Source of the DNA: Halobacteriovorax sp. | GTDB taxonomy: Bacteria; Bdellovibrionota; Bacteriovoracia; Bacteriovoracales; Bacteriovoracaceae | NCBI GenBank assembly: GCA_024686135.1 | Contig: JAIBDQ010000018.1 | Coordinates: 1 to 35,297, forward strand | DNA: 35,297 nt | Direction of reading: 5' to 3' | Shown: piece after piece, positions 1 to 35,297 of the stretch | Position numbering within the stretch: position 1 is the first letter of the stretch | Layout of the letters: each line of letters begins with the position of its first letter | Program-made: the position numbers and the translations under genes | Notes under the pieces: generated by a model | Seen by the model: the letters and a program-made list of their open reading frames with translations, nothing else | Database searches by the model: none | Told to the model about the DNA's origin: nothing

Positions 1-416
1 AGATTCGTCAAAGGGAAGATGGAACAAAGATTTCTAAAGTCGTTATCTCAAATGACCCCAACGTAAACTTAAATGACGTTAGTGGTGCTCTTATAGGTAC
101 TCTTAACTACGACTTAAGTGCCCTACTTGGGGGAGTGGCCGTTCAATTTCAAATCGACTTTCAAGAGTTTGATATGTACAGCTATAAGTTTTCAAACCCT
201 CGCTTTGTTCTTAATGGTAGAAGTGTGAAAGTTAAAAATATTAAAATTCTAGTTAATAATCAATTTAATCCTCAACACTCTACTTATACAATTGTAGATA
301 AAGTTGTATCCCCTGCTGATCCTAGCGCATCTAACTCAGCTATGATCGTGCTTAAAGACCAAGGGCTCATGCTCGACAGAATCTCATTTTCTTTCGAAGA
401 ATTGCAGCTACAGTAA
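1..416 (+). CDS. C-terminal part of an unrecognised protein (5' end outside window)
   Basis: The reading frame is open from base 3 to the TAA at 414-416, so this is the last ~137 residues of a longer protein. A GTG at 135 could be mistaken for a start, but the frame has no stop before it and no ribosome site precedes it. The visible part is rich in beta-prone segments and Asn/Ser/Val, with no cysteines and no membrane helix, consistent with an exported or surface beta-rich domain. I do not recognise the family. The next gene begins one base after the stop, so the two are probably cotranscribed and translationally coupled. Confidence 0.7.
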   Translation, partial: IRQREDGTKISKVVISNDPNVNLNDVSGALIGTLNYDLSALLGGVAVQFQIDFQEFDMYSYKFSNPRFVLNGRSVKVKNIKILVNNQFNPQHSTYTIVDKVVSPADPSASNSAMIVLKDQGLMLDRISFSFEELQLQ

Positions 417-417
417 A

Positions 418-1275
418 ATGAAAAAGGACTTTGTATATAGCCTCGTTATTTTTTCAGTTTGCCTTTTGGTTGACCAGTTAACAAAGTCCTGGGGTCTAAG
501 TTTAAATACACTTAAATTTAATGAAGGTGTTATCTTTGGACTCTATGGAGACCTCTCTAAAACACTTAGGATTATCACCCTTTGTAGTGTGTTTGGGTTT
601 CTCTTTTTTCTATACCTAATTCTTTTATACCTCTTGCCAGCACAGCTAAGACAATTAAAGTATGGCCTATCTTTACTCATGGGCGGAATCTTTGGAAATG
701 TCTTAGATCGTACACTATGGGGTAAAAGTATCGACTTTATTCCCTTTAGCTTAGGCGATATAAATATCGTTTTTAATATGGCAGACGTCTTTCAGTGGAT
801 CGGTGCTGCGATTATCATTTATAAAGTAATTAAAAAAGAAAAGGTCATTTGGTACCCGGACAATCAGCGTGGTCAATACCTCGTAAACCCTAAAGAGCAG
901 ATCTTATTCTCACTTAAGCTAAGTGCTATCGTTCTATGCTCGAGTCTCCTACTCGGCATTTTTTGTTTTACCTTTTTTAGAACAACAATGACCGACTGGG
1001 GCTTTCGGCATTACAACCAAGTCATGATGAGTTTTGCTATCGCTTATATTTGTTTAACTTTGGCCTTTACCCTCTTAGTTTTTTTCGCAGGGCTTATAAT
1101 TTCCCATAAATCGGCTGGTCCCCTCTATGCTTTTGAATTATACGTAGAAGACCTTTTAAAGGGGCAAAGGCGCAAGTTTATCTTAAGAGATGGAGATAAT
1201 TATCGTCATCTGGAGCAGGTCGCCAATCAGCTAGAACAACATTTCGAAGAACAAGATAAAGATAAGGCAAGTTAA
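418..1275 (+). CDS. Signal peptidase II (LspA)-like protein fused to a HAMP-like membrane module
   Basis: Residues 1-145 match the lipoprotein signal peptidase family (aspartic peptidase A8, which cleaves prolipoproteins in the inner membrane). The DQLTK motif is at 19-23, NEGVIFG at 35-41, GNVLDR at 93-98 and FNMADVF at 119-125, so both catalytic aspartates (D97 and D123) are present. LspA normally ends near residue 160. Here about 125 residues follow: a helix near 167-187, a second at 205-228, then SHKSAGPLYAFE (229-240) and a charged helical tail. That block resembles the HAMP-like linker of membrane signalling proteins. The start is the ATG one base after the upstream stop. It may be a genuine peptidase with a regulatory tail, or a paralogue with a changed role. 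The domain call is strong; the role of the tail is inferred. Confidence 0.8.
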   Translation: MKKDFVYSLVIFSVCLLVDQLTKSWGLSLNTLKFNEGVIFGLYGDLSKTLRIITLCSVFGFLFFLYLILLYLLPAQLRQLKYGLSLLMGGIFGNVLDRTLWGKSIDFIPFSLGDINIVFNMADVFQWIGAAIIIYKVIKKEKVIWYPDNQRGQYLVNPKEQILFSLKLSAIVLCSSLLLGIFCFTFFRTTMTDWGFRHYNQVMMSFAIAYICLTLAFTLLVFFAGLIISHKSAGPLYAFELYVEDLLKGQRRKFILRDGDNYRHLEQVANQLEQHFEEQDKDKAS

Positions 1276-1279
1276 CGCG

Positions 1280-1320
1280 AAGCTCTGAGCTTATTTTCCC
1301 TATAAAAACCAGAGCTTTCT
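1280..1320 (+). terminator. Inverted repeat after the LspA-like gene, possible weak terminator
   Basis: A perfect 8-base inverted repeat, AAGCTCTG (1280-1287) and CAGAGCTT (1310-1317), starts five bases after the stop codon and is followed by a short T/C-rich tail. The loop is long (22 bases) and the T-run is poor, so termination would be weak. It may instead be an attenuating or RNA-stabilising structure. Confidence 0.4.
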
Positions 1321-1323
1321 CCC

Positions 1324-1329
1324 TATAAT
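1324..1329 (+). promoter_or_regulatory. Candidate -10 box (TATAAT) before the heme-barrel gene
   Basis: A perfect TATAAT lies 44 bases before the TTG start at 1374, in a 98-base gap after an inverted repeat. I see no convincing -35 hexamer at the usual spacing, so this is a -10 candidate only. Confidence 0.3.
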
Positions 1330-1373
1330 TACCCAACGAATTTTATCAATCTTAATTTTAGGAAATTGGCCTT

Positions 1374-2540
1374 TTGTTAAAGCTAATTGCACTTCTATTT
1401 ATTCTTCCAGGTGTGGCCTGGTCCTATCCCAACTTTATTGGTTACGACTACACCTCTTGCCTAACTTGCCACTACAATCCTATGGGAAATGGTCCTTTAA
1501 CTGATTATGGGCGCGCCGTTGGGGCGACGGTTATAAGTGACAGAATTTTGCGAGATGCTACGACCACTGACGATCAAATCGGAAAGTCTTCTGGCTTTCT
1601 TTTTATGGAACCCATGAATGATTGGTTCAGACCTTCTTTTGATTATCGTGGGCTAACTTTAAAAACCAATTACGATGAACTTAACGAAGAAAACGAATAT
1701 ATTCATATGATGGCAGACGCAGCCATCACTTTGAGACTTGGTCCCAAAGATAACAAAGACAAGTTTATCATGTCTTTCACTATGGGCTATGCCCCTACTC
1801 CAAGGGCATTAAAAGACAACGCCAGTATAAAAAAAGAATCAAATTACAGAACGAGAGAGCATTATATTGGCTGGAGAACAAATCAAAAATGGGGTCTCTA
1901 TGTTGGTTTAATGGATAAAGCTTTTGGAATTAGAGTACCTGATCACAACGTCTTCAGTAGATCAACCACAGGCCTATCCATGAATGATCAAACTCACGGT
2001 CTCCTTGTTCACTACACTATTCCTGAATTTGAGTACGCGCTTCACGCCTTTATTGGTAATCTTGCACAAGAGGGAAATATAAGACAAACCGGTGGCTCTG
2101 GAACCTTTGAGTGGACGGCAACAGCGAAGACAAGAGTCGGCGCTTCAGCTCTTTCCTCTCAATCGGATTTTGTTAAGCAGTCCTTGTATGCGGCCCATAT
2201 AAGAAGTGCCTTTGGAAAAGGTTCAAGTGTGATGATTGAAGTAGGTCAACAAAATAAAAAAGTTATCCTAAGGGATAAGTCTACAACCAGTAGATATATC
2301 TTCACCCAAAACCATGTTCGTCTTAAAAGAGGACTGAATATGATCAATACTCTTGAATACCTAAAGGCCGATACTGAAAAGAAAGAAGATAAGGTCTTAA
2401 GACTTGGTCCAGGTCTTCAGTATTTCCTAAATCAAGGGATGGAGTTACGTTTAGATATTTATAACACAAAAGTTTTCTCAGAAACCTCAGTATCGGATGA
2501 TAGCTGGGATGTAACCGGGCAGTACCATATATGGTTTTAA
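1374..2540 (+). CDS. Outer-membrane beta-barrel protein with an N-terminal single-heme (CxxCH) segment
   Basis: Residues 1-17 form a signal peptide. The mature end carries SCLTCHYNPMGNG, a c-type heme attachment motif (C29, C32, H33), and a conserved-looking LTDYGR. The remaining ~340 residues are alternating aromatic/polar strands and the protein ends in Phe (YHIWF), typical of Gram-negative outer-membrane barrels. It is therefore probably a porin-like barrel with one covalent heme on its periplasmic N-terminus, perhaps for electron transfer or redox sensing; that role is inferred. Translation probably starts at TTG 1374, with AGGA nine bases upstream. The stop overlaps the next gene by ten bases, suggesting coupling to the TPR-barrel protein. 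I do not recognise a named family. Confidence 0.65.
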   Translation: MLKLIALLFILPGVAWSYPNFIGYDYTSCLTCHYNPMGNGPLTDYGRAVGATVISDRILRDATTTDDQIGKSSGFLFMEPMNDWFRPSFDYRGLTLKTNYDELNEENEYIHMMADAAITLRLGPKDNKDKFIMSFTMGYAPTPRALKDNASIKKESNYRTREHYIGWRTNQKWGLYVGLMDKAFGIRVPDHNVFSRSTTGLSMNDQTHGLLVHYTIPEFEYALHAFIGNLAQEGNIRQTGGSGTFEWTATAKTRVGASALSSQSDFVKQSLYAAHIRSAFGKGSSVMIEVGQQNKKVILRDKSTTSRYIFTQNHVRLKRGLNMINTLEYLKADTEKKEDKVLRLGPGLQYFLNQGMELRLDIYNTKVFSETSVSDDSWDVTGQYHIWF

Positions 2541-3643
2541 GAGGTTTAAAACATTTCTTAAAAAACATGCTGCTTTTACTGGGCATGATTTTGTTAACAC
2601 TTTTTATTTCCCAAAAAGTAAGTGCCGCTAGTGGTGACGACCGATTATTCGAGCAGGCAAAGAAAGCTTATACCGCGGAAAATTACGAATCGGTTATTTC
2701 ACTTTTAAGAAGAAGGTATGACTTTAGAGATTCTAAAACTCCCTACGGCGCACTTACTCTAGCTGCCTACTCCTATGAGAGGCTTGGAAAATTAAGAAAT
2801 GCCCAGCATATTTATACCTTTCTCATTAAAAGAAGATTTCAATCTATCAACAACGAAATCATCGCTGCTTATAAAGAACAGGATGGAGCAGATGATTTAC
2901 CAGAAGCTCCTGAAAAGCTTTATAGCTATTATTACAAACGTGGAGATCTTCTCTCTAAAATATATGTAAGAGATGGTCGCTACTTATCTACTAAGCGTAA
3001 AAAGCTTTATAAAGAAACAGCTACGAGCTATGCAGAAATTGTTAGTGAATCAGACTATGAACCTGAAGATGACGGCGACGCTGAAGAGATTATTACTCGA
3101 ATGGAAGCTGCTGAAAAAAAATGGGAAATGGAAACCTTCAAATGGGGCTGGTTTGGCTCTCTCCATTATTTAACCTGGAGAGATAAACTAAAAATTACGA
3201 CTCCCACAGGTACGACTGTTGATATTCGTTCGACTGCAGAGGGCTGGTGCTTAGGCGGTGGATTAAAGTACGAAAACTCTTGGTGGCAATGGAATCTTAA
3301 CGGATGTTATGCCGCCATGAGTGCCACAGTCGGAAATGATTCTAACCTCGTTAACTATTTTCAAAAAGATGTTCCGGCATCAGCTTTTTTCATGGGAGCT
3401 GGCGGGTTTTGGAAACCTAATGCTATGGATGCTACAATTGGATTAAATATTCCACTCATGTACCGCAGTGGAGACTATACAGAGCCAGTGGGGTATCAGT
3501 TAGACAATACCTCTACCCTTTCTTATGGCTGGTTAATTGAGGCTCAATGGAATTGGGGAAGCTTGGCCTACTCACTAAAATATGGGAAAATTAACAAATT
3601 TTCTTCATCTATGCTCTTTATCGGTGGTTTATACAACTTCTAA
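2531..3643 (+). CDS. Exported TPR-like protein with a C-terminal outer-membrane barrel-like domain
   Basis: A long, positively charged signal peptide (cut near residue 32, VSAAS) is followed by helical tetratricopeptide-like repeats around residues 36-195, with typical spacing of small residues and Tyr (for example ALTLAAYSYERLGKLRNA). From about residue 200 the sequence becomes Gly/Trp/Tyr-rich with alternating strands and ends in Phe (LYNF), as barrel proteins do. The predicted layout is periplasmic TPRs attached to a small barrel. ATG 2531 overlaps the preceding gene by ten bases; ATG 2567 is an alternative that would shorten the charged n-region. It probably acts with the heme-barrel protein before it. 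Its function is unknown. Confidence 0.6.
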   Translation: MVLRGLKHFLKNMLLLLGMILLTLFISQKVSAASGDDRLFEQAKKAYTAENYESVISLLRRRYDFRDSKTPYGALTLAAYSYERLGKLRNAQHIYTFLIKRRFQSINNEIIAAYKEQDGADDLPEAPEKLYSYYYKRGDLLSKIYVRDGRYLSTKRKKLYKETATSYAEIVSESDYEPEDDGDAEEIITRMEAAEKKWEMETFKWGWFGSLHYLTWRDKLKITTPTGTTVDIRSTAEGWCLGGGLKYENSWWQWNLNGCYAAMSATVGNDSNLVNYFQKDVPASAFFMGAGGFWKPNAMDATIGLNIPLMYRSGDYTEPVGYQLDNTSTLSYGWLIEAQWNWGSLAYSLKYGKINKFSSSMLFIGGLYNF

Positions 3644-3659
3644 TCTTGATCATAATTCG

Positions 3660-3682
3660 TGTTATAATATTCTTGTAAGGAG
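3660..3682 (+). promoter_or_regulatory. Extended -10 promoter and strong ribosome site for the CxxC small protein
   Basis: TGTTATAAT at 3660-3668 is a perfect extended -10 element (TG-n-TATAAT). TAAGGAG at 3676-3682 is a strong ribosome-binding site five bases before ATG 3688. The -35 is not obvious, which is normal for extended -10 promoters. The predicted leader is very short. Confidence 0.5.
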
Positions 3683-3687
3683 TACAT

Positions 3688-3870
3688 ATGTGCATAATGT
3701 GTGTTGAAATTTTTAGAGAAAGAATGACGGTAACTGAGGCGAGAACGGCCCTAAGAGAGCTTGTGGCCACAACTGAGAATGAAGAGGAGTTAGAGCATTA
3801 TCAAGAGCTTTCTAAAGCAACTGATGAGGAGCTTCTAGAGTTAGCAAAAGACTCTCAACCTAGTTCTTAA
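3688..3870 (+). CDS. Small 60-residue CxxC protein, function unknown
   Basis: The protein begins MCIMC, placing a CxxC pair at residues 2 and 5, followed by two acidic amphipathic helices with many Glu and Leu. It has no signal peptide or membrane segment, so it is likely cytoplasmic. A strong ribosome site and an extended -10 promoter immediately upstream support it as a real gene. Two terminal cysteines could bind a metal together with a partner, but no second pair is present to make a zinc ribbon. Its last 11 bases overlap the end of the convergent methyltransferase gene. Confidence 0.65.
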   Translation: MCIMCVEIFRERMTVTEARTALRELVATTENEEELEHYQELSKATDEELLELAKDSQPSS

Positions 3871-4693
3871 GCCGTTCGAATAAAACCATTTTTAGTCCTG
3901 ACTCAAGTTCTTCTTCTTCGAATGCACCATAGAGAATTTCTTTAACTTCTAGATCAGGGCAATTTTCAATCAAAAACTCAGAACCATGAAAAGGTGAATT
4001 TAAACAGGCCAAGATCTGCCCTCCAGGACTCAACCAACTAGCGGCACGGCCAAGTAATTTTGGATAATCCTTTTCTAAATTAAAGCTTTTTTGCTGGGAA
4101 GGAGGATCGATAATGATAAGGTCCCAGGGTCCTTTCTTTTTTAATCCGCTAAGAGACTTCATTATTTCATAGCTTAAGTATTGAACATTACCAGAGAGCT
4201 CATTCAACTGATGATTCTTCTCTCCAGTCTTCAAGAAGCTTTTTTTCATGTCAACATTTGTTACTTTTTTCGCTCCCCCAGCTTTAGCAGCTACTGAAAA
4301 TGAGCATGTATAAGCAAAGAGATTTAAGACCATCTTACCCTTAGATAGTTTTTGAATAAGCTCTCTACCTGGTCTCATATCCATAAAGAAGCCAATATTT
4401 TGATTTCCTTGAAAACTGATCTCGAATTTTAAATTATTTTCTACTAAGAAATGTTTTGTTGGAACCTCTCCAACTAAGGCCGTAAAAGCTTCCCTCTTTT
4501 TTCTATTGCGATAAAAGATTCCTTCACAGTCGGAGTTTTCATCTACAATTTTTTTCTTTTCGAGCTCATCTAGATCCACAAAGGAGTCTATGACTAAATA
4601 GGGAGGAAAAGAATCAATATTGAAGTTTTGTTTTTGACCGCGTCCGTGAAAAAGCCTCTTTGCTTCTTTCACTAAGGCATTTGCTGAACCCAT
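3860..4693 (-). CDS. Class I SAM-dependent methyltransferase, RlmI/RlmK-like (rRNA methyltransferase family)
   Basis: The sequence carries the family hallmark GFFMDMRPGR (101-110), SAM-binding motif I in NLFAYTCSFSVAA (124-136), an acidic D148 at the end of strand 2, and motif IV IIDPPSQ (194-200). This fits the Methyltrans_SAM family that includes the E. coli 23S rRNA methyltransferase RlmI and the RlmK half of RlmL. At 277 residues it lacks the N-terminal PUA domain of RlmI (about 396 residues), so the exact RNA target is uncertain. The start overlaps the cytochrome gene by 22 bases, placing it last in the long minus-strand gene run. Its stop overlaps the convergent small gene by 11 bases. 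Confidence 0.8.
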   Translation of the reverse strand: MGSANALVKEAKRLFHGRGQKQNFNIDSFPPYLVIDSFVDLDELEKKKIVDENSDCEGIFYRNRKKREAFTALVGEVPTKHFLVENNLKFEISFQGNQNIGFFMDMRPGRELIQKLSKGKMVLNLFAYTCSFSVAAKAGGAKKVTNVDMKKSFLKTGEKNHQLNELSGNVQYLSYEIMKSLSGLKKKGPWDLIIIDPPSQQKSFNLEKDYPKLLGRAASWLSPGGQILACLNSPFHGSEFLIENCPDLEVKEILYGAFEEEELESGLKMVLFERLKN

Positions 4694-5073
4694 TCCACTA
4701 GGGTCTGGTATTCTGTATCAGAGATTTGGGGAGCATCCGCAGGCATATTTCCCCCTTGGTTTTTAAGTCTCGTAATGACTGTCGATCCTGCAACCGAACC
4801 GGCAACAACACGACCAGAGGCTTTCCAGGCGGCATCGTTTGTATAGCTTGACCACTGATCATGATAACCAGAATGACAATTAGTACATCTCGTTCTAATG
4901 ATAGTTTCCGCTGCACAATAACGGTCTCCTGCGGCGGTTCCAGCTTCTGAACATGCAGTAAAAGCAGTTAAATTGGCATCATTAGAATTTGAATTAAAGG
5001 TCTGCCCACAGCTTGAAAGCGATGCGAGTAAAATTACAATAAGAAATTTATTTGTATCTGATAAAAGCTTCAA
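4672..5073 (-). CDS. Lipoprotein c-type cytochrome (single heme)
   Basis: A lipoprotein signal with lipobox LSSC (C22 becomes the lipidated residue) is followed by a class I cytochrome c fold. CTNCH (63-67) binds heme, and Met110 in GGNMPADAP is the likely distal ligand, followed by the usual helix ending in EWVQQMP. It should be tethered to a membrane in the periplasm and carry electrons or sense redox state. The start is TTG at 5073 inside the end of the YceI gene (26-base overlap), with AAGGA upstream. Two further cysteines (C41, C53) could form a disulfide. Its redox partner is not evident. Confidence 0.8.
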   Translation of the reverse strand: MKLLSDTNKFLIVILLASLSSCGQTFNSNSNDANLTAFTACSEAGTAAGDRYCAAETIIRTRCTNCHSGYHDQWSSYTNDAAWKASGRVVAGSVAGSTVITRLKNQGGNMPADAPQISDTEYQTLVEWVQQMP

Positions 5074-5533
5074 TGCGTACGTTATCCTTTACACCAACAC
5101 CCATGTACTTTATTCCTTCAAACTTAAACTTTTTTAAATTGATTTTAAAGTCTGCTTTCATGTACTTGGAATTAACTTTTTTATAGGTAAATGGTACCTT
5201 GCCTTTTACACCTCGAATATCAAAAAGAGCTGTTCCTTTTCCGCCTTTTCCTACGGCCTTGACCATTTTAATTTTGGGGAATTTTTTCCTATTTAATTTC
5301 TTTTGAAGGTGCTCGTCCCTAAGGTCTAAACCTGTTTTCAACTTCTTAACGCTTACGGTTAAATTCTCCGCTACGACTTTGTCGCCTTTAACAATGGCCT
5401 TACCTTTTATGGACTTAGCCTTGGCCTCAAAAGAGCCAGCAGGAGAAAGGTCAATAAAAACAGTGACACCCTTAGCCAAAAGGCCAGATGAAAAGAGTAA
5501 GGTCAGTAAAGAAACAAAAAATATCTTCTTCAT
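5048..5533 (-). CDS. Exported YceI-family protein
   Basis: A signal peptide (1-20, ending LLAKG) is followed by a YceI-like lipocalin fold. Family landmarks include LDLRDEHLQKKL (69-80) and the following KFPKIKM, which match the family's conserved region, and FEGIKYMGVGVKDNVRIE near the end. YceI proteins bind polyisoprenoids or amides in the periplasm; some are linked to quinone-type electron carriers. AAGGA lies five bases before the ATG. The cytochrome gene overlaps its 3' end, so the pair is probably coexpressed. Its ligand here is unknown. Confidence 0.8.
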   Translation of the reverse strand: MKKIFFVSLLTLLFSSGLLAKGVTVFIDLSPAGSFEAKAKSIKGKAIVKGDKVVAENLTVSVKKLKTGLDLRDEHLQKKLNRKKFPKIKMVKAVGKGGKGTALFDIRGVKGKVPFTYKKVNSKYMKADFKINLKKFKFEGIKYMGVGVKDNVRIEAFIRYK

Positions 5534-5556
5534 ATTAATCCTTTAAGGAAATAGTC

Positions 5557-6369
5557 CTATATTTCCCTTCTATTAAAAAGCATATAGAAAAAAGTAAAAA
5601 ACAAAATCAACGTGACGAAGTAATGTCCTAATTCCATAGGAATATTTAAGACCGTATCATCAACTTTCAAAAGAATATTTCTACCGATATCATCAATATT
5701 TCCTATTCTAGGAAAGATTGCATGAAAGCCTAAACCGATTCCCTTGAAAATATTCATTTCCTCAGTCATCGCACTCCAATCCTTTCCTTTAAAATAGCCA
5801 TTACTTGCCGTGACTAAAATAGAGCAAAAGGAGGTCATCATAAAGGCCATAATCTTCGGCATATAAAGCCCCATAAATGAAGCTACTAATATAATGACTA
5901 AATTACTTAGGGCCGAGAAAAACATGGCCCCTAAAAGGTGAGGTCCACCAATCAAACTTCCAACAGAAGTGCTTAAAAGAATCTGAGCAATGATAACCGA
6001 AACAAAGTAATAGATAATTACGATAAACCAACTTCCAAGGACTCTAGATAAGATATACTCCATCCTTGAAACAGGAAAGGAAAGCATCAAAGGGGCTACA
6101 TTATTTTCGATATCAGACTTTATACAGTTTACTCCAAACACAATGGCGAGCAATGAAGTAAATTTACTAATAATAAAGATGAGAGCTTGAGCGGACCCTT
6201 GCGCAGCTCCTTCAGCTCCCATTTGACTTAGGAACTCTGTAGAGATGTAGCTCAACAAAGAATTAATAAGAAAGATGATCACAACCGTAAAAATAGAAAC
6301 TAACAAAAGTGTTTTTGATCTAAATTCTTTTTGAAGGGTATTTAGCAAGAGAAGTTGAAATTTTCTCAT
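5557..6369 (-). CDS. ABC-2 type transporter permease (NosY-like)
   Basis: A 270-residue membrane protein with about six helices: one after a short charged N-terminus (LQKEFRSKT), others near 85-105, 115-140, 148-172, 175-190 and 245-265. FPVSRMEYILSRVLG is the kind of amphipathic coupling segment seen in ABC-2 permeases. Its start overlaps the ATPase gene by four bases, so both form one exporter. Its resemblance is to the NosY/CcmB-like group, but no nitrous-oxide genes are present and the substrate is unknown. Confidence 0.8.
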   Translation of the reverse strand: MRKFQLLLLNTLQKEFRSKTLLLVSIFTVVIIFLINSLLSYISTEFLSQMGAEGAAQGSAQALIFIISKFTSLLAIVFGVNCIKSDIENNVAPLMLSFPVSRMEYILSRVLGSWFIVIIYYFVSVIIAQILLSTSVGSLIGGPHLLGAMFFSALSNLVIILVASFMGLYMPKIMAFMMTSFCSILVTASNGYFKGKDWSAMTEEMNIFKGIGLGFHAIFPRIGNIDDIGRNILLKVDDTVLNIPMELGHYFVTLILFFTFFYMLFNRREI

Positions 6370-7079
6370 TTTTCATCTCCTTTAACTAAGTCGTAAAATG
6401 CATCTTCGAGAGACTTACTTCCCTTCACCTCACTTAGACTTCCTTGCACTAAACAGTCTCCCTTATTTAAAATAGCAACTTGATCACAGATCTGCTCCAT
6501 TTCACTAAGAATATGTGAGTTGATAAAAATAGTTTTTCCCTGGTTTTTCAATCTATTAATTAGTTCTTTTAGTTCTTTAATCCCAATGGGATCTAAACCT
6601 GAAAAGGGCTCATCTAGAATTAAGATTTTATTCTCCCCCATTAAGAGGTTCGCCAAACCTGTCCTTTGAACTTGTCCTTTAGATAAGCTATCCATTCGTT
6701 TACTACGAAGTTCAGTTATATTGAGAGCATCTAAAGCGGTGACAATAGCTTCATTAAGAATTGCCCCATTCAGGCCTTGCATTTTGCCATAGAATGAAAG
6801 TACTGACTCAACTGTATAATATGAAAAAAAGTTAAATTTCTCGGGAAGATAAGCAAGCCCTTGTCTGGCATTTTTATCTCTAACATCCAGGCCTTGGAGT
6901 TTGATATCTCCACCGCAATTTGTCAGTCCGAGTAAGGCACGAACAAAAGTTGTTTTCCCTGCTCCGTTCGGACCTAAAAGAGCAAAAGCAGAGCCCTCCT
7001 CCACCGATAAGCTAAGACTTTTAAGGGCAGCTAAACTGCCATAATTTTTAGAAACGTTTTGGGCTTGAATAATTTGCAT
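6366..7079 (-). CDS. ABC transporter ATP-binding protein (NosF-like)
   Basis: A complete ATPase domain: Walker A GPNGAGKTT (36-44), signature LSKGQ (132-136), Walker B ILILDEP (152-158) and the switch-region His in INSHILSEME. Signature LSKGQ, in place of the commoner LSGGQ, is normal for NosF/CcmA-type and related ABC-2 exporter ATPases. It pairs with the overlapping permease. Cytochrome c and YceI genes next to it suggest a job in periplasmic redox-protein maturation or delivery, but this is only a neighbourhood inference. Confidence 0.85.
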   Translation of the reverse strand: MQIIQAQNVSKNYGSLAALKSLSLSVEEGSAFALLGPNGAGKTTFVRALLGLTNCGGDIKLQGLDVRDKNARQGLAYLPEKFNFFSYYTVESVLSFYGKMQGLNGAILNEAIVTALDALNITELRSKRMDSLSKGQVQRTGLANLLMGENKILILDEPFSGLDPIGIKELKELINRLKNQGKTIFINSHILSEMEQICDQVAILNKGDCLVQGSLSEVKGSKSLEDAFYDLVKGDEK

Positions 7080-7095
7080 GTTGGTATTTTAGGCC

Positions 7096-9621
7096 CTAGC
7101 GGGCTTCCTGTAAAAGAATGGCCGGTTTAACTCTCATAACTTTTCTAACCGCCAGTTCCGCAACAAAGACTCCAAAGCCGGTTAAGGATATCCACGTCAC
7201 AAAAGGCGTTAATACTGGGGGTCTCCATAGTCCATCGAAAAAGAAGTAACTAAGCAGATACCCGACGAGATAGCTCAACAAGACACCAAGCAAAGTACCG
7301 CCTCCCGTCAATAATAGGATTGAATAAAGCTGAATCCTTCTTAGATCAGCAAAAGAGAAACCTAGAGTTTTTAAAAGTGCCCAGTCTTTCTTTCTAGCAT
7401 TAGCTTGATGACCCACTAATGCACTTACGACAAAAAAGCCAACCAATACAGAAAGAAGGCTCATTCCTTGCAGGGCTCCCTTCATTTGATTTAAAAGAAC
7501 TAAGATTCTTTTTATCAATCTTGAAACATCAACTGAACTAATATTGGGAAAGAGATTATACAGAGAGAACATCACTTCATCTCGGTTCTTTCCACTTAAG
7601 GCCCCTATTACACCCAAATATGTTTTTGGGGCATCGTCCAAGACTCCAGGCTGGAACACAATAAAGAAATTTGGCATAAACGTGGTCCACTGAACACTTC
7701 GGATAGAAGTAACTCTCCCCTCAACTGGCATACCTAGAACTTCAAAACTTAACTTATCACCGATTTCTATGCCTAATCTTTTGGCATACCGCTTTTCAAT
7801 ACTAATCTCCGGCACTCCATTGCCATCAAACTTAGAGCTAAAGTATTTCCCCTCAATAATTTTTTCACCAGTCCCAAGTTCATTTCTAAAAGTTAAATTG
7901 ACTCCCCTGTTCCTAAAACGCCTTTCTCTTTGCTCTTCTCTAGTAAGACCCCTTTCTAAAGAGACCTCAATCCTCTTTCCATTAATTTCTAAGAGCCTCG
8001 CCCTAATCATGGGCGTTATCGCCTTTAATGGTGTCTGTTCTTTTTTCAATTTTTGCACGAGAGGTTGTACCTGTTCCTCTTGGATATCGAATAAAAATAG
8101 ACTTGGAAGTTTTCCGTCCTCAGGGCGTTCGACCTCTTGGAGAAGAGAGCTCTCTAAATTAGGAATCAAAGTCAATAGCAATGAGCCTAACACTAGGCTT
8201 AAAAAGATGGTAACACTAGAGGTTTTAAATCTTTTAAAATCTCTAAAAATAAATCTTAGAGAAAAACTTAAATCACGTTTAGAGACCCAAGTTACAAACC
8301 AAATAAATACTGGAAAAATGATGGCGCTAATGCCTAAGAAGATTGCTGAAAAAATCAATCCGACTCGAATACTGTTACTTACATAAATAGATAGAAAACA
8401 AAAATAAATACACCATGGAGTAAATAAAAGAAGGTCCCTAAGACTTAAACTAAGGTTTTCTACACCTAGACCATGAAATGGATTTCCTGCTTTTTGAGTA
8501 ACTCTTTGAATGATTAAAGGAATGCCGATAAATAAGCATCCCCCCACTCCCACAAAGAAGCCGAGGATAACCGCTCTGGGGTCTAAAAGATAAGACAGTT
8601 TTAAAGGAACAGCGTCACCTAGAAAGCCTAAGATCAAAGGTGTTAGGCCAAAGACGATAAAGACGGCTATTAGGCTTCCCATAAAGCCTAAAATTAATAA
8701 ATGCATACTATATAATTTAAAAATTGAGGCTTTTCCTAACCCAAGGGAATGTAGAGTGGCAAAGCTATATTTCTGTTCACTTAAATAGCTACGGTATAAA
8801 TAAAAAGCGCCAACGGTTGCGAGAAACAACGCCACTAAACTTACTAGCCCCAAGAAGTCATTAAGGTAGTTCACCACTCGCCCAACATTTTCGCTTGCAT
8901 TCGTGGGTGTTTTAACTCTCTTAGAGTTATCATTTATTATTTCGGTAAACTTTCCCTTTAACTCTTTTAATTCATTTTTAGTTTTATCGACTTTAAAATA
9001 ATAGCCGTATCGAACACTTGAGCCTTTTTGAACAAGGTTGGCAGAATCTAAATCTTTCAGATTGACAATAATCTTCGGTGCCATGGCCCCCATTTGAAAT
9101 GTCTGTCCATGATCTTTGGCTATGACGTCTGCCACTTTGTATTTGGTCGCGCCAATTCCAATTTCATCACCAACTTCTATACCTAATTGAATCTTAAGCT
9201 CTGGATAGATCCAAACCTCGTTCTTACCTAGCTTTATGTTCTGGGGATACTTCCCTCCATTTTCTAGTTCTAGTCCTCCGTAAAATGGAAAACCCTCCTC
9301 TAAACCGGAAAACCAAACGAGTCGTGTATTCTTTTTATGGCTTGCCATGGTAAACATGCCAACATTCATTTTGAATTCAGACTTTTCTCCTAACTCTTTT
9401 CTAACGAGATCAATTTTTTCATTTGGAACAGCCCCTCTTCCCGTAATGGCAAGGTCTGCTCCTAAGATTTTTTTGGCCCTTCCCTCAAGAACCTGGTCAA
9501 AGCTAACTCGAAAATGTTGCATTAACATCAGCCCGCATAAACCAAAGGCGATATTCAATAGAAATATTGTTGTGAACTTTCTTCTATTACTGAATTCTCT
9601 AAAGGCCAATTTTAAAAGCAC
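7096..9621 (-). CDS. ybbP: FtsX-like ABC transporter permease, YbbP family
   Basis: This 841-residue protein has the YbbP layout: an N-terminal helix (about 18-37), a long periplasmic MacB-like region, a block of three FtsX-type helices (about 255-370), further helices in the middle, a second periplasmic region (about 480-690) and a final FtsX block. It is the membrane partner of YbbA. The start GTG (9621) directly follows the YbbA stop, with GAGG at the end of ybbA as ribosome site. Order tesA-ybbA-ybbP is the same set found together in E. coli, where YbbAP-TesA is thought to extract and hydrolyse hydrophobic compounds. Confidence 0.85.
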   Translation of the reverse strand: MLLKLAFREFSNRRKFTTIFLLNIAFGLCGLMLMQHFRVSFDQVLEGRAKKILGADLAITGRGAVPNEKIDLVRKELGEKSEFKMNVGMFTMASHKKNTRLVWFSGLEEGFPFYGGLELENGGKYPQNIKLGKNEVWIYPELKIQLGIEVGDEIGIGATKYKVADVIAKDHGQTFQMGAMAPKIIVNLKDLDSANLVQKGSSVRYGYYFKVDKTKNELKELKGKFTEIINDNSKRVKTPTNASENVGRVVNYLNDFLGLVSLVALFLATVGAFYLYRSYLSEQKYSFATLHSLGLGKASIFKLYSMHLLILGFMGSLIAVFIVFGLTPLILGFLGDAVPLKLSYLLDPRAVILGFFVGVGGCLFIGIPLIIQRVTQKAGNPFHGLGVENLSLSLRDLLLFTPWCIYFCFLSIYVSNSIRVGLIFSAIFLGISAIIFPVFIWFVTWVSKRDLSFSLRFIFRDFKRFKTSSVTIFLSLVLGSLLLTLIPNLESSLLQEVERPEDGKLPSLFLFDIQEEQVQPLVQKLKKEQTPLKAITPMIRARLLEINGKRIEVSLERGLTREEQRERRFRNRGVNLTFRNELGTGEKIIEGKYFSSKFDGNGVPEISIEKRYAKRLGIEIGDKLSFEVLGMPVEGRVTSIRSVQWTTFMPNFFIVFQPGVLDDAPKTYLGVIGALSGKNRDEVMFSLYNLFPNISSVDVSRLIKRILVLLNQMKGALQGMSLLSVLVGFFVVSALVGHQANARKKDWALLKTLGFSFADLRRIQLYSILLLTGGGTLLGVLLSYLVGYLLSYFFFDGLWRPPVLTPFVTWISLTGFGVFVAELAVRKVMRVKPAILLQEAR

Positions 9622-10287
9622 TTATACCTCTTCGAGTTTTCCGCCAACAAGCTTAACGGTTCTTTCACATTCTTTGGCCAACTCTTTATTATGTGTGACA
9701 AGAATTAAGGTGCTTCCTTCTTCTTTTACTAGACCAAAGATCAGATTCATCACTTTGTTGCCTGTACCTTCATCTAAGCTTCCACTAGGCTCATCGGCTA
9801 AAATAATATCTGGACCAATGGCCAAGGCCCTAGCGATAGCAATTCTTTGTTTTTCGCCTCCACTAAGCTGATCAGGAAAATGATCCTTTCGATCAAGTAG
9901 TCCTACTTTCTCAATCCATTTTAAAGCTTCTTCTTTAGCATTATCTTTTTTTAATATCTCTAGTGATAAAGCTATGTTCTCGAGGGCATTTAAATGGGGC
10001 AGTAAGTGAAAGTTTTGAAAAATGATGCCTATTTTTTGCGCTCTTAAGTTAGTTAGATCTTTTTCTTCAAGGCTAGATAGCTCAACACCATCTAACTTAA
10101 TATTCCCGCCTTCAGGTTGATCTAAACCACTTAGTAGAGATAGCAAGGTTGATTTACCAGATCCACTTTGACCTAGGATGGCCAGAGTCTTTCCTTTTTC
10201 TACCTTAAGGTTAAGATCCTTAATGACCTCTATTTTTTTGGGACCCTGTAGGTATGATTTACTTAGAGAGTTAACATCGAGAATCAT
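9622..10287 (-). CDS. ybbA: ABC transporter ATP-binding protein YbbA (LolD/MacB-type)
   Basis: Walker A GQSGSGKST (39-47), Q-loop QNFHLLPHL (91-99), signature LSGGEKQ (141-147), Walker B IILADEP (161-167) and the switch His in LVTHN are all intact. The short 221-residue form is typical of LolD/MacB/YbbA mechanotransmission ATPases. It overlaps tesA by four bases and abuts ybbP with no gap, so all three should be translated together as the YbbAP-TesA unit. Confidence 0.88.
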   Translation of the reverse strand: MILDVNSLSKSYLQGPKKIEVIKDLNLKVEKGKTLAILGQSGSGKSTLLSLLSGLDQPEGGNIKLDGVELSSLEEKDLTNLRAQKIGIIFQNFHLLPHLNALENIALSLEILKKDNAKEEALKWIEKVGLLDRKDHFPDQLSGGEKQRIAIARALAIGPDIILADEPSGSLDEGTGNKVMNLIFGLVKEEGSTLILVTHNKELAKECERTVKLVGGKLEEV

Positions 10288-10880
10288 AAAAGTGGCTCCA
10301 AGGTCTTCAAGACAGTCTCAGCTATTAGCTCATGACCTTTTTCGTTGGGGTGAATGCCATCATTTTGATTATATTCGGCCTCTCCCCCCACACCTTTTAA
10401 TAAAAAAGGAATCCTATAAATAGTGAGTTCTTTCTCCAATTTTTTAAACATGTCTTCAAATTCAGTACGATACTTCTCTCCGTAATTTACTGGTAAAAGC
10501 ATTCCTGCCAAGATGACTTTAATTTTTTTAGATTTAGCTAACTTAATTATTTCTCTAAGGTTTTTTTCGGATTCCTGTAACTTTATTCCTCTTAGACCAT
10601 CATTGGCACCGAGAGCTAGTAATAAAAAGTCCGGCTTAGCCTTTAGGAACCAGCGCAGCCTACTAATACCAGAAGCGGTTGTAGAACCACTAACGCTTCC
10701 ATTAAGGATTTTTACTTTCTTACCTTTTTTATTTAATTTATCTGAAACCAAGCTAGGGTAAGACTTCTCTTTAGGGACTCCATAACCTTCAGTTAATGAG
10801 TCACCTACAAAAAGAATCGTTGTTTGAGCGTAACTTCCAAGGCAAATAAATAAGCTAAGTATTCCAATCCAGATTTTCAT
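10284..10880 (-). CDS. tesA: Periplasmic SGNH/GDSL esterase, TesA-like
   Basis: A signal peptide (1-18, ending SYAQ) precedes a compact SGNH hydrolase. Block I GDSLTEGYG holds the nucleophile S28, the block II glycine is in NGSVSG, block III GAND holds N93, and block V DGIHPNEKG holds D174 and H177. Length (198) and pattern fit TesA thioesterase/lysophospholipase/arylesterase. The catalytic set is complete. It overlaps ybbA by four bases and follows the transglutaminase gene by 16 bases. Confidence 0.88.
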   Translation of the reverse strand: MKIWIGILSLFICLGSYAQTTILFVGDSLTEGYGVPKEKSYPSLVSDKLNKKGKKVKILNGSVSGSTTASGISRLRWFLKAKPDFLLLALGANDGLRGIKLQESEKNLREIIKLAKSKKIKVILAGMLLPVNYGEKYRTEFEDMFKKLEKELTIYRIPFLLKGVGGEAEYNQNDGIHPNEKGHELIAETVLKTLEPLL

Positions 10881-10896
10881 CTGCCGATTATAGCCT

Positions 10897-12849
10897 TTAT
10901 TTTGCTAATTTGGCAGGGTGAAAGCGTCTTGTTTTGGTTAAGAATAAGTCAATTTTATGCCTTTTTTCGGCATATTTAATCTCGCGGTAGAGAACCAGGA
11001 TTTCCGAGCACTCTCTAAAACTGCCCCAGGACAATGGTAGGCGCTTCTCTAGACTCAATGCTCCCTCAGTCTCACCACGGACAATTCCTACCTTTGTTAG
11101 TTTCTTCAAGAAGTTCGCATAAGCTTTGTCTACAGGATCGACCTCACCCTTTAAACTATTTCTCCAAAAGTAAAAGAATCCGAGTAAAAATAGAATACAT
11201 ATGCTCATTAAAATAGCACGAGAGTATCTTCTGAGATTTGATAAATTAAAAAGCTCTCTTTGCGCTCTAGAGTCATACTCTAAAAACCTTTGGTTTAATT
11301 GATTATATAAAGAATCAAAAAAGAAAAAGGCTTTAGTTAAAAAGGCATTTTTTCTATTTCCTATAAAGTCCTTCAACTGCATGCCCTCTGGCATTTGTGA
11401 CCTTAAAAGAAAACCTTCTGAGCCAAAACTTATTCTCTCTGGGGCCACCACATTTGTAGGGTCCCCTCTTCTCCACATCTTTCCATTCCAGAATTCAAGC
11501 CATGCATGGGCATCTTGCCCTCTTACCTGGAAATATTCTCCCGTTGGGTTATAAAGTCCACCATGAAAGCCAATAACGATTCGACTAGGTATTTGATTTG
11601 CCCTAAGAAAGATCGCCGCAGCAGAAGAGAAATGTTCGCAAAAACCTCTTTTATTACTAAAAATAAAACTTTCTAAATTCTGCACCCCTGGTTTTAAAGT
11701 ATAAGTAAATTTTTGGGCCCTAAAGAACTCGAGAATATTCTGATATGTCTCGTCAGGATTTCCTCTACCTAAAGTCTTAGCAAAGCTAATAACTCTTTCA
11801 GACACTCCGGGATCCAGCTCTAAGTATTTGTACTTATCTTTAGGAATAATTCTTTCACTTTCAACTCCTGAATACTCAGCCGAGTACCTTCCCTTATGAT
11901 TTGCATAGGGATGAAAATAGGTGATTCCACCTGGGTCAGAAATTCTATGACCGGGAGAAGTTTGTTTAAAACGTCTTGTGCCTTTAAGGTGAAATAATGG
12001 AGAGCTCTCCAAAGTAGACATATTTATGGTGTATTCAAAAAGTATTTCTTTTTTCGTCGTGAAGTCCTTAGCTCGCCTAATATCTCCCTTATCCCATGAG
12101 AACCCACTATTCTTAGAGAGCACTCCACCTCTCCAGTATAGGTTTGGAAAAGCGATAGCATCTTCAGGTATTTTGGCCCTAAAGTATGTGCTATCATCCT
12201 GAACGACTTTGGCTATCTCACCGGGTCTAAGAGATGAAGTAAAACCAGTAACACCTGCGGGTTTCTTTTTTAAGCTAAAAAGATTACCGATTGGCAATCG
12301 AGGGAAAACAAAAAATAAGAAAATTGTTAATGGCACTGAATAGTAGAAAACCTTTATGATTAGTTTTTTTCGTTCTCCATTGCCCTGTGCTTCTATGGAG
12401 TTTTCAACTTTATAAAATCTTGCCAAAAGAAAAAAGAGGAAAAGAGAGATTAAAAAGATATAGCCACCAAACCAAAGTGAAAATTCATCAAGAAGCTGCC
12501 CTAAAAATAGCAGCTCGCAAATAAAGACAAATAGTGTAAAGTCTTTCTTCGAATTAATCCTTACACTTTGAACAAGAGCGATGAGCGTCAATAAAGAAAC
12601 CGCTGCCTCAAGCCCTTGGAAGGTTCCATACTGATAAAAAATAAGGCCAAAGGAAAGAATCGAAAATATACCTAATAAATACTTTCCATATTTTACTAAG
12701 TGATCACCAAGGCTCCAGCTCAAAAGAAAACCAATAACCGATGCTATCTGTATGATCAGTGGTTTTACCGTGAAAGAGGGGGCCATAATAAAAAGAAAAA
12801 GTAAAAGGCTACTTCTTCTCATTCCTAGGTTTGAGATAATTCTATTCAT
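10897..12849 (-). CDS. TgpA-like membrane transglutaminase (DUF3488 / transglutaminase-like)
   Basis: Six to seven membrane helices fill residues 1-185, followed by a periplasmic region with a transglutaminase-like papain fold: C404 in RGFCEHFSS, H448 in GQDAHAWLEFW and D463 in RRGDPTN make a complete triad. A further helix lies near 555-572, with a charged cytoplasmic tail. This is the TgpA architecture, which acts with MoxR ATPases and DUF58 proteins, both directly upstream here. The substrate is unknown; roles in envelope integrity have been described for the family. It overlaps the DUF58 gene by four bases. Confidence 0.85.
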   Translation of the reverse strand: MNRIISNLGMRRSSLLLFLFIMAPSFTVKPLIIQIASVIGFLLSWSLGDHLVKYGKYLLGIFSILSFGLIFYQYGTFQGLEAAVSLLTLIALVQSVRINSKKDFTLFVFICELLFLGQLLDEFSLWFGGYIFLISLFLFFLLARFYKVENSIEAQGNGERKKLIIKVFYYSVPLTIFLFFVFPRLPIGNLFSLKKKPAGVTGFTSSLRPGEIAKVVQDDSTYFRAKIPEDAIAFPNLYWRGGVLSKNSGFSWDKGDIRRAKDFTTKKEILFEYTINMSTLESSPLFHLKGTRRFKQTSPGHRISDPGGITYFHPYANHKGRYSAEYSGVESERIIPKDKYKYLELDPGVSERVISFAKTLGRGNPDETYQNILEFFRAQKFTYTLKPGVQNLESFIFSNKRGFCEHFSSAAAIFLRANQIPSRIVIGFHGGLYNPTGEYFQVRGQDAHAWLEFWNGKMWRRGDPTNVVAPERISFGSEGFLLRSQMPEGMQLKDFIGNRKNAFLTKAFFFFDSLYNQLNQRFLEYDSRAQRELFNLSNLRRYSRAILMSICILFLLGFFYFWRNSLKGEVDPVDKAYANFLKKLTKVGIVRGETEGALSLEKRLPLSWGSFRECSEILVLYREIKYAEKRHKIDLFLTKTRRFHPAKLAK

Positions 12850-13775
12850 CTCTTCTCCCCTTTTGAGGAGATGGCCTTAAGACAAGATAAAAGCTGATTT
12901 CTTCCAGAACCAAGTCCTATCGTTCGCCCATTTACGTTCAATGAATATCTAGCTCCCATTTCTTCCGCACGAAGTACCCATCCCGTTAATATGCCGAGAA
13001 CCTCTTTTCGGTTTCCTAAGACTGTGGACTCATCAAACTTAAAACTCGTGCCAATATTAGAATCAAAATCTTTTACGTACAGCTGATCTCGTTTGGCATA
13101 CAACTTCCAATCGATTCTTTGGAGACTTTCATTATTATATTTTCGATGCTCAAGGAACTCTTCTTTTTGTAAAGAGCTTCTTAGTATGCCCTTTTCACTA
13201 CTAGAATTTATACTACCTGGTAATGGCATTTCAACGGGTTTAGGAATAACTAAGTAATCTGAGGAACACTTAAAAGGCTTCCAGCTTTTAAAGATCCCAA
13301 AAGGAAAGCTGGTATTTAAATTTCCTCTTTCAATTTCATAGAGCCCTACTTCTTTATGGGGCAATATAAGGCCTAGCTCACAGCTTTGACCTGGCAATAC
13401 TTCAGCAACATAACTAGAACTTGAATTAAAGATACTAACTTCTATATCGTAGCGGCTTTTTGTCCCTGAGTTTTTAACTCCAACAAAGGCCATTGCTTCC
13501 TCTTCTTCAAAATAGTAATCAGCGAGTTTTAAACGAAAGAAATCTATACCGTATAGGTTAAAATTCGTTATATGGCAGCTCACAAAAATAACTGAGAAGA
13601 ATAAAAAACTGCACAGATAAGCTAAAGAATTTGCATAAGAGAGAGAAATAATAAAAAGAATAAAAATTAAGAGACTAAAGTAGCCTCCACTTCCTGTTAG
13701 AAAGATATACACCTTTCCGTTAGAGGTCGCTGCTTCAACCCTCGCGACGATCTTTTCCTTAACTGAATTTAACAT
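12846..13775 (-). CDS. DUF58 domain-containing membrane protein
   Basis: Two adjacent membrane helices (about 31-68) precede a beta-rich stretch and the DUF58 signature RIDWKLYAKRDQLYVKDFD (220-238). DUF58 proteins have a von Willebrand A-like fold and are encoded with MoxR ATPases. The start overlaps the MoxR gene by 17 bases and the end overlaps the transglutaminase gene by four, giving the standard MoxR-DUF58-TgpA triplet. Confidence 0.85.
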   Translation of the reverse strand: MLNSVKEKIVARVEAATSNGKVYIFLTGSGGYFSLLIFILFIISLSYANSLAYLCSFLFFSVIFVSCHITNFNLYGIDFFRLKLADYYFEEEEAMAFVGVKNSGTKSRYDIEVSIFNSSSSYVAEVLPGQSCELGLILPHKEVGLYEIERGNLNTSFPFGIFKSWKPFKCSSDYLVIPKPVEMPLPGSINSSSEKGILRSSLQKEEFLEHRKYNNESLQRIDWKLYAKRDQLYVKDFDSNIGTSFKFDESTVLGNRKEVLGILTGWVLRAEEMGARYSLNVNGRTIGLGSGRNQLLSCLKAISSKGEKR

Positions 13776-14670
13776 GAGTTAGGATACCCTTTACGAGTTC
13801 GGATCCATATTTTACGCCTCTATGTCCACCAAGGCGATGGCCCCAGACGTAAGGTGAAACAGTTTGTATATCCTCAGGTAAAACATGATCTCTTCCCTGA
13901 AGAAAGGCATAACCTCTGGCGACAAATAATAAATCCCTACCTGCTCTTGAAGACAAAAAACCTTCATCTGTTTCAGAACGTGCATATTCTAATAAATCGA
14001 GAGCGTAATCAGCAATAGCATCACTAATTTTAACGTTAAGAACTTCTTCTTGATATCCTTCAAACTCCATTTGGTTTAAAACCGGATCCAAGTTTAAAAA
14101 GCTTCTATCTCTATCTGGAAGAAGAAGTATCTTTTTCTCGATCTCTCTTGAAGGCAGATCGAGGTAAAGGGCCATTCTAAAGCGATCTAATTGCGATTCC
14201 GGCAATAGATGTGTTCCAATTTGATCGAATGGGTTCTGGGTGGCCACTAAAATAAAAGGTTTTGGTAATTCAATAGTTCCATGCTCATGGCTGACACTAC
14301 CTTCCTCCATGGCCTGAAGTAAGGCACTTTGAGTTTTGGGTGTGGCCCTATTTAATTCATCAGCGAGGACAAACTTATTGATTAGAGGACCTTCTTTAAA
14401 TTTAAAATCAGAAGTTTCTTTAACGAAGATATTAGTCCCAATGATATCAGCTGGAAGTAAGTCATTGGTACACTGAATCCTAGAAGTCTCAAATCCAATA
14501 AGTCTTGCTAAGGCCTGGACCAAAGTCGTTTTACCAACACCAGGAACATCTTCAATTAAAAGATGTCCTTTACTAAGCAAGCAGGCCAGAGAGAGCTTGA
14601 TTTCAAGCTCTTTACCTAAAACGACTTCAGATAAAATAGATTCTATTTGTTCTAATTTTTTAATATTCAT
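13759..14670 (-). CDS. MoxR-family AAA+ ATPase
   Basis: Typical MoxR motifs are present: DVPGVGKTTL (Walker A), LLPADIIGTNIF, VLADELNRATPKTQSALLQAMEEG-type Walker B and sensor region, and a C-terminal lid domain with SSRAGRDLL. MoxR ATPases act as chaperones that remodel or activate partner proteins, here probably the DUF58/TgpA pair. I prefer ATG 14670, which gives the normal family N-terminus and has GAGG just upstream. A longer frame from ATG 14727 adds 19 atypical residues and lacks a ribosome site. It is the first gene of the long minus-strand run. Confidence 0.85.
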   Translation of the reverse strand: MNIKKLEQIESILSEVVLGKELEIKLSLACLLSKGHLLIEDVPGVGKTTLVQALARLIGFETSRIQCTNDLLPADIIGTNIFVKETSDFKFKEGPLINKFVLADELNRATPKTQSALLQAMEEGSVSHEHGTIELPKPFILVATQNPFDQIGTHLLPESQLDRFRMALYLDLPSREIEKKILLLPDRDRSFLNLDPVLNQMEFEGYQEEVLNVKISDAIADYALDLLEYARSETDEGFLSSRAGRDLLFVARGYAFLQGRDHVLPEDIQTVSPYVWGHRLGGHRGVKYGSELVKGILTHVKFS

Positions 14671-14777
14671 CTGCCTCAAGTTTAAGGCTTCCACTTGGCC
14701 CTTACCAGCAACAAAACCTGTCACCATAGATGTAAGTTACTGATTTCACATAAGGAAAATTAGGCCTTTACCGGCTT

Positions 14778-14805
14778 TTGACCAAATTTCTCCCTCTGCT
14801 AAACT
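14778..14805 (+). promoter_or_regulatory. Candidate sigma70-type promoter for the lytic transglycosylase
   Basis: TTGACC (14778-14783) and TAAACT (14800-14805) are separated by 16 bases, 19 bases before ATG 14825. A purine-rich AAGGGATGGG just before the start serves as ribosome site. The position in the divergent gap fits. Confidence 0.45.
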
Positions 14806-14824
14806 TCAAAAAAAGGGATGGGTT

Positions 14825-15931
14825 ATGAATATAAAGTTCGTATTTGCGGTATTCTTTCTGTCGTTGACGACAAGTTGCGCGGGTCCCATGAATCCATTTG
14901 GTGCCGTTGAGCCGGTTCAAAATATTAATTCACAAAGTCCTGAGTTAGCTAGGAGTCCTTCAAGTTATATTAGTACTACCGATGCTGTAATTGATTTTTT
15001 GCCAGGAAGACAAAATTGGCATACGGCCATTAACTTTAGAACTAGAATTCATGATCACAATGGAGTTGGACCAAGATCTAAGGTGAAGTTCTTTTATAAT
15101 AATAAAGACATTACTGAGCAAGTACAAAAGTACTCCACTAAAACTCTATCTAAAGATAAAAAGACTATTTTTTATTCTTTAAAAAACTTCAGATTAACGC
15201 TTGATAGAGAAAATAAGATATCTGTTGCTTATCAAAGAGATGATCATAGTGCTCCACTTATAAAACATTATGAAGAACCAAGGTGCCCTATAGATTCTGT
15301 CCAAAAGGTTATAGACCACGGTAGATTTAAGTCTAAAAAGATTACTTTTAAGACAATTGAAAAGATTTCTTTAGAAGAAGGAATTAATCCTAGCTTACTA
15401 GCTGGCCTAATCGCACAAGAGTCTGGGTTTAATCCTCTGGCCATAAGTTGGGCCAAGGCCATTGGTCTAACCCAAGTCACAAGTTTAGCTGAGACCCATG
15501 TACTTAAAAAATTTCCTGAATGGCCGAGATATGAAGACATTTCAGGTTATTCCTATGCAAAGGTAAAGTCTCTGATTCTTCTTGGAAAAATTAACAAAAA
15601 GAATGAATGGAGATTAAACGAGGAAATGTCCATAAAAGGTGGAATCGAATATCTTCGTTTTGTAGAATCCTACTGGTCGATTAATTCAAATAGAAAAATG
15701 GTTGAACAAGTCTTTCCAGATCATCCAGAGATTTTAGAAGAGATTATCTTAGCATCTTATAACTCAGGGCCTTTCAGAGTGAAGAAAGCAATTGAGCGCC
15801 GAGGAAACGATTGGTTAGATTCAAATACTTTAAATGAAGCTAAAAAGTATGTAAAAAAAGTAAAATCATATTGTTATCATTTTTCAAACTCTGGGGAGAC
15901 TTACGCTCCCTTTTCCGTGAGTAGCTTATGA
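14825..15931 (+). CDS. Lytic transglycosylase lipoprotein (SLT domain)
   Basis: A lipoprotein signal with TTSC (C18) is followed by a beta-rich region of about 150 residues and then a goose-type/SLT lysozyme-like domain. The catalytic glutamate is E199 in AQESGFNP; SWAKAIGLTQV (208-218) matches the family's GLMQ segment, and ASYNSGP near 305 matches the third motif. It should cleave peptidoglycan glycan strands from a membrane-anchored position. The N-terminal domain is not one I recognise. The next gene starts inside the last codons (four-base overlap). Confidence 0.85.
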   Translation: MNIKFVFAVFFLSLTTSCAGPMNPFGAVEPVQNINSQSPELARSPSSYISTTDAVIDFLPGRQNWHTAINFRTRIHDHNGVGPRSKVKFFYNNKDITEQVQKYSTKTLSKDKKTIFYSLKNFRLTLDRENKISVAYQRDDHSAPLIKHYEEPRCPIDSVQKVIDHGRFKSKKITFKTIEKISLEEGINPSLLAGLIAQESGFNPLAISWAKAIGLTQVTSLAETHVLKKFPEWPRYEDISGYSYAKVKSLILLGKINKKNEWRLNEEMSIKGGIEYLRFVESYWSINSNRKMVEQVFPDHPEILEEIILASYNSGPFRVKKAIERRGNDWLDSNTLNEAKKYVKKVKSYCYHFSNSGETYAPFSVSSL

Positions 15932-16674
15932 AAAAGAGACCTCTACTATTTAATCTCTATACTCTATTTTTCTTATCCGTTGCCATAAGTTTTCCCATTC
16001 AAATTATGGCGCTATATGGACATGAGCCCTCAGAGGCTTCAATGATCGTAAACAAAATGACATATTTAAACTGGTCCGTTATTGGGGTCTGCCTAATAAA
16101 CGCTACCTTTTCATTTTACGGGCATTGGCTTTTAAAGCTATCCCTCCCCTTTTCATTTTTTGTTGTGGCCCTAAATAACTTTTTTGTTTCGAAATTAGCT
16201 CATGACTACAGCCCCCTCGCTACGACATTAGCGACCTTAACTTTTGGTCTCATAAGTTCATATTTATTTTTCACAAACGCCAGAGAAGTTTTAAATGATC
16301 AAAATAAACGATGGTGGCTGGCCCCTAAAAGGTTCAAGCGAAATCTTCCTGTTTGGGTACAGGGCCCTCTTGGAAGTCCGCTTCTCTCTAAAACATTTGA
16401 TATCTCTAAGTCGGGAGCATTCCTCTCTCATTCAAGCTTAACGAGTACTAGAGAAGATGTGCCAAATACTTTAAATGAAGGTGATGAAATCTCTCTAACA
16501 CTAGGACTCTCTGGTCAAAAAGAGTTTTCCTGCCAAGCTGAAGTGGTCAGATTAACAAAACCAAAGGGTGACTACCCTGGTGGAATAGGTATCCGTTTCA
16601 AAGATATGTCTGTAACAAATAAATGGGTTCTGGATCAAATCTTAAGGGATACGGCTGCTGTTGTGAGTGCTTAA
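15928..16674 (+). CDS. Membrane protein with C-terminal PilZ domain
   Basis: Four membrane helices fill residues 9-115. A PilZ domain follows, with basic RFKRN (135-139) and DISKSG (158-163), matching the (D/N)xSxxG half of the c-di-GMP site. The RxxxR half is imperfect (R135 and R138 are three apart), so c-di-GMP binding is likely but not certain. The coupling to a peptidoglycan lytic enzyme (ATGA overlap) suggests c-di-GMP influence over cell-wall cleavage, an inference from position. Confidence 0.75.
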   Translation: MKKRPLLFNLYTLFFLSVAISFPIQIMALYGHEPSEASMIVNKMTYLNWSVIGVCLINATFSFYGHWLLKLSLPFSFFVVALNNFFVSKLAHDYSPLATTLATLTFGLISSYLFFTNAREVLNDQNKRWWLAPKRFKRNLPVWVQGPLGSPLLSKTFDISKSGAFLSHSSLTSTREDVPNTLNEGDEISLTLGLSGQKEFSCQAEVVRLTKPKGDYPGGIGIRFKDMSVTNKWVLDQILRDTAAVVSA

Positions 16675-16675
16675 G

Positions 16676-16706
16676 AAGAGGACCTCAATCGAGATCCTCT
16701 TTATTA
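16676..16706 (+). terminator. Rho-independent-like terminator after the PilZ gene
   Basis: An 11-pair stem with a single mismatch (AAGAGGAcCTC, 16676-16686, against GAGaTCCTCTT, 16691-16701) and a four-base AATC loop begins two bases after the stop and runs into TATTATATT. The plus-strand tail is T-rich but interrupted. The convergent minus gene ends just beyond it, so it may serve both directions. Confidence 0.6.
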
Positions 16707-16716
16707 TATTCTTCAA

Positions 16717-17973
16717 TTACTTTAAAAGCTTATAACCTTCTAAAAAGGCTTTGTACTCACGAACAAGAGTGGTTGGATTAGTATTAGGAGTTGTAATCAC
16801 TTTACATGATCCGCCTCTTGGTCCACTACCAAAAATCTTCTTCTTACATTTAATTCTAGCATTACACCCTTTAAAGTCACATTGAAGTGCGTTCCCTGGA
16901 TGAGCTTGAAATCTATTTGTGTTGTTAGCAACAGCATTTTTAATCCCATCAACACATCTTTTGAAGTAGTTCTTATCCTTAGCCGTTGAACAAAGATAAT
17001 CAAATAGAACCGTCTTATAATCTTCCAAATTAGCGTTCTTATCGATGGCCTTTACAGATGGAAAAGAAAATAATTGTAGGGCCATGGCCTTTTCACAACG
17101 CTTATCAGAATTATCAAAATTACAAAAGAATTTTGGAAAACTTAGCCCACCGTCTTCAAAACTTCCCCAGTAACTTGAGTAGTTTTTACGAGCGGTTTTG
17201 AGTCTCCAGCAAACACCTTTTTTACAATCAAGAGCATCTTTAAAGCTTAGTGTGTTTACGCTAAGTTTCTGAGAATCATCTCTATCAGACTTCTTATAAA
17301 AACCGTCTACCTGTAGTCTTTCAAATTTAGTACTTGTTAAGGATCCACTTGCAGGAATTCCCCATACAGTAGATAGCTCGGGAGCAATATTAAAGCCACC
17401 GTTGCAACCATTTAAAGTTGCGTAAGCTAGTTTAGTAAACCTAGGAATTACCTTTTGAAGTGTTGATTTGTGACTTCCTGGTTCAATAGTTCCATTCTTT
17501 TTAGCAAGCTTAATGGCCCATGGACTCGAGTGCCCGTAGTAGTCAAAACTTGCGATCTTATTAAAGAAAAGCATCTCATTAACGAGGTTGTACACATTGA
17601 GAGTAGCATCAACGAGCTTAATAATTGGAAGGTTAAACCTTTGAAAAACCTCATCATTATCTGCACCGTTAACATCGGGCGCTGTTATGATAACAACTTG
17701 ATGTGCCGGGTACATTTCGCGGTACTTATAACCTTGAATTAATCCTGTCTGAAGGAATTGATCTGAGTCTTTCTTCATACTAGAACCGACAACAATTATA
17801 TGAGTTGTCTTTTCAGCGTTTAAGCTAGACTGGCCAAGGGCCGTCACTAAGTACTCGCTAGAGCCCTTATTGGATAGAGAAGAGGAGTCGTCCTCAGACC
17901 GGTCTACGTAGGCAAATACATTGGTAGTAAAGCCCAAGACCACTAGTAGCATCATTATTTTTATAGTTTCCAC
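16717..17973 (-). CDS. Secreted caspase-fold-like (clan CD) protein, putative cysteine peptidase
   Basis: A signal peptide (about 1-21) is followed by an alternating alpha/beta domain. Strand HIIVVGSS (58-65), strand VVIITAPD (93-100), then ASFDYYGHSSP with H148 and AYATLNGCNGG with C190 reproduce the order His-after-strand, Cys-after-strand found in clan CD enzymes (caspase, gingipain, clostripain, CHAT). The C-terminal ~170 residues are Cys-rich (DCKKGVCW, FFCNF, GCNARIKCKK), likely disulfide-bonded. The start is GTG 17973 without a good ribosome site; ATG 17955 is an alternative. The catalytic role is inferred from motif order alone; an inactive relative is possible. Confidence 0.5.
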   Translation of the reverse strand: METIKIMMLLVVLGFTTNVFAYVDRSEDDSSSLSNKGSSEYLVTALGQSSLNAEKTTHIIVVGSSMKKDSDQFLQTGLIQGYKYREMYPAHQVVIITAPDVNGADNDEVFQRFNLPIIKLVDATLNVYNLVNEMLFFNKIASFDYYGHSSPWAIKLAKKNGTIEPGSHKSTLQKVIPRFTKLAYATLNGCNGGFNIAPELSTVWGIPASGSLTSTKFERLQVDGFYKKSDRDDSQKLSVNTLSFKDALDCKKGVCWRLKTARKNYSSYWGSFEDGGLSFPKFFCNFDNSDKRCEKAMALQLFSFPSVKAIDKNANLEDYKTVLFDYLCSTAKDKNYFKRCVDGIKNAVANNTNRFQAHPGNALQCDFKGCNARIKCKKKIFGSGPRGGSCKVITTPNTNPTTLVREYKAFLEGYKLLK

Positions 17974-18004
17974 GAGCGAAACTTATGTCAGACGATACGG
18001 AAAG

Positions 18005-20335
18005 TTAAGGTAATTTTAGACCGTGTATTTTTTTACCACTAAGGCTTTCCACAGCAAGAACAATACAAGGTAAAATAACTAGATCGCAGAATAAGGCCAT
18101 AAATAGGACAAATGATGACAATATTCCGAAGTTCTTATTAGGAGTAAGACTGGCGAACATGAAAAGACCAAAGCCGCTAACCAGAATCATCGTCGTGACT
18201 ATCAAGGCGACTCCGGTACCACTGATGACTTCAGTTAAGGCCTCGATTCGAGGCATTCCTTGTTTTATTAATTTATTATAATGAGAAAGAAAATGAATCG
18301 TATCATCGACTGCAATTCCTAATGTGACAGAAGCAACGATAGCACATCCCACATCCACAGGAGTGTTAATTATAGTGAGAAGTCCAGCCCCTAAAACGAT
18401 TGGTATGAAATTTGGAATAAGTGAAAGAAGACCCATTTTAAACGATCGATAAACCACGATAAGGATAATTGTGATCAATACTAAGGCCATGCCCATGGAG
18501 GTGGTAAACGTTTCTACAACATAGCCATTCATTCTTTGAAATAATACTGGTTTTCCAGTTGAGGCCATTTTTAAACCTAACTCTCTTGCCTTGTCTTCTA
18601 TTTCTTCAATCCTAATTAAGCTCTCTTTAGAGTTTTGAACACTCCATAAGATGCTTAGCCTTAATTCCCTTTGTTTTAAATCAATTCTATTATTTAAGTC
18701 CATTCCTTGTGGAAGGCCCATTGTGTATAGAAAAATCTCTTGAGCAATCATTTCTTTTGAGTCAGGAATTCGGTACATCTCCTCTATTCCCCCATGTAGG
18801 GATTGATTGACCTCTTTTATAATATCAGTAATAGAAATGATCCGATTGATGTACTCTCTTTGATTCAACCAGTTTTGGAAGTTGTCTACGGTCTTTAAGA
18901 AAGTAGGATCCGTAATTCCATTTTCTTTTCCGCTATCAATAACAAGCTCTGGTCCACCTACCCCTTTAAAGGTCTTTAAAGTGAATTGATTCCCGATACT
19001 TATCGGATTGCTATCATTAAAGTACTCATAGGGGTTTGAGTTCACTTCATTTTGTAAGGCAAGCCAGGTAAAACTACCTGTGATCAAGATAAAAGCGACA
19101 AGAATTGACTTATGCCATCTTTCCAAGAAATTAACATACCTACGGGCCGTAAGCTTTTTGATGGTTCTTCCACCTCTTTGTGCTTTGCTTGATCCAACAT
19201 TAAAGAGAATCAAAGTAGAAGGTATATAAAGAAGAGATAATACAAAGGCCATTATGGTTGCTATTCCGGCCAAAAGCCCCATCTCAGCAACGGGTCTAAC
19301 ATCTGAAGTCGTCAAGCTAAAGAAACCGATCGCCGTAGAAATTGAAGTAAGAAAGATTGGTGAAATATTTTTATCAAGTGCGGCCCTAAGCGATGTTTTT
19401 AAATCCGCGCCTTCAGCGTACTTATCAAAATAAGTTGATAAGAGATGGACCGAGTCAGCAATGGCGATGGCAATGATAATCCCCGGCAAAATAAAAGTTA
19501 AACTATTCATTTTAATCTGGAGAAATCCAATTAATCCCATCATAAAAATTAAAGTCGTACCAATTATAGTGAGAGGCAAAAAGACGCCCCAAAAGTTTTT
19601 AAAACAAAAAATAAGATAAACAATAACCAATACTACGAGAATAGGATTGATGGTTCTTAAATCTTCAAAGGAAGTTCTCTTAAAGGTTACATTTAAGGAA
19701 GGAGCTCCCAAAATATGAAACTTAATATCTTGCGGAGCTAATACTTCATCACCAATTTTTTGAAAACCATCAAAGATCGCATCAAAGTCCACTTCTCCTT
19801 CAGGTTTTTGAACAACTCGTCCATATATGACCGCTGATTTATAGTCCCTAGTTAGAAATACTCCGGGAAGAACCTTATGAACTTGAAAGGCTTTTTTCCT
19901 TTTTTCTAAAAAGCCCTCATCATCAATCTCTTCAAAAGGAATAAATTCCTCTGTCGAAATATCGTCTTCTTCAGAGGTCGTTAAATTCTGATTATTAAGA
20001 GAATCAACTCTGGCAATATCCGGGATCAGCCAAATGGCTTCTGTAACTTTATGAAGAGTTTTAAGTTTTTCTTTATTAAAGAACCCTTCATCTGAATGCA
20101 TAACCAATACGGCAGACTCATCGTTTCCAAACTTCTTCTCAAAGGAATCTAGCTGGGTGATATTGGGATCATTTGCCCTGAACCAGGTTCTAGCGGAAAA
20201 GTCCAAAACAATATTTGTAGAATAAGAAACAAAGATAAAGGTAATCAGCAGACCAAGAGTGAGTGCTGACTTTGGGTAACCCATACAATAGCGAATGATA
20301 AGGTCTTTAAATCGTTCCACATGCTCTTTTAACAC
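18005..20335 (-). CDS. RND-superfamily exporter (MMPL/HAE3-type, SSD-like)
   Basis: At 776 residues it has the duplicated RND plan: a helix near 25-45, a periplasmic loop, five helices (about 225-375), a sixth near 405-425, a second periplasmic loop and five more helices (about 615-765). Family landmarks are AIADSVHLLSTYF in repeat one and GIAVDDTIHFLSHY in repeat two, which contain the proton-relay acidic residues. The proteins of this group export lipids or hydrophobic molecules. The start is GTG 20335 with a weak ribosome site. No outer-membrane or adaptor partner is adjacent. Confidence 0.85.
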   Translation of the reverse strand: MLKEHVERFKDLIIRYCMGYPKSALTLGLLITFIFVSYSTNIVLDFSARTWFRANDPNITQLDSFEKKFGNDESAVLVMHSDEGFFNKEKLKTLHKVTEAIWLIPDIARVDSLNNQNLTTSEEDDISTEEFIPFEEIDDEGFLEKRKKAFQVHKVLPGVFLTRDYKSAVIYGRVVQKPEGEVDFDAIFDGFQKIGDEVLAPQDIKFHILGAPSLNVTFKRTSFEDLRTINPILVVLVIVYLIFCFKNFWGVFLPLTIIGTTLIFMMGLIGFLQIKMNSLTFILPGIIIAIAIADSVHLLSTYFDKYAEGADLKTSLRAALDKNISPIFLTSISTAIGFFSLTTSDVRPVAEMGLLAGIATIMAFVLSLLYIPSTLILFNVGSSKAQRGGRTIKKLTARRYVNFLERWHKSILVAFILITGSFTWLALQNEVNSNPYEYFNDSNPISIGNQFTLKTFKGVGGPELVIDSGKENGITDPTFLKTVDNFQNWLNQREYINRIISITDIIKEVNQSLHGGIEEMYRIPDSKEMIAQEIFLYTMGLPQGMDLNNRIDLKQRELRLSILWSVQNSKESLIRIEEIEDKARELGLKMASTGKPVLFQRMNGYVVETFTTSMGMALVLITIILIVVYRSFKMGLLSLIPNFIPIVLGAGLLTIINTPVDVGCAIVASVTLGIAVDDTIHFLSHYNKLIKQGMPRIEALTEVISGTGVALIVTTMILVSGFGLFMFASLTPNKNFGILSSFVLFMALFCDLVILPCIVLAVESLSGKKIHGLKLP

Positions 20336-20380
20336 CTTTTAGACCTATTGTGGACTCAATTTAATCTAATTTTCCCCCAA

Positions 20381-20408
20381 TTGTTTTAAGCCTCTATAAA
20401 GGTACAAT
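20381..20408 (+). promoter_or_regulatory. Candidate promoter for the Cys-rich secreted protein
   Basis: TTGTTT (20381-20386) and TACAAT (20403-20408) are separated by 16 bases. The start is a TTG at 20434 with AAGGAG (20421-20426) seven bases upstream, which fixes that unusual start. Confidence 0.5.
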
Positions 20409-20433
20409 TAAGTGTGAAGAAAGGAGTTCCTGT

Positions 20434-21243
20434 TTGATTCACTTGGTTATTATCTCTATTCTCTTGTTCTCGTCTAACCTTTTGGCAGAAGGCGATCCCT
20501 TGCAAGTGAACCAAGGTACAGAAACTAAGCAGCTAAGTTCTGACACTGAAATTGGTGAATTATGTGTCGAGCTTGATATAGAAAAAGAGGTGGCCAAGAG
20601 TATTGCCAATGCCTCACTACCTTTTAGCATCGACGACAAATTTTCAAATACCCCCTTTCTCTACTTCTTTAACGGTATTATTCCTAAGGACAAAAGCGAT
20701 AAGAAGATTTGGTCTATGGGCGGACACTATCTACAAATTGTAAAGATGGGAGAGCTTATCTCAGTAAATAATTTGTACTTTTGTGGCTCATTGAAAATTT
20801 CTAACTCCAATGATCATTTAGTATGTAAGTCTGCGCAGGGAACAAAGTTAATAAATTTTGATGGAACAATTAGAGATAATAGTTCCACTGGTAATATCTG
20901 CCCTACGGCGAAGTCAAGTAAATCGATTAGCTACGGAAACTGTCTCATCTTCTTAAAGAAAGATATCCTTAGATGCGAAGTTGAAATGACATGGCCTTCT
21001 ACTCAAAAAGAGTTTTTAAAGAAGTCATGTAAAAATGTCGAGATCATTGGTGATGTTCTCCATTGTAGAAGAACAAAATTAAAAGATAGCGAAAAAATAA
21101 ATTTGGCCAATAACTGCTTAACAGATAGCTCTGTCATGACTGCGCCAGGAGTTTTTGATGGTAATAGGGGCGATCTATTAAAGAGGCTTGATTCTGGGTC
21201 TCAACAAGGTAAAGAGCCACCTTCCGAAACGATGCAAAAGTAA
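20434..21243 (+). CDS. Secreted cysteine-rich protein, function unknown
   Basis: TTG start with a strong ribosome site. Residues 1-18 form a signal peptide (SNLLAEGDP). The mature protein has about nine cysteines spread in short motifs (LCVEL, YFCGS, LVCKS, ICPT, GNCLIF, RCEVEM, SCKNV, HCRR, NCLTD), suggesting several disulfides, and no membrane segment. I do not recognise the family. The last 43 bases overlap the end of the convergent aldolase gene. Confidence 0.55.
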   Translation: MIHLVIISILLFSSNLLAEGDPLQVNQGTETKQLSSDTEIGELCVELDIEKEVAKSIANASLPFSIDDKFSNTPFLYFFNGIIPKDKSDKKIWSMGGHYLQIVKMGELISVNNLYFCGSLKISNSNDHLVCKSAQGTKLINFDGTIRDNSSTGNICPTAKSSKSISYGNCLIFLKKDILRCEVEMTWPSTQKEFLKKSCKNVEIIGDVLHCRRTKLKDSEKINLANNCLTDSSVMTAPGVFDGNRGDLLKRLDSGSQQGKEPPSETMQK

Positions 21244-21860
21244 TTATCTAGTGCAAGCCTCGAGGCTTCTTCAATACTTTGACCATAAAAAATTATTCCA
21301 TCTTGATGACCATGCATGACCAAAATGCCCTTTTCTTCCCCCCTGATCAGCTCCATTGCCTCATGGGCCATTTCACTTGTTCCATAAGAGGTACACTTAT
21401 CAGTTCGAGGAAAGTCGCCCTTTAGCATATACTCCCACATCTCTGTATGGTGAATATGCACGATGGCCTTAATCTTTTTATTAGCTAAATATATAGCCCC
21501 ATGGGTTAGTGACTCACTTGAAGCCTGAATAGGTCCATGACAACCGATACTTTGGGCCTCTAGGTCTCCATCAACAACTCTAGTATAATGTTCTCCAGTT
21601 AACTCACTAAAAGCACCTGTTTGGGTACCTGTAATAAGAAACTGAGGAAACTTAGATTTTTTTAGATGAGAATAATCTTTGCGAATAGAAATATTTCCAA
21701 ATCCAATCTTCTCAGGAAGATATTCTCCAATTAGATTTACTTTGAATAATTTCTTTCTTTGAATCTCTAGTTTTTCAAATTCGGAAAATGGGATAGCATC
21801 AGTTTCTTCATATTCTGAAAAATTAAATTTAATGACACCATCATCAATCATAGATTTCAC
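21201..21860 (-). CDS. Class II aldolase/adducin-family protein
   Basis: The fold is recognisable from GFGNIS (53-58), FLITGTQTG (74-82), the SSE motif (114-116), the zinc ligands HIHH (135-138) and HGHQDG (183-188). This family includes fuculose- and ribulose-phosphate aldolases and methylthioribulose-phosphate dehydratase; the substrate cannot be assigned from sequence. Start is GTG 21860, with ATG 21851 nine bases in as an alternative. It overlaps the acyltransferase gene by 17 bases at its start. Confidence 0.8.
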   Translation of the reverse strand: MKSMIDDGVIKFNFSEYEETDAIPFSEFEKLEIQRKKLFKVNLIGEYLPEKIGFGNISIRKDYSHLKKSKFPQFLITGTQTGAFSELTGEHYTRVVDGDLEAQSIGCHGPIQASSESLTHGAIYLANKKIKAIVHIHHTEMWEYMLKGDFPRTDKCTSYGTSEMAHEAMELIRGEEKGILVMHGHQDGIIFYGQSIEEASRLALDNYFCIVSEGGSLPC

Positions 21861-22563
21861 TATCCAGTTTATTTAGGCACGCAAGCATGGCACTTCTCGT
21901 TTGCTCCATTAGTTCCGGGGCATCTTCCTTAGTCATTCCCTCAGTTGAGATAGTGGGAAGACATTGGGCTATAATTTTTCCACTCTTCCATTTTCCTAGG
22001 TTGATCTTATTAGCGTAAGAGCTAAAGACCACTGGAGCAATTGGACATTGAGCTGCAATGGCCGTAACAAAGGCTCCCTTTTTAAACGGTAAAAGCCCCT
22101 TACCTTTACTTCTTGTACCTTCAGGCATTACCCAAACAGAGATACCTTCTTCTCGAATTTTCTGGGTAACTTTTTCCATTGATTTTCTTGCTTTAAAGGA
22201 ATTTGACCTATTGATCATGATGTTCCCAGAAAGCCAAAAAAATTGTCCAAAGAATGGAATCCAAATTATTGAATTCTTTCCTAGAACAACGGTATTTTCC
22301 TGTACACATGATCCGCCAGGAAACATATCCATATTATTTTGGTGATTGCTGCAATAGACTGCCGCCCCGATACCTTCATGAATTTTAGCATCTCGTTTTT
22401 CGTATTCTATCCCTAAGATATCAAATCCCTTCCAGGCCAACATTCTAGAAATAATATAAACATTATTAGGATGTCTTGGCCTTAACAGAGAGATAAGGAT
22501 CCCAAGACTCATGACTCCGGCTATATAAAGACCTATTAAAAATATCCTAACTATTTTAAGCAT
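21844..22563 (-). CDS. 1-acyl-glycerol-3-phosphate acyltransferase (PlsC family)
   Basis: After an N-terminal membrane helix (about 5-27), the acyltransferase motifs are complete: HQNNMD (74-79) gives HX4D, INRSN sits at 117-121, and MPEGTRSKG begins at 146. These define transfer of an acyl group to lysophosphatidate or a similar acceptor at the inner membrane. Whether this is the housekeeping PlsC or a specialised paralogue cannot be told. It overlaps both neighbours, so it is translationally coupled with the aldolase and the hexapeptide protein. Confidence 0.82.
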   Translation of the reverse strand: MLKIVRIFLIGLYIAGVMSLGILISLLRPRHPNNVYIISRMLAWKGFDILGIEYEKRDAKIHEGIGAAVYCSNHQNNMDMFPGGSCVQENTVVLGKNSIIWIPFFGQFFWLSGNIMINRSNSFKARKSMEKVTQKIREEGISVWVMPEGTRSKGKGLLPFKKGAFVTAIAAQCPIAPVVFSSYANKINLGKWKSGKIIAQCLPTISTEGMTKEDAPELMEQTRSAMLACLNKLDSEIYD

Positions 22564-23347
22564 GACTTTTTATACCAACTTTTCTTCCAGACTCAATGAC
22601 ATCTTTTGGATAAATGACCGAATTTGGACCAACTGTCACTCGCTCACCTATTTTACAACCACCGAAAACCATTGCGTTTAGCCCTATCGTCGTTTTCTTT
22701 CCTATTTTTAACTCATCTAAAACGAGTAATCCATGCATACCGTAGTGAGCCATTAAAACAGCCGAGCCACCTACTGTTACATTGTCTTCAAGTTCAATCA
22801 GGCAGGCATCTGAAATATTAGATGAGTTAATCATCACATTCTTGCCAATCTTCATTCCCATTAATCTAAAGAAAAGTTCATTCAATATGGAGGGGGTAAT
22901 AAAGTCTAAGACCGTATATCTCACTAGGTAAATTAGAGCGTTGTGCATATACCATGGAATAGTTTGAATTGAGAGCCAAGGCCCTTTGTATTTCCCATTT
23001 CTTCTAAGCCAAATCTTAAAAGGAATATTAAACAGAGGAACGACTAAGATTAAACTTACAACAAAAAGGAACCCTCCAGTACTAAAACTGAGGGCCATAA
23101 GAATTGACCTAGAAAACAAGGACCAATCTTGGCTGCTTTCAAAGCTTTTTAAACATAGCCATATGCCAGGGGTACAAGAAATGCTGATACATAAGATATA
23201 GATGATAATCATCGGACTGGAACTCAAAAATGAGACTAGAGTGGGAAATTTACGAAATAGATTCTCAAAAAGACCTATTAATCCCTTTCTACGAGACTTC
23301 AGCTCATTTATGTTCGATTCAGCAAGTGACTTCTTTTCTTTATTCAC
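22556..23347 (-). CDS. Membrane-linked hexapeptide-repeat (left-handed beta-helix) acyltransferase-like protein
   Basis: Two membrane helices (about 43-65 and 82-108) precede a left-handed beta-helix (about 165-258) with repeats such as MKIGKNVMIN, IELEDNVTVGG, LKIGKKTTIG, CKIGERVTVG and the final GPNSVIYP. This resembles the acetyltransferase-like C-terminal part of amino-acid polymerases of the Pls type. Start is GTG 23347, preceded by AGGG. The acceptor is unknown; coupling with a PlsC-type enzyme suggests envelope lipid or polymer modification. Confidence 0.7.
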   Translation of the reverse strand: MNKEKKSLAESNINELKSRRKGLIGLFENLFRKFPTLVSFLSSSPMIIIYILCISISCTPGIWLCLKSFESSQDWSLFSRSILMALSFSTGGFLFVVSLILVVPLFNIPFKIWLRRNGKYKGPWLSIQTIPWYMHNALIYLVRYTVLDFITPSILNELFFRLMGMKIGKNVMINSSNISDACLIELEDNVTVGGSAVLMAHYGMHGLLVLDELKIGKKTTIGLNAMVFGGCKIGERVTVGPNSVIYPKDVIESGRKVGIKSHA

Positions 23348-23417
23348 CGCCCTATTTTCCCCAGATTTACAAAGGTTTGGCTATCTCAAATCGCCTAACA
23401 CAGTGTAAAATTTCTGT

Positions 23418-24737
23418 ATGATTAGTTTAAAGTCCAGAGTCAAAGAACTTGCCCTATTTTCAATTCCAATTATTGCAGGGCAAATAGGCCAAATGTTCTT
23501 CGGGATAGGCGATATCATGGTTGCGGGAAGGTACTCAAATGAGGTTGTATCTGCCCTTGGAGTCGCCACTGGTATTTTAGCTCCTTTTATTATGGTTGGA
23601 CTTGGTATCACCTACGCCGTATCAGCCATTGCCTCCCAGAGAAGAGGGAAAAATCAAGAATTAAAAGATTTAGTTGGTTCCTCAATAATGGCCGCACATA
23701 TTTGCGGCGCCGCTCTTTTACTCATCTTATCTTTGCTTATTTATAACCTCGATCTATTAAATTTACCTGATGCAATCGCGAGTAAGGTTCATATCTATCT
23801 TATTTTTGCTGGTCCTAGTATTTTTCCCATTATGATCTTCCAGGTGTTCAAAGAATACTTGCAAGCCTATGACGATACTTACTATGCCAATGGTTCAATT
23901 TTAGCTTTCAATGTTTTTAATATCTTTTTAAATATTATACTCATGTTTGGTCTTGGCCCAATTCCAGAGCTAGGTATTAAAGGTGCCGCAATAGCAACTT
24001 TGATATCCAGATCTCTCATGGCCTTAGTTATTTTAAAGTACACCATAAGAAAGCATCCATTTGATAGGCTTTGGAGTAAACCAACCTTAAAGTCCGTTAT
24101 TAATTTAGGCATACCGATTTCACTTTCTACATTAATTGAGGTCTCTCTTTTCTCAGTAGTAACGGTATTAGTCGGTAAGATGTCCATCACCGCCAGTGCC
24201 TCTCATAATATAGTCTTGAACCTAGCCTCTCTTACTTTTATGGTGCCTCTAGCACTGGCCTCCTCCGCTTCGGTTAAAGTCGGAGGGTCTTACGGTAAGA
24301 ATGACCCAAAAGAATTGCTACAATACACCTTAGCTGCGGAAATCCTTTCAGTTGGTTTTATGATCACTACAGCTCTTTGCTATTTTTTAATACCAGGTCT
24401 TTTATTGAGATTCGCAACTGACGATCCTGAGCTTCTAAAATACGGCGCCGGGATGCTCGTTTTTGTAGCGGCCTTTCAAATCCCAGATGGGATTCAAGTT
24501 ACGATGTCTGGTATCTTAAGAGGTATGGGTGTCACTAAAGAGGTCATGTTTTTTGCTTTAATAAGTAACTGGGCAATTGGACTTCCTGTAGGACATTATT
24601 TTGCTGTAACCAAAGGAATGGAAGCCGCTGGATATTGGGCCGGCCTAGCATCTGGATTAACAGTCATGTGTTTATTTTTAGTTTGTGTCTTCTTTATTAA
24701 ATATAAAAAATTCAAAGCAGAGGGTCCTAGTTCATGA
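23418..24737 (+). CDS. MATE-family efflux transporter
   Basis: The 439 residues contain twelve membrane helices in two MATE repeats. Landmarks include the N-terminal IPIIAGQIGQMFFGIGDIMVAG, GVATGILAP, and the second-repeat IPISLSTLIEVSLFSVVTVLVG. MATE proteins export cationic compounds or lipid-linked precursors using H+ or Na+. The ATG at 23418 has no ribosome site and a TAAAAT sits six bases before it. Its stop overlaps the radical SAM gene start (ATGA), so they are cotranscribed. Confidence 0.88.
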   Translation: MISLKSRVKELALFSIPIIAGQIGQMFFGIGDIMVAGRYSNEVVSALGVATGILAPFIMVGLGITYAVSAIASQRRGKNQELKDLVGSSIMAAHICGAALLLILSLLIYNLDLLNLPDAIASKVHIYLIFAGPSIFPIMIFQVFKEYLQAYDDTYYANGSILAFNVFNIFLNIILMFGLGPIPELGIKGAAIATLISRSLMALVILKYTIRKHPFDRLWSKPTLKSVINLGIPISLSTLIEVSLFSVVTVLVGKMSITASASHNIVLNLASLTFMVPLALASSASVKVGGSYGKNDPKELLQYTLAAEILSVGFMITTALCYFLIPGLLLRFATDDPELLKYGAGMLVFVAAFQIPDGIQVTMSGILRGMGVTKEVMFFALISNWAIGLPVGHYFAVTKGMEAAGYWAGLASGLTVMCLFLVCVFFIKYKKFKAEGPSS

Positions 24738-26251
24738 AGGTAGCATTGGCACAAATGCCCTTTTGGCCCACTTATATGCCTCCTTTAGGGTTGGCCTATA
24801 TAACGGCCATCCTTCGCAGGAGAGGTCATGAAGTTGTTGTGCAAGATCTCAATCTTGAATGCTGGACAAGAGTAAAGAAAAATCATGCAAATCCATGGGA
24901 TGGTTTTTTATTAGATAATGCTAGTAACTTAAAATACTTTAAAGAGAAGCTCATGCCCATGGTTCAGTCTGACTTAACAATTTATGCTAAGAAAGTTGCT
25001 TTTGGTGAATTTGATGCCGTCGGTTTTACTGTCAATGAGCTCAATGTTCACTCAACTCGATTTGTCGTTCAGCTTATCAAGAAAATGAATCCAGATATTA
25101 AAATCTTCATCGGCGGACCTGAAGTTTATAGTGAACAAAATAAATTACTAGAAGATATTTATTCAGGAACTGTAGAAGCCGCTGTCATTGGTGAAGGAGA
25201 AGAGATAGTTGATGAGCTCTTTGAGGCATGGGAGACAGGATCTTCAATTGATCAGATTATTGGCCTCGTCACAAATAATAAAAATAGTAATTATGAAAAA
25301 GCAAAGAAGCGTGCTGCCATAGACTTTTCAAAGCTTCCTCTTCCCGATTTTTCAGACTTTTATTTAGATAAATATATGCATAAACAGATCCCCATTATGA
25401 TGAGCCGGGGCTGCGTTGCGGCCTGTACCTTTTGTACTGAATTTGTAACTTGGAGATCTTATCGAGTCAGGACTGCCAAGAATGTCTTTGATGAGATGGT
25501 CAGCATAAAAAAAAGTACCGGGATCAGTTCTTTTTATTTTTGTGATTCACTAATTAATGGCAACCATCAAATGTTATCTGACTTAGTTGACCTCATCTTA
25601 AATAATAATTTTCAATGTGATTGGGTCGCCTTTTGCCGAGCAGATGAGAGGTTAACGAAAGAACTATTAACAAGAATGAAAAACTCAGGTTGCAAGGAAT
25701 TATTCTTTGGCTTTGAATCCGGTTCTAATAAGATCTTGAAGCTGATGAACAAAAATAATACCGTTGAGACGGCGAATAAGGTGATTAAAGAGACGGCCAG
25801 TTCTGGAATCTTGGTTCACGGCCTCTTTATCATCGCGTTTCCCGGTGAGACCAGTGAGGACTTCTATCTTACGAAAAAATTTATTTATGAGAATAAAGAG
25901 GATTTTTATAAAGTCACGATAGGAGGCACCTTGCAGCTTCCCCCCATTGCCCCAATGTCACAAAGGCCTAAGGCCTTTGATATAAAGCTAAATGCAGATG
26001 GCTCAGTTTTCTTCGATGAAAATGGAAAATGGTATTCAAAAGATGGTAAGTTCTCCCCAAAAGTAAGGGCAAACCGATTAGAAGCTATGCAGAACTTTCT
26101 TGAGGCCATAGATGTTAATTGGGACCCCATTCCTTTTGAAAGAACTCAGCTTAGTGGTTTTAAAAAGCTTGCCACTAAGCTTAAAGAAAAACATCAGCTG
26201 CTTGTGTTTAAAAAAGAAGATAAAAACTATTCTTCAAACTTAAGCCGGTAA
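24734..26251 (+). CDS. B12-binding-domain radical SAM protein
   Basis: An N-terminal Rossmann-like B12-binding domain (about 1-175) opens with MPPLGLAYITAILRRRGHEV and contains IGGPEVY. The radical SAM core follows with the 4Fe-4S motif CVAACTFC (C227, C231, C234) and the downstream glycine-rich FFGFESG. This class includes methyltransferases and ring-forming enzymes acting on lipids, hopanoids and natural products. The substrate is unknown. It overlaps the MATE gene start-to-stop, and its last 25 bases overlap the convergent response-regulator gene. Confidence 0.85.
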   Translation: MKVALAQMPFWPTYMPPLGLAYITAILRRRGHEVVVQDLNLECWTRVKKNHANPWDGFLLDNASNLKYFKEKLMPMVQSDLTIYAKKVAFGEFDAVGFTVNELNVHSTRFVVQLIKKMNPDIKIFIGGPEVYSEQNKLLEDIYSGTVEAAVIGEGEEIVDELFEAWETGSSIDQIIGLVTNNKNSNYEKAKKRAAIDFSKLPLPDFSDFYLDKYMHKQIPIMMSRGCVAACTFCTEFVTWRSYRVRTAKNVFDEMVSIKKSTGISSFYFCDSLINGNHQMLSDLVDLILNNNFQCDWVAFCRADERLTKELLTRMKNSGCKELFFGFESGSNKILKLMNKNNTVETANKVIKETASSGILVHGLFIIAFPGETSEDFYLTKKFIYENKEDFYKVTIGGTLQLPPIAPMSQRPKAFDIKLNADGSVFFDENGKWYSKDGKFSPKVRANRLEAMQNFLEAIDVNWDPIPFERTQLSGFKKLATKLKEKHQLLVFKKEDKNYSSNLSR

Positions 26252-26907
26252 CCAATTCCTCTCACTGTCTCAATCCAATCTTCCCCAATTTTTTGTCTAA
26301 TCTGTAAGACATGGGTATCAACGGTTCTCGTGGTTGGGTAGTTCTCATAGCCCCAAACTTTATTTAAGATTTCTTCCCTTGAAAAAGCTCGGTTTGGGCT
26401 TTCCGCGAGTAACTTTAAAAAGTCAAATTCCATTTTTGTAAATTCAACTTGCTTTTCAGCAACGGTAACAATTCTTTGGATAGAATCAATAATTAAGTCT
26501 CTTAAAGTTAAAACTTCTGCCGTATTGGTTGCATCGGACTGAGATTCTACTTTATCTCTAATTTGAACTCGAACTCTGGCCACTAACTCTCTTGGTTCAA
26601 AAGGCTTTGTAATATAGTCGCTTGCCCCTGATTCAAGTCCAATGACTTTATCGATAAGATCAGTTCTGGCAGTTAACATAATCACCGGTTGCTTTTTGCC
26701 TTCTCCCCTAATTTCTTTTAGGAAATCAATTCCTTGTCCATCGGGTAGCATCCAATCAAGAATGAGCAGTTTATAGTCATCAACCGTTTGTTCTTTAGCT
26801 TCTGCGATTGATTTGGCCCATGTGATCTCAAAACTTTCATCACTTAAATACTGTTTTAAACTTGTTCCTAAACTTTCATCATCCTCAACGATTAATATCT
26901 TATCCAT
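26227..26907 (-). CDS. OmpR/PhoB-family response regulator
   Basis: A receiver domain (1-118) with acidic D9/D10, phosphoacceptor D51 (LILDWML) and the conserved lysine in ITKPFEP is followed by a winged-helix DNA-binding domain ending in WIETVRGIGYRL. All phosphorylation residues are present. AGGAG lies six bases before the ATG. It overlaps the sensor kinase gene by eight bases, so the two form one two-component system. Confidence 0.9.
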   Translation of the reverse strand: MDKILIVEDDESLGTSLKQYLSDESFEITWAKSIAEAKEQTVDDYKLLILDWMLPDGQGIDFLKEIRGEGKKQPVIMLTARTDLIDKVIGLESGASDYITKPFEPRELVARVRVQIRDKVESQSDATNTAEVLTLRDLIIDSIQRIVTVAEKQVEFTKMEFDFLKLLAESPNRAFSREEILNKVWGYENYPTTRTVDTHVLQIRQKIGEDWIETVRGIGYRLKFEE

Positions 26908-28495
26908 TATTTTCTCCTAGTTTTTGATTTTTAAAACTAATCGTAAAAGAAGTAGGCTTAGGGTTAAAAAGCATTTGCCCCTCCATCTCTTTTACAACCT
27001 TCTTTACTATATTTAGACCTAGTCCAGTTCCTGAACTCTTATTGCCTTTCACAAACTCTCTTGTTAACTCTTCAAGATTATCAAAATCACATTCACCTAA
27101 ATCACTGACTTCCACATAAAGTTGCTCTTCTTTCCAACTTAGTTCGACATTAATAGGCTTCAAACCATGAGTTAGGGCATTCTCAACTAAATTTTTTACA
27201 CAAATAGCGACCCAGTAAGTATCAGTATTTAGCTCACAGTCTGTCTCTAAGTATTTAACCTTGAAATCATCCCCTAGTCTTTCATCATATCCACCAAGAA
27301 GCTCTTCAAAGTACATGTTTACACTATCAACCGTTTCAAAATTAAAGTTGATAAGATCTTTACTTTGCTGAGCCTTCAAATAGTTTCGACTGGTCTCGGT
27401 TAACCTCTGCATCCTATAGACCTCTGATGATAATCTTAAAAAAGCTTCTTGCGTTTCTTCGTCCATACCGTCATATCTCTTATTTAAACGCTCAATGGTG
27501 AGAAGCATACTCGTAATCGGTGTTCTAAACTCATGAGTTAAGACCTGCAAGGCCAATCTTCTTCTATCATCCTCAAGCCTTTGCCCTTTAATTTTTACTA
27601 AAAGTAGTCTTATAGAAACCACAATCATAATAAAGAGGCCTACAAAAACCCCCAAGGTTGAGGTGTTGGCCATTCTAAAGATATGTCGAACATTATAATT
27701 CCAACAAAGTTCCCCATCTTTATAGAAGCAACTTCTACTCACTTTATAAGTCTGAAGACTATAAGGAGAGCTCTCTAAAAAGTTATCAAGATCGTCCCTT
27801 AGGTAAATTCGATATTCTAAAATATTAAAGATCTTTGGATAACGTAGCCTTGCAAATAAGAAGTCGCGAGTAAGTATAGTCCCCTGCCCTTTTGCCAAAT
27901 CAGAAAGGGCATCTTCATCAAGCCTCTCTAAGATTGAATAGATTCCCCCGAGCTCTCCAATATTTGACCTAAGTTTTTTTAGTTCCATTGTATGAAAATA
28001 AGAAAGATGATTTTTAACCCAAGATTTTTCATCATATCCGCCTTTCTTTAAATTAAAGGCCAAGTAGGCAAAAGACTTTCCTGAGGGATGCATATAAGGA
28101 GGGTCAGTAAAAAAACTTGCTGGTAAATAAGAGCGCCCCCCACATCTAAACTCTTCCCAAACCCAAACCTTTTCAAAATTCTCCGTATTAATTAATTTAG
28201 TAAAACCTTTGAAACACTTCTTCGTTGTTGAATAAAGGATGCTGTTATCTGTTCCTGGCTCAGGTAGGGTATTGGCAGGGTCTAGCAATTTAAACTGCTC
28301 AGGTGAGAAATATAGGGAATTAAAATTGACTATGGACTGAGGAGCAACTCTTCTTTGGAAATCGGTCTTAATGGCCGTGATTTCCATGGTTTCTTCTTGC
28401 GTAGCGACATTAGAGCCCTGAATAAAAAGCGCGAAGTACCCAAGAGTGAAGGCAATACCTACGGCAGTGAATATCAAGGTTACATATAGCTTCAT
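26900..28495 (-). CDS. Membrane sensor histidine kinase
   Basis: Two helices (about 3-26 and 281-301) flank a large periplasmic sensor domain of about 250 residues with four cysteines (C94, C118, C256, C264) that may pair. The cytoplasmic part has the HisKA box LTHEFRTP with H321, N-box NLVENALTHG and glycine box GTGLGLNIV. There is no HAMP domain. I do not recognise the sensor domain, so the signal is unknown. A GGGAG ribosome site precedes the ATG. Confidence 0.87.
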   Translation of the reverse strand: MKLYVTLIFTAVGIAFTLGYFALFIQGSNVATQEETMEITAIKTDFQRRVAPQSIVNFNSLYFSPEQFKLLDPANTLPEPGTDNSILYSTTKKCFKGFTKLINTENFEKVWVWEEFRCGGRSYLPASFFTDPPYMHPSGKSFAYLAFNLKKGGYDEKSWVKNHLSYFHTMELKKLRSNIGELGGIYSILERLDEDALSDLAKGQGTILTRDFLFARLRYPKIFNILEYRIYLRDDLDNFLESSPYSLQTYKVSRSCFYKDGELCWNYNVRHIFRMANTSTLGVFVGLFIMIVVSIRLLLVKIKGQRLEDDRRRLALQVLTHEFRTPITSMLLTIERLNKRYDGMDEETQEAFLRLSSEVYRMQRLTETSRNYLKAQQSKDLINFNFETVDSVNMYFEELLGGYDERLGDDFKVKYLETDCELNTDTYWVAICVKNLVENALTHGLKPINVELSWKEEQLYVEVSDLGECDFDNLEELTREFVKGNKSSGTGLGLNIVKKVVKEMEGQMLFNPKPTSFTISFKNQKLGENNG

Positions 28496-28512
28496 TCGTC
28501 TCCCAAATGCAG

Positions 28513-28541
28513 ATTATCACCAATAAACCACCCTTTGTCAG
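28513..28541 (-). promoter_or_regulatory. Sigma70-type promoter of the two-component operon
   Basis: On the minus strand CTGACA (28541-28536) and GATAAT (28518-28513) are separated by 17 bases, each one base from consensus, with the kinase ATG 18 bases downstream. A second TTGACA lies 11 bases further up (28552-28547). Confidence 0.6.
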
Positions 28542-28544
28542 GGT
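28530..28544. promoter_or_regulatory. Palindrome over the -35 box, candidate operator
   Basis: ACCCT (28530-28534) and AGGGT (28540-28544) form a perfect inverted repeat with a five-base centre, exactly covering the -35 box of the kinase promoter. It could bind a repressor or the operon's own regulator; this is inferred from position. Confidence 0.35.
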
Positions 28545-28565
28545 ACTGTCAAAATCTAGCCTTTT

Positions 28566-28595
28566 TTGTTAAGGTCTGGGCCACAAAACTATAAA
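28566..28595 (+). promoter_or_regulatory. Candidate promoter of the exonuclease gene
   Basis: TTGTTA (28566-28571) and TATAAA (28590-28595) are separated by 18 bases, and AAAGG precedes ATG 28609 by a normal distance. It faces away from the kinase promoter. Confidence 0.45.
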
Positions 28596-28608
28596 TAAAG
28601 GCCAGTAG

Positions 28609-29382
28609 ATGATTATTTTAGGAATTGATTTAGAAGGTGTTAACCAAAACTTAGTAGAAAATGGGGTTAATTTAGAAGTAGACCGCGTTATCGAAATCGG
28701 AGCAGCCTTATGGGACTGGGAAGCAGGTCAACCAGTAAGCATGATCTCTGAAATAGTTAATGAGCCAGACCGATTAAAAATTTCTGAAGAGCTAGAAGAG
28801 TTAACCGGTATCTCTGAAAGCATCTGCCAAAAATGGGGCCTCGGAGAAAAACATATCGAAGCCACACTTAGAAACCTTGCCGCCATGATGGATAGAGCTG
28901 ATTATTGCATGGCCCATAATGGTACTAACTACGATGAGCCAATGATAAAGGCCATGTTCAAAAGGTTTAATATAGAAATGCCTGGAACAGTCTGGATCGA
29001 TACAATGGTAGACCTTGAATTCCCTAGACTAATCAAAGGAAGAAGCATGGCCCTTCTCGAACATGCCCATGGCTTTATAAATCCATTCCCTCACAGAGCG
29101 ATCACCGACGTTCTATCGATGTTAAAAATCGCTAGCAATTATGATATTAATAGAATGGCCAAGCTAGCTGAATCTCCTATTGTTAAAATTATTGCCAAAC
29201 TTAATGCTCCAAATTGGCGAAATGCCAACGAAGTGGATGCCTTTAATAAAGTTAAAAACAAAGTGGCAAAGGCCAGATTTAAATGGAATCCTTCTAAAAA
29301 AACTTGGTTCAAAGAAGTTCACCAAGTGCTCCTTGATGAAGGTAATATCAACTATGATTTTGATTGGTTTATTGAGCAATAA
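28609..29382 (+). CDS. DEDDh 3'-5' exonuclease-family protein (DnaQ-like)
   Basis: The DnaQ fold carries all five catalytic positions: D7 and E9 in GIDLEG, D109 in HNGTNYDEP, H162 and D167 in HRAITDVLS. It should remove nucleotides from the 3' end of DNA or RNA using two metal ions. The C-terminal ~85 residues are extra; KARFKWNPSKKTWFKEV (221-237) resembles the DUF5710-type motif that often occurs with nucleic-acid enzymes. It precedes the motor operon by 98 bases and seems to have its own promoter, so a shared function is possible but not shown. Confidence 0.8.
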   Translation: MIILGIDLEGVNQNLVENGVNLEVDRVIEIGAALWDWEAGQPVSMISEIVNEPDRLKISEELEELTGISESICQKWGLGEKHIEATLRNLAAMMDRADYCMAHNGTNYDEPMIKAMFKRFNIEMPGTVWIDTMVDLEFPRLIKGRSMALLEHAHGFINPFPHRAITDVLSMLKIASNYDINRMAKLAESPIVKIIAKLNAPNWRNANEVDAFNKVKNKVAKARFKWNPSKKTWFKEVHQVLLDEGNINYDFDWFIEQ

Positions 29383-29420
29383 CAATAAGTTAACCTTATT
29401 ATTAAAACCGACCTTTTTGC

Positions 29421-29448
29421 TAAAGTAAATCCCTCGAGCACCCGACAA
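29421..29448 (+). promoter_or_regulatory. Sigma28 (FliA)-like promoter before the motor operon
   Basis: TAAAGTAA (29421-29428) and CCCGACAA (29441-29448) resemble the flagellar sigma28 elements TAAAGTTT and GCCGATAA, six of eight bases matching in each. The spacer is 12 bases where 11 is usual. The start ATG 29481 is 32 bases downstream. Suggestive only. Confidence 0.35.
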
Positions 29449-29480
29449 GTTAACTGTTAGATTTATGAACAGGAGACTTC

Positions 29481-32400
29481 ATGTCAGCTCACCACAATGA
29501 CGACGAAAACAAAGACGACGGTTCCGTTTGGACCTCCTATTCTGACTTATTCACAACTGTCGCCGTCATCTTTCTTGTTATGTTTGTCTTTGCCCTCCTC
29601 AGATCTGGAATAAATACGGCTAAGGCCCTGCGAGAAAAACAGGCACAAAAAGAAATCCTTGAAGGAAAGATTCCTGAAAAACTTGCTCTAGATAATCAAA
29701 AAAAGAAAGACACCTTAGATAAATCTATAAAAGAAATGGATAGTTTTAATGAAGTCATTGATCAAAAAATGATGGAAATTAATACTTTCCAAGAAAAAAT
29801 GAAAAAGCACCAAAATGTGATGGTGGATCTTCTTAAAGACCAAGAAATTAAAGAAACGGTTATGGCCGAACTTCGAAAGGAATTGGATCAAAAAGAAGTG
29901 GATATGGTTAAAACGACTCAAAAAATTGATGACCTCAATAAAACTATAGAACAAAAAATAGCCGCCTTGAGTGAGAATAAAAAAGAAACTATCGCTCTAG
30001 AGAAAAGGAAAATTGAGTTAAAAAAACAGATCGTCGACTGGGAACAAAAAGTTGTTGAAATAGAAGAACAACATGAAGAGAAAATCATTAAGAAGAATGA
30101 AGATATAAAAAGCCTGCAATTAGAGGTTTTAAATAAAGACCAATCCAACGACCAGCTAGAACAAAAAATAACTAACTTGAAAAAGGTAGAAATAGAGAAA
30201 GTTGAAATCATTAAAAGTCTTGAGAACAATGTCGAGGGTCTAAATAAAGATTTACTAACAAAGAAAGAAGAATTGAAAGGCCTTGAAAGTAATTTAATTG
30301 AAACTAAAAAAACCGTTAAGATTAAGTCTGCCAATATTGAAAATCTACAAAAGAAGCTCACAAACGAATTAGAAATAAATCAACAACTTGATAATAAAGT
30401 AGTCGACCTCTCTAAAGATCTTCGACAGACTCAAAAAGAAGTTAAACTGGCTAAGTCTGAAATTGCTCAGAACAAGAATCAAATACAGGAAAAAATTAAG
30501 AAGATCCAAGAATTAAAGCAAAATGTTGCTGATCAAAATCTTGTCAATCAAGATTTAAATAAAAATATTGAAAAGCTTGATCAGACTGTGACTAAAGCCA
30601 AAAACCAAATCAAGGCCCTTGAAAATCAAGTTAGTAATAAAGATCAAAGAATCACAAACTTAGATAAGGAATTAACCAATCTACAAAAAACTTATGATCA
30701 ATCAGTTATTGATAATCAAAAACTTAATAAAAAGTCAGAGAATCTAACTGCACAACTGGCCTTAACCACTGAACAGCTTCAATTAGAACAACTAGATAAA
30801 GCCAATATTGAAGTAGACTATAAGGCTGCCGTAAAGAAAGCCGAAGAGATGCATAAAAACATAGAGAACATGAGACAAAATGTAGATGGTTTACACAAAC
30901 AAATCACGGCTAAAGAAAACATCGTTAAAGATCTCGAAGTTCGTCTAGCTTCTTCAAAAGCCAAAAACTTTAAAAGTAATAACAAAAATACGGCACTCAA
31001 TAGTAAGGTTACGAGTCTAGAGACCCAAATTAATAAATTAAATAGTGAACTTAAAAATGAAAAAGAAAATAAAAATAAGGTTAATCAAGACTTAGCAAAC
31101 CTAGAACAAAATTATTCAAGAAATGAGAACAAAAGAAAAGAACTGAAGTCCGTTATTAATGGCCTTAATCGTCAGATAACAAATCTACAATCAGATATAA
31201 ATTCTAAAGATAGTAAGAACAAAGGACTTAATAACGAAGTAGCCAAGTTAATGAAGCAACTTGATGGGCAAATGAGTAATAACGGAAAACTAAGTCAGAA
31301 TATCGATTCTCTTAAAAAGCAAGTAAATGAACTAAACAGTTCACTTGGGCAAAGAGCGGCAAATCAAAAAACTCTTGAACAAAGGGTCGCCACACTTAAG
31401 AATGGCATTCTTAGAAGAGATGGAAACAATCAAGAGTTAAGTAAGAATATTGAGGATCTAGAAAATAAAGTTGCCGGACTCAATTCAGACCTTCAAAAGA
31501 AGGGCCAAACTGTAAAAGGGCTAGAGTCACTTTTAAAAGATTTACAGAGTAAATACGCCTCAGCCCAGAATGAATGGAGTAAAACTAAAAATCAGGGTAA
31601 CCAAAAAGATAATCTTATCTCGCAGCTAAAAAACCGAATCGCTACAATGAACAACCAGATCTCGAAGAATGGTCAGGTAAGCATGGGGATTAAAGAAAGG
31701 TTTGATCGCATGGCCAATGATTACTCTAAGGCACTAAACAGAAGTAAAGGGCAGGAGGAAGAGCTAAGAAAGCTAAATAATAAGGTTCGTGAACTCTATG
31801 CCCAAATGGAAACAGATAAATTTCAAGAGATTGAACCAAACAAACTAGAAGAAGAAAATACGATGCTAGCTCAGCAAAATGCCGTTCTTAAGAAGTTACT
31901 CGAAAGAAGAGAAAAGGAAGCTACCAATAAGGCAAAAGATGAAGGAAGAAAGATAGCTAGTGTTCAAAACTCACTACGGGCTCATATTGGAAAGAAAATC
32001 GCAGATAGAATGAAAGCTGCCAACTTAGATGTTTTTGTGGATCCTAACACTGGAGCCGTAATCCTAAGAATGGATAATAGCTTTTTGTTCAAGAGAAACT
32101 CGGCGGACTTATCTAATGGACTTAAAAAGACCTTAAAAAATGTCATCCCCCTTTATGTTGATGAATTGTTTAAAGATGCTGGAGTGGCAAACAAGATCAA
32201 TCACGTTAATATTATTGGTCACGCCTCCCCTAGACATAGACAAAAATACGTAGACCCGCTTGGCAAGAATATTAGGGCCTATAATTTCAACTTAGATTTA
32301 AGTTCAGACCGCGCAAGAAGTATTGTGAAATACATTTTTGGCCGTCAATTCGGAACTTTTGAATATGCACCTCAATTTAGGCAAAAAGTACAGGCCATAG

Positions 32401-32549
32401 GAAAAAGTTTTTCAGATCCTGTCCTAAGAAAACCTGGGTCAATAAAGAAGCCCAGTAATGACTGCGGAAAGTATGATTGTAAGCTAAGCCGCCGAGTAGA
32501 GATCAGTTTTACGCTTAAAGATAATAAAGACGTTTGGGAAAATAAATAA
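29481..32549 (+). CDS. Giant MotB-like stator protein: one TM helix, ~750-residue coiled coil, OmpA-like C-terminus
   Basis: TSYSDLFTTVAVIFLVMFVF (18-37) aligns with the MotB transmembrane segment YADFMTAMMAFFLVM, putting D22 at the ion-carrying aspartate. A Lys/Glu/Asn/Gln-rich coiled coil follows (about 50-800), with repeated LNKDL-, NLQKK-like heptads. The last ~190 residues form an OmpA/MotB-like domain: FLFKRNSADL (867-876), VNIIGHASPR (909-918), NLDLSSDRARSIVKYI and RRVEISF, expected to bind peptidoglycan, plus a CGKYDC pair. MotB is about 300 residues; the coil is the unusual part. In MotB orientation the coil would be periplasmic. AGGAG precedes ATG by six bases. It pairs with the MotA/TolQ-like protein after it. 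Confidence 0.8.
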   Translation: MSAHHNDDENKDDGSVWTSYSDLFTTVAVIFLVMFVFALLRSGINTAKALREKQAQKEILEGKIPEKLALDNQKKKDTLDKSIKEMDSFNEVIDQKMMEINTFQEKMKKHQNVMVDLLKDQEIKETVMAELRKELDQKEVDMVKTTQKIDDLNKTIEQKIAALSENKKETIALEKRKIELKKQIVDWEQKVVEIEEQHEEKIIKKNEDIKSLQLEVLNKDQSNDQLEQKITNLKKVEIEKVEIIKSLENNVEGLNKDLLTKKEELKGLESNLIETKKTVKIKSANIENLQKKLTNELEINQQLDNKVVDLSKDLRQTQKEVKLAKSEIAQNKNQIQEKIKKIQELKQNVADQNLVNQDLNKNIEKLDQTVTKAKNQIKALENQVSNKDQRITNLDKELTNLQKTYDQSVIDNQKLNKKSENLTAQLALTTEQLQLEQLDKANIEVDYKAAVKKAEEMHKNIENMRQNVDGLHKQITAKENIVKDLEVRLASSKAKNFKSNNKNTALNSKVTSLETQINKLNSELKNEKENKNKVNQDLANLEQNYSRNENKRKELKSVINGLNRQITNLQSDINSKDSKNKGLNNEVAKLMKQLDGQMSNNGKLSQNIDSLKKQVNELNSSLGQRAANQKTLEQRVATLKNGILRRDGNNQELSKNIEDLENKVAGLNSDLQKKGQTVKGLESLLKDLQSKYASAQNEWSKTKNQGNQKDNLISQLKNRIATMNNQISKNGQVSMGIKERFDRMANDYSKALNRSKGQEEELRKLNNKVRELYAQMETDKFQEIEPNKLEEENTMLAQQNAVLKKLLERREKEATNKAKDEGRKIASVQNSLRAHIGKKIADRMKAANLDVFVDPNTGAVILRMDNSFLFKRNSADLSNGLKKTLKNVIPLYVDELFKDAGVANKINHVNIIGHASPRHRQKYVDPLGKNIRAYNFNLDLSSDRARSIVKYIFGRQFGTFEYAPQFRQKVQAIGKSFSDPVLRKPGSIKKPSNDCGKYDCKLSRRVEISFTLKDNKDVWENK

Positions 32550-32567
32550 CTCGTAAGGGAGTAAGTT

Positions 32568-33506
32568 GTGATACTTAACATGGTTTTTGACTTTTTTAGT
32601 AACTACCTAATTGAATTCATGGGTTCAATGCTTGTCATCGGTCTTGGATTCAGATGGGCCAGTTGGCATGCGAGTAAAAGGGAAGATGCCTATTTTACAG
32701 GTTTTACCTCTGAAATAGAAAAGACTATCCTACTTCAAAAAGATGTCACCCATGAACAAGTCGAAGATGTGGATAAGTATCTAGTAGAACTCCTAGAAAC
32801 GGTCAGTGAAAAGCTCCCCACTCGTAGCCTTAGAAATAAAAAGCAATCAAAGAGCAACCAGGAAACCGCCGAAAAAATGGGGGCTCAAAATGTTGTTTCC
32901 CTAAGAGAGTATGTAAAAGGGGATCAAAGCTTATTCCTTGGGATAAAAAATGAAAGTGCTTCTTTTAAGTCTAAGTTCCCACCAAATTTTAATGAGCTAA
33001 CAGATCGAATTCTGGAAAAAGATGACAACTGGAATAAGCTATTAAACTTTTTTCCAATAGGTCCGATTTCAAGGTTGATCGATATCCTACCAGGACTTTT
33101 TGTTGTCTTCGGAATCTTCGGTACTTTTATCGGAATCTCAATGGCGCTTCCAAAAATTGCAGAGATGGATTTTAATAATCTTGAAGCTTCAGGTGAAATA
33201 CTGACTCAGTTCGTACTAAGTGTAACTTATGCCATGAAAACAAGTATTGCTGGTATTCTCTTTTCAGTGATTATGACTCTTCTAAATACGATCGCTCCAG
33301 TAACTGGTATGAGAAATAGAACTTATAAAAAGATTTCAAATTGTTTTGAAAATATCTGGCATTCAATTCATGGTGAAAAGTCTATTGAGGAAGAAATGCA
33401 CGAAGTCCTTCCTGCTCTTTTAGAGGAAGTTAAGGCGCTTAGAAAAGCGGCTGAAGATAAAAATGAATCAGATGAGGAGAAACTTGAGCATAAGGAAGGA
33501 GCTTAA
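32568..33506 (+). CDS. MotA/TolQ/ExbB-type proton-channel subunit of the motor
   Basis: Three membrane helices: near 15-30, 171-193 (ILPGLFVVFGIFGTFIGISMAL) and 213-245 (TYAMKTSIAGILFSVIMTLLN), with about 140 cytoplasmic residues between the first two. The GIFGTFIGI and TSIAGILFS segments are the PF01618 hallmarks that line the ion path. The pore-facing helices would meet D22 of the upstream MotB-like protein. A C-terminal charged helix ends the protein. Start is GTG 32568, six bases after AAGGGAG; ATG 32580 is an alternative. The next gene begins two bases after the stop. Confidence 0.82.
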   Translation: MILNMVFDFFSNYLIEFMGSMLVIGLGFRWASWHASKREDAYFTGFTSEIEKTILLQKDVTHEQVEDVDKYLVELLETVSEKLPTRSLRNKKQSKSNQETAEKMGAQNVVSLREYVKGDQSLFLGIKNESASFKSKFPPNFNELTDRILEKDDNWNKLLNFFPIGPISRLIDILPGLFVVFGIFGTFIGISMALPKIAEMDFNNLEASGEILTQFVLSVTYAMKTSIAGILFSVIMTLLNTIAPVTGMRNRTYKKISNCFENIWHSIHGEKSIEEEMHEVLPALLEEVKALRKAAEDKNESDEEKLEHKEGA

Positions 33507-33508
33507 TC

Positions 33509-33994
33509 ATGAGCGCCATCGCAAACCTAGTTAAAGGTTGTCCCCTTTTTCATGAGATCTACGATAATGAAGTCGAAAAGATTTTGGCAGACTGTCTCGT
33601 GGCGACCTATCAGCCAGGTGACATCATCATGAAACAAGGCGAAGAAGGCACGGATATTTGTGTTATCTTAAGCGGCTATGCAAATATTTCAGTCCTAAAA
33701 GGTGAGGAAGAACATTTTATTGCGACCATTGGTCAGGGTGATATCTTTGGCGAAATGGTTTTAATTAATGAGACAAAAAGAACTGCCAATATTGTTTGCA
33801 AAGAAAAGTGCGACGTCCTTGTTTTGAGCTTTGAAAACTTTTATAAGTTTTTTAGCAAGAACCCCTCAGTCTTTGCCCTTATGGTTTTAAATGTAACGAG
33901 ACTAATTACCAAAAGACTTAAAAATTCTAATCTTGTTGTCCAAGAACTGAATCATAAAATCATTGAGCTAGAAGGAAAAAACAAGGCAGCATAA
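33509..33994 (+). CDS. Stand-alone cyclic-nucleotide-binding-domain protein
   Basis: A CNB beta-roll fills most of the 161 residues: YQPGDIIMKQGEEG (34-47), ILSGYANI, and the phosphate-binding cassette FGEM (80-83) with R91 followed by TAN, the positions that hold a cyclic nucleotide phosphate and sugar. The C-terminal helices lack the CRP helix-turn-helix, so it is not a transcription factor. It starts two bases after the proton-channel gene with AAGGAAGGAG upstream, so it is firmly in the motor operon. It may couple a nucleotide second messenger to motor activity; this is inferred. Confidence 0.8.
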   Translation: MSAIANLVKGCPLFHEIYDNEVEKILADCLVATYQPGDIIMKQGEEGTDICVILSGYANISVLKGEEEHFIATIGQGDIFGEMVLINETKRTANIVCKEKCDVLVLSFENFYKFFSKNPSVFALMVLNVTRLITKRLKNSNLVVQELNHKIIELEGKNKAA

Positions 33995-34014
33995 CTCAAT
34001 ACTTTCAATACCTT

Positions 34015-34053
34015 AGAGGCTGTCAATTCACCATCTCCCAGATGAAATCCTCT
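34015..34053 (+). other. Nested inverted repeats after the motor operon
   Basis: CATCT (34032-34036) and AGATG (34040-34044) flank CCC, inside AGAGG (34015-34019) and CCTCT (34049-34053), followed by a pyrimidine-rich stretch. The arms are short and the inner spacers unequal, so a terminator is possible but weak. Confidence 0.25.
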
Positions 34054-34089
34054 CTTTCCTTTCCATCTCACCATGCTTATCCTTAAGAT

Positions 34090-34533
34090 GTGAAAAACAC
34101 CGAAAAAGTTTCAAGATTATTAGCTGGCCCTGAAGTTAGATCATGGAGGGCCTTGTTCAATGCTTTTAAAAGCCTCTCTTCAGAGTTTGAGAGCAGCCTC
34201 TTAGAGCATGACTGTTCCGTACCGCGATTTCAGATTTTACTGCATCTCCATACTACTGGACCACATACTCCAGTAACACTAAGTAGATTAATGAAGGTAA
34301 GCCGAGCAAATATTACGACTTTCTTAAAAAGGTTAATTGAAGACGGTCTAATAAAGTCAACTCTAGAAAATGGCTCAGAAAAAAGACCTGCCTATCAGTT
34401 AACCAAAAAAGGTGTAAAGTTTTTTGAAACAGTACTTCCCTCTCATATTGGGAATGTAAAAAAGAAGATGCCTGCTTTTCCAGAGGAGCTTATCGCTCTT
34501 TTAGAAGAAATCCCCGAGACTCTTGAAAATTAA
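34090..34533 (+). CDS. MarR-family transcriptional regulator
   Basis: The winged helix-turn-helix is clear: TPVTLSRLMKVSRANITTFLKRL, then the wing with EKRPAYQLTKKGVKFF, flanked by dimerising helices (15-40 and 110-147). The 147-residue length is typical. It starts at GTG 34090 with a poor ribosome site. The ligand and targets are unknown. It ends five bases before the convergent membrane-protein gene. Confidence 0.82.
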   Translation: MKNTEKVSRLLAGPEVRSWRALFNAFKSLSSEFESSLLEHDCSVPRFQILLHLHTTGPHTPVTLSRLMKVSRANITTFLKRLIEDGLIKSTLENGSEKRPAYQLTKKGVKFFETVLPSHIGNVKKKMPAFPEELIALLEEIPETLEN

Positions 34534-34538
34534 TTATC

Positions 34539-35297
34539 TTATTTAAATCTGGAAAGAGTTTTATCTATATTTTTAAAATTAGGGTTTAACTCTTTTACCT
34601 TTAGGAGTTGTTTCTTTGCCATTGGATAATTTTTTTTCAAAATATAGACGTGAGCTTTATTATAATAAGCCTTAGTCACTTGATCTGATCTAACCAATAT
34701 TTTATCCAAATATATAAGAGCATCATCTAGTTTCTTTCTTCTTAGTAGCCACATAGAATAATTCTCAAGCGACCGAGGCCTATGCTCCCATTCCTTAATA
34801 ACTTCTGAATACTCATTAACCATAAAACTAGAAAATGGTCTTTGTAATGATTTAAATCGCGCACCTGCTGGAGTAAAAGGTAATCTCATCTGATTACTAA
34901 TCTCTAAGAAGACACCTGGTTTATCCAAGAAACTCGGGGTATCCATAAACAGATTCCAAGTCTTTCGATAACTTCCTTTACCGACAATATCATGCCTTGT
35001 TTTATTGGCCAAAGTCATAAGGTTATATTGATAATATGCTGTAATTAAAAAACCTACGGCCAATGAAACTTTAACAACTTTCCAGTATATATTTTGAGAA
35101 GAAAACTTGATTAATTCCTCCCCTCCCATAATAAGAAAGATAAAAAGTATAAGAAGAGAAGAGTCCACATAAAAAGGTTGAACTGCAGAATATAAGCCTA
35201 AGTAAAATAAAATGCCAAGCCAACCGGACTTTTCTAATCCCTTCTTATTTAGAAGTTCTTTTCCCATAAAATAACATAATGCTATAAAACCTAGGAT
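34539..35297 (-). CDS. C-terminal part of an O-antigen-ligase-like membrane protein with TPRs (5' end outside window)
   Basis: The frame is open through the window edge, and the ten codons before the in-frame ATG 35267 encode more hydrophobic residues, so this is the end of a longer membrane protein. Visible are helices near LGILFYLGLYSAVQPFYVDSS and a second at VSLAVGFLITAYY, then a soluble tail with tetratricopeptide-like repeats (RKKLDDALIYLDKILVRS, KKNYPMAKKQLLKVKELNPN). The PFYVDSSLLILFIFLI segment resembles the last helices of O-antigen ligase/polymerase proteins, several of which end in TPRs. The assignment is inferred from this fragment alone. Confidence 0.55.
   Translation of the reverse strand: MLGFIALCYFMGKELLNKKGLEKSGWLGILFYLGLYSAVQPFYVDSSLLILFIFLIMGGEELIKFSSQNIYWKVVKVSLAVGFLITAYYQYNLMTLANKTRHDIVGKGSYRKTWNLFMDTPSFLDKPGVFLEISNQMRLPFTPAGARFKSLQRPFSSFMVNEYSEVIKEWEHRPRSLENYSMWLLRRKKLDDALIYLDKILVRSDQVTKAYYNKAHVYILKKNYPMAKKQLLKVKELNPNFKNIDKTLSRFK

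Follow-up and report, generated by a model that had tools for sequence, protein, structure and literature searches.

The question raised by this locus is whether a bacterium of the phylum Bdellovibrionota exports a cysteine peptidase of the caspase type that stands outside the named families. The window, that is, the whole stretch of 35,297 nucleotides that was analysed, comes from Halobacteriovorax sp., and the gene under study lies on its minus strand. A preliminary description had proposed a secreted, caspase-fold-like protein with His148, Cys190 and a Cys-rich tail, which would belong to the clan CD peptidases and could digest prey or process surface proteins. The best explanation of our results is a new exported, disulfide-locked, clan-CD-like (caspase/haemoglobinase-type) cysteine peptidase family of Bdellovibrionota, to which a probability of about two in three is given.

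The gene and its product

The gene (16717–17973, minus strand) begins with a GTG start codon and encodes a product of 418 residues, annotated here as an exported caspase-like (DUF4347/C14-related) putative cysteine peptidase. Two other species of the genus (Halobacteriovorax MAGs) have orthologues with 92% and 74% identity, which begin at the same position. Residues 1–21 (METIKIMMLLVVLGFTTNVFA; 17911–17973, minus strand) form a putative signal peptide with a Sec-type look, assigned by visual inspection and a simple rule, which would end between NVFA and Y. A signal-peptide-like hydrophobic N-terminus was observed in 63 of 65 family members by the same kind of simple rule, not by SignalP, and a simple-rule scan of the N-termini gave a lipobox in none of the 65. 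The proposed secretion is thus borne out as predicted export.

The putative catalytic core covers residues 45–245 (17239–17841, minus strand), and its alpha/beta fold is predicted from an AF2 core model together with profile matches to DUF4347 and C14. According to the predicted secondary structure, a strand at residues 139–146 leads to the putative catalytic His148 (17530–17559, minus strand), and a strand at residues 179–188 leads to the putative nucleophile Cys190 in NGCNGG (17404–17439, minus strand). The codon of His148 is 17532–17530, within YYGHSSP, and that of Cys190 is 17406–17404, within LNGCNGG, exactly where both residues had been placed before. The C-terminal domain, residues 246–418 (16720–17238, minus strand), has no Pfam match. 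It contains Tyr265, Arg257 and Gly270 as well as ten cysteines between positions 250 and 390, so that the Cys-rich tail of the preliminary description is real.

Conserved residues and cysteine pairs

Conservation was assessed with 65 distinct members, whose pairwise identity has a mean of 31% and a median of 27%. Only eight residues are invariant: His148, Cys190, Ala197, Gly210, Tyr265, Cys328, Cys340, and Cys365. Since both His148 and Cys190 are kept in 65 of 65 members at such a low median identity, the motif pair is not a product of chance. The order required of clan CD, His followed by Cys, is found here with both residues invariant. The residue before His148 is glycine in 42 members, including the window protein, serine in 17, and another residue in six; a glycine preceding the catalytic His is given as a clan CD feature (PMC12445089). 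The residue after Cys190 is Asn or Ser in every member. A serine-hydrolase elbow (GHSxx or GHSS) at the first motif was also considered, and it was dismissed because Ser149 is lost in 25 of the 65 members.

The mature window protein has 11 cysteines, namely Cys190 and the ten at 250, 255, 284, 293, 328, 340, 365, 370, 376, and 390. Most of the ten vary as pairs among the 65 members. Cys250 and Cys255 are both present in 63 and both absent in two; Cys284 and Cys293 are both present in 54 and both absent in 11; Cys376 and Cys390 are both present in 51, both absent in 13, and mixed in one. Fisher tests on these three variable pairs gave p values of 5e-4, 1e-12, and 9e-13, respectively, with sequence relatedness left uncorrected. 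Cys328, Cys340, and Cys365 never vary and Cys370 varies once, so the pairings 328–340 and 365–370 are based on adjacency rather than on covariation. The simplest reading is that five local disulfides are probably formed, 250–255, 284–293, 328–340, 365–370, and 376–390. Because the ten tail cysteines behave as five pairs, Cys190 is left unpaired and, in the same simplest reading, would be the sole free thiol.

Exported Cys-rich proteins often lack enzymatic function, and the family could accordingly consist of exported binding or structural proteins in which His148 and Cys190 are non-catalytic, serving as metal or haem ligands or in redox chemistry. We regard this as very improbable. Only two such ligands are invariant, and in a family that has diverged elsewhere in its sequence, one His and one unpaired Cys are kept at the ends of strands, in register with the catalytic residues of caspases.

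Relationship to the clan CD families

In order to place the family, profiles for DUF4347, C14, C25, and C11 were made from genome matches and compared by hhalign with the family core (residues 45–245). The best match was DUF4347, with a score of 56 and a probability of 95 over approximately residues 122–194. C14 followed with a score of 35–36 and a probability of 55–61. The scores of C25 and C11 were 18 and 14.6, the latter against a null mean of 15.0. As controls, 46 unrelated neighbour families gave scores of at most 24.1, and 100 column shuffles reached a maximum of 22.2 for DUF4347 and 19.9 for C14. The C25 score was attained by seven of 100 shuffles and is at the noise level. Under the same set-up, the accepted clan pair C14 and C25 gave 25.4; therefore, the link between our core and C14 is stronger than that between two accepted members of the clan. 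DUF4347 against C14 gave 32.4 with His and Cys in register. In the alignments with DUF4347, C14, and C25, His148 and Cys190 fall on the His and Cys at the catalytic positions of the partner. A chance resemblance in an unrelated exported protein might be argued from the shortness of the motifs and the weakness of the fold model. That explanation is close to refuted by the invariance in 65 members and by DUF4347 and C14 scores that exceed those of every one of the 46 controls and 100 shuffles.

Compared with DUF4347 (PF14252), the family shares the best profile match of its core and the register of His and Cys. PF14252 itself weakly matched 12 of 24 members (best E 0.0018). However, the best genome matches of family members, 22–23 bits, are under the Pfam cut-off of 24.6 bits, the His motif of DUF4347 is usually HG whereas it is HS, HA, or HN in the window family, and the Cys-rich C-terminal domain was not observed among the DUF4347 proteins examined here. 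No activity of DUF4347 is described in the literature found. The one relevant mention found concerns PA0256, a putative effector of the T6SS whose DUF4347 domain is uncharacterised (PMC8262886). In those members of DUF4347 that were examined from the phylum (L099–L105, L109, L110, and L112), the motifs are xHGxxG and, further on, l-x-S/A/G-C-N/S. From these comparisons, DUF4347 itself may be a clan CD peptidase domain.

The likeness to the C14 caspases and metacaspases (PF00656) consists of a significant profile match with catalytic His and Cys aligned, and the spacing of 42 between His148 and Cys190 equals that between His144 and Cys186 of caspase-7 (PMC4357240). Unlike C14, the window family is exported and disulfide-rich, and no p10-like part was identified in it. 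The similarity is remote and seen by profile–profile comparison only, with Pfam C14 matching none of 24 members.

The other relatives that had been suggested for comparison fared less well. The C25 gingipains (PF01364) are likewise extracellular bacterial clan CD enzymes, and their YMGHGAP and NCDNA align with YYGHSSP and GCNGG, but the profile score is that of noise and Pfam C25 matched none of the 24 members. C80 is an inositol-phosphate-activated self-cutting domain; its Pfam model also matched none of the 24. C11 clostripain (PF03415) belongs to a secreted bacterial clan CD family with His-Gly and Ala-Cys motifs (PMC12445089), yet it has no detectable profile similarity to our family, and Pfam C11 matched none of the 24 members. 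The method used here links C11 to neither C14 nor C25. CHAT members were not found in the 59 genomes searched for profile building. The clan CD reading is thus likely to be correct as far as superfamily and mechanism are concerned, as judged from invariant His and Cys, the order of strand–His and strand–Cys, and the C14 and DUF4347 profiles, with DUF4347 and C14 as probable nearest kin. The kin first named are not the closest ones, with C25 at noise and C11 giving nothing. As a separate observation, the genome of the window also has genes for two gingipain-like C25 proteins (C65:1319–2320, L130, and C157:25–771; E 2e-51 and 4e-40), and C25 occurs in 33 of 97 sampled genomes of the phylum.

Predicted structure

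The AF2 models were built from four sequences. The full-length model had a pLDDT of 44, and the core model a mean pLDDT of 65 with a pTM of 0.69. The more confident parts of the core are the strands 139–146 and 179–188 with their surrounding helices, and His148 and Cys190 each come just after a strand, as described for the catalytic His and Cys of clan CD (PMC4357240). The alternating alpha/beta order of this low-confidence core model is compatible with the caspase/haemoglobinase fold (sheet order 2-1-3-4, helices alpha1–3). A PDB fold search with the core gave generic nucleotide-binding (Rossmann) folds, none at E <= 0.001, and that with the full-length model, at its pLDDT of 44, gave no useful match. 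In the viral library BFVD, a C14 caspase-domain protein appeared at rank 10 for the core (probability 0.98, TM 0.44), and other caspase or metacaspase models were placed at ranks 20 and 26. The structure searches are consistent with a caspase-like fold without proving it. With regard to the structural check suggested in the preliminary description, an alpha/beta core with His and Cys after strands is predicted at low confidence, and the fold search was not diagnostic.

Proposed mechanism

We infer the following mechanism, from the detail of the fold to the peptidase activity, the substrate, and the compartment beyond Sec export. After Sec export, the window protein would fold outside the cytoplasm. 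The C-terminal domain would be fixed to the alpha/beta core by five disulfides, with no thiol other than that of Cys190 remaining free. One core strand would end at His148 and the next at Cys190; the histidine would activate the cysteine, which may then hydrolyse peptide bonds of periplasmic, surface, or prey proteins. Taxonomy and export make a role in predation plausible. If the peptidase reading is true, an exported caspase-type enzyme is added to the list of predator enzymes, DUF4347 gains a testable catalytic hypothesis, and a disulfide-stabilised clan CD scaffold is obtained. A more extended proposal is put forward tentatively, and we are rather doubtful that all of it will hold: the disulfide-locked C-terminal domain would form part of the active site of a new clan CD family, Bdellovibrio-type bacteria would use the enzyme outside the cytoplasm, possibly in the prey periplasm, to cut prey proteins or their own surface proteins, and DUF4347 would be the wider superfamily and also a peptidase.

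Distribution of the family

Relatives were found in 14 of 97 genomes with a single-sequence search. With a 24-member profile, 71 of the 369 genomes searched in the phylum were positive; they represent 26 of 182 genera, and a single genome carries at most four copies. The window gene is single-copy in its own genome. One copy of the family lies at 3070817–3072106 in a genome consisting of a single contig of 3,782,950 bp. Most genomes of the phylum lack the family, which therefore does not belong to the core genes of predation. No family relatives were seen in viral contigs and plasmids.

The family is widespread and multi-copy in Bdellovibrionota, yet it stands outside Pfam and NCBIfam. No model of Pfam, NCBIfam, or PADLOC covers the window protein; single-sequence matches to IS21 and capsid models were dismissed as noise. 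Against the PDB, a single-sequence search gave nothing meaningful, and a search with the A1 profile gave an antibody chain only (E 0.78). None of the 24 scanned members reached a curated clan CD Pfam cut-off. At the level of sequence models, the family is therefore unnamed, and assignment to C14, C25, C11, or DUF4347 is not warranted, because each curated profile test failed.

Gene neighbourhood

The gene immediately upstream, co-directional and 31 bp away, encodes an MMPL/RND-type membrane protein (18005–20335, minus strand; MMPL by Pfam), and it is a conserved neighbour only in the three species of the genus. Being confined to the genus, the linkage was not accepted as a clue to function in general. 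By eye, the transporter is close to acyltransferase-like and hexapeptide-repeat-like genes, and the segment 18005–23347 (minus strand) is possibly an envelope-lipid cluster.

This neighbourhood, together with the generic alpha/beta folds from the fold searches, would suit another thiol hydrolase (amidase, thioesterase, or acyl transferase) with a three-layer alpha/beta fold, possibly tied, in this genus, to the MMPL lipid exporter. Such a hydrolase is considered improbable, since the link to MMPL does not extend beyond the genus, the His-before-Cys order is the reverse of that in alpha/beta hydrolases, and no G-x-C/S-x-G elbow is conserved. Moreover, the profile matches are to C14 and DUF4347 and not to the unrelated controls.

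In two other genera (L081, L085, L093, and L095), a conserved cluster contains, in this order, a family paralogue, an exported protein of about 1030 residues with no Pfam match, a secreted S8 subtilase, and two more genes. In g14, probable Gly-rich lipoproteins of about 290 residues precede the paralogue cluster. Most other contexts of the family differ between lineages, and its members therefore seem to be exported enzymes that stand alone and do not form part of one system.

A clan-CD-like fold with the same dyad could also serve a transpeptidase or ligase, or a self-processing maturase of exported proteins, instead of a digestive peptidase. PorU, among the gingipain relatives, acts in this way. 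The His148/Cys190 evidence applies equally to this possibility, the subtilase or the 1030-residue protein in the two genera could be a client or partner, and a sortase-like mechanism is known from the gingipain-related secretion system (PMC4560394). We nevertheless consider it unlikely, as no client gene is conserved across genera and the neighbourhood differs in most lineages.

Just past the stop codon of the window gene, an inverted repeat, GAGGACCTC-AATC-GAGATCCTC (16678–16699, no strand assigned), was read directly from the sequence and was not reported by the consensus scan. It lies between the window gene and a convergent PilZ gene and is possibly a terminator, shared by the two if so. 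Elsewhere in the window, at 29481–33506, a 1022-residue protein is followed by a MotA/ExbB-like protein of 312 residues. The former combines a membrane segment at the N-terminus with a very long coiled coil and a C-terminus resembling OmpA; by eye, the couple was judged to be an unusual motor-type pair.
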